45,756 nucleotides of DNA, taken from the NCBI GenBank assembly GCA_947474065.1, contig CANJHD010000012.1, positions 1-45,756 on the forward strand, read 5' to 3'. The position numbers were made by a program, and so were the translations under genes. Within the stretch, counting starts at the first letter, position 1; every line of letters starts with the position of its first letter. Of the stretch, positions 1 to 45,756 are shown in pieces. The notes beneath the pieces were generated by a model, which was given only the letters and a program-made list of their open reading frames with translations, had not been told where the DNA came from and did no database searches. The stretch is from Planctomycetaceae bacterium. Its GTDB lineage: Bacteria > Planctomycetota > Phycisphaerae > Phycisphaerales > SM1A02.

Positions 1-2025
1 GCGCAGGGCATCACCACGCGCCTGCAATTTGCGCGCGCGTGGAAGCGCGTCGTGTGGATGCTTGTCTTCGGTGGGCCAGCCATCGCCGTGGGCGTCACGC
101 TTGCACTCATGGTGCGCAGCGGGCCAAACGGCGGACCGGAACTGAGGGCGCAACGCGATTATTACGTGGGCAACGCATCGACGTGGAAGGATGTGCCGCA
201 ACCGGAGCTCATGAAGGTCGATCTTGATCTCAACCTTGATCCCGCTGCTAACAGTATTGCGGTCAAGGGCAGTTACGGTCTGCGCAACTCCACCGATAAG
301 CCGATGCGCCGCATCGCAGTCACGCCGGACAGCACGTTCGAAGGCGTGAAGTTCACGTTCGAAGGAAAGACTTGGGATCCCGAGGAAGCAACCAAGGAAC
401 GCAAGGCAAACCCGCGGCATCCAATCTGCGAAAATAGTTCCGGGCTCTGGATCTTCACGCCCAAGGAACCACTGGCACCCGGCGCAGAAGTCACACTGGG
501 CTTCGAACATGTGGCGCACGTCCCCGCTGGCACGCGCAAAAATCCGGCGGGAGCAAGTGAGTTCATCTTGCCTGCAGGCACCGTGCTCAACAGCTTTGGT
601 GTCTCGTTCATGCCGATGCTCGGCTATGTAGATGGCGTCGGCATGGATCCCGAACGCACCCCCGAGGCGAAGCGCCCTGAGCCTGATGATTGGAAGAAGG
701 TCACCAAGACCGCCTTCGGTACCGGTGGCCACACGCAAATGACCGCGCGCGTGCAACTCCCCGCCGAATACCGCGCCAACATGCCAGGCGTGTGCACTTC
801 TGACACCGTCGACGGCGCCACCCGCACCATGGAATGGAAGAGCGATCATCCAATCATGGCTGTCAACCTGGTGGCCGGAAAGTGGCAGGAATCAAAGGGC
901 AAACGCACCGCTATCTGGCACCTGCCCGCGCACTCATTCAACATTCCCGCCATGCTGGAAGCGCTTGATGGCGCGCATGAGTGGTATTCGAAATGGTTCT
1001 GGCCGTACCCGTGGAAGGAGCTTCGCATCAGCGAGTTCCCCGGCCTGGCCGGCTACGCGCAGGGCTTCCCTTCCAACATCGTCTTCAGCGAGTCCATTGG
1101 ATTCCTTTCCAAGCCGAGTGCTGAGCAAGACGCACCGTTCATGATCGTGGCCCACGAAACCGCGCACCAATGGTGGGGCAACATCCTTCCCCCAGGCGAC
1201 GCACCTGGTGGCAACATCTTGAGTGAAGGAATGGCGCACTTCTCTACAGCGCGTCTCTTCCGGCAGCTCCGTGGCGACCGCGCGCGGCAGGCATTCATGC
1301 GCGAAATTGAGTTCAGCTACGCCAACCAACGAAGCGTGGATGAAGAGCGTCCGATGACAGAAATTGACGGCAACCGCCGCGGCGACACCACCGTCACCTA
1401 CGACAAGGGTGGCTGGGTCTTCTGGATGCTCATGGAGCATCTCGGCGATGACAAGATGGACGAAGGCCTGCGCGCGTTCATCGGCAAGTTCAAGGACGGT
1501 CCTGACTACGCATTGCTGCAGGATTTCATAGTCGCCATGCGACCGTTCGCCAAGGATCCCGCCGCCTACGACGCGTTCGTCGACCAATGGTTCCTGAGCG
1601 TTGCAATTCCAGAAATCAAGGTTGAATCAGCACAATTCACAGCACCCGCCAAGGAGGGCGATCCGTGGCGAACGGTGGTGACCGTGCGCAACGCTGGCAC
1701 CGGAACTGTTCCAATCGAAATTGCTGTGACGAACGGCGAGGAGCGTTGGCCGCAGGCGTCTCTCCCCCGTACTGCCGAGGAGCGCGCTGCTGCAGCAAAG
1801 CAGCGCGATGAGTACAAAGACGCCCGCGGCATACACACGATCGCGGCGGCCGCAACCGCGGAGTACGTGATCGAATCACCGTTCGAACCAAAGAAGGTAA
1901 TCGCCGATCCCGATGTTCACACCCTGATGATTGGTCGAAAGACTGCAGAAGCGGACGTTACCGAAGCAGCGGCGGCTTCATCATCAATCGGTCAAGCAAC
2001 AGTCATCGCTCCGCACGATCCTTAA
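1..2025 (+). CDS. M1-family zinc metallopeptidase, 5'-truncated, probable C-terminal half of an ABC-permease/aminopeptidase fusion
   Basis: The frame is open to the left edge, so the gene starts outside the window; the GTG at 52 is only an internal candidate. The first visible residues form a basic stretch followed by one membrane segment (about bases 55-115) and then a large extracytoplasmic part. The zinc site is HETAH at 1153-1167, with the third ligand Glu at 1225-1227 (in LSEGMAH) and the M1 catalytic Tyr region VTYDKGG near 1396-1416. Nineteen residues separate the second His from the Glu, one more than the usual 18. A beta-rich tail follows (about 1620-1900). A membrane segment directly before an M1 domain fits the known ABC-2 permease/M1 fusions; that part is inference. 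It acts on peptides outside the cytoplasm. The 3' end overlaps the convergent gene at 2003 by 23 bp. Confidence 0.85.
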   Translation, partial: AQGITTRLQFARAWKRVVWMLVFGGPAIAVGVTLALMVRSGPNGGPELRAQRDYYVGNASTWKDVPQPELMKVDLDLNLDPAANSIAVKGSYGLRNSTDKPMRRIAVTPDSTFEGVKFTFEGKTWDPEEATKERKANPRHPICENSSGLWIFTPKEPLAPGAEVTLGFEHVAHVPAGTRKNPAGASEFILPAGTVLNSFGVSFMPMLGYVDGVGMDPERTPEAKRPEPDDWKKVTKTAFGTGGHTQMTARVQLPAEYRANMPGVCTSDTVDGATRTMEWKSDHPIMAVNLVAGKWQESKGKRTAIWHLPAHSFNIPAMLEALDGAHEWYSKWFWPYPWKELRISEFPGLAGYAQGFPSNIVFSESIGFLSKPSAEQDAPFMIVAHETAHQWWGNILPPGDAPGGNILSEGMAHFSTARLFRQLRGDRARQAFMREIEFSYANQRSVDEERPMTEIDGNRRGDTTVTYDKGGWVFWMLMEHLGDDKMDEGLRAFIGKFKDGPDYALLQDFIVAMRPFAKDPAAYDAFVDQWFLSVAIPEIKVESAQFTAPAKEGDPWRTVVTVRNAGTGTVPIEIAVTNGEERWPQASLPRTAEERAAAAKQRDEYKDARGIHTIAAAATAEYVIESPFEPKKVIADPDVHTLMIGRKTAEADVTEAAAASSSIGQATVIAPHDP

Positions 2026-2551
2026 CGACTCGTACTGAACGAATCGGAGTTGTCGTAGCACTCGAAGCCTGTGCACTTTGCACGGGGGTGGAATGAAGCT
2101 GCCCCGCCTCGATTGCTTCTGCAAAGGCGGTGCGGGCGAGTGCTACGAGTTGACCATCGGTGGGGTGATCCACCGTACGAACACCAATGATGTGTTTCGA
2201 CATGGCGCCTGGATGATTGCGCTCAAGGTGGCTTACAAACTCGTTCTTTGTTGATCCTGGTCCAACCACCAATACCTTGCCGCAACGAAGAACTACGTGT
2301 GACAATTTTGCAAAGAGTGGTGTCTCGTCTGGATGACTCCGACCAAATCCACCAACAAGCGAGTTGTCGCGGACGCGAAACTTGTTGTGTAAAGCGTCGA
2401 TATCTAAATGGGCAGCTGTGACTGCCGCAAGGTCCGGTCCGTCAAGGAATCGGACGCGTGCGCCTTGGTGATCAACAAATATCACAGCGGCATCGTGGTT
2501 TACGTCGAGATCAGCGCCAGTGACATAGAGAATTGTTGGTTCTGTGGGCAT
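2003..2551 (-). CDS. eRF1-domain-3-like ('translational machinery protein' / baeRF-type) protein
   Basis: 182 aa. The centre and C-terminal part (GPGSTKNEF, then TVDHPTDGQLVALART) match the small bacterial family annotated 'translational machinery protein', related to domain 3 of archaeal/eukaryotic release factor eRF1. Such proteins are thought to act on or near the ribosome; no reaction is established. The N-terminal VIFVDHQGARVRFL strand is also typical. The last 35 residues are low-complexity and probably disordered. The start ATG has no Shine-Dalgarno site but has TAGATT six bases upstream, suggesting leaderless mRNA. The ATG lies in the right arm of an 8-bp inverted repeat. It converges on the M1 peptidase with a 23-bp overlap. 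Confidence 0.7.
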   Translation of the reverse strand: MPTEPTILYVTGADLDVNHDAAVIFVDHQGARVRFLDGPDLAAVTAAHLDIDALHNKFRVRDNSLVGGFGRSHPDETPLFAKLSHVVLRCGKVLVVGPGSTKNEFVSHLERNHPGAMSKHIIGVRTVDHPTDGQLVALARTAFAEAIEAGQLHSTPVQSAQASSATTTPIRSVRVVKDRAER

Positions 2552-2572
2552 GGTTCAAATCTACGAACCATG
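2549..2572. repeat. 8-bp perfect inverted repeat over the start codon of the eRF1-like gene
   Basis: CATGGTTC (2549-2556) and GAACCATG (2565-2572) flank an 8-base spacer. The arm at 2549-2556 contains the start codon of the leftward gene, and the spacer contains its candidate -10 box. It could be an operator or a small hairpin; by length alone chance is possible. Confidence 0.45.
2558..2563 (-). promoter_or_regulatory. candidate -10 box (TAGATT), leaderless start of the eRF1-like gene
   Basis: Read on the minus strand, TAGATT stands six bases before the ATG (spacer TGAACC). No Shine-Dalgarno site is present. No convincing -35 box is visible. Confidence 0.45.
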
Positions 2573-2654
2573 ACAACGAACTTCTACCATTGTGCAAGCC
2601 TTGGAGCCTTATTGGGGGATATTCGACCAACAACGCAAGGGAACTTCCCTAGAG

Positions 2655-3641
2655 TCAAGTGCTAGCCGCCGCGCGCTTTCGTTCTGCAGCTTTCTGAGCA
2701 GAAAGTACGAGCCCTGCACCGACGATCGCAACAACTCCAGCCCCCCATTGCTTGCCCGAGAGCACTTCGCCAAAAAACACCGCGCTGAACGCACTCACGA
2801 TAAATGGCTGTAATTGCAGCACTCCGGCAGTGGTAGCTACTCCCATCCGGTCGATCGCGGTGTAGTAGAGGACGTGTCCAATCGCAATTCCAAAGAAGGC
2901 GCTGAGTCCGAGCGACCACAGCTCGTTTGAGCCAAGGTCAAACACCTCCGCGCCATGCCCGCGCCCGAATGCCAGCATGCCCACCACCAACGTTCCGCCC
3001 GTATAGAGCGCGATCACACCGAACGCAAAGACTGGGTGGTAGCCGTACATGAACTTGCGGACTGCAAGCCCATACATGCCGTATCCAAATCCAGCGAATA
3101 CCGCGAGCAGCACACCAATAGCGGAGGTGCCATCCAGAATGTTGCCGCCGCCGAGCAGCACGCCCGCCACGCCGCAGATCAGTAGGCCAAGCCCGCCGAG
3201 GTATCGCGCGGAGGCGATCGTGGCGCGCTCCGCAGGAAAGAGCAAGTATGCACCGATCGCCACGGCAACTAACTGCATGCGGAGACCGAATGTGAGCAGC
3301 CCTGGATTCACGTAACTGTGTGCCGCAGTGAATGCCACCTGCGCCACCGTATTCGCTACTGCAGGAATCAATGCTGCGCGCCAGATGGTGCGCGGCAATA
3401 TCCCGCGCGAAAGCGCCCACACGACGGCCGGAAGCCAGAACAAAGCACTCGCGCCATAGCGCCATCCATTGTTCGTCCAATGATCGATGTAACCGGCAAG
3501 ATGCCTGACAAAGAGCGGGACTGTCGACCAGCAAACTAGCGTGGCCACCAACACCAATACGCCCTCGGAGCGCTTCATATGACGCACCGTGAAGCTCGAA
3601 GCCGCTGCAGGAATCACAGTCATTCGACGGAGCACACTCAT
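2655..3641 (-). CDS. EamA/DMT-family membrane transporter
   Basis: 328 aa from this start, with about ten hydrophobic helices in two similar halves, the layout of drug/metabolite exporters of the EamA family. The second half carries VLQLQPFIVSAFSAVFFGE, typical of the EamA repeat. The substrate cannot be told. The chosen ATG overlaps the TGA of the upstream SDR gene as ATGA, which suggests translational coupling. An ATG at 3578 (MKRSEG), just before the first helix, is an alternative giving 307 aa; neither has a Shine-Dalgarno site. It forms a two-gene unit with the SDR. Confidence 0.85.
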   Translation of the reverse strand: MSVLRRMTVIPAAASSFTVRHMKRSEGVLVLVATLVCWSTVPLFVRHLAGYIDHWTNNGWRYGASALFWLPAVVWALSRGILPRTIWRAALIPAVANTVAQVAFTAAHSYVNPGLLTFGLRMQLVAVAIGAYLLFPAERATIASARYLGGLGLLICGVAGVLLGGGNILDGTSAIGVLLAVFAGFGYGMYGLAVRKFMYGYHPVFAFGVIALYTGGTLVVGMLAFGRGHGAEVFDLGSNELWSLGLSAFFGIAIGHVLYYTAIDRMGVATTAGVLQLQPFIVSAFSAVFFGEVLSGKQWGAGVVAIVGAGLVLSAQKAAERKRAAAST

Positions 3642-4459
3642 CCGAGCGCCAATCGTCCGCCATCAACCGGAAGATTCACGCCAGTCAGGTACGAGGCGGC
3701 GGGCGATGCCAAGAACACCGCCACCGCAGCAATTTCTTCCGGCGTGCCAAGGCGACCCATGGGTACGGTTCGAAGTGCATCCGCTTCCACTTCTTGCGCC
3801 GAAGTGCCTGCGCGATGTGCGCGTCCTTCAAAGAGCGAAGCCAACCGAGCTGTGCGTGTAAAGCCTGGAAGAATGGTGTTCACAGTGATCCCGAACGGCG
3901 CGAGTTCCACTGCCAGTGATCGACCCCAGTTCGCCACCGCAGCGCGGATGGTGTTGGAGACGCCCAAGCCGCGGATCGGCGTGACGACGCTCGTAGATGC
4001 AATGTTGATGACGCGTCCGTAGCCGGCTTCGCGCATTCCCGGCGCGAAGGCCTGAACAAGCGCGTGGTTCGCCAAGAGATGCATCTCAAACGCCTTCGTG
4101 AAGTCCTCTGGCTTGGCTTCGATCGCCGCGCCCGCTGCAGGGCCACCGGTGTTGTTGACCAAGACATGTACCGGGCCAGCACTCGCAAGGTGAGTGCGCG
4201 CCGCAAAGTCCACATCCTTGGCGCTGCTGAAGTCCACCTCAACGCTCCAGTGCTTCTGACCGGCAGGCTTCGGCAATTCCTCAAGGGTCCGCACCAAGCC
4301 CTGGTCATTACGACCGCAAACCGTCACCGTGGCGCCAGCCGCCGCCATGGCGATCGCGGTTGCCTTGCCGATCCCTTGCGTGGCGCCGCAGACAAATGCG
4401 TGCCGACCAAAGAGCGGGAGATGTGCGGGTACAGGAGCGGGTGCCGGGGCGATGGTCAT
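3638..4459 (-). CDS. SDR-family oxidoreductase with atypical active site
   Basis: 273 aa Rossmann-fold protein of the short-chain dehydrogenase/reductase family. The cofactor loop GATQGIG is at residues 25-31, the NNTGG segment replaces the usual NNAG, and the C-terminal PVDGG is typical. Where the catalytic Tyr-x3-Lys should be, the sequence reads S-N-T-I-R (in LGVSNTIRAAVANW), so both Tyr and Lys are missing. The Ser of the classical tetrad is still present in IASTS. This SN...R variant occurs in a recognised SDR subgroup, from memory of the family. The start ATG follows TACGCT by six bases. It is divergent from the GH95 gene (43-bp gap) and overlaps the transporter. A role in sugar metabolism is speculative. 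Confidence 0.85.
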   Translation of the reverse strand: MTIAPAPAPVPAHLPLFGRHAFVCGATQGIGKATAIAMAAAGATVTVCGRNDQGLVRTLEELPKPAGQKHWSVEVDFSSAKDVDFAARTHLASAGPVHVLVNNTGGPAAGAAIEAKPEDFTKAFEMHLLANHALVQAFAPGMREAGYGRVINIASTSVVTPIRGLGVSNTIRAAVANWGRSLAVELAPFGITVNTILPGFTRTARLASLFEGRAHRAGTSAQEVEADALRTVPMGRLGTPEEIAAVAVFLASPAASYLTGVNLPVDGGRLALG

Positions 4460-4465
4460 TGGCGC

Positions 4466-4471
4466 AGCGTA
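4466..4471 (-). promoter_or_regulatory. candidate -10 box (TACGCT) of the SDR gene
   Basis: On the minus strand TACGCT is followed by six bases (GCGCCA) and then the ATG. There is no Shine-Dalgarno site, which suggests a leaderless transcript. Confidence 0.45.
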
Positions 4472-4489
4472 TCGAACCCCGAGTAGCGG

Positions 4490-4495
4490 TAGAAC
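4490..4495 (+). promoter_or_regulatory. candidate -10 box (TAGAAC) of the GH95 gene
   Basis: TAGAAC stands seven bases before the ATG at 4503. The same hexamer and spacing occur before lemA (38440-38445, minus strand). The last base departs from TANNNT. Confidence 0.35.
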
Positions 4496-4502
4496 ACGGC
4501 AG

Positions 4503-7445
4503 ATGACGATCGCCACACTGGCTGCTATTGCGATGCTTGCCCAGGCGGGTTCGGCCACGGCGCCTGCCCACGATGTCGCACTCACCCCAACCACCATTCC
4601 CGGTCGGTGGGAGGGAAACGGGCTTCCCGACAACACCGACGGCGTTGCGTGGTACGTGGGCGAAATCACCCTCGACGACCGCGACTGCGCCACCGACATG
4701 GTCTTCACGCCCGGCAACATTGATGATGCCGACGAATCATGGTTCAACGGCACGCGCATTGGAAACACCGACGGTTGGCAAACCGAGCGCGCATACACCG
4801 TTCCTAAATCCATCTTGCGAACCGGCGTGAATCGCATTGCGATCCGCGTGACCGACACCGGTGGCAACGGTGGTTGGGTTGGAACGCCAAAGGTCACACC
4901 GAAACTCGAAGGCGAAGCGTGCGCGTTCGACCTTTCCGGAACATGGTGGATCAGTGCTGGCGATCATCCAGAACTTGCGTCGTTTGATCCAGTGATGGAC
5001 CCCGACCTCCACGCGCGCATGGTGCCGATTCCGGTCGGCACGCGTCGCATGAAGTTGACGCCAATGGAAACGGTCACCGGAAAACTTCCCGACCTGTGGT
5101 ACACGAACCCCGCCAACGCATGGACCGACGCGCTCCCTGTTGGTAATGGCAGAATGGGCGCGATGGTCTTCGGTGGCGTTCACCACGAACGCCTGCAACT
5201 CAACGAAGCAAGTGTCTGGGAAGGAAACGCCGAAGATCGCACCGCACCTGAATCGAGCGAGTATTTCCGCTCCGCACGCGCGCTTTCTCTTGCTGGAAAG
5301 GTGCTCGAAGCGCAGCAAATCATTCAGCAGCATTGCATGTTGCCAGGCGACACGATGCCGCGCAGCCACCAGACCCTTGGCGATCTGACCATTGACATGA
5401 TTGATGCACCGCGCGCCGCTTCGGAATATCGGCGGTCACTGACGTTGCGTAGTGGAATTGCTGCAACACAATTTAAAGTCAACGGTGTTTCAATAGTGCG
5501 CGAAGTGCTTGCCAGTGCACCTGATGAACTGCTGCTCATCAATACACATGTCGAAGGCGAAGGCGTTCTTCCAGATGTGCGTGTTCGCATGCATCGCGAT
5601 GACTTTGAGACTGATATCCCCGCGCACGCCGCCATCCCAACGCGACAAGGCGTTCGGTTGTCATTCACTGGACACACTGGCCAAGGTGGCGTGAAATATG
5701 CGGCGACTGCAGATCTCCGCACGGATGGCGGAACCGTCACCATAGAAGCAGGTGATGCTGTAGTTCGTGGTGCGCGATCACTCACCATATCGATCGCGGC
5801 GCGCACGGACTACTTCGGAAGCGACCCAAGTCTCCAGTGTGAGAACGATCTACGCAGCGCGACGTCCGGTTGGTCTGCACTCAGTGATCGCGCCAGCGCG
5901 TGGTTCGCAAAGACCATGGACCGCGTCTCGCTCGACCTCGGCGGCGCTGCACCCGAAGCGAGTGTGATTCCAGAACTCCTGTCCACACCCGCGCGGCTGG
6001 ATCGCTTCCGCAGCAAGCCCGAATGGGATAACGACCTTATTTCCCTGTATTTCCAGTACGGGCGCTATCTACTTCTTTCCTCAAGCAGAGAAGGAAGTTT
6101 GCCAGCCAACTTGCAAGGCATATGGAACGATCACTTCCGCGCGCCATGGAACGCTGACTTCCATACAAACATCAACGTGCAGATGAACTACTGGCCGGCA
6201 GGTCCATGCGCACTTGCCGAGACGGAACTTCCGCTCATTGACTTGCTCGACAAGATCCGCGTGCGCGGCGTTCGAACTGCGCAGGATGTCTATGGCGCGC
6301 GCGGTTGGTGTTGTCATCACATCACTGACGCGTGGGCCATGACGGGGCCGGAAGGCCAGACCGTATGGGGCATGTACCCGCTCGGTGGCGCGTGGCTTGT
6401 GCGCCATGCGTGGGAGCACTACGAATACACCAACGACACCGCGTTTCTGCGCGACCGCGCATGGCCAGCACTTGACGGTGCTGTGCGATTCCTTCTTGAC
6501 TATCTCGTGAAAGACCCCGCCACTGGCATGCTTGTCAGCGGTCCAAGCACGAGCCCAGAAAATTCGTTCATACTTCCCGATGGTTCACATGCGAATCTCA
6601 GCATGGGAACGTCGATGGACCAGTGGATCGCTCGAGACTTGTTGGTGAATTATCTTGATGCTGCGCGCATCCTTGGGCGCAGCAACGAAGCGCTTCCCAC
6701 CGAAGCCACCGAAGCGCTCAAGCACCTAGCGATGCCTGCGGTGGGAGCCGATGGTCGACTCATGGAGTGGTCAAAGCCGTACGGCGAAACAGAGCCGGGG
6801 CATCGACACATGAGTCACTTGTACGGCCTGCACCCTGCTAATTTCATCACGGCGGACGGCACCCCAGCGCTTGCTGCCGCAGCACGCGCAAGCCTGGAAT
6901 TCCGCCTAAAGAACGGCGGCGGGCACACCGGATGGAGCCGCGCCTGGCTTATCAATTTCTGGGCCCGACTTCATGATGGCGAGCACGCGTGGGCAGACAT
7001 CTGCGCGCTACTCGCAAAGTCAACGCTCCCGAATCTCTTTGACGACCACCCACCATTCCAAATCGATGGAAATTTCGGTGGCACTGCCGGCATTGCAGAG
7101 ATGCTGATGCAGAGCCATATTCGCACTTGGAGCGCTGGCCATCTTGTGCATCGTATTGATCTCCTCCCGGCTCTCCCACACGCATGGAGCGCTGGTCGCG
7201 TGCGCGGATTAATTGCGCGCGGAAATATTGCAGTCGATATTCAATGGAAACACGGCGCCATTGCCCGCGCCCAATTAGACTCGCCCGACGCGCGCGAATT
7301 ACGCATCAAGATGCCTGCTGGTATTACGCGCGCGCATGTTGCGGTGGCTGGCCAAGCACCAATTGATCTACCGATCCCTGACGGGATCGTCATCATTCCG
7401 CGCGCGGCGGCGTCAACACCACGCAGTGTGGTCATTCTGCCGTAA
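4503..7445 (+). CDS. GH95-family alpha-L-fucosidase with N-terminal jelly-roll domain, secreted
   Basis: 980 aa. A hydrophobic N-terminus (MTIATLAAIAMLAQAGSATA) is a likely signal peptide. Residues about 30-135 resemble the GH2-type sugar-binding jelly roll (WYVGEITL, WFNGTRIG, GVNRIAIRV). The GH95 body begins near residue 198 with LWYTNPANAWTDALPVGNG and QLNEASVWEG, followed by the helical catalytic core: NINVQMNYWPA near 556 (family Asn residues), HHITDAW near 606 and FQIDGNFGGTAG near 852. GH95 enzymes invert the anomer when releasing fucose from alpha-1,2 linkages; some members act on galactose. The start was chosen at the ATG before the signal peptide; a longer open frame from 4329 overlaps the SDR. 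It probably acts outside the cytoplasm on a fucosylated polysaccharide. Confidence 0.9.
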   Translation: MTIATLAAIAMLAQAGSATAPAHDVALTPTTIPGRWEGNGLPDNTDGVAWYVGEITLDDRDCATDMVFTPGNIDDADESWFNGTRIGNTDGWQTERAYTVPKSILRTGVNRIAIRVTDTGGNGGWVGTPKVTPKLEGEACAFDLSGTWWISAGDHPELASFDPVMDPDLHARMVPIPVGTRRMKLTPMETVTGKLPDLWYTNPANAWTDALPVGNGRMGAMVFGGVHHERLQLNEASVWEGNAEDRTAPESSEYFRSARALSLAGKVLEAQQIIQQHCMLPGDTMPRSHQTLGDLTIDMIDAPRAASEYRRSLTLRSGIAATQFKVNGVSIVREVLASAPDELLLINTHVEGEGVLPDVRVRMHRDDFETDIPAHAAIPTRQGVRLSFTGHTGQGGVKYAATADLRTDGGTVTIEAGDAVVRGARSLTISIAARTDYFGSDPSLQCENDLRSATSGWSALSDRASAWFAKTMDRVSLDLGGAAPEASVIPELLSTPARLDRFRSKPEWDNDLISLYFQYGRYLLLSSSREGSLPANLQGIWNDHFRAPWNADFHTNINVQMNYWPAGPCALAETELPLIDLLDKIRVRGVRTAQDVYGARGWCCHHITDAWAMTGPEGQTVWGMYPLGGAWLVRHAWEHYEYTNDTAFLRDRAWPALDGAVRFLLDYLVKDPATGMLVSGPSTSPENSFILPDGSHANLSMGTSMDQWIARDLLVNYLDAARILGRSNEALPTEATEALKHLAMPAVGADGRLMEWSKPYGETEPGHRHMSHLYGLHPANFITADGTPALAAAARASLEFRLKNGGGHTGWSRAWLINFWARLHDGEHAWADICALLAKSTLPNLFDDHPPFQIDGNFGGTAGIAEMLMQSHIRTWSAGHLVHRIDLLPALPHAWSAGRVRGLIARGNIAVDIQWKHGAIARAQLDSPDARELRIKMPAGITRAHVAVAGQAPIDLPIPDGIVIIPRAAASTPRSVVILP

Positions 7446-7468
7446 CCGCAAGCACAACCGTGCTGCCA

Positions 7469-9607
7469 TCACTCCTTTGACTTGGCAGCGCGCAGTGTGA
7501 CATCAAGTTCAATGTCCTTGCCGTCGCGCCAGATCTTCACCTTGGCAACATCGCCCGGCTTGTGAGCACGGAGCTTTGTCATCATGGCGCCAGCCCCTTC
7601 GAGTTCTTCGCCATTCCAGGCAACCAAGATGTCGCCTTTCAAGATGCCCGCCTCGCTCGCTGATGTATCGGTGCTCACGCCGTCAACCAGCACGCCCTTT
7701 GTAGGAGCACCCGGGGCGCGATCGTCATTATTCATGGATGGCATCACGCCCAAGCGCACGGCTGCGTATCCGCGGTCTGCTGTTCGCCCGCCATCTTGCT
7801 GGAATTCCAGGCGCTCCGGGCGCGTGGCCACGGTCGATGTGATGTCGGTTGCCAACGCAACCACCTTGGCGGCACCCTCGGGATTCAGGGTGTAGCCCTT
7901 GTCCTTCGGCGTGTGATAGATGTCATGATTCCCCGTGTACATAAAGACCACAGGGATGCCCGCTCCGTAGAAACTAGCGTGATCACTCGGTCCGCGACCC
8001 GACGGGTCAGCGTGCACCGTGAGACCACTGCGCTCAAAGATTGGGCGCATCACGTCAATCATTCCCTTTGCGGAATTCATGCCGCCAACGCTCAGGTCAT
8101 CTGAACGCAAGCGACCCACCATGTCCATGTTCACCATCAGTGACATCTTGTCGCCAGCAATTGTTGGATGTTCCACATACCAACGGGAGCCGCGCAGGCC
8201 GCTTTCCTCGCCAGTGAAGCCCAGGAACAGAATGCTGCGCGCGTCCTTCGGCGCATCTTTGCCGCCGTAAATGTCAGCCATCGCCTGCGCAACGCAAAGC
8301 ATTGCTGACGATCCGCTGGCATTGTCATCAGCGCCAGGGTGCAGCTGACCGGTGTACTGCGGACTCGTGCCGAAATAGCCGTAGCCGACATGGTCGAAAT
8401 GTGCGCCAACGACCACCCACTCATCTGCGAGCGAGCCTTTACCGCGCAGCACTCCGCCAACATTCTGCGTCGGGGTCCCGCCGCTCGATAGTTTCGTTTG
8501 AATGGAAACCTTTGAGCCATCGCCAAGAGCAACCGTCTTCACTTCGCCAGTATCAGCGCGCTTGCGCCAATCCAACAGTGAACCTTTGTCTGGTGCTCCG
8601 GCCTTGAGGATTTGCTCTGCCACTTCGTTGGTGACCTGCACCATCGGAATATCAAGCGGTCGGCCCCACCGGCTGGTGGAAACATCTTCGAGCGCAACCT
8701 TTCCATCGCGCGCCCCTGGGGGCGAAACCAAAATGATCCCTGCCGCGCCGCGTTCAACAAGCGCGTCAATCTTGGTGGTCATTGCCGAAAATTCACTAAA
8801 GCGGCGCGATGACCACTTGGAACGACCGCGCTCATCAAGTGGCTCGTAGCGGAAGACCAGCGCGATGCGTCCCTTGAGGTCCGCGCCCTCTTCAAAGCTC
8901 GTGTAGTCCGCCTCGCCCTTCTTGATGCCGTAACCAACGAAGGTGACGGGGGCCTCCACCTTTCCGTTGCCGGAGATTCCGAGCACCGAGAAGTCTTTGC
9001 CGCGCTCGCGATCTGCTCCGCCTGCCTTCAATGATCCGTCTTCCACCTTCGCAGCGCCGCCAGTGAGCGAAAATTTCTGCTGGTAACTCTTCCACGGCCC
9101 GTCCTTCGGAGTCACGCCATCTGCGCCGACAGCCGGGAACGCAACTTCAAGACCCGCGTCCTTCATCCAGAATTCCAGATACTCAGCCGCCAGGTCATTG
9201 CCACGGAGACCAGGCGCGCGGCCTTCAAACCACGGATTCGAAAGCGTGATGGCGTGTTGGTACCAACGGGTTGCTACTGGTCCAAGATCAACAAAGACCT
9301 TGGCAAGATCAATATCCTTGGCATCAACGGCCTTCGCGCTATCGGCGGGTGCCCAACTATAAACATTGATCGGACCCTCGATCACCTTGCTTGGTTCTGC
9401 AGGAGCCGGCGCCGCGGACTTCGAGGATTCATCCTGCTTCGCGCTCTGCTTCGGGGCGGGCGCATCGCGCGTGATGACGACTTGCTTCGGCGGCTCGGCA
9501 GCCGGTGCGCCCTGTTTCGGTGCATCTTGCCCGGCGTTGGCGAGCGCACAACATGTGCTAGCAACAGTGAGTGCGAATGGGCCTGAGCGCAAGATGGATC
9601 CGAGCAT
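7469..9607 (-). CDS. M28-family zinc peptidase with PA and PDZ domains, exported
   Basis: 712 aa with signal peptide (cleavage probably after ANA, residues 23-25) and a Pro/Ala/Lys-rich linker to about residue 75. A protease-associated domain covers roughly 200-340. The M28 catalytic part follows: GAHFDH (H403), GADDNASG (D427/D428), GEESG (E467/E468), NMDMVG (D495) and YHTPKD (H565), all ligands or catalytic residues of the two-zinc aminopeptidase site. A PDZ domain closes the protein (about 615-708, ending in a strand-rich WRDGKDIELDVTL). It should remove N-terminal residues from peptides in the periplasm or outside. A GAAAGG-like site (AAAGG) precedes the ATG. It converges with the GH95 gene (23-bp gap). 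Confidence 0.92.
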   Translation of the reverse strand: MLGSILRSGPFALTVASTCCALANAGQDAPKQGAPAAEPPKQVVITRDAPAPKQSAKQDESSKSAAPAPAEPSKVIEGPINVYSWAPADSAKAVDAKDIDLAKVFVDLGPVATRWYQHAITLSNPWFEGRAPGLRGNDLAAEYLEFWMKDAGLEVAFPAVGADGVTPKDGPWKSYQQKFSLTGGAAKVEDGSLKAGGADRERGKDFSVLGISGNGKVEAPVTFVGYGIKKGEADYTSFEEGADLKGRIALVFRYEPLDERGRSKWSSRRFSEFSAMTTKIDALVERGAAGIILVSPPGARDGKVALEDVSTSRWGRPLDIPMVQVTNEVAEQILKAGAPDKGSLLDWRKRADTGEVKTVALGDGSKVSIQTKLSSGGTPTQNVGGVLRGKGSLADEWVVVGAHFDHVGYGYFGTSPQYTGQLHPGADDNASGSSAMLCVAQAMADIYGGKDAPKDARSILFLGFTGEESGLRGSRWYVEHPTIAGDKMSLMVNMDMVGRLRSDDLSVGGMNSAKGMIDVMRPIFERSGLTVHADPSGRGPSDHASFYGAGIPVVFMYTGNHDIYHTPKDKGYTLNPEGAAKVVALATDITSTVATRPERLEFQQDGGRTADRGYAAVRLGVMPSMNNDDRAPGAPTKGVLVDGVSTDTSASEAGILKGDILVAWNGEELEGAGAMMTKLRAHKPGDVAKVKIWRDGKDIELDVTLRAAKSKE

Positions 9608-9668
9608 GAAGTGCCTTTCGAAGCCGGAAGTGTAAGGGTTTACGCAATGCTCCCCATCGCAAAAAGCA

Positions 9669-9698
9669 CGCGAGGGTCGCCGAGTGGCGACCCTCGCG
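9669..9698 (-). terminator. rho-independent terminator of the pilin-like gene
   Basis: A 13-bp perfect GC-rich stem (9669-9681 with 9686-9698) closes a GAGT/ACTC tetraloop. On the minus strand it is followed by TGCTTTTTG. It lies about 50 bp after the stop codon of the pilin-like gene and 62 bp before the M28 start. Confidence 0.85.
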
Positions 9699-9748
9699 GA
9701 AAGAATCAGGTCAGTAACGGCATTCGGTGACTTACACCGAGCAGCAAA

Positions 9749-10897
9749 TCAGTCTCCGATACGGAGCATGTCACGGCCCAAGATGCCGTCGACCGTCAAG
9801 ACGCCTGCGTTGCATGCGCCAGCGCCGGTGGTGAGCATGTCGTAAGCAGCTGAGTTGAAATACCCATTTGCGCCGCCGGAGCAGACGAACCACAAACTAC
9901 CGCTTGAGGCCGCCGTACCGGTTGAGGCTGCCGCCTGGGAGATCGACAAGTCACAGTCTTGCTGAATGCCAGCGATCGAAACAACCTGTGTGTGACTGTC
10001 AAAGAAAAGTACTGCTGGCGCACTGTTGTAGCCCTGGTTAAAGAACCACGGAGTTGGCGTAGAGAACGCTGGGTTCACTTCGGCACGCACCATGTTCTGG
10101 AGCCATTGATGCTCCCACATGCGCCACTTGAGCGATGGGTACTGAGCCATACCTGCAGTAGGACTCTTGAAAGCACCTGGCATGGTGGCCTTGGTCGGCT
10201 TTGCACCAAAGATTGCACTAGAACCGTTGCCAGTCTTGCGTGCCCACGCCATCACATCCGGTGACCACATGGCAGCCGGACTCCAGCAATAGGTCGGGGT
10301 TTCAAAGTCACCGTTCGTGTAGTTGAACTCCACGGGAGTAGAGAAGTACTTGTCAACCTTGGCGAGCGTGATCTTGTCCTTCGGGGCCCAGAAGACCTTG
10401 TCGTAGAACTTGCCACCAACATAACTGTTGAACGCCTTGCAATTAGTCAGACGCCATGCGCCTTCCCAACGCGCGGAAGCTCCCCAGAAATCGCAGGCCT
10501 GATAGGTCACAAAGTTGCCGCAGTTTCCTGGCCATCCAGCGCAGCGCGCAGGACCGCCAGCAATCCAGTAGCCCCACAGGCCACCACCGGAGTCCCAGCC
10601 AAGAATCATCTGTGGAATGCACTGCGTAGCAACGATGCCCGTGCATGCGCCAACGATGGCGTCGCCGTACATGCCGGCCTCGTCAGGCACAGCTGTGTAC
10701 TGCCGGTCGTTGTAGTCGGCACCGTACGCATTACACGCAGCACTCAGGTTGCGGAGATTGCCCAAACTCTGCGTGACAAGCGCAGCGTCTCGAGCCTTAC
10801 CAATCGCAGGCAACAGGATCGCAATGAGCAGCGCGATGATCGAAACGACCACCAACAACTCAACGATCGTGAAGCCCTTCTTAATGAGGCGGTTCAT
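9749..10897 (-). CDS. prepilin-type N-terminal cleavage/methylation protein (pseudopilin-like)
   Basis: 382 aa. The N-terminus MNRLIKKGFTIVELL is a type IV prepilin/type II secretion signal: cleavage after G8, new N-terminal Phe, Glu at +5, then a hydrophobic helix to about residue 30. The large C-terminal part is rich in Trp, Tyr, Gly and Cys (about nine Cys) and includes AVLFFDSHTQVVS, close to the C-terminal segment common in planctomycete proteins of this type. It should sit in the inner membrane as a pilus or pseudopilus subunit. Planctomycetes carry many such paralogues. A good Shine-Dalgarno (GAGGTAGG) lies just upstream of the ATG, which rules out the 26-residue longer frame. A terminator follows at 9669-9698. 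Confidence 0.85.
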   Translation of the reverse strand: MNRLIKKGFTIVELLVVVSIIALLIAILLPAIGKARDAALVTQSLGNLRNLSAACNAYGADYNDRQYTAVPDEAGMYGDAIVGACTGIVATQCIPQMILGWDSGGGLWGYWIAGGPARCAGWPGNCGNFVTYQACDFWGASARWEGAWRLTNCKAFNSYVGGKFYDKVFWAPKDKITLAKVDKYFSTPVEFNYTNGDFETPTYCWSPAAMWSPDVMAWARKTGNGSSAIFGAKPTKATMPGAFKSPTAGMAQYPSLKWRMWEHQWLQNMVRAEVNPAFSTPTPWFFNQGYNSAPAVLFFDSHTQVVSIAGIQQDCDLSISQAAASTGTAASSGSLWFVCSGGANGYFNSAAYDMLTTGAGACNAGVLTVDGILGRDMLRIGD

Positions 10898-11267
10898 ATA
10901 CCTACCTCGCCTTTCTGCAGCCCGCAGGCATGCATGAAGAGTCCAAACCAAGATGTGACCGGCACCGAAGTTCACCGAGGCTTCAAGGATCGGTGTTCCA
11001 GACCGGCGGGCTGGACTCGAACAGGTGCGGACCTTTGGCGGCAGGTCCGCGAAGCCGTTTCAGAAATCCAGATGCACCTGAGGGGTGTACTGGGGTTGTA
11101 TGGAACGATATCCGTACCAACAGACATACGGACAGCCCTACCGCCTGAGATTCAGAAGATCATTGGGATTGTCGTAGGTCAAATTGCCACCTAAGGGCCC
11201 TGATGTCCCAATAATGACTTTATGAGCCCAAATGGCGGCGCGGACCGTCCGCCTTTACCCTTCGCCC
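10898..11267. other. 370-bp divergent intergenic region with several inverted repeats
   Basis: No convincing gene is seen. It separates the pilin-like gene (left) from the cobalamin adenosyltransferase gene (right). Perfect short stems can be drawn at 10973-10978/10990-10995 (CACCGA), 11027-11033/11044-11050 (GCGGACC), 11111-11116/11127-11132 (TCCGTA), 11162-11168/11206-11212 (ATTGGGA, enclosing GGGCCC) and 11240-11245/11247-11252 (GCGGAC). No cobalamin riboswitch box or other known riboswitch core was recognised. It may be the long 5' leader of the pilin-like gene or hold promoters and operators. Confidence 0.4.
11256..11261 (+). promoter_or_regulatory. candidate -10 box (TACCCT) of the adenosyltransferase gene
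   Basis: TACCCT is followed by six bases (TCGCCC) and the ATG at 11268. There is no Shine-Dalgarno site. A near-palindrome, GCGGAC-C-GTCCGC, lies just upstream at 11240-11252 and could be an operator. Confidence 0.45.
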
Positions 11268-11831
11268 ATGAAGCTTTACACACGCACTGGCGACGATGGA
11301 ACTACCGGCCTCTTCAGTGGTGCCCGTGTTTCCAAGGACCATCCGCGCATCGAGGCGTACGGAACGATTGATGAATTGAATGCGGTCCTTGGCCTAGTGC
11401 TCAGCGCCTGCGATCCCGCGCATCCGTTTGAGAAGCGCCTGCACGCGATCGTTGGATCTATTCAATCGCGCCTCTTTGACATTGGAGCAGACCTCGCAAC
11501 GCCCGAGGGTGCCAAGCAGCAATCCAAGATTCACCGCATCAACGAAGCTGACGTATTGGAGTCAGAGAAGTGGATCGATGAAGTTGATTCCGCAAATCCG
11601 GCGCTCGCAACATTTGTTATGCCCGCAGGAACAGAATTAGCTGCGCGCCTACATCTCGCACGCACGGTGTGCCGCCGCGCGGAACGCACGATCATTTCAT
11701 TGGGAAGCATTGAACCTGTGGGCGAACCGCTCATGCGCTATGTCAATCGATTGAGCGATCTGTTCTTTGCCATGGCGCGCCGCGCAAATCATGAACGCGG
11801 ACACCCTGATGTTCCATGGGTGCCTAAGTAA
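11268..11831 (+). CDS. ATP:cob(I)alamin adenosyltransferase, PduO type
   Basis: 187 aa, the usual length. Transfers the adenosyl group of ATP to reduced cobalamin, making adenosylcobalamin. The N-terminal MKLYTRTGDDGTTGLF is the ATP-binding signature of PduO-type enzymes; YGTIDELNAVLG and the C-terminal CRRAERT and YVNRLSDLFF motifs are also diagnostic. The ATG at 11268 was preferred over an in-frame ATG at 11232 because it matches the family N-terminus and stands six bases from a -10-like box. No cobalamin-dependent enzyme lies next to it. It converges with upp; the gap holds tandem 12-mers. Confidence 0.93.
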   Translation: MKLYTRTGDDGTTGLFSGARVSKDHPRIEAYGTIDELNAVLGLVLSACDPAHPFEKRLHAIVGSIQSRLFDIGADLATPEGAKQQSKIHRINEADVLESEKWIDEVDSANPALATFVMPAGTELAARLHLARTVCRRAERTIISLGSIEPVGEPLMRYVNRLSDLFFAMARRANHERGHPDVPWVPK

Positions 11832-11895
11832 TTCACTTGGTGATTCACTTGGTAATAGGTGGTTTGCCTACTAATTCACCCAGTAATTCACTAAG
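11829..11895. repeat. four degenerate 12-bp repeats (TAATTCACTTGG type)
   Basis: Two tandem pairs: 11829-11840 with 11841-11852, and 11872-11883 with 11884-11895, all close to TAATTCACNNRG. The first overlaps the stop codon of the adenosyltransferase gene. They lie between two convergent genes, separated by a 19-bp spacer. Confidence 0.6.
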
Positions 11896-11913
11896 CGGTA
11901 ACACAAGCGCTTC

Positions 11914-12567
11914 TTACACTTCAATCGTGCCAAACACGCGATCACCCGCATCGCCAAGCCCTGGGCGAATGTAAGCGTTGCTATCAAGTTCACGGTCAAG
12001 TGCTGCAGCGTGAACCATGACATCGGGATGTTCGTTATGCACGCGACGAACGCCCTCTGGGGCGACAACCAAGCAAACCATCTGAATGTCACGACAGCCG
12101 GCTTCCTTCAAGTAACGAATCGCTGCGCATGCACTTCCACCAGTGGCGAGCATTGGGTCAATGACGATCGCGTAACCATCGCCGACGTCATGCGGAAGCT
12201 TTGCGTAATAGGTGACTGGTCGATGTGTTGTCTCGTCGCGGCGAATTCCAATATGCCCAACGCGAGCCTCTGGGAAGAGCTGCATCACGCCATCGGTCAT
12301 GCTCAAACCTGCGCGCAGTATTGGAACAAGCGTCACCGGACGGCTCAATTGATGACCAATTGTCTCCTCGAGCGGGGTCTGAACGGTGATAGTGCGGGTG
12401 TCAAATCGGCGGGAGACCTCATAGGTCATCAGACCGGCGATCTCGTTGAGTAAACGGCGAAAGTCCGCGGAATGAGTGCCTTGATCGCGTGCGATCGCCA
12501 ACTTATGCCGAATGAGCGGGTGATCGAAGACCTTGAGATTGAATAATGAGTCGGAATGCGTCGGCAT
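11914..12567 (-). CDS. upp: uracil phosphoribosyltransferase
   Basis: 217 aa. Converts uracil plus PRPP to UMP in pyrimidine salvage. The PRPP loop reads VIDPMLATGGSA, the uracil-binding end reads GDAGDRVFGT, and the start FDHPLIRHKLAIARD is typical. The ATG at 12567 has a strong Shine-Dalgarno (AAAGGAG) and gives the normal family length; a longer frame to 12714 would run into the divergent neighbour. It shares a 72-bp divergent promoter region with the DUF1579-like gene. Confidence 0.95.
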   Translation of the reverse strand: MPTHSDSLFNLKVFDHPLIRHKLAIARDQGTHSADFRRLLNEIAGLMTYEVSRRFDTRTITVQTPLEETIGHQLSRPVTLVPILRAGLSMTDGVMQLFPEARVGHIGIRRDETTHRPVTYYAKLPHDVGDGYAIVIDPMLATGGSACAAIRYLKEAGCRDIQMVCLVVAPEGVRRVHNEHPDVMVHAAALDRELDSNAYIRPGLGDAGDRVFGTIEV

Positions 12568-12639
12568 GAAAGTGCTCCTTTCGGTCAAGCGTAGACTGCC
12601 CCGTCGCGCCGCGAACCCTGCGGCCGGAGGAGAATCACC

Positions 12640-13590
12640 TTGAAAGCCACCGCGAACGAATCCCCGCGCAATAACGGCGTGCTGCTGAATGGCGCACGAA
12701 ACACCACCACGCAACGTCGCGACACTGTTCGCAGTGGTTCCTTTATGTTGGGAGCTGCCGCCCTTGGTGGTGCGGCTCTTGCCATTCTCTTAGGCGCAGC
12801 GTTCGCCCAGACGCCGGCCGCTAGTCGGCCAGCCGGGCGAGTGAAGCCAAGCCCAGAGCAGATCACGCAAGAGACGCGTGCAGCAATGGAAGTGCTCAAC
12901 CAATTCGTTGGTCGCTGGGATATCAATGGTCAATCATTTGATGAGAACGACAAGCCGGTAGGAACGTTTACTGGCAGCGCGCATTACACATTCGTAATGG
13001 CGAACAATTTCTTGATGGGCGAAACCACCCTGACGGCCGGCAACTATTTGCTTGATCAGACCGATTACTTTGGATATTCGCCAGGCCTCAATAAGTACAC
13101 GCACGTCATGCTCACGGAACTCGACAAGTCGATGATCTATCAGCAAGGCGAGTGGATGGCGGAAGTCGGCTCGTTCGTGTTCGCTGTTGCAGCGCCGCTC
13201 GACTCACCAAAGGGAACGCCACGCAGTGTTGGACTTGAATACGGATTCAGCAACGCGGGCATTGCCGTCACTATGAGTATGCAGAATGGCGTAAAGCCAA
13301 TGCGCAAAGTGCGCATGCTGCTCACCAAATCAACTCAGCCCGCTGCACCAACGGGCGCAGATGGCATGCCAGCCGGTGGCAATGTGCAGTATCAACAGGG
13401 CGATCCAGCCAAGATGCGCGCGCAGATGCAACAAACGGTTGGACAGATGACCGCACAAAAACAAGCCATGCAGCAATATATTCAAGGCATGAATATGGGC
13501 ATGGACAGCCAGATGGACAAGATGATGGATCAACAGATGGACCAAGGCGTGACCGATCAAACCCGCGAACTGCTCCGGGGCCCTGAGTAA
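12640..13590 (+). CDS. DUF1579-like exported protein
   Basis: 316 aa. A long polar N-terminus precedes a hydrophobic segment (about residues 33-56, ending AAFAQ), a signal peptide or membrane anchor. Residues about 85-235 have a lipocalin-like beta-barrel pattern matching DUF1579: FVGRWDINGQ, then GTFTGSAHYTFVMANNFLMGE. The C-terminal 70 residues are rich in Gln and Met and likely helical. Function unknown. The start is a TTG at 12640 placed seven bases after a strong GGAGGAG. Its stop overlaps the der start (TAATG), so the two genes are probably translated together. Confidence 0.75.
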   Translation: MKATANESPRNNGVLLNGARNTTTQRRDTVRSGSFMLGAAALGGAALAILLGAAFAQTPAASRPAGRVKPSPEQITQETRAAMEVLNQFVGRWDINGQSFDENDKPVGTFTGSAHYTFVMANNFLMGETTLTAGNYLLDQTDYFGYSPGLNKYTHVMLTELDKSMIYQQGEWMAEVGSFVFAVAAPLDSPKGTPRSVGLEYGFSNAGIAVTMSMQNGVKPMRKVRMLLTKSTQPAAPTGADGMPAGGNVQYQQGDPAKMRAQMQQTVGQMTAQKQAMQQYIQGMNMGMDSQMDKMMDQQMDQGVTDQTRELLRGPE

Positions 13591-14990
13591 TGTCATTACC
13601 CCGCCTCGCAATCATTGGTCGACCAAATGTCGGCAAGTCCAGCTTGTTTAATCGACTCGCTGGTCGTCGCATTTCTATTGTTGATCCGACTCCTGGTGTG
13701 ACTCGCGATCGCGTTACCACCATCCTTGAACTTAATCCGCCGCCGGATCGCTCTGATGAGCAGCCGCGATTTGTGGAAATCATGGATACCGGTGGATACG
13801 GGATCTACGCCGCCGAGGGCGGACAAATCGATGACGCCGGTAAGGACTTGGCGCTATTGACACCTGACATCGAAGCGCAGATTTACAAAGCTGCACATGA
13901 TGCGGAATTGATTCTCTTTGTGATCGATGCGCGCGATGGCGTCATGCCGCTTGATGAGCGTGTTGCGAAGTTGATTCGCAGTGCGGGACTCTCGCAGAAG
14001 GTTGTTCCGATTGCCAATAAGGTCGACGATCCAAGTTGGGATGCTGATGGCTTCGAGGCTGCAGCGCTTGGCTTTGGACAACCACTCTTGGTGAGTGCCA
14101 CGTCTGGCTACGGTTCCAAGCGACTCCTAGAAACCGTGTGGGAACGTCTTGAAAAGTCCACGGTTGGTGAGCAGCCAGAAGTTCCGGAAGTTCGCTTTGC
14201 GATCGTTGGGCGCCGTAATGCTGGCAAGAGTTCGTTGGTAAATACGCTCGCCGGCGAACCGCGCGTGATTGTCAGTGAGATCGCGGGGACCACGCGCGAC
14301 GCCGTTGATGTCCGCTTTGAAATCGATGGCAAGGTGTTGGTCGCTATTGACACCGCCGGCGTGCGCAAGCGAAAGAGTTGGGCGGACGACGTTGAGTTCT
14401 ATTCGAATGCCCGCACCGACAATGCGATCGAGCGCGCCGATGTGTGCGTGTTGCTCTTGGACGCAACTGAGAAGTGTTCGCAGATTGAGAAGCGCCTTGC
14501 AAGCCAGCTTGAAGAGAAGTACAAACCAACGGTCATTGCTGTTAATAAGTGGGACCTGGTCTCTGGCAAGCTTTCGCCAAAGGACTACACCGAATATCTG
14601 ACGCAGGAATTCCCTGGTCTTGAATTCGCGCCAATCGTCTTCATCAGTGCCAAGGATGCAAGCGGAATGAAAGAACTTCTTGGCATGATCGCGAACCTCG
14701 ATCAACAGACCAAGCACCGCGAGGGAACTGGCCGAATCAACAACGCCGTGCGTGAGATTCTTGAAGCACGCGGGCCCAGTTCCGCGCTTGGAACCCGTGC
14801 CAAGGTCTTCTATGTGGCGCAAATTGATGTGCAGCCACCGACCATCGCTATGGTGGTTAATAAGCCCGACCTCTTTAAGGGCACCTATGAGCGGTACTTC
14901 AAGAATCAATTGCGCGAGCACTTGCCGTTCAGTGAAGTGCCGATCAAGTTGATCTTTAGCGAGCGCAAGCGCGAAGAGCGCAGACACTGA
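13590..14990 (+). CDS. der: GTPase Der (EngA), ribosome assembly factor
   Basis: 466 aa with two successive GTPase domains and a C-terminal KH-like domain, the arrangement unique to Der. The first domain has GRPNVGKSS (residue 10 on) and DTGGYG; the second has GRRNAGKSS, GTTRDAV, DTAGVRKRKSW and NKWDL. It is required for maturation of the large ribosomal subunit in bacteria. It starts at the last base of the upstream stop codon and has no separate promoter in the gap, so it depends on the DUF1579-like gene's transcript. It converges with the membrane protein at 15019. Confidence 0.97.
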   Translation: MSLPRLAIIGRPNVGKSSLFNRLAGRRISIVDPTPGVTRDRVTTILELNPPPDRSDEQPRFVEIMDTGGYGIYAAEGGQIDDAGKDLALLTPDIEAQIYKAAHDAELILFVIDARDGVMPLDERVAKLIRSAGLSQKVVPIANKVDDPSWDADGFEAAALGFGQPLLVSATSGYGSKRLLETVWERLEKSTVGEQPEVPEVRFAIVGRRNAGKSSLVNTLAGEPRVIVSEIAGTTRDAVDVRFEIDGKVLVAIDTAGVRKRKSWADDVEFYSNARTDNAIERADVCVLLLDATEKCSQIEKRLASQLEEKYKPTVIAVNKWDLVSGKLSPKDYTEYLTQEFPGLEFAPIVFISAKDASGMKELLGMIANLDQQTKHREGTGRINNAVREILEARGPSSALGTRAKVFYVAQIDVQPPTIAMVVNKPDLFKGTYERYFKNQLREHLPFSEVPIKLIFSERKREERRH

Positions 14991-15018
14991 GATCGACACG
15001 ATCGCTGTTAGCCGAAGA

Positions 15019-15540
15019 TCACCCAGGCCGAACTGCCCAGGTGATGACGAACGCCACCGTGGCGAGTGCGCCAACAATTCCTGTGCCGATGGCAGTTGCT
15101 GCGAATGCATCGAGCGTTGCCATGCGGAATGCAGAGCGAGCAAGAAGTGCGGAAGCCACCGCAAAGGTCAAGCCATCGAAGGCGAGCTTGACCATCGGTT
15201 GATCAATGGGGACGAAATTGGTGAGCGCCGCTACGGCAACACATGCAAATGATCGGCTCGTGATGTCGAGGGCCGATCCGGGCGGACGACCACGGACGAG
15301 CGAGATAGCGGCAAATGCGGCCGCGCCAGCACCGGTACAAAGAAGTAGCCACACCACCAATGCGCCGGCCGCAGAGAGGCGTTGAATCGCAGTGGGAACG
15401 ACCACCTCGGCGGGAAGAAGTGCTGGCAAGCCTGCCAAGCAACCAATGACCGAAGCGAGCAACGCGACAACACCTATGCCACCCCAAAATCGGAAGTCAC
15501 CCTCTGGGCACAAGGGGAGATCATGAGCGCGGTCGTTCAT
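15019..15540 (-). CDS. hypothetical membrane protein, four or five helices
   Basis: 173 aa, not recognised. It is mostly hydrophobic: segments begin near GGIGVVALLASVIGCLAG, LVVWLLLCTGAGAAAF, SRSFACVAVAALTNF and GTGIVGALATVAFVIT. The N-terminus is short and hydrophilic with one Cys (LPLCPEGDF). The ATG at 15540 is nine bases after TACGAT; the longer frame to 15588 would overlap the divergent gene's start. Confidence 0.6.
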   Translation of the reverse strand: MNDRAHDLPLCPEGDFRFWGGIGVVALLASVIGCLAGLPALLPAEVVVPTAIQRLSAAGALVVWLLLCTGAGAAAFAAISLVRGRPPGSALDITSRSFACVAVAALTNFVPIDQPMVKLAFDGLTFAVASALLARSAFRMATLDAFAATAIGTGIVGALATVAFVITWAVRPG

Positions 15541-15549
15541 CCGACGCTC

Positions 15550-15555
15550 ATCGTA
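15550..15555 (-). promoter_or_regulatory. candidate -10 box (TACGAT) of the membrane protein gene
   Basis: On the minus strand TACGAT is followed by nine bases and the ATG at 15540. No Shine-Dalgarno site is seen. Confidence 0.4.
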
Positions 15556-15570
15556 ACCCGCGCCGTGGGA

Positions 15571-15576
15571 TATCCT
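15571..15576 (+). promoter_or_regulatory. candidate -10 box (TATCCT) of the zinc-ribbon gene
   Basis: TATCCT is followed by ten bases and the ATG at 15587. The same hexamer precedes the starts of the GH29, gpmI and PLP-homeostasis genes. Confidence 0.45.
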
Positions 15577-15586
15577 TGGGCCCGCC

Positions 15587-16111
15587 ATGGATATTCAGAT
15601 CCGCGACCCCAGCCGCCAGCCCGTTGGCGTGGCACAGGTGGATCCAACCGCTCGACCAATGCTGGTGCGCGTGGTCAGTCCGAATGGTTTAGAACAAGAA
15701 ATCTACCTCGACTGGGAACATGCGCTCGACGATGCCGGGCAACTGCGGTCCTGTGTTGTGTGTGGATGCCAACGCTTGTACCGACGACGAACGCTTCCGA
15801 GGTTTGCGCCATTTGCCTTGGTGCTTGCAGGAGCGGGTGTTGTAGCCGGTGTACTTGGGTATTCGAGCGACCCGATAGTTCTTACTGCACTCGTTGCGCT
15901 GGTATTTCTTGACGGTGCCGTACTAGTGTTGGCCCGAGTGCAATTGGTCTGCTATCGCTGCGGGACCGCGTATGGGAGCGCACCGATCGCGCGCTACCAC
16001 CAGACATGGGACGCGCGTATCGCCGTGGATCCCGACAGCCTGCCCGCTGCCGTTGGTACCACCCGCAACCGTAACGATAGAGACGAGCCATCGCTACCAT
16101 CAAACCAATGA
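15587..16111 (+). CDS. hypothetical membrane protein with a split zinc ribbon
   Basis: 174 aa. Two Cys pairs, CVVCGC (about residues 56-61) and CYRCG (about 120-124), flank two adjacent membrane helices (about 73-115), so a zinc ribbon could form on the cytoplasmic side with the helices as a hairpin between its two knuckles. The first 55 residues look like a small beta domain; the tail is hydrophilic. Function unknown. The stop overlaps the tmk start by four bases (ATGA), so it is probably translationally coupled to tmk. Confidence 0.65.
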   Translation: MDIQIRDPSRQPVGVAQVDPTARPMLVRVVSPNGLEQEIYLDWEHALDDAGQLRSCVVCGCQRLYRRRTLPRFAPFALVLAGAGVVAGVLGYSSDPIVLTALVALVFLDGAVLVLARVQLVCYRCGTAYGSAPIARYHQTWDARIAVDPDSLPAAVGTTRNRNDRDEPSLPSNQ

Positions 16112-16797
16112 CTGCCCCGGAGATTGTGCCAACGACTGCTGACACCTCGTGGATTCGTTCACTCGGTGGTTGCTTCATTGTGTTTGACGGTCCTGATGGC
16201 AGCGGTAAGAGCACGCAATTCCGTCGCTTCGCAGACGTAGCACGTGCTGCAGGAGTTGATGTCGTAGAGGTGCGCGAACCTGGTGGCACCGCCATTGGTG
16301 AGAAGGTACGAGCCATCTTGCTCGACCCTGCCAACGCTGAGATGACTACACGCAGCGAGATGCTCCTATACATGGCGAGCCGCGCACAGTTGTATGAACA
16401 ACGCATTGCGCCTGCAATAGCAACGGGCGCATTAGTGCTTGCTGACCGGTTCATCTCGAGCACGCTCGCCTATCAAGGAACCGCTGGCGGTATCGATGAA
16501 GAAGAGATTCTCGCTGTTGGCAAGGTAGCCACTGGAAACCACTGGCCAGATCTCACTGTTGTATTCGATGTTGACACCGCTGTTGCAATGAATCGTCTCT
16601 CGCCGCTACTTGATCGCATGGAACAAAAAGGCTTTGACTTCCATGCGCGTGTACGCAGTGGATATCTCGCTCAAGCAGAACGATGGTCGCATCGCTATGC
16701 GGTGGTTAATTCCAGTGTTGCTCCAGATGCCGTGACGAATGGACTACTTGGTGCAATTCAGACATGGATGTCAAAGCAGCGCCTGCCGCGCAGTTAA
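16108..16797 (+). CDS. tmk: thymidylate kinase
   Basis: 229 aa. Phosphorylates dTMP to dTDP. The P-loop is FDGPDGSGKST (residues 26-36), followed by the substrate loop EPGGT and the DRFISSTLAYQG motif (the DR(F/Y) motif of TMPKs). The extra 20 N-terminal residues before the P-loop strand are unusual. It starts inside the end of the zinc-ribbon gene (ATGA overlap), so both form one transcript. A 275-bp gap follows. Confidence 0.95.
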   Translation: MTAPEIVPTTADTSWIRSLGGCFIVFDGPDGSGKSTQFRRFADVARAAGVDVVEVREPGGTAIGEKVRAILLDPANAEMTTRSEMLLYMASRAQLYEQRIAPAIATGALVLADRFISSTLAYQGTAGGIDEEEILAVGKVATGNHWPDLTVVFDVDTAVAMNRLSPLLDRMEQKGFDFHARVRSGYLAQAERWSHRYAVVNSSVAPDAVTNGLLGAIQTWMSKQRLPRS

Positions 16798-17072
16798 GTA
16801 ACTACGGGTGCGTTAGTAATTAGCCTGATGAAGCACACTCATGCGCTACCCGTGATCGCATCAATAGTCGACGCGCTTCATGATGATCGCACAAACCGCG
16901 TATTGAATTGTTCACACAAGTAGTCCACCACGCTCCCACATTGCAATGAAAGTTCGTAAATAGTGACGAACTTCCGCACGTGTTGTTCTGTTCCGCCGAA
17001 ACAGCGTGCATACTCCTCGGCGTGTGTGGACAGCACGCGGGGCACTGGCTGAACCGCAGATCGTGTGGGGAC
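16798..17072. other. 275-bp intergenic region upstream of the XRE/TPR regulator
   Basis: No gene is seen. It holds the inverted repeat at 16950-16973 and presumably the promoter of the regulator gene. No clear terminator for tmk was found. Confidence 0.4.
16950..16973. promoter_or_regulatory. 8-bp perfect inverted repeat, candidate operator
   Basis: AAGTTCGT (16950-16957) and ACGAACTT (16966-16973) flank the 8-base spacer AAATAGTG. The dyad lies about 100 bp before the XRE-type regulator gene, a usual place for an autoregulatory operator; the spacing of about 16 bp between arm centres suits a dimer bound to neighbouring turns. Confidence 0.45.
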
Positions 17073-18311
17073 ATGAATCCGAATGTTGCGCGTCGTGACC
17101 GGTTAAGCCGGTTCGTAGATCTAGCGCGCGTTTATCGTGGTTGGAGCCGGCAAGAGCTGGCCTCCAACCTTGGACGAGACCTTTCCAAAGTTGTTCCTGA
17201 CAGTGGCAATCCGAAGCTTGATTTGGTTATTGCGCTTGCGGATGCGCTTGATTGGAGTGTTGGTGATGTAGCGCAGTGTGTTTGGGAGTCACCACCGCTC
17301 GTGCTGGTGCCTGGTGAAGACTTTGCTGCACTCGATGCACAGGCGATCGAGTCGCACCGTGCTGGTGATTGGCGAGGCCTAATTGCAGGTGGACGGCGCT
17401 TGTTGGCGTCTGCGAACACGCCAGCGGAGCGAGCACGTGCGCTCAATCGGCTCTCTGGTGGCCACGATGGCCTTGGGCGATACTCCAAGAGCCTTGAGTG
17501 CCTGCGCGACGCGCTTTCACTCAGACCATTGACGCCGCAGTTGGAGTTGATGCTGCGCGTCAACCTTGTGGGTGCACACTATGCGCTTTGGCATGTCATT
17601 GAGGCACGGGCCACAGCACGTGAACTCGTTGATCGCTTTGAAATGCGCCCACCTAATGGTCGTGTTGAACGGGTTGCACAGGCATTTTCACTCATGTACC
17701 GCGGTCACTGCTCGCGCCGTGCGATTGCTACATGCAGCGAGGATGCAACTTGCAACGCCAGGGATGCGGCCACAGATTTGGAACGGTCGGGCACATTGTT
17801 CTCTGTTCTTGCCCGCGAGTTCGGCGACGATAGTTACGGTGGCGTTGCCAACACTTGCCGGGGTGCGTTACTTGAGGTTCATTGCACGCTTGGGCTTCTT
17901 GATCCCCTCGACGCAGTGTCGACAATTACAGAGGCTCTTGGTGGCGTTGAGGACCCTTTACTAGCTCCGCCCGGCGACTGGTTAGAAAGTTACGGTTGGT
18001 GGTGCATCTTTGGATGCAATGTGGCAATTCGTCATTTGGATGACCCGCACTTCCATCGAGCAATGGCCATATTTACCAACAAGGCGATTGAAATTGCGGA
18101 CCGACTAGGAAACTGGTCGCTACGAGAGCGTGCCTTCAGTCTTGAGCAAATGAGGCGGGAACGTCTTGAAAAATCTACTGGGTTTGAAGCCGAGTGGATT
18201 CTTGATGAAGAAGATGTCCGCACGATTGCTGGAACGATGGGAAGGTTTCCGTCGTTCCGTGAAACCGGCTGGCGAATCCTTGCTGATGCCCGCATTGTTG
18301 AAAAAGTATGA
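17073..18311 (+). CDS. XRE-family HTH regulator with TPR-like C-terminal domain (RRNPP-like architecture)
   Basis: 412 aa. Residues about 10-68 form an XRE/Cro-type helix-turn-helix (SRFVDLARVYRGWSRQELA, then LDLVIALADALDWSVGDVA). From about residue 85 the protein is helical with degenerate tetratricopeptide repeats: AIESHRAGDWRGLIAGGRRL, ALNRLSGGHDGLGRYSKSL, LRVNLVGAHYALWHVIEA. HTH plus TPR is the architecture of RRNPP peptide-sensing regulators of Gram-positives. Several Cys are scattered through the C-terminal half. The ATG at 17073 gives a normal HTH N-terminus; a frame open to 16980 is less likely. It ends 15 bp before a small exported protein with a strong ribosome site, so they are one operon. 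The peptide-sensing role is inference; it could be an ordinary stress or metabolite regulator. Confidence 0.7.
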   Translation: MNPNVARRDRLSRFVDLARVYRGWSRQELASNLGRDLSKVVPDSGNPKLDLVIALADALDWSVGDVAQCVWESPPLVLVPGEDFAALDAQAIESHRAGDWRGLIAGGRRLLASANTPAERARALNRLSGGHDGLGRYSKSLECLRDALSLRPLTPQLELMLRVNLVGAHYALWHVIEARATARELVDRFEMRPPNGRVERVAQAFSLMYRGHCSRRAIATCSEDATCNARDAATDLERSGTLFSVLAREFGDDSYGGVANTCRGALLEVHCTLGLLDPLDAVSTITEALGGVEDPLLAPPGDWLESYGWWCIFGCNVAIRHLDDPHFHRAMAIFTNKAIEIADRLGNWSLRERAFSLEQMRRERLEKSTGFEAEWILDEEDVRTIAGTMGRFPSFRETGWRILADARIVEKV

Positions 18312-18326
18312 AAGGAGGAATACACC

Positions 18327-18683
18327 ATGAACATGCATATTGAATTTCGTAACAACTCATTGGTTCGACCTCCGGGTCGCCTGACCATCACTTCACTTGC
18401 GATGATTCTGCTCTCTGCATCTGCAACGCTTGTTCCGTGCTCACAAGTGGTACACGCGGAGGGCCGTTCGGCGACCCCGTTCGAAGCCGAACGCGTCACC
18501 GTCGAACGGCGGCGCTGGTGGCTCGACCAATGGGCCCATTCGATGCAGGAAACGTGCTTCATCAACTGGATGAATGTCCAGTTCGGAAGTGCCACCTGGC
18601 AATTGGTTATGACCGTCGAGCAGGTCAACACCATTTATCTGACATGGATGATGATTTCAGAAACGAGGTTCCCGCTGGATTGA
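18327..18683 (+). CDS. small exported Trp-rich protein, partner of the XRE/TPR regulator
   Basis: 118 aa, not recognised. An N-terminal charged region and hydrophobic core (about residues 19-37) end in VVHA, a plausible signal peptidase I site after A44, giving a mature protein of about 74 residues. The mature part has six Trp, several in WW/W-x-x-W-like spacing, a basic cluster (VERRRWW) and one Cys. A Cys inside the signal is preceded by Val-Pro, so a lipoprotein signal is unlikely. It has the strongest Shine-Dalgarno site in the window (AAAGGAGGA), so it is made at a higher rate than its regulator neighbour. By position it could be the secreted ligand, effector or target of that regulator. 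Confidence 0.65.
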   Translation: MNMHIEFRNNSLVRPPGRLTITSLAMILLSASATLVPCSQVVHAEGRSATPFEAERVTVERRRWWLDQWAHSMQETCFINWMNVQFGSATWQLVMTVEQVNTIYLTWMMISETRFPLD

Positions 18684-18771
18684 CGTACGTCTACCCGGAA
18701 CTACCCGTAAAGCCACGCGGTTAGAGCCACCGGCTATTTGGATTAGTCCGGGTATTTAAGGCTGCTTCGCG

Positions 18772-18804
18772 ATCGGGCGGAGTCTCATCTAGACTCCGCC
18801 CGAT
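18772..18804. promoter_or_regulatory. 14-bp perfect palindrome spanning the gmk -10 box and start codon
   Basis: The arms 18772-18785 and 18791-18804 are perfect complements around the 5-base loop CATCT. The right arm contains the candidate -10 box TAGACT (18790-18795, starting in the loop) and the first two bases of the gmk ATG. No T-tract follows on either strand, so it is not a normal terminator. If gmk mRNA is leaderless the dyad would act mainly as DNA, for example as a repressor site; as RNA from an upstream promoter it would hide the start codon. Confidence 0.55.
18790..18795 (+). promoter_or_regulatory. candidate -10 box (TAGACT) of gmk
   Basis: TAGACT is followed by seven bases (CCGCCCG) and the ATG at 18803. 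No Shine-Dalgarno site exists; the box is embedded in a long palindrome. Confidence 0.45.
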
Positions 18805-19441
18805 GGGCGCCAGTGGACATGCAGCAAACAATCACGCTTCGACACAGCAGAGCGCTCACGAGCATCATTCTGGGTTGCTGCTTCTCATCTGTGGGCCATC
18901 AGGCGTTGGGAAGACCACCATCGTCCATGAACTGATCCGCAGGTTCGGTGGACTATTTTCTATCAGCGCTACTACGAGGCAGAAGTCGCCGCAGGAACGG
19001 GACGGAGTCGATTATTTCTTTCTTGATGAATCTACATTTCAGAAGTGGATCGACGAGAATCGTTTCCTAGAACACGCACAGGTGTTTGGCCGCTCGTGGT
19101 ACGGGACGCCCGAAGCTGCCGTGCGCGCGGAACTGGCAAAGGGGCATATGGTGGTGCTCGATATTGACGTGCAGGGAGCAGACAACGTGCGCAAGCACAT
19201 GCCGGATGCGCTTGCGGTCTTCATTCTTCCACCGGACGAGCACGAACTACTTAAGCGCCTGCGCGCCCGTGGACGCGAGGATGAGGCCGCTATTCAGCGG
19301 CGGTTCGCAGAGAGCAAACTTGAGATCGCGCGCGCTACGCATGGCAACACTTTCGATGCATTTGTAGTGAATGACACACTACCGCGTGCTACGGATGAAG
19401 TCTCCGCAATTGTCGCGGCGCGAATTGCTAAACGCTCCTAA
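18803..19441 (+). CDS. gmk: guanylate kinase
   Basis: 212 aa. Phosphorylates GMP to GDP. The P-loop GPSGVGKTT is at residues 31-39, SATTRQKSPQERDGVDYFF is the GMP-binding region, and LDIDVQGADNVR and ILPPDEHELLKRLRAR are family motifs. The first 23 residues, rich in His, Ser and Ala, are an extension not needed for the fold. There is no start between it and the P-loop strand that would give a full domain except a TTG very close to the fold, so the ATG is kept. Its start codon is part of a 14-bp palindrome. Confidence 0.95.
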   Translation: MGASGHAANNHASTQQSAHEHHSGLLLLICGPSGVGKTTIVHELIRRFGGLFSISATTRQKSPQERDGVDYFFLDESTFQKWIDENRFLEHAQVFGRSWYGTPEAAVRAELAKGHMVVLDIDVQGADNVRKHMPDALAVFILPPDEHELLKRLRARGREDEAAIQRRFAESKLEIARATHGNTFDAFVVNDTLPRATDEVSAIVAARIAKRS

Positions 19442-19638
19442 TGCCGCTCGTTTATTCATAAACAGTGCCTGAATTCCTGCGAATTCTGTCAGCCAATAGC
19501 CTATTGATGGCGGAATCCACGGATCAGCACTCCTAATTTCGGAATCCACTTTGAGACCGCGACGTATCGACAAGCTAAAGTAGTGCTACTGAGTGCACCC
19601 GCACTACCCCGGCGACGGCGCCCGCAATATTGAGGCTA

Positions 19639-20688
19639 ATGTTGAGTACAGCACCGATTTCACTCCCGCGTCCGCCCGCCACCAATCCAATTGAATTGTT
19701 GGTCCGTTACACAGTGCCGATTGTCACTGTTCACTTACTAGCGTTGTTGGTGTTTGTGCCAGCATTCTTCTCATGGACCGGTGTGATCCTTTGTGTTGCC
19801 GGAATCCATGTGTTTGGGCAAACCATCACCATGGGCTATCACCGCCTGCTCGCACACCGCAGCTTTAATACCCCACGCTGGTTTGAACACACGCTTGTCC
19901 TTGGTGCACTCTGCTGCCTTGAGGATTCGCCAGCGCGTTGGACCGCTACGCATCGCATGCATCATGCGCACAGCGACGAGCCTGAAGACCCACACAGTCC
20001 ACTAGTGACCTTCCTTTGGGGCCATGTTTGGTGGGTGATGGTGCGCAACCGAGACCTGCACCACCGCACTAACTATGACAAGTATGCCCGTGACATCTTG
20101 CGAGATCCGTTCTATATGTGGATCGAGAAGAATGCATGGAGCCCGCTGTGGTTCTATTTGGCGCAATGTGCGATCTACGTTGCTATTGGATTCGGTGTCG
20201 CGCTCACGTGGACCGATTTCACTGGAGCCGCACTCTTTGCAGCGAGTGTCCTTATTTGGGGCGTATTCCTGCGCACTGTGATCGTCTGGCACATCACATG
20301 GAGCGTCAATAGCCTCACGCATATGTTTGGATATCGCAACCATGACACCGAGGAACACAGCCAGAACAATTGGTTCGTGGCTCTTGTGGCTGCTGGTGAG
20401 GGTTGGCATAACAACCACCACGCCGACCCTGCGTGTTGCACCAACCAGCACCGCTGGTGGGAATTGGATGTGACCTACTGGGAACTGCGAGCGATGTCTT
20501 TGGTCGGACTGACCAGCCAGTTGTCGCCGCGCCGCGAGGTGCGTGCTGCAGAGGCTATTGCTGCGGCCGCTGCGCGAGCAAAGTTAAAGGCGAGCGATAC
20601 GGTCGCGACTGCTGGCACAGGAGCCGGATCGCAACAAGTCGTTGGTGCGGCGAAAGCCAGTGCATCGAGCGCTGCGAGCACTGCATAA
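19639..20688 (+). CDS. acyl-CoA/fatty-acid desaturase (delta-9 type)
   Basis: 349 aa membrane di-iron enzyme that introduces a double bond into saturated acyl chains. The three histidine boxes are HRLLAHR, HRMHHAH and HNNHH, in the order and spacing of stearoyl-CoA desaturases; hydrophobic helices lie before the first and between the second and third boxes. The C-terminal 60 residues are Ala/Ser-rich and low-complexity. The ATG at 19639 follows a GAGG-containing stretch; a TTG at 19630 is an alternative. It probably tunes membrane fluidity. The 190-bp gap before it holds the 10-mer CGGAATCCAC twice and no gene. Confidence 0.93.
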   Translation: MLSTAPISLPRPPATNPIELLVRYTVPIVTVHLLALLVFVPAFFSWTGVILCVAGIHVFGQTITMGYHRLLAHRSFNTPRWFEHTLVLGALCCLEDSPARWTATHRMHHAHSDEPEDPHSPLVTFLWGHVWWVMVRNRDLHHRTNYDKYARDILRDPFYMWIEKNAWSPLWFYLAQCAIYVAIGFGVALTWTDFTGAALFAASVLIWGVFLRTVIVWHITWSVNSLTHMFGYRNHDTEEHSQNNWFVALVAAGEGWHNNHHADPACCTNQHRWWELDVTYWELRAMSLVGLTSQLSPRREVRAAEAIAAAAARAKLKASDTVATAGTGAGSQQVVGAAKASASSAASTA

Positions 20689-20705
20689 ATCCCCGCTCAA
20701 ATCGC

Positions 20706-21485
20706 TTAGGACTCGGCAGATTCCTCGGTTACCTGGGGCGGTCCAATGACGGCACTGCCCACTCGAACCATGTTTGATCCGCACTGGACCGCGATTTCGA
20801 AGTCAGAAGTCATACCCATCGAGAGAACGTCGAAGCGTTCGCCGCCGGCGCCAACCTGACGAATATCCTCGTAGAGCTCGCGGCAGCGTTCAAATGTGGC
20901 GCGTGCGGCATCGGCTCCGCCCGTCAGTGGCGCCATGCACATCAGGCCTCGCGGTCGAACATTAACCATTGTGTCGATCTGCGCAACAAGGTGACGCGCG
21001 GCGCCTGGGGCAACGCCCTGCTTCGACGACTCGCCGCTCACATTCACTTCAATCAGCACCTCGATGGGAGTTTCGCGGCGTGTTGCGGCGATCTGGATTT
21101 CTTCTGCAAGGCGCAAGCTATCGACCGAGTGAATCAAGCGCGTTGCTTCAACGGCCTTCTTCACCTTGTTGCGCTGCATTGTGCCAATCATGTGCCAGCG
21201 CACCACGGGCGCTGTGCCGCCGAGTTCAGCGTGACGCGCGCGCCACTCATCAATCTGAGCGGTGCGCTGCAACAATTGCTGCACACGATTTTCTGCGAAG
21301 TCCACTTGACCCAACTGCATAAGCTCGCGAATCTGCTCTACCGACCCACTCTTAGATACCACCACCAGCATGATGTCTTCTGATCGGCGACCCGCCGACT
21401 TTGCGGCGGTCGCGATACGGGATTGCACATCCATGTAGCGCTGCTTGAGGGTCGTTCCGTTCGCGTCCTGCGTTCCGGTGGTCAT
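20706..21485 (-). CDS. YggS/PROSC-family pyridoxal-phosphate homeostasis protein
   Basis: 259 aa. Binds PLP in a TIM-barrel-like fold of the alanine racemase N-terminal type, but has no racemase C-terminal domain. The PLP lysine is in VVVSKS; further motifs are FAENRVQQLLQ, WHMIGTMQRNKVKKA and LSMGMTSDFEIAVQCGSNMVRVGSAVIG. Loss of such proteins disturbs B6 and amino-acid pools in other bacteria. The ATG at 21485 is six bases after TATCCT. It is divergent from gpmI. Confidence 0.94.
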   Translation of the reverse strand: MTTGTQDANGTTLKQRYMDVQSRIATAAKSAGRRSEDIMLVVVSKSGSVEQIRELMQLGQVDFAENRVQQLLQRTAQIDEWRARHAELGGTAPVVRWHMIGTMQRNKVKKAVEATRLIHSVDSLRLAEEIQIAATRRETPIEVLIEVNVSGESSKQGVAPGAARHLVAQIDTMVNVRPRGLMCMAPLTGGADAARATFERCRELYEDIRQVGAGGERFDVLSMGMTSDFEIAVQCGSNMVRVGSAVIGPPQVTEESAES

Positions 21486-21491
21486 ATGGGA

Positions 21492-21497
21492 AGGATA
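21492..21497 (-). promoter_or_regulatory. candidate -10 box (TATCCT) of the PLP homeostasis gene
   Basis: On the minus strand TATCCT is followed by six bases (TCCCAT) and the ATG. No Shine-Dalgarno site is seen. Confidence 0.5.
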
Positions 21498-21630
21498 CGG
21501 CGCACGGCAGGATGGTGATGAGGGGTGCCACGGATGGGTACTCGGGAGGGTTCCGCGGATGTGATGTGGCGAATTCGCCGCCATGCGGTGCGTTGCGATG
21601 GTGGCGTGGCGCTACGGTGCGTCTCATTCG

Positions 21631-21636
21631 TATCCT
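21631..21636 (+). promoter_or_regulatory. candidate -10 box (TATCCT) of gpmI
   Basis: TATCCT is followed by eight bases (CAGCACTG) and the ATG at 21645. No Shine-Dalgarno site is seen. Confidence 0.5.
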
Positions 21637-21644
21637 CAGCACTG

Positions 21645-23285
21645 ATGAGCGCCAATCAGACCAACGCGAAGCCAAGTAATTCCCCTTGCATCTTGATTAT
21701 CCGGGATGGCTGGGGAATCAATCCGCATCCAGAGGAGCGCGCGACGGACGGCACCAGGCTTGCGAAGGCGCCCGTATGCGACCAATTGGAGCGCGAATGG
21801 CCACACACGCTCATCAAGACTTCTGGCGAAGACGTTGGTCTACCAATCGAGAATGGTGAACCAGTGATGGGCAACAGTGAGGTTGGGCACCAGAACATCG
21901 GTGCTGGTCGAATTGTTGACCAAGAGCTCATGCGGATCACGCGCGCAGTGCGAAGTGGAGAATTTGCGCGCAACGAAGGCTTGGTTGCGGCGTGCGCGCA
22001 CGCGAAGGGAATGACTGATGATGGTCAAGCGCGGGCGCTGCACATCATGGGACTTGTGAGCGGTGGCAAGGTGCACAGCGACTTTGCACACCTTGAGGCG
22101 CTCGTGCGTCTTGCAAACGCGCAAGGCGTACCGGCCGATCGCGTGTTCGTGCATGTCTTTACCGATGGTCGCGATACGGCTCAGCAGAGCGGACTTCCCG
22201 TTGTCGAGCGGCTCGAGGTGTTGCTTGCCGAGGCTGGTGGTCGTATTGCAACGGTGATCGGTCGCTATTGGGCGATGGATCGCGATTTCCGCTGGGACCG
22301 CGTAGAACGGGCGTGGAACGCAATCATGGGGCGCCCGGGAACAGTGTCAGGGGCAAGCGCCGCGCAAGTCATGCGCGACTATTACGCAAAGCCAATATCA
22401 GCAAACATGTCAGGCGATGAGTTCATTCCGCCCACGCGAATTCTTCTTGACGCTGGTATCCCGAAAGACGGCGACGCAGTGGTGTTCTTTAACTTCCGCG
22501 GTGATCGACCGCGCGAACTCACTATGGCATTCGTTCTACCGGATGAAGCATGGGCAAACGTGAAGTCGGGCGGATTTTCCCGCGATCCGCGCCCGCATGG
22601 TCTGCACTTTGTAACCATGACGGGATACGAGCAAGGACTGCCTGTGCGAGTGGCGTTCGAGCGCCCAGCGAAGATGGTGCACATCATGGGCGAGTGGATT
22701 TCAAGCTTGGGGCTCACGCAGTTTCGCTGTGCGGAGACAGAAAAATTCCCGCACGTCACATTCTTCTTCAATGACTATCGCGAAGAACCGTTTCCGGGAG
22801 AGCGCCGCATACTGATCCCAAGTCCGAAGAACGTGGAAACCTACGATCAGAAGCCTGAAATGAGCGCATATGGGGTTCGGGATGCGGTGCTCGAACGAAT
22901 TGCGGCGCCGGATTGTGAACCATTCATTGTGGTGAACTTTGCCAACCCAGACATGGTTGGTCACACAGGGAACCTAGCGGCCGTGATCAAGGCGTGCGAG
23001 GTGGTTGATGAATGTGTTGGCCAAATTATGGCTGCGACACTCAAGCGTGGCGGCAGCTTGTTGATCACTGCGGATCACGGCAACGCAGAGCAGATGAAGG
23101 ACCCAAAGACTGGTGAGCCACAGACTGCGCACACAAATTTCACGGTAGAAATGTTCGTGGTCGGGGAAGCATTCCGCGGAAAGAGGCTCCGCGAGGGAGG
23201 CCGCCTAGCGGACATCGCGCCAACAATGCTGGCGATGATGGGGCTGCTCAAGCCCGCGGAGATGAGCGGCAAGAGCCTCCTCTAA
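21645..23285 (+). CDS. gpmI: 2,3-bisphosphoglycerate-independent phosphoglycerate mutase
   Basis: 546 aa. Interconverts 3- and 2-phosphoglycerate in glycolysis, with two metal ions and a serine nucleophile. The metal Asp is in IIRDGWG (D21); the nucleophile is S78 in MGNSEVGHQNIGAG; TDGRDT, GRYWAMDRDFRWDR and ITADHGNAEQM are further family motifs. It is slightly longer than the usual 510 residues. The longer open frame from 21525 is not used because the ATG at 21645 stands eight bases after a TATCCT box. The TAA stop overlaps the first two bases of the left end of the REP-type element. Confidence 0.96.
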   Translation: MSANQTNAKPSNSPCILIIRDGWGINPHPEERATDGTRLAKAPVCDQLEREWPHTLIKTSGEDVGLPIENGEPVMGNSEVGHQNIGAGRIVDQELMRITRAVRSGEFARNEGLVAACAHAKGMTDDGQARALHIMGLVSGGKVHSDFAHLEALVRLANAQGVPADRVFVHVFTDGRDTAQQSGLPVVERLEVLLAEAGGRIATVIGRYWAMDRDFRWDRVERAWNAIMGRPGTVSGASAAQVMRDYYAKPISANMSGDEFIPPTRILLDAGIPKDGDAVVFFNFRGDRPRELTMAFVLPDEAWANVKSGGFSRDPRPHGLHFVTMTGYEQGLPVRVAFERPAKMVHIMGEWISSLGLTQFRCAETEKFPHVTFFFNDYREEPFPGERRILIPSPKNVETYDQKPEMSAYGVRDAVLERIAAPDCEPFIVVNFANPDMVGHTGNLAAVIKACEVVDECVGQIMAATLKRGGSLLITADHGNAEQMKDPKTGEPQTAHTNFTVEMFVVGEAFRGKRLREGGRLADIAPTMLAMMGLLKPAEMSGKSLL

Positions 23286-23321
23286 ATTGTGTCCGGGGTA
23301 TCCCTGCACCTATTTATTCGG
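23284..23321 (+). repeat. left inverted end of the REP-type element
   Basis: 38 bp beginning AAATTGTGTCC and containing the near-palindrome GGGGTATCCC, which may fold as a small hairpin. It matches the reverse complement of 24093-24130 with three substitutions. Confidence 0.85.
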
Positions 23322-23387
23322 CCCTTCCGGCTGCTGCCTTTTCTCGCTAAATCCAATATATGTCGAATTGGACGGGATGATGATCGC

Positions 23388-24056
23388 ATGCCCAGACGGC
23401 GCCGGCAGATCATTCCAGGTGTTGAGCACCATGTCACGCAACGAGCCTCCCACGGGAGGTTCATCCTGCGCGACAACAGGTGCAAGGCGATGCTCATGTC
23501 GCTGCTGATCAATTGGTCGAAAAGGCTCGGCGTCCGGATCGCAGGTCACGTGCTGATGGATAACCACTTCCATCTCAGCGCACTTCCGCCGGACGATAGT
23601 TCGCTGAGCCTCATGATGGCCCGCGTCACCGCGGACTTCTCAAGGTGGTTCAACACGGGTCTTAGCGATGTCGGTCCTAACTGGCAAGGGCCGTTCTACG
23701 CTGCTCCGATGGACGATCGGCATGCCGTCATGGCGCTGCGATACATCGAGCGTAATCCTGTCGAGGCAGGAATATGCGATCTGCCGTGGGAATACGAATG
23801 GTCGAGCGCGGCTCACCATTGCGGAATGGGTCCCCGACCCAACATCATCACGCACGACACTCGGCCTGCCGGCGTCGATGCGCGTAATTGGCGCGAGTTC
23901 GTGCTCGAACGCCCGGACGATGACGAGGTCCGCCGGCTGAATGATTGTTCCGTCCGTGGAATTCCCTTTGCCGATGAGCAATGGATCGAGCACGTTGAAG
24001 CGGCAGTCGGCCGGAGCATTCGCCCGCGCCCCGTCGGCCGCCCACGCAACAAGTGA
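23388..24056 (+). CDS. REP-associated tyrosine transposase (Y1/HUH)
   Basis: 222 aa, the normal size of the RAYT group. The HUH motif is in MDNHFHLSALP, and the catalytic Tyr is in ALRYIERNPVEAG, with QGPFYAAPMDD between; the start RRRRQIIPGVEHHVTQR matches the family pattern of a basic N-terminus followed by the first strand. Such enzymes nick single-stranded DNA at REP hairpins. The ATG at 23388 was chosen to fit the family N-terminus; an upstream frame runs through the inverted end. A short stem (CGTCT/AGACG, 24072-24088 region) follows the stop. The gene is intact, so the element could still be active. Confidence 0.9.
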   Translation: MPRRRRQIIPGVEHHVTQRASHGRFILRDNRCKAMLMSLLINWSKRLGVRIAGHVLMDNHFHLSALPPDDSSLSLMMARVTADFSRWFNTGLSDVGPNWQGPFYAAPMDDRHAVMALRYIERNPVEAGICDLPWEYEWSSAAHHCGMGPRPNIITHDTRPAGVDARNWREFVLERPDDDEVRRLNDCSVRGIPFADEQWIEHVEAAVGRSIRPRPVGRPRNK

Positions 24057-24092
24057 AACCTAGGGGAGAGTTCGTCTAGCGACAGACGCCAA

Positions 24093-24130
24093 CCGGATAA
24101 ATAGGTGCGGGGATACCCTGGACACAATTT
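24093..24130 (-). repeat. right inverted end of the REP-type element
   Basis: 38 bp, inverted copy of the left end; its last base is the last base of the lpdA stop codon on the minus strand. Confidence 0.85.
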
Positions 24131-25617
24131 TAGCCGTGAATCATGCGCCCTTCAGCACCAAGGGCTGCTTCGTGCACACTCTCGGCCATCGTTGGGTGGG
24201 CGTGCATCGTGGCGATGATGTCATCGACCGTTCCTTCGAGCGCCTTCGCAACGCAGATCTCGTGGATCAACTCACTGGCGTTCTCGCCGATGATGTGGCC
24301 TCCAAGAATTTCGCCGTACTTCTTGCTGACAATCAGCTTTACCATTCCCTCAGCAGCGCCGTCAGCGATCGCCTTGCCGTGGCTCTTTAGGCTGTACTTG
24401 CCGACGCGATATTCAATGCCCTTCTCCTTCGCCGCGCGCTCCGTCAAGCCAACGCTTGCAACTTGTGGGTTGCAGTACGTAGCCCCAGGAATCGCGTCGT
24501 AGTGGACGCCGGTCGATGCGTGGCCATACATGCGCTCCACTGCCACAATCCCTTCTTCGCTCGAAACATGCGCAAGCCACGGACCACCAATCACATCGCC
24601 GATGGCGTAAATGCCCGGCACGCTTGTTGCATACGTGGCCTTGTCCTTCTTGTCCATGTAATCGGTTGAGATGTTGCCCTTGTCGGTCTTCAGGCCAAGC
24701 GATTGGTCAAATAGGCCTTCAAATCGGCCCGCAACGCCGATCGCTACAAGCACCTTCTCCGCATCAATAGTCTCAATCTTCTTGGTCGCCTGGTCTTCGA
24801 TCGTGACCTTGGCGCCCTTGGCGGTCTTCTCCACGCCCTTGGTCATGCAGCCAAGTTTGAAATCAATCCCCTGCTTACTGAAGATCTTCAGCGCTTCCTT
24901 GGAGATCTCATCATCCTCAACCGGCATGATGCGATCAAGCATTTCCACAACCGTCACCTTGGTTCCGAAGGCGTTATAAAAGTACGCAAATTCCATGCCG
25001 ATCGCGCCACTTCCCACAATCACCATCGACTCTGGACGGGTGGGCAGGCTCATAGCTTCATAGCTCGAGATGATCGTCTTCCCATCCTTTGGTGCGAATG
25101 GCAACTCGCGCGGCGCTGCACCGGTGGCGATCAAAATTTTGTCTGCAGTGATGACCACGTCGTCCTTCGAAACCGCACCGGTTCCTCGGTAGTAATCCTC
25201 GTCTGCTTTGGAAACCTGAACCTTGCACGGACCACTTGCTGTCTTGCCAGCGATGATCTTGGCGTGTCCTTGGATGTGCTCGATCTTGTTCTTCTTAAAG
25301 AGGAATCCAATACCGCCGTTCAGTGTGCCAGCAACATTGCGCGAACGACCAATGACCTTGGACCAATCCAGTTTGACGTTCTTTGGATCCACCTCGAAGC
25401 CCATGTCCGCGCCGTGCTTGAAGGCCTCGGTGTAAACGCTGGCTGCGTGCAGCAAAGCCTTGGTCGGAATGCAGCCCCAGTTCAGGCATACGCCGCCGAG
25501 CTTGGCGCGCTCAATGCAGGCAACTTTCTTGCCAAGTTGGGCCGCGCGAATTGCTCCGACATAGCCGCCGGGTCCGCCGCCAATCACGATGAGGTCATAA
25601 TGCTTTGCGTCTGCCAT
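24130..25617 (-). CDS. lpdA: dihydrolipoyl dehydrogenase (E3)
   Basis: 495 aa FAD enzyme that reoxidises the lipoyl groups of 2-oxoacid dehydrogenase complexes. FAD loop GGGPGGYV (residues 13-20), redox pair C44/C49 in GGVCLNWGCIPTK, NAD loop VGSGAIGMEFA, and the C-terminal active-site His474 and Glu479 in HPTMAESVHEA. Its ATG has a GAGGA site. The partner E2 gene is 18 kb away at the right edge, so E2 and E3 are not in one operon here. The stop codon abuts the REP-type element. Confidence 0.96.
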   Translation of the reverse strand: MADAKHYDLIVIGGGPGGYVGAIRAAQLGKKVACIERAKLGGVCLNWGCIPTKALLHAASVYTEAFKHGADMGFEVDPKNVKLDWSKVIGRSRNVAGTLNGGIGFLFKKNKIEHIQGHAKIIAGKTASGPCKVQVSKADEDYYRGTGAVSKDDVVITADKILIATGAAPRELPFAPKDGKTIISSYEAMSLPTRPESMVIVGSGAIGMEFAYFYNAFGTKVTVVEMLDRIMPVEDDEISKEALKIFSKQGIDFKLGCMTKGVEKTAKGAKVTIEDQATKKIETIDAEKVLVAIGVAGRFEGLFDQSLGLKTDKGNISTDYMDKKDKATYATSVPGIYAIGDVIGGPWLAHVSSEEGIVAVERMYGHASTGVHYDAIPGATYCNPQVASVGLTERAAKEKGIEYRVGKYSLKSHGKAIADGAAEGMVKLIVSKKYGEILGGHIIGENASELIHEICVAKALEGTVDDIIATMHAHPTMAESVHEAALGAEGRMIHG

Positions 25618-25794
25618 GGGTCAATTCCTCGCGTAGGTGGGTACAGGTGAAGGGTGCACATCGTAGGGATCTCCGGCGCGGCGCGGCCGGCGCGGTGTCC
25701 CGGTACCGGCACGGCACCTCCCCGAAACCCCATCCCGTGCCAATCGAGCGGAAATTTGCCTTTTTGCTAGCATCCGACCGCTTCAGGACCCCCT
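25618..25794. other. 177-bp divergent promoter region, very GC-rich core
   Basis: Between lpdA (minus) and the metallophosphatase (plus). The centre (about 25670-25735) is strongly GC-rich and contains the 10-bp palindrome CCGGTACCGG near 25705. A TAGCAT box near 25768-25773 could serve the rightward gene. No coding sequence is seen. Confidence 0.35.
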
Positions 25795-26577
25795 TTGCGA
25801 ACCGCCATCATTAGCGACATCCACTCGAACCTATCCGCCCTCGAAGCGGTGTTGGCTGACATTGATCAGCGCAAAGTTCAGCGCATCATTTGCCTTGGTG
25901 ACTTGATTGGCTACGGACCAGATCCAGTGGCCTGCGCCGACCTTGTTGCCGAACGCTGCGAGTGGTCGCTCCTTGGAAATCACGACTTCGGCGTCCTCTA
26001 CGAACCAACGAATTTCAATTCCGCTGCCGAGCAGGCCGCCTATTGGACTCGTCGACAGTTCGAGGCAGCAGCCAAGGAAGACACCATCGCCGGTGAGCGC
26101 CGCTGGAACTTCTTGGGCCACCTCAAGGTGCGCGTCAACGACAATAACTATCTCTGCGTTCACGGATCACCACGGCGCCCCATCAACGAATACCTCTTCC
26201 CTGACGATGCGATTAACAATCCGCATAAGTTGGAGAGCATCTTTGGTCGTTTCGACCGCATGTGCTTAGTTGGCCACACCCATCATCCTGGTGTGTTCAC
26301 TGAGGATCAAGAGTTCTGGAAGCCTGAAGAACTGCCGGAAAGCACCTTTATTGTTGACCCATTGCAGAAGGGGATCATCAATCCGGGATCTGTTGGACAG
26401 CCCCGCGACGGCGATCCGCGCGCGTCATATGCCATCCTCGATACCGATGCCGGCGAGGACAAGCACCGCATCGAATTTCACCGACTTCCTTACGACATTG
26501 ACATAACCGTTGCCAAGATCCATGCGATCCCCGAGCTCCATGACTGGCTTGGCGACCGACTTCTTGAAGGGCGCTGA
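25795..26577 (+). CDS. metallophosphoesterase (calcineurin-like)
   Basis: 260 aa. The metal-binding motifs are complete: SDIHSN, GDLIGYGPDP, GNHD, CVHGSP and GHTH, then NPGSVGQPRDGDPRASY typical of the YfcE-like/ diadenosine tetraphosphatase-like branch. It should hydrolyse a phosphomono- or diester; the substrate cannot be told. The start is a TTG at 25795, the only start codon after an upstream TAG that leaves the first metal motif intact; AGGA lies eight bases before it. It precedes yidC by 66 bp. Confidence 0.88.
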   Translation: MRTAIISDIHSNLSALEAVLADIDQRKVQRIICLGDLIGYGPDPVACADLVAERCEWSLLGNHDFGVLYEPTNFNSAAEQAAYWTRRQFEAAAKEDTIAGERRWNFLGHLKVRVNDNNYLCVHGSPRRPINEYLFPDDAINNPHKLESIFGRFDRMCLVGHTHHPGVFTEDQEFWKPEELPESTFIVDPLQKGIINPGSVGQPRDGDPRASYAILDTDAGEDKHRIEFHRLPYDIDITVAKIHAIPELHDWLGDRLLEGR

Positions 26578-26643
26578 GGCCCGGCTGTATGGCCGGCATC
26601 GCATCCCGATCAACGCGCCGAGCGCGTTACCGAATTGAACACT

Positions 26644-28845
26644 ATGAACAGTAATTCTCCGGCCTCCCGGAAGCCATCCGTCTTCAACATTCGACGATTC
26701 CTACTGACCGCGGCGCTGGTTTCCGTGGTCGCTGGCATTGCAGGAATCATCATCACCGGACGCAACGGAGGTAGTGGACCGGTCGCCGCGCCAGTTGCCG
26801 ATGTGAAGGCGCCAGTAGCCGCATCCACAACAGCAACACAGAGTGCAGGATCCACACCGGTGGCTGCAGCATCGGCAGCGAGCACTGCGGCGCAAGCACC
26901 GAAGCCTGCCAACGATGAACTTCCGTGGGTCGCTGCTGCGCCCGGATCGCCTACCGAGAAAGCCACGCCGGTCGGATCGCTTGATCCGAAGGTCGCGCAG
27001 TTTCAACTTGATCTCACCGCGCGTGGTGCAGGAATTTCTGAAATCATCTTCAGTGGCCTCTGGCGAACCGCGAGTGATGCCGCGAGTGCACGCACTGGTC
27101 ACGCACCTGCCGAAGGCCAATATGTCCTGAGCGCACCTGGCAAACTGCAGGGCTTCACCGTTCCACTGCTTTCAGCACGTGTTCTTGATGTCGACGGGCG
27201 ACAGATCCGCATCGATGGCAATGTTTGGCGAGAAACCGCACCCGGCACGTTTGTTACCGAAATCTCTGATGGCACCGGTGCACTGCAATTGCGCGCCACC
27301 CGGCACTGGGTGGTTGAGACTGGTTCGTATGACCTCCGCTGCGAACAGCGTGTCGAGAATCTTTCAGCAACACCACACTCGATTCGTTGGATTCAGTTTG
27401 GACCAACAAATCTCACGCGCGATCAGAATGATTCTGTTGACCCGCGGCGCTTCCAGTCTGGTTACCTGATGTCCAAGGAACGGGATCCAGGCCAACAGAC
27501 GGTCATTGTGCATGACGCCACAATTGATCAATCGAAGTTAGTAACACAAGTCGAAGGCGGCAATGTTTCGGTTTGGCCGAATGACCACCAGAAACAAGAG
27601 CGTTATGGACTCTCGTGGTTTGGAGCAACCAATCGCTATTTCGCGCTTGCGGTTCATGCGCCATACTCGGCGGCGGGCTCAACGTCGAAGACCATTGCGC
27701 CAGCAATCGCCTCTATCGCCGCACAGGTTGGTGATGGCATCCACAATGGCACGCCAGAGAAAGTCATCTTCACCACCTGCTCCAGTGATGCAGTGACGGT
27801 GGCGCCTGGTGCGAGTGCAAGTTTCGATATCGGCGTCTTTGCTGGTCCACTCGAACGATCACTCTTGACTGGCATGCAGCCCTACGCGGCGCTCAATATG
27901 CAGGGATTGATCCTGTATCTCATGAGTGGTTGCTGCAGTTTCTGCACATTCTCTTGGCTCGCTGACTTCTTGGTGTGGTTCTTGGCGTTCCTTCACAACT
28001 ACGTGGTCTTTGACTGGGGCCTCGCAATCATCGCCCTGGTAGTTGTTGTGCGCGGTTTGCTTCATCCGCTCACGCGGCGTTCGCAGATTTCTATGCAGCG
28101 CGTGACCAAGCAGATGGCGTCGATCAAGCCGGAAATCGACCTGCTCCAGAAGCGCTACAAAGAAGACCCGAAGAGACTCCAAGAAGAAACTATCCGCCTC
28201 TATCGCGAGAAGGGTGTAAATCCACTCGGCTGCGCTGGTGGCATGGTTCCAACCTTCCTGCAGATGCCGATCTGGATCGCGCTGTACGCAGTCTTGTACT
28301 TCGCGTTCGAACTACGGCAACAGCCAGCGTTCTTTGGCGTGTTTCAGAAGATGGGCGGCTGGCCGTTCCTGAGTGACCTCAGTGCGCAAGACCATTTCAT
28401 CTCACTGCCATTCGAGGTGAACCTGTACATCGCCAAGGTCACTTCCATCAACCTGATTCCGATCTTGATGGGTGTTGTCTTCTTCATTCAACAGAAGTAC
28501 ATGAGCCCGCCACCCACGGCGACACAGACGCCCGAGCAGGAGCAGCAGCAGAAGATGATGAAGTGGATGATGGTCATCCTCTTCCCGGTCATGCTCTACA
28601 CCGCGCCAAGTGGACTCACTTTGTACATCGCCACCAGCACGCTGATTGGTATCTATGAGAGCAAGCGCGTGAAAGCTGAGGTGGCAAAGATGGACTTTAG
28701 TAAGCCAAATACCGCAAAGAACGGTTGGCTGCAGAAGGCCTACAGCAGCGCCATGAAACGCGCGCAAGATGTGCAACAGAAGGCACAGAAGCGCTCGCAG
28801 GCGAATGTCACCAAGGCACCAAGCAAGAAGTTCCGCGACAAGTGA
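26644..28845 (+). CDS. yidC: membrane protein insertase YidC
   Basis: 733 aa. Inserts and folds inner-membrane proteins, alone or with SecYEG. The first helix (about residues 15-37) is followed by an Ala/Pro-rich linker and a large periplasmic beta domain (to about residue 415), then the conserved core: DWGLAIIALVVVVRGLLHPL with the hydrophilic-groove Arg, a coiled-coil cytoplasmic loop (ASIKPEIDLLQKRYKEDPKRLQEE split here), NPLGCAGGMVPTFLQMPIW, and the last helices ending in a basic tail. The ATG at 26644 was preferred to a TTG at 26635. mnmE follows after 12 bp, the gene order also seen in many other bacteria. Confidence 0.95.
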   Translation: MNSNSPASRKPSVFNIRRFLLTAALVSVVAGIAGIIITGRNGGSGPVAAPVADVKAPVAASTTATQSAGSTPVAAASAASTAAQAPKPANDELPWVAAAPGSPTEKATPVGSLDPKVAQFQLDLTARGAGISEIIFSGLWRTASDAASARTGHAPAEGQYVLSAPGKLQGFTVPLLSARVLDVDGRQIRIDGNVWRETAPGTFVTEISDGTGALQLRATRHWVVETGSYDLRCEQRVENLSATPHSIRWIQFGPTNLTRDQNDSVDPRRFQSGYLMSKERDPGQQTVIVHDATIDQSKLVTQVEGGNVSVWPNDHQKQERYGLSWFGATNRYFALAVHAPYSAAGSTSKTIAPAIASIAAQVGDGIHNGTPEKVIFTTCSSDAVTVAPGASASFDIGVFAGPLERSLLTGMQPYAALNMQGLILYLMSGCCSFCTFSWLADFLVWFLAFLHNYVVFDWGLAIIALVVVVRGLLHPLTRRSQISMQRVTKQMASIKPEIDLLQKRYKEDPKRLQEETIRLYREKGVNPLGCAGGMVPTFLQMPIWIALYAVLYFAFELRQQPAFFGVFQKMGGWPFLSDLSAQDHFISLPFEVNLYIAKVTSINLIPILMGVVFFIQQKYMSPPPTATQTPEQEQQQKMMKWMMVILFPVMLYTAPSGLTLYIATSTLIGIYESKRVKAEVAKMDFSKPNTAKNGWLQKAYSSAMKRAQDVQQKAQKRSQANVTKAPSKKFRDK

Positions 28846-28857
28846 TCTGATATCGGC

Positions 28858-30216
28858 ATGGACAACCAGAGCGTCATCCTCGCAGTCGCAAACCCCCCGG
28901 GAAGCGCGACGCGCGGGATTGTTCGTGCCAGTGGTACTGATGCTTGCCGGGTGTTGGCTGACGCGATGGACTCGTCATGTCACGGGGCGAATGATGTACG
29001 TGCGCGCCGACGCGGGGTACATGTGGTGAGTTTGCTTGCTCCATCTATACATGCATTGGCGATTGTGATGCCCGGCCCAGCCAGCGCTACTGGTGAAGAC
29101 TGCGCAGAGATTCATACCGTTGGCAATCCATATGTACTTGAACGGATCATTGAAGCAGTCATCACCCGATCAGGTGGCGCCGCACGGCGCGCATACCCAG
29201 GTGAATTCAGTGTGCGTGCTGTTATGTCTGGGCGCATTGGAATTGCCTCCGCGGAGCGCGTAGCCGCGAACATCATGGCTGAAACTGACGCAGATTTGGC
29301 TGCTGCGTCAATGTTGCAAACAGGCGCAGTGGAGCAATCAACGGCACGCGATGCGGACGAGATTGCCACGCTTTTAGCGCTTGTTGAAGCCGGGATTGAC
29401 TTTACTGACCAAGATGATGTCGTCGCTATTCCCCAACCAGAACTCCGGCGCCGCGTATGTTCGGTACGCGATGGGATCCGCGCACGCTGCGCAGTTGCGG
29501 CTGGTGCCGAGTCGGCACAGCGGGCTGCACGTGTTGTACTGACTGGCAAACCAAACACCGGAAAGAGTTCGCTGTTCAATGCACTCTTAGGACAAACACG
29601 CACGGTAGAGAGCGCGCAAAGCGGAACGACGCGTGACGCCATCGAGCATGCATGCACGCTGCCGGGCGGAACCGAGGTGATCATGGTTGATGCGCCCGGA
29701 ATTGAAGATGCCGTGCATGAAGTGGATGTCCTTATGCAGGCGCGTGCGCACGAGGCGATCAACCGCGCAGATGTGATCATCCGGTGTAGCGCTGCTGAAG
29801 ACAACGATCCGAGCACGATGGTTGACACCCACTCAATCACAACCACACAAGCGACGACCATCTATGTTCGAACGAAATGCGACATAGTGAATGTGTCGAC
29901 TACGACAAATTCTCACGCCATCACTGCCACGAGCGCTCACACCGGCGCTGGAATTTTTGACCTTCGGAACGCAATTGCGCGCGCCGTTTCCAAGCGTGGG
30001 CCACGGAACTCTCATGAATTCACGCTTGGTGTTGCACGATTGGCGCTCCTAAAGGAGGCCGCAAATGCACTTGACGAAGTAGTGATTATCGATGCCCCGG
30101 AACTAGTAGCCGCAGCGCTACGCACCGCCCTTGATCGACTTGGTGAAGTTGCTGGAGCGATCCCACCCGACGATGTTCTGGGCCGATTGTTCTCGAGTTT
30201 CTGTATTGGAAAGTGA
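28858..30216 (+). CDS. mnmE: tRNA uridine-5-carboxymethylaminomethyl modification GTPase MnmE, divergent
   Basis: 452 aa. With MnmG it modifies the wobble uridine of certain tRNAs. The N-terminal formyl-THF domain has ILAVANPPGSATRGIVRASG and YPGEFSVRA. A helical domain holds the inserted G domain: G1 GKPNTGKSS (230-238), G2 GTTRD (256-260), G3 DAPG (278-281) in place of the usual DTAG, and G4 TKCD (339-342) in place of NKxD. The C-terminal FCIGK with the functional Cys449 is intact. The divergent G3 and G4 and the changed HTVGNP (usual GHGGP) suggest fast evolution, not decay. It lies 12 bp after yidC and overlaps the thioesterase gene. Confidence 0.93.
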   Translation: MDNQSVILAVANPPGSATRGIVRASGTDACRVLADAMDSSCHGANDVRARRRGVHVVSLLAPSIHALAIVMPGPASATGEDCAEIHTVGNPYVLERIIEAVITRSGGAARRAYPGEFSVRAVMSGRIGIASAERVAANIMAETDADLAAASMLQTGAVEQSTARDADEIATLLALVEAGIDFTDQDDVVAIPQPELRRRVCSVRDGIRARCAVAAGAESAQRAARVVLTGKPNTGKSSLFNALLGQTRTVESAQSGTTRDAIEHACTLPGGTEVIMVDAPGIEDAVHEVDVLMQARAHEAINRADVIIRCSAAEDNDPSTMVDTHSITTTQATTIYVRTKCDIVNVSTTTNSHAITATSAHTGAGIFDLRNAIARAVSKRGPRNSHEFTLGVARLALLKEAANALDEVVIIDAPELVAAALRTALDRLGEVAGAIPPDDVLGRLFSSFCIGK

Positions 30217-30652
30217 GTGCGTTGCGCCCGCCGCCAAACGTCCACAAAGTAACCTTCCCCGCGTGCAAGGCTCCATCGACATCCGTGTCCGTTACTGCGA
30301 GTGCGATCCGATGGGCGTTGTCCATCACACCGTCTATCCGGTGTGGTTTGAGATGGGACGAACCGAACTTCTGCGCTCTACTGGCCGCACATACCGCGAC
30401 ATGGAAGCGCAAAACATGCTGCTGGCTGTTGTCAAACTGGAAGTCACCTACAAGCAACCGGCTCGCTATGACGAAGTAGTGCAACTGCGAACCACCCTTG
30501 TTCGTGTTGGTGCCGTCAAGGTGGAACACACTTACGAAATCTGGCGCGACGACGTGCTGTTGGTGGCGGGCGCAACAACGCTCGCGTGTATTGATCGCAA
30601 TGGTCGTGCCCAGGCCATTCCCGAAGGCTTGCTTACTACCCCCGCGGACTAA
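30206..30652 (+). CDS. acyl-CoA thioesterase, 4HBT / YbgC-FadM type
   Basis: About 148 aa from the TTG at 30206; a GTG at 30263 (129 aa) is equally possible because the fold begins at SIDIRVRYCECDPMG. The hot-dog active site is DPMGVVHHTVYPVWFE, with the catalytic Asp; the rest (LEVTYKQPARYDEVVQL) is typical. It hydrolyses acyl-CoA or acyl-ACP thioesters; specificity unknown. It overlaps mnmE by a few bases if the longer start is right, and converges with the DciA-like gene with a 17-bp overlap. Confidence 0.85.
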   Translation: MESECVAPAAKRPQSNLPRVQGSIDIRVRYCECDPMGVVHHTVYPVWFEMGRTELLRSTGRTYRDMEAQNMLLAVVKLEVTYKQPARYDEVVQLRTTLVRVGAVKVEHTYEIWRDDVLLVAGATTLACIDRNGRAQAIPEGLLTTPAD

Positions 30653-31112
30653 CCGCGGTCGGTGATTGCCCCAACCGGATCTTGACGCGTAGGCCAGGTA
30701 CTTGAAGTACGCGGCGTAATTCTGCGAGCACCCCAGCACGGAGTGCGCGGTCAACCGCGAACGACGCCGGTGAATTGCTGACGCCAATCACAATCTGCAT
30801 CGCACTCACCGACTCGATCCATGTTTCATCTATCAATTGCGCTGGCATTGCGGCCCGCCACGCCTCGGCGGCGCTACCGCTACGTTCGACATCGCGCTTT
30901 GCTTGTCGCGCAATATCCCCAACCATTCGGCTGATGGAAACATCTTTGTCGCGGAACGCGCGCCGCTCGCACATGCGTTGAGCACGCAGGATTGTTGGGT
31001 CAAGCGGCGCGGCTGTCTTGATCGAATCCGCCGGAGCCTTGCTAACACGGGTAGGCGATGCCTCTTTTGGGGCACCCGCAGTATCCCCTGAATTGGTCGT
31101 CCGCTTCGCCAT
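30636..31112 (-). CDS. DUF721/DciA-like protein
   Basis: 158 aa. The C-terminal 100 residues follow the DUF721 pattern (AWRAAMPAQLIDETWIESV, then MQIVIGVSNSPASFAVDR and a final LRVKIRLG strand). DciA proteins load the replicative helicase DnaB where DnaC is absent; this assignment is by family resemblance and the protein lacks neighbours that would confirm it. The first 45 residues are polar and Ala/Pro-rich. The ATG at 31112 is eight bases after TACGAT. Confidence 0.65.
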   Translation of the reverse strand: MAKRTTNSGDTAGAPKEASPTRVSKAPADSIKTAAPLDPTILRAQRMCERRAFRDKDVSISRMVGDIARQAKRDVERSGSAAEAWRAAMPAQLIDETWIESVSAMQIVIGVSNSPASFAVDRALRAGVLAELRRVLQVPGLRVKIRLGQSPTAVSPRG

Positions 31113-31120
31113 GGATTCAC

Positions 31121-31126
31121 ATCGTA
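31121..31126 (-). promoter_or_regulatory. candidate -10 box (TACGAT) of the DciA-like gene
   Basis: On the minus strand TACGAT is followed by eight bases (GTGAATCC) and the ATG. The divergent gap to the ABC gene is only 56 bp. Confidence 0.45.
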
Positions 31127-31153
31127 GTTCGTAGGTGCGCGTTTCCAAGTGGG

Positions 31154-31159
31154 TATCGT
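31154..31159 (+). promoter_or_regulatory. candidate -10 box (TATCGT) of the ABC ATPase gene
   Basis: TATCGT is followed by nine bases and the GTG start at 31169. No Shine-Dalgarno site is seen. Confidence 0.45.
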
Positions 31160-31168
31160 GCTCGCTCC

Positions 31169-32251
31169 GTGATTTCCGTAACTCTCGAGAATCTCCGCAA
31201 GGCCTATGGACAGACAATTGCTGTCGATGGCGTGACGTTGGAGGCTCCAAAGGGCGGCCTAACATTCTTGCTTGGTCCGTCAGGATGTGGCAAAACCACA
31301 ATCCTGCGCATGATTGCGGGGTTCCTTGAGCCGAGCGCCGGAATCATTCGCTTTGGCGACCGAGATGTCACGAGCCTCTCTGCCGAAAGGCGCGACTGTG
31401 GCATGGTGTTCCAAAGTTATGCACTGTGGCCACACATGACGGTCGCGCAGAATGTTGCGTTTGGTCTTGAGGTGCGCAAAGTTCCCGCTGCAGAAATGCG
31501 TAAGCGGGTCGGCGAAGCCTTAGAAATGGTGCGCATGGGCACGTATGCCGAACGCAAGCCAAATCAATTGTCTGGTGGGCAACAACAACGCGTCGCGCTT
31601 GCACGAGCGATTGTTTACCGACCGGACGTGTTACTGCTTGATGAGCCACTCTCGAACCTTGACGCAAAATTGCGCTTAGAAATGCGCGGTGAAATCCGTC
31701 GCATTGTTGATGATCTGCGCGTGACTGCGATCTATGTGACGCATGATCAGAAGGAAAGTTTGAGCCTTGCTGACAAGATGGTGGTTCTTCGCGATGGTCG
31801 CATTGAGCAGGTTGGCGGTCCGCGCGAGCTTTACGAGCGCCCATGCAATCGTTTCGTAGCGGAGTTCTTGGGGGAAACGAATTTCCTTGCAGCGACCATT
31901 GATGTCGGCGCTCACGGCTCGATTTCGTCCAGCCCGCGCCTCGTGAAGACCAGCGCGGGAATCCTTGAGACAACCACTGCGGGTGATCGCGCCACCTCAG
32001 AGAGTCTGGTTGCCAGCGTGCGTCCAGAATCACTGCGAATGCATCCGGAACACAGCGTTGCGGCTGACCGCCCTGCGCTCCGTGGTGTGGTTGCAGAGAG
32101 CACCTACCTCGGCGAGGTCGCTCAGCACCGGGTTGATTGCAAGGGCACGCAAATCAAGGTATTTGAGCTAAATCCACGCCACCTTTCGCGACGCGGTGAA
32201 CCGGTTGCCCTCACGGTGGACGCTGACCAAGTGGTGATGCTGGACAGATAA
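31169..32251 (+). CDS. ABC transporter ATP-binding protein, MalK/PotA class
   Basis: 360 aa. Walker A GPSGCGKTT, Q-loop VFQSYALWPHM, signature LSGGQQQRVALARA, Walker B VLLLDEPLSNLD and the switch His in YVTHDQKES are all present. The C-terminal 120 residues form a TOBE domain (SVRPESLRM, YLGEVAQHRV), as in importers of sugars, polyamines, iron or phosphonates. No permease or binding protein lies in the window, so it is an orphan ATPase that may serve permeases elsewhere. The GTG at 31169 was chosen because the fold starts at once. Confidence 0.92.
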   Translation: MISVTLENLRKAYGQTIAVDGVTLEAPKGGLTFLLGPSGCGKTTILRMIAGFLEPSAGIIRFGDRDVTSLSAERRDCGMVFQSYALWPHMTVAQNVAFGLEVRKVPAAEMRKRVGEALEMVRMGTYAERKPNQLSGGQQQRVALARAIVYRPDVLLLDEPLSNLDAKLRLEMRGEIRRIVDDLRVTAIYVTHDQKESLSLADKMVVLRDGRIEQVGGPRELYERPCNRFVAEFLGETNFLAATIDVGAHGSISSSPRLVKTSAGILETTTAGDRATSESLVASVRPESLRMHPEHSVAADRPALRGVVAESTYLGEVAQHRVDCKGTQIKVFELNPRHLSRRGEPVALTVDADQVVMLDR

Positions 32252-32315
32252 ACCTGTCTGTCTGAACCCCTCTGGCTCCTATCTATCGCTCCGTTCTTGG
32301 GTGATTTGGCTGCCC

Positions 32316-32321
32316 TATCCT
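32316..32321 (+). promoter_or_regulatory. candidate -10 box (TATCCT) of the GH29 gene
   Basis: TATCCT is followed by six bases (GCGTCC) and the ATG at 32328. A weak TTCTTG (32294-32299) stands 16 bases upstream of it. Confidence 0.5.
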
Positions 32322-32327
32322 GCGTCC

Positions 32328-34166
32328 ATGCGCACATCGATCGCCGCGGCCTCGGCCGCCCTCGTCCTTGGTTCCATGCTCGCCGCCTCGTCTGCCGTCA
32401 ATGTGCCGCCGACGGGTCTCAAGGAGACACCTGCCGAACGAAACGAGCGGATGTCGTGGTGGCGGTCAGCGCGGTTTGGGATGTTCATTCATTTCGGTTT
32501 GTATTCCACACCCGCTGGTACGTGGGATGGCAAGGAAGTGGGCGGCGCGGGTGAATGGCTGCTGCAAACTGGGAAAATCGATCCGATCGTCTATGAGAAG
32601 ACGCTTGTGCCGCAATTCAATCCGGTTAAATTTGATGCCAAGCAATGGGCAGACATTGCTCGCGATGCTGGCATGCAATATGTAGTCATCACCACCAAAC
32701 ACCACGATGGTTTCGCGCTGTGGAATAGCGCGGTGAGTGATTACGACGTCATGGCGACGCCATTCAAGCGCGACATCATGAAGGAACTCTCCGAAGCCGT
32801 ACGCGCTGATGGCATGCAAATGTGCTGGTACCACTCAATCATGGACTGGCATCATCCTGATTACCTACCGCGCCGCCCATGGGATAAGCGTCCAGAAGAT
32901 CCGCAGAGCTATCCGCGCTATGTGAATTACATGCAGGCGCAGCTCAAGGAAATCCTCACGAATTACGGCAAGATCGGTGTCGTGTGGTTCGATGGCGAAT
33001 GGGAAGACACCTGGAACCACACGTGGGGTAAAAACACTGACGACTTTGTCCGGGGCATCCAGCCGCAAATCATTGTCAACAACCGCGTCGATAGCGGGCG
33101 CGCTGGCATGGATGGATTCTCAAAGGACGAAGCATCACGTGGTGACTACGGGACGCCCGAGCAAACCATTCCACCCAACGGAATGCCCGGGAAGGATTGG
33201 GAAACATGCATGACGATGAATGACACGTGGGGATTCAAGACTTCCGATCAAAATTGGAAGAGTCCACAGGAGCTCATTCGCATGTTGTGTGACATCGCAT
33301 CGAAGGGTGGCAACTTCCTATTGAATGTTGGACCGCGCGGCGATGGCACCATTCCGCCAGAGAGTATTGAGCGCTTGAAGCGCATGGGCGAGTGGATGAA
33401 GGTCAATGGAACCGCGATCCATAACACCGAAGCAACGCCGTTCCCTCGTAAATTCCAATGGGGGCGCATCACCCAGGGTGTTGGCCCACTGAGCGGGCGC
33501 GAGAGCACCACGCTCAATCTCATGGTCTTTCACTGGCCGGCTGATGGAACAATCCGGTTGACGGGTATCAAAAACGAGCCGATTTCAGCCAAGATTCTTG
33601 GCGCAGCCGACCGATCGCCCAAAGCGGTCCACCAAGATGATGGGATTCTCATCACTGGGCTCGGTGCCACGCCCGTAGATGCCGATGCGACGGTTGTCCA
33701 GATTGCAATTCTCGGCAAACCAATAGTTGAGCCATTCATCATCAAGCCCGATGGAAGCGGAGTCATCACCTGCGCAGCCGCTGATGCGATCGTGACTGGC
33801 AGCATTCAGTACGAGAATCGATTTGAAAATCTCGGCTGGTGGCGCGACACCGCGAGCACCGCCTCTTGGACGATCAAGGTGCCGGCTGCTGGAAAGTATC
33901 GCGTAGCCGTTGCCTATGCGTGCAACGTCACCTGTGGTGGCGACTTTCAGGTCTCGGTCATTCATCCCGGCGACCCCGATGGTGGCGCCACACAGACAAT
34001 CACCAGCAACCTCCCGCCGCGTTCTGATTGGGGCGATTTCATAAATCTCACGGTTGGCGACATTGAACTCACTGCTGGTACCCGCGTTATCTCTGTAAAG
34101 GCCGCCACCAAGCCTGGCGAATCCTTCATCAATCTGCGTAATCTCACCTTGATACCGGTGAAGTAA
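32328..34166 (+). CDS. GH29-family alpha-L-fucosidase, secreted
   Basis: 612 aa. Signal peptide MRTSIAAASAALVLGSMLAA (cleavage near SSA, residue 21-23). The GH29 barrel starts at WWRSARFGMFIHFGLYS; TTKHHDGFALW (His125/His126) binds substrate; the nucleophile is D222 in VVWFDGEW. GNFLLNVGPRGDGTIP closes the catalytic domain, then a beta domain (about 390-470) and a C-terminal carbohydrate-binding-like module (about 480-612, GWWRDTASTASWTIKVP). GH29 enzymes retain the anomer, unlike the inverting GH95 enzyme at 4503. It probably removes alpha-fucose from polysaccharide outside the cytoplasm. The ATG at 32328 is the signal-peptide start and follows a TATCCT box. Confidence 0.94.
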   Translation: MRTSIAAASAALVLGSMLAASSAVNVPPTGLKETPAERNERMSWWRSARFGMFIHFGLYSTPAGTWDGKEVGGAGEWLLQTGKIDPIVYEKTLVPQFNPVKFDAKQWADIARDAGMQYVVITTKHHDGFALWNSAVSDYDVMATPFKRDIMKELSEAVRADGMQMCWYHSIMDWHHPDYLPRRPWDKRPEDPQSYPRYVNYMQAQLKEILTNYGKIGVVWFDGEWEDTWNHTWGKNTDDFVRGIQPQIIVNNRVDSGRAGMDGFSKDEASRGDYGTPEQTIPPNGMPGKDWETCMTMNDTWGFKTSDQNWKSPQELIRMLCDIASKGGNFLLNVGPRGDGTIPPESIERLKRMGEWMKVNGTAIHNTEATPFPRKFQWGRITQGVGPLSGRESTTLNLMVFHWPADGTIRLTGIKNEPISAKILGAADRSPKAVHQDDGILITGLGATPVDADATVVQIAILGKPIVEPFIIKPDGSGVITCAAADAIVTGSIQYENRFENLGWWRDTASTASWTIKVPAAGKYRVAVAYACNVTCGGDFQVSVIHPGDPDGGATQTITSNLPPRSDWGDFINLTVGDIELTAGTRVISVKAATKPGESFINLRNLTLIPVK

Positions 34167-34169
34167 ACT
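34164..34169 (+). promoter_or_regulatory. candidate -10 box (TAAACT) of the unknown gene at 34179
   Basis: TAAACT overlaps the stop codon of the GH29 gene and is followed by nine bases and the ATG at 34179. Read-through from the GH29 gene is the alternative source of mRNA. Confidence 0.3.
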
Positions 34170-34178
34170 GTGCGCCCC

Positions 34179-35075
34179 ATGCCGACTTTCACACTCAACG
34201 GAACCGCGATTGAACTTGTGCCCCAGCCACGGGAGTCGTTTGCGTGGCTTGCTGGGCAGGTCTACCGCCGCCTACACGAAGGTCCGCCACTTCCAGCCAT
34301 CCTGACCGTCTTTGCGCACGAAGGCACCACAACCCAAGGGCTGCCAACGACCGATGGTCGCATCCAGGCAATCCTCTGGACCCTGTGGCAGATTGGAATT
34401 GCATCAGCGCGCATTGAGGGTGAAGGCGAAAAGCGCGAGGTGAAGTGGGACAAGGGTGAACATCTCAATATAGATGCCCGTCCCATCATTGAACACTTCA
34501 CGGAAGAAGGAATTGCTGAAGGTCGGGCACTAGCCGCTGCATTGGTAGTGGTTGCCGGACGCCATATCAAAGTAAACGGCATTGAAATGCACGTGAAGAT
34601 CAACAACTTCGAGCTCATCAAGGCGCAAGCCGCTGAGATGGAGAAGCGCCGCATTGATCCAAAGAATGACCCAGCCATGGCTGCCGCGAGCTATGTGGCA
34701 GAATTGCTTTCACAGGGTGCAGACCAGAATGACCTACGGTTGCGTGCTGCAGTTGAACTCGCTGCTGACCTTGGTATTCGTTCAATGTTTGTTGATGCCG
34801 CGACGCGCCAGTTGCGCATCGAAGGATTCAATGAGCAGGCCGCACTCGCAGCCGCATATTTCCAGGGTGCGCCGGTTGAACAGTTTCAGTCTGCCATCAA
34901 TCGGGCGCAGGCGCTTAATAAGATGGCACTTGAAAGTGCACAGAAGTCCGGACGCGCGCCGGCTTCTAGTACGGATGTCGTTCGGGGTTCGGCCGGATCG
35001 CCAGACTTGGTCGGTCTGGCAGGAAAGTCTGGAAATCAAGGTCAACAGGCGCCGTTTAAGCGCCGCCGGCGCTAA
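34179..35075 (+). CDS. hypothetical cytoplasmic protein with basic low-complexity tail
   Basis: 298 aa, not recognised. The N-terminus (TFTLNGTAIELVPQPRESF) looks like a small beta element; a central mixed alpha/beta part follows (DGRIQAILWTLWQIGIASARI; HIKVNGIEMHVKINNFELI), then an Ala/Gln-rich helical region and a tail ending in KRRRR. There is no signal peptide or membrane helix. A GTG at 34170 is an alternative start. It lies 12 bp after the GH29 gene and may share its transcript, but nothing links it to sugar metabolism. Confidence 0.6.
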   Translation: MPTFTLNGTAIELVPQPRESFAWLAGQVYRRLHEGPPLPAILTVFAHEGTTTQGLPTTDGRIQAILWTLWQIGIASARIEGEGEKREVKWDKGEHLNIDARPIIEHFTEEGIAEGRALAAALVVVAGRHIKVNGIEMHVKINNFELIKAQAAEMEKRRIDPKNDPAMAAASYVAELLSQGADQNDLRLRAAVELAADLGIRSMFVDAATRQLRIEGFNEQAALAAAYFQGAPVEQFQSAINRAQALNKMALESAQKSGRAPASSTDVVRGSAGSPDLVGLAGKSGNQGQQAPFKRRRR

Positions 35076-35268
35076 TCCGAACTGACCAGTGACTATTACC
35101 AGCAATGTGCGAGCGGCCTGTCCAAACGGACTCCGTGAGTAATTGTGCGCATATTTCCCTCACAGAATCCTTGACCTTGTACCCATGGAACCGACCGTTG
35201 CAGTGACCCTGCGTGGCGATTCAGTGTGGATCGTCACGCGGGGATCAGGAATTTGAGGAGGGAATGCA
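35076..35268. other. 193-bp intergenic region with a possible 23-codon leader ORF
   Basis: An ATG at 35185 opens a 23-codon frame ending in TGA at 35254-35256, whose stop overlaps the Shine-Dalgarno site (GAGGAGGG) of the macro-domain gene. It could couple translation as a leader peptide, or be chance. No other structure was seen. Confidence 0.25.
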
Positions 35269-35907
35269 ATGCGTGACCGAACCGATAGCGATCCGAAGTT
35301 GTTCGGCAAATTCGCATCCCCTGCCCCCGCACCACGGCCGCTACGGATTGAACTCCGCACGTCGGCTGCCGCAAACGCTGCCATCTATCGCGCACTACTC
35401 GGGGACCTACCTGGGTTGAAGGTCGTCAGTGGGCCGCTCCTGGATGGGTGTATTGCAGACGCAGTGATCGCGCCGACGAATAGCTTCGGCTATCTCGATG
35501 CGGGTATCGATAGCGCGTTCGCGCGCCGGTTCGGTCCGCGTCTGCAACGTGCTCTCCAGGAGCGAATCGGATGTGAATTCGATGCTGAACTTCCGGTCGG
35601 TCAGGCGATTATTGTTCCAACTGGTGACTTCACCATGCCGTTCATGGTGGCTGCTCCGGCAACGCAGTTTCCGGGCTACATCTCAGGAGAGCCGCTGGTG
35701 TACAGCGCACTTCACGCTGCGCTGCGCGCCATTCATGCGTGGAACATCGCGGATGAATGGCCACCGATTGAGTCGATTGTGCTTCCGGATATGGCGAGTG
35801 CAGCCCATGGATGGCATGCAGACGCCTTGGTTCTCCAGGTACGCGAAGCACTCGAAGCATGGAATCGCGAGATTTCTCCACCCGGCCAACAATCCCGCGC
35901 AGCATGA
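35269..35907 (+). CDS. macro-domain-like protein
   Basis: 212 aa. The segment ADAVIAPTNSFGYLDAGID has the macro-domain pattern (strand, then N-S-x-G...G-G-I/D-type loop that holds ADP-ribose), and the next helix RFGPRLQRALQERIG and the strand QAIIVPTG continue it. C-terminal IVLPDMASAAHGW fits the last macro-domain strand. Macro domains bind or hydrolyse ADP-ribose or related nucleotides. The ATG at 35269 has a strong GAGGAGGG site. It converges on the M48 protease gene (6-bp gap). Confidence 0.7.
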   Translation: MRDRTDSDPKLFGKFASPAPAPRPLRIELRTSAAANAAIYRALLGDLPGLKVVSGPLLDGCIADAVIAPTNSFGYLDAGIDSAFARRFGPRLQRALQERIGCEFDAELPVGQAIIVPTGDFTMPFMVAAPATQFPGYISGEPLVYSALHAALRAIHAWNIADEWPPIESIVLPDMASAAHGWHADALVLQVREALEAWNREISPPGQQSRAA

Positions 35908-35913
35908 GTCGCA

Positions 35914-37746
35914 TCAAGCCGCTGCCGCGATAAGTGGCATTGGTGCGCCGATGGCGGCACAAATCGCTCGTAGCAATTCTGCCTCGTCCACTGTGGTCTG
36001 TCCATCTGCGGCAACACAGGCGACGCACGCATCTACAAGTTTCCGCTTGCTATCTGGTGGAGCACCGCACAAATTTCGAAGTGATTCGTCGAGTGCATCG
36101 AGCGTGCACAAATCTGCGGCGATCTGCGCCGTTGGTAGCGAAGCATCTGATCCGCGCGCAGCTCGCCATGCGCGTGTCGCCAAAGCCTTATTGGTTGCTC
36201 CAGACCACGCCAAGACACTGACTACAAGTGCTGCATCGGCAGTCGTTGCACGCGCGCCTGGTTTCGGTTCTGAACCCTTACCTTCGATTGCGCTACGCAG
36301 GATCACCCGCACTGTCCACTCCAACCGATCAACCTGCGAATCGGTTGAGATCAAGCGCGTCAGCACGGAGCGAAACTGCTCATATTGCGCAGGCGAAAGC
36401 AGCGTAAGAGTTGCAGCGCACAGCTCAATGACCGGCAATCTCTGGCGCGGCGAAATGTTGGCGCTGCGTGCCAGTACATCGGTCGCACTTGCGAGCGCCG
36501 TGTCAGTTGAGGCAATCGTTGCAATTTGCAGATCACGTTCGTGACCATTCTTGGAAAGTAATAACGAACAAATCACAGCGCGCGCACTGAACGGATTTCG
36601 CGCTGCATCAACAACCGTCGCTGGCAATCCAGCCAAGACGTCGCGCGCAATATTGAGATCCGTAGGGTTAAACGAACCCATACCGCGCCGCGCCCCGCGT
36701 ATCGCCGTTGCGGAAACATCATGAAATGCAGCCACTTGAAGTACATCTGCTGACTGTGTCTGTTGAATTGTCGGCACCGCGGTAACACCAGCAGCCATCA
36801 TGTGTGTGCCACGGATACGGGCGATGCGCTCTTCGATCGGCGGATGGGTCGAGAAGAACGACGCGATTCCGTTTGCAAAGAAGAAGTGGCTAAATTCGGC
36901 TGCCGCGGGTGCGCTTAACTGACTGCCAGCCCCGCGTGCGATCTTCTCCAGAGCCCCTGCAATTCCCTCTGGATTACGCGTGTACTGCACTGCGCTTGCG
37001 TCGGCCAAAAACTCTCGCTGTCGACTCACTGCCGACTGAATGATGCGCCCGAAGAAGTAACCAACGATGCCGATCAAAAAGAGCGCGATGCCAATTCCAA
37101 GACCGATAGCAGCGCCATTGTTCTTATCGCGCGACGAGCGGGAATACATCTGCGAGCGAATCAGAATCCGGCCAACCATCGAAATTGCGAAGATTCCGCC
37201 AAGCCATGCCACTAATCGCATATTAAGCCGGGTGTCGCGATGAAATATGTGACTGAATTCATGTGCCATCACTCCCTGCAACTCATCGCGAGACAATGCG
37301 TGAATGCAGCCGCGCGTTACACCAATCACTGAGTCTTTCTCAGAATTTCCAGCTGCAAACGCGTTGATTGTCTCATCTTCCATGATGTAGACCGGCGGTA
37401 CTCGAACGCCGCTCGCGATCGCCATCTCTTCCACCACATTCAGAATGCGCCGCTCATCTGGATCGCTCGACCCGGGATCCACCTGCCTGCCACCCATGGC
37501 TTGTGCAACCGCTGAGCCGCCGTGCGACATCTGTATAAATTTCACGGCAGTTCCTACACCAACAACCGCTAGCACCGAGCCAACTGAAAGCGCGAACATA
37601 GACGGGTCAAAGATCTTCCCCTTGGCGATAGTGAGCGACAGCAAGACATGCACACTTGCGACCGTCGCAATGACGCCGATGAAAAATAGCGCGACAAGCC
37701 AACTTGTATTTCGCTTTGCCCGTTCTTGGCTTTCAAAGAAATCCAT
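35914..37746 (-). CDS. M48 (HtpX/Ste24-like) membrane metalloprotease with C-terminal TerB-like domain
   Basis: 610 aa. Two N-terminal membrane helices (about 16-40 and 49-72), then the zinc site HEFSH (162-166) with the third ligand E245 in REFLADA, and two further hydrophobic segments (about 180-195 and 213-232) between them. After the protease domain (ending HPPIEERIARIRG near 315), 230 residues of helical repeat-like sequence follow, and the last 50 residues (LVDACVACVAADGQTTVDEAELL) resemble a TerB-like module. It should degrade misfolded membrane proteins on the cytoplasmic side. It has a GGAGG site and follows lemA by 17 bp, a pairing found in other bacteria. Confidence 0.9.
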   Translation of the reverse strand: MDFFESQERAKRNTSWLVALFFIGVIATVASVHVLLSLTIAKGKIFDPSMFALSVGSVLAVVGVGTAVKFIQMSHGGSAVAQAMGGRQVDPGSSDPDERRILNVVEEMAIASGVRVPPVYIMEDETINAFAAGNSEKDSVIGVTRGCIHALSRDELQGVMAHEFSHIFHRDTRLNMRLVAWLGGIFAISMVGRILIRSQMYSRSSRDKNNGAAIGLGIGIALFLIGIVGYFFGRIIQSAVSRQREFLADASAVQYTRNPEGIAGALEKIARGAGSQLSAPAAAEFSHFFFANGIASFFSTHPPIEERIARIRGTHMMAAGVTAVPTIQQTQSADVLQVAAFHDVSATAIRGARRGMGSFNPTDLNIARDVLAGLPATVVDAARNPFSARAVICSLLLSKNGHERDLQIATIASTDTALASATDVLARSANISPRQRLPVIELCAATLTLLSPAQYEQFRSVLTRLISTDSQVDRLEWTVRVILRSAIEGKGSEPKPGARATTADAALVVSVLAWSGATNKALATRAWRAARGSDASLPTAQIAADLCTLDALDESLRNLCGAPPDSKRKLVDACVACVAADGQTTVDEAELLRAICAAIGAPMPLIAAAA

Positions 37747-37763
37747 TGCGAGCCTCCGTGTAT

Positions 37764-38432
37764 TTACATGCCAGGCGTTGTGGCACTATTCGGGCCCGGT
37801 CCATTGAATTCAACACTTGGTAGTGCGCGGGCGGATTCCTCTGCCTCAAAGAGCGCGGCCGATGCAAACGAAAATAATCGAGCCACTACTACATCGGGAA
37901 AGACCGCTAGTTTGGTGTTGTATGTCATCACTGCATCGTTGTACGCCTGACGCGCAAACGCTATTCGGTTCTCGGTACTGACCAACTCTTCTTGAAGTTG
38001 CAGCGCATTATTGTTGGCCTTGAGATCCGGATACCGCTCCATGAGAATCATCAATTGACCCAACATGGCTTGCAATGCGCCCTCTGCGTTCGCAAGTGCA
38101 AGTGTCGCCATGGCATCACCCGGCGCCGCGGTGACACGGCCGCGCGCTGTGATAGCCGCGGTGCGAGCCAGCGTCACCGCCTCAAGCGTTGACCGCTCGT
38201 GCTGCATATAACCCTTCACCGTTGCAACTAGATTTGGCACAAGGTCGTGCCGGCGGCGCAGTTGCACATCAATTTGGGAGAACCCATTTTGCACTCGCAC
38301 TCGGCGCGAAACCAGCCCGTTGTAGACCGCCATCAGCCAGATGGCAACAATGGCAATAGCCGTTCCGGCGGCGATACCCGCCACAAGGACAGGAGATACG
38401 GCGAGAATGGCGGGAGCGGAAAGCACGAACAT
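37764..38432 (-). CDS. LemA family protein
   Basis: 222 aa. One N-terminal membrane helix (about 7-32) is followed by the LemA signature (YNGLVSRRVRVQNGFSQID, then QLRRRHDLVPNLVATVKGY) and a helical-bundle domain. LemA proteins are membrane-anchored and of unknown biochemical role; linkage to M48 proteases is recurrent. The ATG at 38432 is seven bases after TAGAAC on the minus strand; the longer frame to 38564 would run into the divergent pcp gene. The last 25 residues after VVVARLFSFASAALF vary in this family. Confidence 0.9.
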   Translation of the reverse strand: MFVLSAPAILAVSPVLVAGIAAGTAIAIVAIWLMAVYNGLVSRRVRVQNGFSQIDVQLRRRHDLVPNLVATVKGYMQHERSTLEAVTLARTAAITARGRVTAAPGDAMATLALANAEGALQAMLGQLMILMERYPDLKANNNALQLQEELVSTENRIAFARQAYNDAVMTYNTKLAVFPDVVVARLFSFASAALFEAEESARALPSVEFNGPGPNSATTPGM

Positions 38433-38439
38433 GTGCGTA

Positions 38440-38445
38440 GTTCTA
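38440..38445 (-). promoter_or_regulatory. candidate -10 box (TAGAAC) of lemA
   Basis: Minus-strand TAGAAC with seven bases to the ATG. It overlaps, on the opposite strand, the -10-like box of pcp at 38444-38449; the whole divergent gap is 25 bp. Confidence 0.35.
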
Positions 38446-38449
38446 GCAT
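38444..38449 (+). promoter_or_regulatory. candidate -10 box (TAGCAT) of pcp
   Basis: TAGCAT is followed by eight bases (CGGGAACC) and the ATG at 38458. No Shine-Dalgarno site is present. Confidence 0.4.
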
Positions 38450-38457
38450 CGGGAACC

Positions 38458-39147
38458 ATGATTGGCATTCCACGCATCTTGGTAACCGGATTTGAGCCAT
38501 TCGGAGGCAGCCTATTGAACCCCGCGGCACTCATTGCCGAAGGATTGGCCGCCGAGGGGGTCAATGGAGTGATGATCCGGGCCGAAATTCTTCCAGTGGT
38601 AGGGGGTGTGGCGCCTGGTTCTGCACGGGCAGCGCTTGATGCTGTACTTGCAGAATTTCAGGCTGATGCCGCAATTCACTTCGGTGAGGCACACACCCGC
38701 AGTGAGTTCAGTGTTGAGCGTGTTGCAATCAATCTTCGTGACTATCGCATTGCGGATAACGCGGGCGTTTGTGCCGAAGATACGCCTGTTATTCACGGTG
38801 CTCCAAGCGCTCACTTCACCACGCTTCCCGTACGGGGAATTGTTGATGCTGTTCGTGTCGCAGGCATTCCGGCTGGGACTTCGCTTACAGCTGGTACCTA
38901 CATATGTAATGAAGTCATGTTCCATTCACTTGAACGGAGCGCGGCGACTGGCTGGCCGGCGATTTCTGGGTTCATTCATGTCCCGCAACTTGAAGAGCAA
39001 TTTGCAATTCGCCCCAACGAGGCGCGTCCAATGTCTGCCCACGATCTGATGATTGCTAGCCGCGCCGCCATCGGTGCAGTCATTCTTCATCTTCGAACTA
39101 TGCCGCGCGGAACAATGCCTGACCGACATCGCCGCCGACTTGGGTAA
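38458..39147 (+). CDS. pcp: pyroglutamyl-peptidase I (C15)
   Basis: 229 aa. Removes N-terminal pyroglutamate from peptides in the cytoplasm. Family motifs in order: ILVTGFEPFGG, the Glu region VERVAINLRDYRIADN, the nucleophile Cys in AGTYICNEVMFHSL, and the catalytic His in GFIHVPQLEEQ. The normal length is about 210-215 residues; the C-terminal 20 residues are basic. The ATG at 38458 was chosen because it starts directly before the first motif. It is divergent from lemA by 25 bp. Confidence 0.93.
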   Translation: MIGIPRILVTGFEPFGGSLLNPAALIAEGLAAEGVNGVMIRAEILPVVGGVAPGSARAALDAVLAEFQADAAIHFGEAHTRSEFSVERVAINLRDYRIADNAGVCAEDTPVIHGAPSAHFTTLPVRGIVDAVRVAGIPAGTSLTAGTYICNEVMFHSLERSAATGWPAISGFIHVPQLEEQFAIRPNEARPMSAHDLMIASRAAIGAVILHLRTMPRGTMPDRHRRRLG

Positions 39148-39150
39148 ATC

Positions 39151-39212
39151 AAACGGCACCGCCGCCAACTCGCATGGCCGCGAGTGAGACGGTGTCGTGT
39201 GGGGTACCGTTT
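39151..39212. repeat. nested inverted repeats downstream of pcp
   Basis: An outer pair (39151-39160 with 39203-39212, nine of ten positions paired) encloses a perfect 6-bp hairpin ACTCGC/GCGAGT (39168-39173 with 39180-39185, loop ATGGCC). It is directly followed by a second hairpin at 39218-39253. Confidence 0.5.
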
Positions 39213-39217
39213 ATAAA

Positions 39218-39253
39218 GGCGCATGTCGTTGGCACGTTGCCAAGACATGCGCC
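39218..39253. repeat. long hairpin: 16 bp stem with one bulged G and a 3-base loop
   Basis: GGCGCATGTC pairs with GACATGCGCC and TTGGCA with TGCCAA around the loop CGT; only G39228 is unpaired. No T-run follows on the plus strand; TTTATAAAC follows on the minus strand. It could end pcp transcription or be part of a structured RNA. Confidence 0.65.
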
Positions 39254-39396
39254 CCACCCTGATGTGTGGACTACAGGGTGCTTTGCCGAAGGATGTGCGG
39301 TGACACCCCTCAACACCTTTGTTACGATCAGCCCGCGGTGTGGTTCAGCACTATTCCGCTAATTTTCATACAAATTTCTCAGTCCGTCGGTTTGTA

Positions 39397-40206
39397 ATGC
39401 TCGCACGAAGTACTTGCCATCATCGCTGCTTTGAAATTACGCTCGCTGATCCGACTCGTCGAAACGCGTTGGGTGCCGCTATGTTCTCTGCACTCAATGA
39501 ACGATTGATGGTCGCTGCACTCGCCGCTGATGATCGACTCACCACGCATGATGGCACTCGCGTTGGGGCTGATGTCTTAGTAATTCGCGGTGAAGGACAT
39601 TCATTCTCATCTGGCTTTGACTTGGGTGCGTGTGTTGCTCATCCAGAGCACCTGCGTACCTTGGTGCTCGAACTCTCGCGGACCGTGCAAGCCATTCGAA
39701 CACTTCCTATCCCAGTGGTGTGTGAAGTCCGCGGCGCGGCACTCGCGGGTGGCTGTGCACTCCTCGCAGGGGCAGACTTTGTGATTGTTTCGCCCGATGC
39801 ACAGGTTGGCTATCCGGTACACCGCATTGGCGTGAGCCCGGCGGTCACACTTCCAGTGCTATTGGCAAATGCAGGTCCCGGAACAACGCGCGGCGTAACA
39901 ATGGGTGGTTCCATCCATGATGGCCTATCGGCGGTTCGTGCTGGGCTTGCAACCCACTGCGCCGCAAGTCCAGAATCACTTGCGCATGAGTGCAACATTT
40001 TGGTTGCTAGTCTCTTGACTAAGGGACCACTGGCTATGCGTGCAACCAAGCACTGGATCACTGAACTTGATGGATCGACCGACGAAGCACGGTGTCATCA
40101 CGCGTCTGAAGCCTCCGCGGCCGCCGCAGAGGGAGATGAGTTTGCGGAGATGCTTCGCGATTTCTGGCAAAGGCGCCAGTCATCGCCCCCGATCACGCCT
40201 CAGTAA
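39397..40206 (+). CDS. enoyl-CoA hydratase/isomerase-fold protein lacking both catalytic Glu
   Basis: 269 aa crotonase-fold protein. The oxyanion segments are present: GHSFSSGFDLGA and EVRGAALAGGCAL. The position of the first catalytic Glu in classical hydratases (GGGCE) is Ala here (AGGCA), and that of the second (FGQPE) is Val (VGYPV). So it is probably not a standard hydratase; some other crotonase reaction, or only CoA binding, is possible. The C-terminal region is helical and acidic. No clear ribosome site precedes the ATG at 39397; it follows 250 bp of structured intergenic DNA. It converges on deoC with a 14-bp overlap. Confidence 0.82.
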   Translation: MLARSTCHHRCFEITLADPTRRNALGAAMFSALNERLMVAALAADDRLTTHDGTRVGADVLVIRGEGHSFSSGFDLGACVAHPEHLRTLVLELSRTVQAIRTLPIPVVCEVRGAALAGGCALLAGADFVIVSPDAQVGYPVHRIGVSPAVTLPVLLANAGPGTTRGVTMGGSIHDGLSAVRAGLATHCAASPESLAHECNILVASLLTKGPLAMRATKHWITELDGSTDEARCHHASEASAAAAEGDEFAEMLRDFWQRRQSSPPITPQ

Positions 40207-41143
40207 TGTCGTAGGCCGCCATGTACCCGCCGCCCTGCATGCGCAAGATCTGGCGAGCGAGATCGTTCGCGAGCGCACTGGCTCCGAAGCGAAACAGATG
40301 TGGTGTCAGCCACTCATCGCCAAGAGTTTCTTTGACCATGACAAGGTATGAAATCGCTTGCTTCGCTGTGCGAATTCCGCCGGCTGGCTTCATTCCTATA
40401 CGGATTCCAGTCGCCAGGAAGTGATCTCGAATTGCCTCAAGCATCACCAATGTCACTGGCATAGTCGCAGCCGGCTGCACCTTGCCAGTTGATGTCTTTA
40501 TGAACACCTCGCCATCCTTCGGAGCAGCGATCCCTGGCACCGTGCAAGCGGCTTCAATCGCTAGGTCACTGGCGCGACGCACGTTATCGAGGGTTTCAAG
40601 TTCACCAGTCTCAAGAATGATCTTGAGATGAGCCGGGCGGCCCTTCGGTGGCTGGGCGCACAAGGCGCGGGTCTCACGAATCTCTCGGCTGATCTCGTCG
40701 AAACGACCCGCCAGAAACAAGCCGCGGCTGATGACCATGTCAATCTCATCCGCACCCGCGGCAATCGCCTCAACGCAATCACGAAGACGGACATCGAGCG
40801 GGTACTGACCACTCGGAAATCCAGTAGCGACAGCTGCCACATTCACGCCCGAACCAGCGAGTGCCTCCTTGGCGGCTGGAACAAGCATTGGATAGACACA
40901 GACCGCTGCCACGTGTGGCACCGGCAATTCAAGCGCTGGTCGACCAGCAGGAATATCGACTGGTTGGATCGCCTTGCGGCACAGCGCGCGAACCTTCTCT
41001 GGCGTGTCCTTGCCTTCAAGGGTGGTCAGATCCAACATAGAAACAGCACACCGAAGGGCGTGCTGTTTCGAGGAAGCCTTGATTGAGCGCTTCGTGAACG
41101 ATTCCGCGCGACGCGCGGCCATGATGGCATCGACGCCGCGCAT
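40193..41143 (-). CDS. deoC: deoxyribose-phosphate aldolase
   Basis: 316 aa, class I aldolase splitting 2-deoxyribose 5-phosphate to glyceraldehyde 3-phosphate and acetaldehyde. The Schiff-base lysine is K216 in FIKTSTGK; K252 in GMKPAGGIRT is the second lysine; ADEIDMVISRGLF and IILETGEL are family motifs. The N-terminal AESFTKRSIKASSKQHALR stretch is normal for the longer DeoC group. The ATG at 41143 is preceded by GAGGTG inside the end of the upstream gene (6-bp gap), so both are co-transcribed. A perfect 10-bp inverted repeat lies in the coding sequence at 41040-41069. Confidence 0.95.
   Translation of the reverse strand: MRGVDAIMAARRAESFTKRSIKASSKQHALRCAVSMLDLTTLEGKDTPEKVRALCRKAIQPVDIPAGRPALELPVPHVAAVCVYPMLVPAAKEALAGSGVNVAAVATGFPSGQYPLDVRLRDCVEAIAAGADEIDMVISRGLFLAGRFDEISREIRETRALCAQPPKGRPAHLKIILETGELETLDNVRRASDLAIEAACTVPGIAAPKDGEVFIKTSTGKVQPAATMPVTLVMLEAIRDHFLATGIRIGMKPAGGIRTAKQAISYLVMVKETLGDEWLTPHLFRFGASALANDLARQILRMQGGGYMAAYDITEA
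41040..41069. repeat. 10-bp perfect inverted repeat inside deoC
   Basis: GAAACAGCAC (41040-41049) and GTGCTGTTTC (41060-41069) with a 10-base spacer, near codons 25-35 of deoC. In mRNA it could form a hairpin about 75-105 bases after the start codon; chance remains possible. Confidence 0.45.
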
Positions 41144-41149
41144 GGTGGA

Positions 41150-41542
41150 TCAGCCACCTCGCGCAGTGCGGAACAATTCCGGAACCGGAATTGCTTGGCG
41201 CAGAAGAAGTGCCTTTTCGCCTGCGTTTGCGTTCTCAACGTAGTAAATGAAGAGCATCTCGCCGCGACCATCGAGCACCCACAGTGCTTCGTATGGACGC
41301 TCGGCAGGCCCAAGGCCAGTGCTTTGTGTGACAACGCTCATGCCCTGACCGCCCTGGTTAGCAGCAGCGGCATACGCGGTATTGATCGGAAGGCGAGCAG
41401 CCTGAATGATGGTGAGTGCGGTGAGCAGAAATGCACTGGCCCACAAGAGGGCTGCTGGCATATTCATCTGTTGGGCGCGACGCTTCTTGCCGCAGCCGCA
41501 ACCGTTGGCACTGCATGTTGATGTTTCGTTTGAGTGTTCCAT
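41150..41542 (-). CDS. small membrane-anchored protein, paralogue of the 41614 gene
   Basis: 130 aa, not recognised. A Cys-rich N-terminus (CSANGCGCGKKRR) precedes one membrane helix (about residues 30-47), so the helix is probably a signal anchor with the C-terminus outside. The C-terminal part (YEALWVLDGRGEMLFIYYVEN) resembles that of the next gene upstream (VVYITDETTNEVVAISWYEN). A possible metal or disulphide site in the Cys cluster is inference. It lies 6 bp before deoC. Confidence 0.6.
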   Translation of the reverse strand: MEHSNETSTCSANGCGCGKKRRAQQMNMPAALLWASAFLLTALTIIQAARLPINTAYAAAANQGGQGMSVVTQSTGLGPAERPYEALWVLDGRGEMLFIYYVENANAGEKALLLRQAIPVPELFRTARGG

Positions 41543-41613
41543 AGTGAGTCCTAGTGAAAGGCCTTTGATGAGAAAGGCGATGTTGGGTGATGGAATTTGT
41601 TAACCAGTGTGAA

Positions 41614-41901
41614 TCAGCGCGTCTTCGCAGCTTGAACCGCATCAGCAGTCATATTGCGATAGCCAAGACCAACCAATCGCTTGGTGTTCTCATACCAACT
41701 GATTGCAACAACTTCATTGGTGGTTTCGTCGGTGATGTAGACGACGCCCTGAACAATGCCGTTCACGGAACCGCCGACCATGGTGTAGGTGGAACGCGGG
41801 CGAAGCTGCGCGGCTGCCGATGGCATCAGCGTCACTGCGGCAAGTGCTGCCAAAAGTCCAGCGTTGAGGAAGATGAGTGGACGAAGCGATGTGCGCGACA
41901 T
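41614..41901 (-). CDS. small exported protein, paralogue of the 41150 gene
   Basis: 95 aa, not recognised. Signal peptide MSRTSLRPLIFLNAGLLAAL with probable cleavage after AAA near residue 31. The mature part is about 64 residues of beta-rich sequence (TMVGGSVNGIVQGVVYITDE, then YENTKRLVGLGYRNM). A GGAG site precedes the ATG at 41901; the longer frame to 42036 lacks one. With its neighbour at 41150 it forms a tandem pair in the same orientation. Confidence 0.65.
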   Translation of the reverse strand: MSRTSLRPLIFLNAGLLAALAAVTLMPSAAAQLRPRSTYTMVGGSVNGIVQGVVYITDETTNEVVAISWYENTKRLVGLGYRNMTADAVQAAKTR

Positions 41902-42063
41902 GTGAATCTCCAGGGCTGCTGCGAGGTGCGCCGCAAGGGCGCACGTCCTGTTAACCACACGGCTAAACAGGTCGAGCGCAGGATACAAGGTTCCGCGCAG
42001 GGTTCGCCGTCCATGCTGTGTCGTGGGCGGGCTCAAGAGGGCGCCCCCCAGCCAACAGTGCCC

Positions 42064-42909
42064 TCAATTGGTGGTGCGAATACCGCGCTGCACCACACAG
42101 TCGCCGGGCTCGTGATCGAGAACGAGCCTCCAGTGCTCCCGATCCGCGTCATCCAGCATGGCCCGCTTTGTCAGCATGGTTTGATATGGAAGCATGTCAT
42201 ATCCAAGGCTTGATGCGGGGTGTGAGTGATGAATAGTGGGCATTGTGTCGCCGGCGAAGCAAATTGTGCCCTCGTGATCCTTCCAGATGACCATCTGATG
42301 ACCCCACGTGTGGCCGGGCGCAGAACGCACACATATTCCAGGAATTGGTTCCACATCACCATCGTGCAGTACAACGCTATTTGCTATTGGCTCTAGATTT
42401 GCAGGTAAATAGGTGCGCGACATCGTGCTCTTATTTGCAAGCGCATCAAGCCACTCTTGGCGCTGCACATGAACTTGTGCATTTGGAAACACCAATTCCA
42501 ATGCGCCACCAACACCAAACCGTGTCAAACCTCCGGCGTGATCAAAGTGGAGATGTGTGAGAACCACATGTTTAATTGAAGCTGGATCAACTCCGATTTC
42601 CCTGAGTGCGTGCTCCACCGTGCGAACACGACCGTCCACCCCACGCTCAAAGAGGTAGACCGCTTCTTCCTTTGCGGTCCACTTACCACCAGCGCCAGAC
42701 TCCACCAATATGCGCTCTATCCCGCCACCAAGTGTTGGCCGCTCTAGGAGAACACAGTTCATGGAAAGCCAAATGCGATTCTCCGCATCGGGCTCAATCC
42801 ACTTTGACCACATGGACTTGGGGATCAGCCCAAACACGCCACCCCCATCAAGACGAAATCCCCCTGTTCGGAGGATTCGCCATGAAAACACAGGGCTTTC
42901 AGCGGTCAA
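42064..42909 (-). CDS. metallo-beta-lactamase-fold hydrolase
   Basis: 281 aa. The metal motif HLHFDHAGG, then PGHTWGHQMV, FAGDTMPTIHH and LDHEPGD mark an MBL-fold enzyme with a full di-metal site. The substrate is not clear; a lactonase-like or general hydrolase is possible. The start is a TTG at 42909 with AAAGG upstream, 12 bp after the nucleotide-sugar dehydrogenase stop, so they form one transcript; a GTG six codons later is an alternative. Confidence 0.85.
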   Translation of the reverse strand: MTAESPVFSWRILRTGGFRLDGGGVFGLIPKSMWSKWIEPDAENRIWLSMNCVLLERPTLGGGIERILVESGAGGKWTAKEEAVYLFERGVDGRVRTVEHALREIGVDPASIKHVVLTHLHFDHAGGLTRFGVGGALELVFPNAQVHVQRQEWLDALANKSTMSRTYLPANLEPIANSVVLHDGDVEPIPGICVRSAPGHTWGHQMVIWKDHEGTICFAGDTMPTIHHSHPASSLGYDMLPYQTMLTKRAMLDDADREHWRLVLDHEPGDCVVQRGIRTTN

Positions 42910-42921
42910 ACGGACCTTTCG

Positions 42922-44253
42922 TCACGCCTTCACCACACGTGCCTTGCCGGTACCGGCAGGAACAGTGGCCATGGCGTTGCGGGTGTCCACCACCAACTTG
43001 GCGTTCTTGGCAAGGTTGGTGTAGTCGACAGCATCGTGGTCTGTGAGGATAAGCACACAGTCGCTTGCCTTGAGGTTGGCTTCATTCAGCTCAACACTCT
43101 TGAGATCGATCCGATACTTGCGCATGGACGGATAGGAAGGAATGTGCGGATCGTGGTATGTCACTTCGGCGCCCTTGTCACGAAGAAGCTCAATGATCTC
43201 TGCACTTGGGCTCTCGCGCGAGTCATCGATGTTCTTCTTGTATGCAACACCGATCACTAGAACCTTGGATCCCTTGATGCTCTTGCAGTCATCGTTGAGC
43301 GCGCTCTGGGTGCGCTCCAAGACGTAGTGCGGCATAGCGGTATTGATTTCACCGGCAAGCTCAATGAAGCGGGTGATGCGGCCAACTTCCTTCGCCTTCC
43401 ACGTGAGATAGAAGGGGTCGATCGGAATGCAGTGGCCACCAAGCCCTGGACCTGGATAGAACGGCATGAATCCGAAGGGTTTGGTGCCGGCGGCGGCAAC
43501 CACCTCCCAGACATCAATGTTCATGTCCGTCAGCACGGTCTTCATTTCATTGACAAGCGCAATGTTGACCGCGCGGAAGATGTTCTCAAGAAGTTTGGCT
43601 GTTTCAGCCACTTCGGCGCTGGAAACAAAGTGCGCCTTGCTGACAACGCGGCTGTACAGGGCGTATGCCAACTTGCCGGACACTTCATCAGTGCCACCAA
43701 CAAGCTTCGGAATCACCGAGGCGGAGAAGTTTGGGTTGCCCGGATCTTCGCGCTCTGGGCTGTACGCCAAGAAGAAGTCTTCATTGCGCTTCAGTCCAGT
43801 GGCGTCCAGAATTGGACCCATCTCATCGCGCGTGGTGCCTGGGTAGGTGGTGCTCTCCAGCACAACCAATTGTCCCTTGCGGAGCACCTTGGCAACAAGC
43901 TTGGTGGAGTCAAGAACGAACGAGAGGTCTGGCTCTTTGTGATGGCCAAGCGGTGTTGGCACGCAGATCAAGATTGCGTCGGCCTTCTGCAAGTCCATAG
44001 GATCCGTGGTGCCCAGGAACCCCGCGCTGGACTTGATGTAATCAAAGAAGTCCTGCCCAAGGTGGTGGATGTACGGCTTTCCCGCTTTGATGCTGTCAAT
44101 CTTGCGCTGGTCGATGTCGAAGCCGACCACCTTGAAGCCTGCCTTCAGGCAGGCGTGCGAGAGTGGAAGTCCAACGTAGCCGAGGCCGACGATGCCGACG
44201 GTGGCGGTCTTGGATTCGATCTTCTTTAGGAGTTCGGTAGCGATGGTGTTCAT
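42922..44253 (-). CDS. nucleotide-sugar dehydrogenase (UDP-GlcNAc/ManNAc 6-dehydrogenase, WbpA-like)
   Basis: 443 aa. NAD-dependent two-step oxidation of a UDP-sugar to the uronic acid. The NAD loop is VGIVGLGYVGLPLS (18-31); CVPTPLG and ESTTYPGTT are family motifs; the catalytic Cys is in GPGLGGHCIPIDPFYLTWK, the form seen in WbpA-like enzymes for UDP-N-acetylhexosamines rather than UDP-glucose. The C-terminal domain has GVAYKKNIDDSRESPS. It has an AGGA site. Products of this type feed surface polysaccharide. No glycosyltransferase lies in the window. Confidence 0.93.
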   Translation of the reverse strand: MNTIATELLKKIESKTATVGIVGLGYVGLPLSHACLKAGFKVVGFDIDQRKIDSIKAGKPYIHHLGQDFFDYIKSSAGFLGTTDPMDLQKADAILICVPTPLGHHKEPDLSFVLDSTKLVAKVLRKGQLVVLESTTYPGTTRDEMGPILDATGLKRNEDFFLAYSPEREDPGNPNFSASVIPKLVGGTDEVSGKLAYALYSRVVSKAHFVSSAEVAETAKLLENIFRAVNIALVNEMKTVLTDMNIDVWEVVAAAGTKPFGFMPFYPGPGLGGHCIPIDPFYLTWKAKEVGRITRFIELAGEINTAMPHYVLERTQSALNDDCKSIKGSKVLVIGVAYKKNIDDSRESPSAEIIELLRDKGAEVTYHDPHIPSYPSMRKYRIDLKSVELNEANLKASDCVLILTDHDAVDYTNLAKNAKLVVDTRNAMATVPAGTGKARVVKA

Positions 44254-44346
44254 GGTTAATTCCTGGCCGGATTCAGTGGGGTTCTGTAGCGTTTAACGAT
44301 ATCCAGACACTATTCATCGGCCGTCACTACAGCCGAAGTGAGCAAC

Positions 44347-45756
44347 TCAGACAAGATTTTCGGGATTCTCCAGCAGCCCAACCACCGTATTCAGGAAGCG
44401 AGCGCCCTCTGCCCCGTCCACCACGCGGTGATCGCAACTGAGGGACAGTGGAAGCGAGAGACCGGCATAGAAACGGCCGTCTTTCACCATCACCCGCTCT
44501 TTGGCGCGCCCGGCGGCCAGGATGGCTACTTCTGGGTAGTTAATGATCGGCGTAGCAAACATGCCGCCATAACTACCGACGTTGGAAATGGTGAAAGTGC
44601 CGCCCATCGACTCTTCGCGCTTGATGGATCGATCCTTGCACGCACCGGCAAGACGCTTGATCTCGTTGGCAAGTTCAACAGGTGACTTCTTCTCTGCGTC
44701 CTTGATCACTGGAACCATCAGCCCCGCATCGGTGTCAACAGCACAACCAAGATTCACTGAACCCTTAATCAGGATCTCGCTATTTGCATCATCAGTGATG
44801 GCATTGAGCGTTGGGTGCTTCTTCAGCGCCTTGCAAATCGCTGCCATGATGAACGGCAGCATGCTCAGCTTCTGCCCAGTGACGCGGCTGTATTCCTTGC
44901 GCTTCTGGTCAAGTTGGGTGATGTCCGCTTCGTCAACAACCGTGAAGTGCACTGTGGTCCGCACACTGCGATCAAGGCTCTCCGCGATCTTGCGACGCAC
45001 GCCGCGGAACGGCACGCGCTGGGTGACACCGTTCTGATCAATGAACACCGATCCTGCTGCAATTGCCGTGGAACGCGGCGCAAAGCCGGCGCTTGGCGCG
45101 GTGCTCACCGCTGCAGCGCCATTACCGTTACCGGCAAAGGACTCAATATCCGAAGCCGTCACGCGCCCACCACGGCCACTGCCGGGAATGCGTTGAATGT
45201 CGACGCCAAGTTCACGCGCAATACGGCGCACCGCCGGTGTTGCAAGTGCCTTACCCTCGCGGGAAACCACGGCCACTTCCGAAGCACGACGCGCAAAGCG
45301 ATCGCTCACGGTCAGTGTTCCACTCATGGTTCCAACGACAGTTCCCTGATCATCCGCGGCCACAGGGGCGCCAGCCGCTACTTGCGCAGATACGCACGAC
45401 GACGCGGTCTGGGCACTGCCATTGCTACTTGCACTCGCCACTGGCTTCGCAGCCGCACCGCTCGAACCGCTTGAACTTGGCGCACTCTTCGCCACCGCGC
45501 CAACCGGCACGTAACGCACAAGCACCGCGCCCACCTTGATGATGTCGCCAGCCTTGCCACAGATCTCTGTCAGCGTGCCGGCCCATGGCGAGGGAACCTC
45601 AACCAATGCCTTGTCCGTCTGCATCTCGGCGAGCGTCTGGCTCTCCTTGACGGTGTCGCCAGCCTTGACCTTCCAATCGATGAGTTCAGCCTCAGCGAGG
45701 CCCTCACCCAGGTCAGGAAGGAGGAAGTGGCTCTTGTCGCTCGGTTGCTTGATTCC
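44347..45756 (-). CDS. 2-oxoacid dehydrogenase E2 (dihydrolipoyl acyltransferase), 5'-truncated at the window edge
   Basis: The frame stays open to the right edge; the ATG at 45624 is internal, because the lipoyl domain continues to the edge (translated from 45756: FLLPDLGEG, then LIDWKVKAGDTV). The lipoyl lysine is in MQTDKALVE (45610-45612). Next come a Ser/Ala-rich linker, a peripheral subunit-binding domain (ATPAVRRIARELGVD, IPGSGRGGRV) and the acyltransferase domain with the catalytic HRVVDG. At most a few residues are missing. It would bind LpdA (24130-25617). Whether it serves pyruvate or a branched-chain or other substrate cannot be told without E1. Confidence 0.95.
   Translation of the reverse strand, partial: GIKQPSDKSHFLLPDLGEGLAEAELIDWKVKAGDTVKESQTLAEMQTDKALVEVPSPWAGTLTEICGKAGDIIKVGAVLVRYVPVGAVAKSAPSSSGSSGAAAKPVASASSNGSAQTASSCVSAQVAAGAPVAADDQGTVVGTMSGTLTVSDRFARRASEVAVVSREGKALATPAVRRIARELGVDIQRIPGSGRGGRVTASDIESFAGNGNGAAAVSTAPSAGFAPRSTAIAAGSVFIDQNGVTQRVPFRGVRRKIAESLDRSVRTTVHFTVVDEADITQLDQKRKEYSRVTGQKLSMLPFIMAAICKALKKHPTLNAITDDANSEILIKGSVNLGCAVDTDAGLMVPVIKDAEKKSPVELANEIKRLAGACKDRSIKREESMGGTFTISNVGSYGGMFATPIINYPEVAILAAGRAKERVMVKDGRFYAGLSLPLSLSCDHRVVDGAEGARFLNTVVGLLENPENLV

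What the first reader, a model, noticed from the sequence alone, without database searches (positions are those of the whole stretch)
17073..18683. XRE-HTH/TPR-like regulator with an adjacent small exported protein: an RRNPP-like locus outside the Firmicutes
The regulator joins an XRE-type HTH to a TPR-like helical domain, the architecture of RRNPP regulators that bind secreted, re-imported peptides. Fifteen bases downstream is a 118-aa protein with a signal peptide, a 74-residue Trp-rich mature part and the best ribosome site in the window. In Gram-positive RRNPP systems the peptide gene is also immediately downstream and also carries an export signal. The mature protein is longer than usual pro-peptides, so it could be an envelope protein instead of a signal. 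A two-gene sensing or self-regulating module in a planctomycete would be new to me.
Basis: partly seen in the sequence, partly recalled or inferred. Interest (0 to 1): 0.7.

Follow-up and report, generated by a model that had tools for sequence, protein, structure and literature searches.

The report
Regulator paired with motif-bearing exported protein
In one class of planctomycete bacteria, a gene-control protein shaped like the peptide receptors of Gram-positive bacteria sits beside a gene for an exported protein, and a five-residue stretch of that exported protein tends to change in step with the receptor's groove, pointing to a self-sensing system that still has to be tested.

Summary
The regulator (17073-18311) models confidently as XRE-like HTH plus TPR superhelix (pLDDT 94); its matches in our searches lie within one planctomycete class, Phycisphaerae. 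Of 136 evaluable relatives, 111 are followed directly by a signal-peptide-like ORF, against 48 of 314 control genes. These exported partners barely align, yet 69 of the 136 (0 of 314 controls) carry one short motif, H[ST]xQ[DEG] (HSMQE here), near the signal peptide. Motif variants follow regulator clades. The best covarying regulator columns lie mainly on TPR helix-A faces (125/128, 159/163, 197/201/202), though strength alone is not beyond phylogeny. Where partners use another motif, groove-half residues change more than the HTH. With both genes modelled as one chain, the motif is the only part of residues 452-513 outside low-confidence stretches.

Best reading: a two-gene receptor-ligand module whose TPR groove reads this motif of its exported partner. 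Whether the ligand is the not-yet-exported precursor (export feedback) or a re-imported peptide (RRNPP-like signalling) is open; motif position and partner size (only 10 of 111 are 100 aa or less) slightly favour the former. Binding, DNA target and route are untested.

The parts
16968..17045 (+). Genus-conserved upstream block: GAACTTCCGC (16968-16977), GTTCCGCCGAAAC (16990-17002; palindrome GTTTCCGCGGAAAC in some close relatives), CATACTC (17009-17015, -10-like) and GTGTGGACAGCACGCGGGGCAC; candidate promoter/operator of the pair
   Evidence: Alignment of 13 upstream regions of the genus; no family-wide operator word found; consensus promoter scan found nothing here
17073..18311 (+). XRE-HTH-like/TPR regulator, 412 aa
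   Evidence: Translation; AlphaFold2 pLDDT 94.2, pTM 0.88; family in 78 of 151 genomes, own included
17073..17297 (+). HTH domain, residues 1-75, with strongly conserved GRD(P)xKxxPxSGNPKLDL segment
   Evidence: hhalign probability 96.4 against HTH_3 domains of relatives, reversed control 0.8; conservation
17322..18179 (+). TPR superhelix, residues 84-369
   Evidence: Helices in model; TPR proteins incl. RapI, phi3T Rap, NprR among matches; PlcR-PapR7 Foldseek rank 2, poor overall superposition
17445..17678 (+). Putative ligand-reading faces, residues 125-202 (helix A of three successive TPRs; N125, S128, L159, V163, R197, V201, A202)
   Evidence: Covariation with motif positions 2, 3 and 5, tree-aware null
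18312..18318 (+). AAGGAGG ribosome-binding site of the exported gene
   Evidence: Sequence, pattern search
18327..18683 (+). Exported partner protein, 118 aa
   Evidence: Translation; same-position homologues in 12 of 14 genomes of the genus, own included
18327..18458 (+). Signal peptide, residues 1-44, predicted by eye and crude rule
   Evidence: Sequence; rule used
18537..18551 (+). Motif HSMQE, residues 71-75
   Evidence: H[ST]xQ[DEG] in the signal-peptide-like downstream ORF of 69 of 136 regulators and 0 of 314 controls; only exported occurrence found in the own draft genome; island in fusion model

Best explanation
This is a two-gene receptor-ligand module of Phycisphaerae. The cytoplasmic XRE-like HTH/TPR regulator recognises, in the groove formed by helix A of its second to fourth TPRs, a short segment (HSMQE here, H[ST]xQ[DEG] in much of the family) of the exported protein encoded directly behind it; ligand occupancy then changes the regulator's hold on DNA, most simply on its own operon. 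Shown by computation: fold, conserved pairing, shared motif, covariation, greater change of groove-half residues where the partner's motif class differs. Inferred: physical binding, DNA binding, and the route by which the ligand meets the regulator. Of the routes I think it most likely that the motif is read in the cytoplasmic precursor before export, so that the operon senses export load (overall about 0.26); next that a processed peptide is re-imported as in RRNPP signalling (about 0.20); the rest another route. The confidence below is for motif recognition by the groove, whatever the route.
For: Pairing: 111 of 136 evaluable relatives have a signal-peptide-like ORF starting -70 to +150 nt from the regulator stop against 48 of 314 control genes; 12 of 13 further regulators, one of the 12 (L214) transporter-like by reading. 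Other neighbours change more: gmk follows in 29 of 130. Motif: 69 of 136 against 0 of 314 on the same rule, though partners hardly align outside the genus. Motif variants sort with regulator clades (quick tree). Covariation: position 3 with V163, A202, L159, R197, V201; position 2 with S128, N125; position 5 with R197, V201, V198. HTNQD goes with R159 S163 R/K201 and mostly T202; H[ST][MV]QE with mostly L159 V163 V201 A/C202; the two HTDQ with G163, K/Q201, R202; S163/T202 also with HSNQG of L109 on another branch. Partners with another motif: HTH sites kept 0.85-1.00, groove-half sites 0.44-0.79. Fusion model: within 452-513 only 489-494, HSMQET, is outside stretches of pLDDT below 50.
Against: Covariation strength is not beyond phylogeny for position 3: neutral characters simulated on the tree reach its top score in 27% of 400 runs (position 5: 89%, position 2: 2.5%); what is unusual is the placement of the top six columns (P 0.005 for position 3, 0.037 for 5, 0.043 for 2), and I defined the helix-A set after seeing the columns. 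Close relatives L025/L027 (HSMQE) and L112 (HTMQE) share A128, so position 2 is not strictly coupled; L016 (HTIQE) has G163/T202. 42 of 111 signal-peptide partners lack the motif, and only 2 of 13 further regulators have it in the partner. The invariant sites were chosen in motif-bearing regulators, which favours the result; in the G039 class sites 251-369 also fall (0.60). L144 and L164 keep 28 and 29 of 30 groove sites with a cation-efflux gene in the partner's place. The fusion model gives no PAE or coordinates, and the tether favours contact. The recognition helix is short and no family-wide operator was found.
Confidence: 0.6

Rival explanations
1. Export sensor (my preferred route within the best explanation): the regulator binds the motif in the unfolded precursor while it is still in the cytoplasm and adjusts the operon to export, much as TPR chaperones of type III secretion couple secretion to transcription (recalled).
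For: Motif starts 8-57 residues after the hydrophobic core in the 79 motif-bearing downstream ORFs, and lies near the start also in five partners of 340-554 aa; partner bodies differ widely while the motif stays; the predicted start overlaps or precedes the end of the regulator's stop codon in 37 of 111 pairs, which would allow translational coupling.
Against: I recall no Sec-dependent precedent with an HTH-TPR protein; in small partners the motif is near the signal peptide simply because they are small; no functional data.
Confidence: 0.26
2. RRNPP-like cell-cell signalling: the exported protein is a propeptide, proteases release a peptide containing HSMQE, Opp-type transport brings it back, and the TPR regulator responds to cell density.
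For: Receptor length, TPRs and adjacency as in RRNPP systems; PlcR-PapR7 rank 2 in Foldseek and Rap/NprR among VIA-align matches; motif of pheromone size, doubled in 12 downstream ORFs; two OppA-type binding proteins in the own genome; one branch has 60-aa exported partners (L216, L218).
Against: Only 10 of 111 partners are 100 aa or less; motif is internal and near the signal peptide; no conserved flanking residues that look like a cleavage site; partners include M64 peptidase and beta-helix proteins and surface-sorting-like tails; the motif is conserved over many genera; OppA-type proteins occur in 58 of 61 genomes searched, so they prove no re-import.
Confidence: 0.2
3. Ordinary autoregulated operon: a local regulator controls an envelope or surface protein; the motif serves the exported protein's own extracellular role and its match with regulator clades is common descent.
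For: Motif and regulator are inherited together; phylogeny alone reproduces position 3's top covariation score in 27% of simulations; regulator's DNA site unknown.
Against: Does not explain why the best covarying columns fall on TPR helix-A faces, why groove-half sites change more than HTH sites in partner classes with other motifs, why one motif is shared by an M64 peptidase, beta-helix proteins and small proteins, or the motif island in the fusion model.
Confidence: 0.3

Closest known systems
RRNPP quorum-sensing receptors (PlcR-PapR, NprR-NprX, Rap-Phr, Rgg, AimR) of Firmicutes
   Same: TPR superhelix (with HTH in several of them), 412 aa, adjacent gene for a protein with export signal, short gap or overlap, a conserved short putative ligand
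   Different: Matches only within Phycisphaerae in the samples searched; no PDB sequence match to RRNPP proteins; motif internal near the signal peptide; most partners over 100 aa, up to 554 aa, some with PEP-CTERM-like tails or enzyme/beta-helix bodies; shortened recognition helix; peptide release and re-import unknown
TPR secretion chaperones that also control transcription (SycD/IpgC/SicA of type III secretion; recalled)
   Same: A cytoplasmic TPR groove would read an export substrate before it leaves and couple this to gene control
   Different: Here the TPR protein carries its own HTH and the substrate has a Sec-type signal peptide; the neighbours in the window are tmk and gmk, not secretion genes
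XRE-family one-component regulators (Pfam HTH_3, PF01381)
   Same: Profile-level similarity of residues 11-68
   Different: No Pfam HTH_3 match at E 0.01; three residues missing around the recognition helix, and this segment is among the most conserved of the protein across paralogues

Membership tests
RRNPP systems (five criteria of PMC10075063, passages read) | Receptor of 250-500 aa | tested here: met
   412 aa
RRNPP systems (five criteria of PMC10075063, passages read) | Receptor contains TPRs | tested here: met
   AlphaFold2 superhelix; profile matches designed TPRs at E 1.2e-15; single-sequence Pfam TPR_2 only E 0.0037, under cut-off
RRNPP systems (five criteria of PMC10075063, passages read) | Receptor and propeptide genes directly adjacent | tested here: met
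   15-nt gap here; signal-peptide-like ORF adjacent in 111 of 136 relatives
RRNPP systems (five criteria of PMC10075063, passages read) | Partner exported by Sec | tested here: inconclusive
   Crude hydrophobicity rule and reading support it; SignalP not available
RRNPP systems (five criteria of PMC10075063, passages read) | Propeptide 10-100 aa | tested here: not met
   118 aa here; 10 of 111 partners are 100 aa or less, some reach 500 aa and more
RRNPP systems (five criteria of PMC10075063, passages read) | Mature peptide usually the last 4-10 residues | tested here: not met
   Conserved motif is internal, residues 71-75 of 118; in 79 motif-bearing ORFs it starts 8-57 residues after the hydrophobic core
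RRNPP systems (five criteria of PMC10075063, passages read) | Processed peptide is re-imported and binds the TPR domain | not testable with these tools
   Only covariation and a fusion model bear on binding
RRNPP systems (five criteria of PMC10075063, passages read) | Homology to known RRNPP receptors | tested here: inconclusive
   Fold matches to PlcR, Rap, NprR among other TPR proteins; no sequence match in the PDB
XRE/HTH_3 DNA-binding domain | Pfam HTH_3 profile match | tested here: not met
   0 of 100 members at E 0.01
XRE/HTH_3 DNA-binding domain | Profile-level relationship and five-helix order | tested here: met
   hhalign probability 96.4; helices 3-22, 26-33, short 37-39, 49-59, 63-70
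PEP-CTERM exported proteins (subset of partners, not the window's) | TIGR02595 over cut-off | tested here: inconclusive
   Met in 2 of 4 HTNQD partners tested; the window's own partner has no such match

The most novel reading that the evidence does not exclude
A new kind of one-component regulator: a transcription factor whose TPR groove reads a short tag, H[ST]xQ[DEG], placed just behind the signal peptide of its own Sec-exported partner, so that the cell measures export (or accumulation) of that specific protein; the tag has been attached to partners as different as small proteins, surface-sorted proteins, beta-helix proteins and a metallopeptidase, and the pair, with tag variants and other tags, has been duplicated into families of up to about a dozen per genome.
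Probability: 0.26. Interest if true: 0.9.

Novelty: new variant of a known kind. Interest (0 to 1): 0.74.

Why it matters
Intracellular receptor plus exported-ligand pairs of this architecture are described from Gram-positive Firmicutes (PMC10075063). A class-wide set in planctomycetes, with a defined short motif and a candidate set of matching receptor residues, would either extend peptide signalling to a Gram-negative group for which my paper searches showed no such system, or reveal transcription factors that sense export of their own partner. Both are directly testable with one purified protein and synthetic peptides.

Tried and rejected
Operator search: no family-wide word in 122 non-redundant upstream regions beyond A-tracts, ribosome sites and a few promoter-like words; inverted repeats upstream of the ATG are mildly enriched (15 of 120 with stems of 8 or more, 4.3 expected), but a control region further upstream has 9 of 117; not used.

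Sequence search for the small protein beyond the genus: apart from a few same-position hits in family f1, its weak matches (E 0.01 to 1) look like chance; the partner is recognised by position, signal peptide and motif instead.

Motif as a general tag of exported proteins: not seen in the own draft genome. Of six DNA matches (reversed-pattern control 0), one is the window's gene, one does not encode the motif, and the others lie in a CysC-like frame, a D-Ala-D-Ala-ligase-like frame and two short or unclear frames, none with a signal peptide by reading (the two names are from reading, not a call). Only H[ST]MQE was searched, in one genome.

First control of the census (201 of 1424, 24 with motif) was set aside because near-identical regulator loci left out of the regulator list counted as controls; replaced (48 of 314, motif 0). 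The dN/dS table included two loci in the wrong orientation (L004, L005); those rows were dropped and only L001, L002, L003 and L006 are used.

Phage and defence libraries: no match. The pdb_via list hardly covers the HTH part.

Papers: Planctomycet + RRNPP (0 papers); Phycisphaer + quorum sensing + peptide (15, listing seen, no title or abstract start points to such a system); HTNQD (1, unrelated); Phycisphaer + PEP-CTERM (1, listing seen); RRNPP + gram-negative + tetratricopeptide (15, listing and abstract starts seen); Planctomycet + quorum sensing + signal peptide + tetratricopeptide (1, on Poribacteria, listing seen); at least three of peptide pheromone, gram-negative, RRNPP, outside the Firmicutes (10 of 24 listed). 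Only PMC10075063 was opened (passages). Preprints are not held.

Full report
What is there. The window lies in a 2.58-Mb draft genome (G000, 79% complete) whose close relatives are titled Phycisphaerales or Planctomycetota in public records (a few titles look wrong, see Noticed in passing). Between thymidylate kinase (16108-16797) and guanylate kinase (18803-19441; both Pfam) lie a 412-aa regulator (17073-18311) and, 15 nt on and behind AAGGAGG, a 118-aa exported protein (18327-18683).

Regulator. AlphaFold2 with 100 rows gives pLDDT 94.2 and pTM 0.88: a five-helix N-terminal domain, TPR helices 84-369 and a conserved C-terminal part. Foldseek's second hit in the PDB is PlcR with PapR7 and DNA (E 1.7e-4, 335 columns, but TM 0.37/0.52 and rmsd 19.9, so no good overall superposition); the hits around it are LGN/Pins TPR proteins. 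VIA-align lists RapI (Z 17.8, rmsd 3.4, 231 aligned), phi3T Rap (17.5, 4.4, 274) and NprR (17.3, 5.2, 282), but above or beside them Tonsoku (21.5, 4.2, 275), LGN (18.5, 5.1, 283) and MalT (17.8, 5.5, 290), all starting near residue 77 or later: a TPR superhelix match, not proof of RRNPP descent. A profile search of PDB sequences finds TPR proteins and a weak tail, no RRNPP receptor. For the N-terminal domain 0 of 100 members match Pfam HTH_3 at E 0.01 and 3 match HTH_23, yet it aligns with 23 of the 27 HTH_3 matches found in relatives at probability 96.4 (reversed control 0.8). The recognition helix is shortened, and residues 41-50 are among the most conserved of the protein (mean 0.83), odd for paralogues expected to bind different operators.

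Distribution. Matches occur in 78 of 151 genomes: 13 of 14 of the genus, 60 of 77 others of family f1, 5 of 60 others of the order; in 32 of 298 drawn from the class; and in 3 of 294 drawn from the phylum, all three inside the order. A pattern scan of 84,980 species genomes gave 51 loci, titled Planctomycetota or a subgroup, 'uncultured bacterium', or in one case Chitinophaga, that contig having the length and identity of the one in G009 of the same genus. One genome (G039) has 16 matched stretches, some of them fragments of one gene; others have tandem copies.

Partner. Among 140 regulators of 300 aa or more, 136 had enough sequence behind them; 111 have a signal-peptide-like ORF of 60-400 aa starting -70 to +150 nt from the stop. 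The rule is crude: L144 and L164 pass through a cation-efflux gene, L013 through a guanylate-kinase-like ORF, L174 and L189 through doubtful frames; and ten further regulators have a motif-bearing ORF that misses the rule or stands at a contig end. The rule gives 48 of 314 for other genes of these loci. In 13 evaluable further regulators fetched after the motif was seen (11 from other families of the class, 2 from family f1; 9 genomes, one of which had already given L109) it gives 12, one transporter-like (L214). Partners are 100 aa or less in 10 of 111, 101-200 in 90, longer in 11; the predicted start is at or before the last base of the regulator stop in 37 of 111. Other neighbours are less constant: gmk in 29 of 130; tmk in 8 of 108 with 1.4 kb upstream at hand, and in 17 loci in all.

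Motif. The partners hardly align outside the genus, but in 69 of 136 regulators the signal-peptide-like partner holds H[ST]xQ[DEG], against 0 of 314 by the same rule for control genes; counting ORFs that miss the crude signal-peptide rule it is 79 of 140, or 73 of 134 after removing near-duplicates. I found the motif by reading the partner list, so it is post hoc; in the 13 further regulators it occurs in 2 (HSDQD, HTTQD). It starts 8-57 residues (median 32) after the hydrophobic core (79 ORFs), and near the start also in five partners of 340-554 aa, among them an M64 peptidase (E 7e-49) and two beta-helix proteins (E 1e-4, below Pfam's cut-off, and 7e-11). Twelve ORFs hold it twice, one of them at a contig end (L011). 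30 of 79 end in a PEP-CTERM-like tail by regular expression; TIGR02595 passes its cut-off in 2 of 4 tested. Other regulators' partners carry other shared motifs (NEGP, PPWH, PPPxxxLLPRF, WMPE repeats).

Evolution. Between L001, L002, L003 and L006 the small gene's dN is 0.21-0.48 and the regulator's 0.005-0.030; small-gene dN/dS is below 1 in the five of six pairs whose dS could be estimated. The part kept is RRRWWLDxWxHSMQETCFIxWM. In the 134-row regulator tree (quick method) the motif variants form blocks: HTNQD/HSNQD, HTGQD, HTNQG/HSNQG, HTDQ, H[NST]EQG and H[ST][MVIL]QE, with a few placed apart.

Covariation. On 82 regulators with the broader pattern H[STN]x[QE][DEGQ] (effective number 40) and APC-corrected mutual information, motif position 3 pairs best with V163, A202, L159, D43, R197 and V201; position 2 with S128 and N125; position 5 with R197, V201 and V198. 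Residues 125, 163 and 201 are 38 apart, as in successive TPRs. The chemistry is sensible: Asn with S163, mostly T202, usually R159 and R/K201 (C201 in most xQG forms); Met/Val with hydrophobic residues; Asp with R202 and K/Q201 (two cases). Among regulator columns of like entropy, 11 of 123 reach position 3's top score, 57 of 97 position 5's and 2 of 88 position 2's. Against neutral characters simulated on the tree with about as many changes (400 runs each), the top score of position 3 is ordinary (P 0.27), position 5's too (0.89), position 2's less so (0.025); having 5, 4 and 3 of the 6 top columns (positions 3, 5 and 2) in helix A of TPRs 2-4 has P 0.005, 0.037 and 0.043. The helix-A set was chosen after the columns were known. 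Exceptions are listed under evidence against.

Partner class and groove. Of 91 sites nearly invariant in motif-bearing regulators, the 30 in residues 84-250 are kept at 0.44 (G039 class, 11 rows), 0.66 (G028 class, 6, and NEGP, 3) and 0.79 (PPWH, 4), while HTH sites stay at 0.85-1.00 and C-terminal sites at 0.89-1.00; sites 251-369 are at 0.60, 0.87, 0.87 and 0.93. Seven regulators without a partner show a weaker form (groove half 0.76, HTH 0.89), and seven that stand first in tandem or lack their own partner have lost sites everywhere (0.73, 0.62, 0.61, 0.70). L013, L144 and L164 keep 28-29 of 30.

Fusion model. Reading through the stop gives one 536-aa chain with small-protein residue k at 418+k. 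Low-confidence stretches (three or more residues under pLDDT 50) cover 452-488 and 495-513; the gap between them, 489-494, is exactly HSMQET; a C-terminal helix (515-530) is also better. This fits an ordered motif docked on the regulator, but I saw neither coordinates nor PAE, and conservation or the tether alone could raise pLDDT.

Mechanism. Groove recognition of the motif is the best-supported step (0.6). The route is open. For RRNPP-like signalling: architecture, fold, doubled motifs, OppA-type genes (2 in the own genome, but also in 58 of 61 genomes searched). For sensing the precursor before export: motif position close to the signal peptide, large and anchored-looking partner bodies, and start codons that overlap the regulator's stop in a third of pairs. 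DNA targets are unknown; in the genus a conserved block with a palindrome-like element lies upstream. On rechecking I restated the odds of the routes as overall odds (0.26 and 0.20), because as first written they were conditional and did not add up, and because only 10 of 111 partners fit the propeptide size.

Verdict. Not a formal RRNPP member on the tests made (partner length and C-terminal peptide not met), but it may well work like one in that a TPR regulator reads a segment of an adjacent exported protein.

Noticed in passing
window 18772-18804: Perfect 14-bp inverted repeat (ATCGGGCGGAGTCT-CATCT-AGACTCCGCCCGAT) ending on the presumed gmk start codon; RNA fold of 18740-18830 has z -3.6, no T-run, so not a terminator by the scan. 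Reading frames of L002, L005 and L006 suggest that it is conserved.
   Followed up: partly
L171, L177-L186 (genome G039): About a dozen paralogous regulator-partner pairs in one genome, most partners sharing a PPPxxxLxPxLPxF...W pattern; L183 holds three regulator stretches, each followed by a similar small gene.
   Followed up: partly
L150, L154, L157 (genome G028): Partners built of repeated units W..WMPE..V..HW..F...FG.G.E..F..WM; one search reports one stop inside three of this genome's six regulator matches.
   Followed up: no
L018, L023, L119, L122: Two regulators in tandem before one exported gene; the first has no partner of its own and lies on a long or diverged branch.
   Followed up: partly
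L144, L164, L214: Regulator followed by a cation-efflux transporter (Pfam for L144 and L164; by reading for L214) instead of a small exported protein, with the groove sites retained in L144 and L164.
   Followed up: partly
L216, L217, L218: Another family of the class has tiny exported partners (60 aa in two) with PSQWQG..IE....GWL and no H[ST]xQ motif.
   Followed up: no
L061, L062, L063, L066: Public MAG records titled Chitinophaga pinensis or Phycisphaera mikurensis NBRC 102666 carry this genus's locus; the titles look wrong.
   Followed up: no
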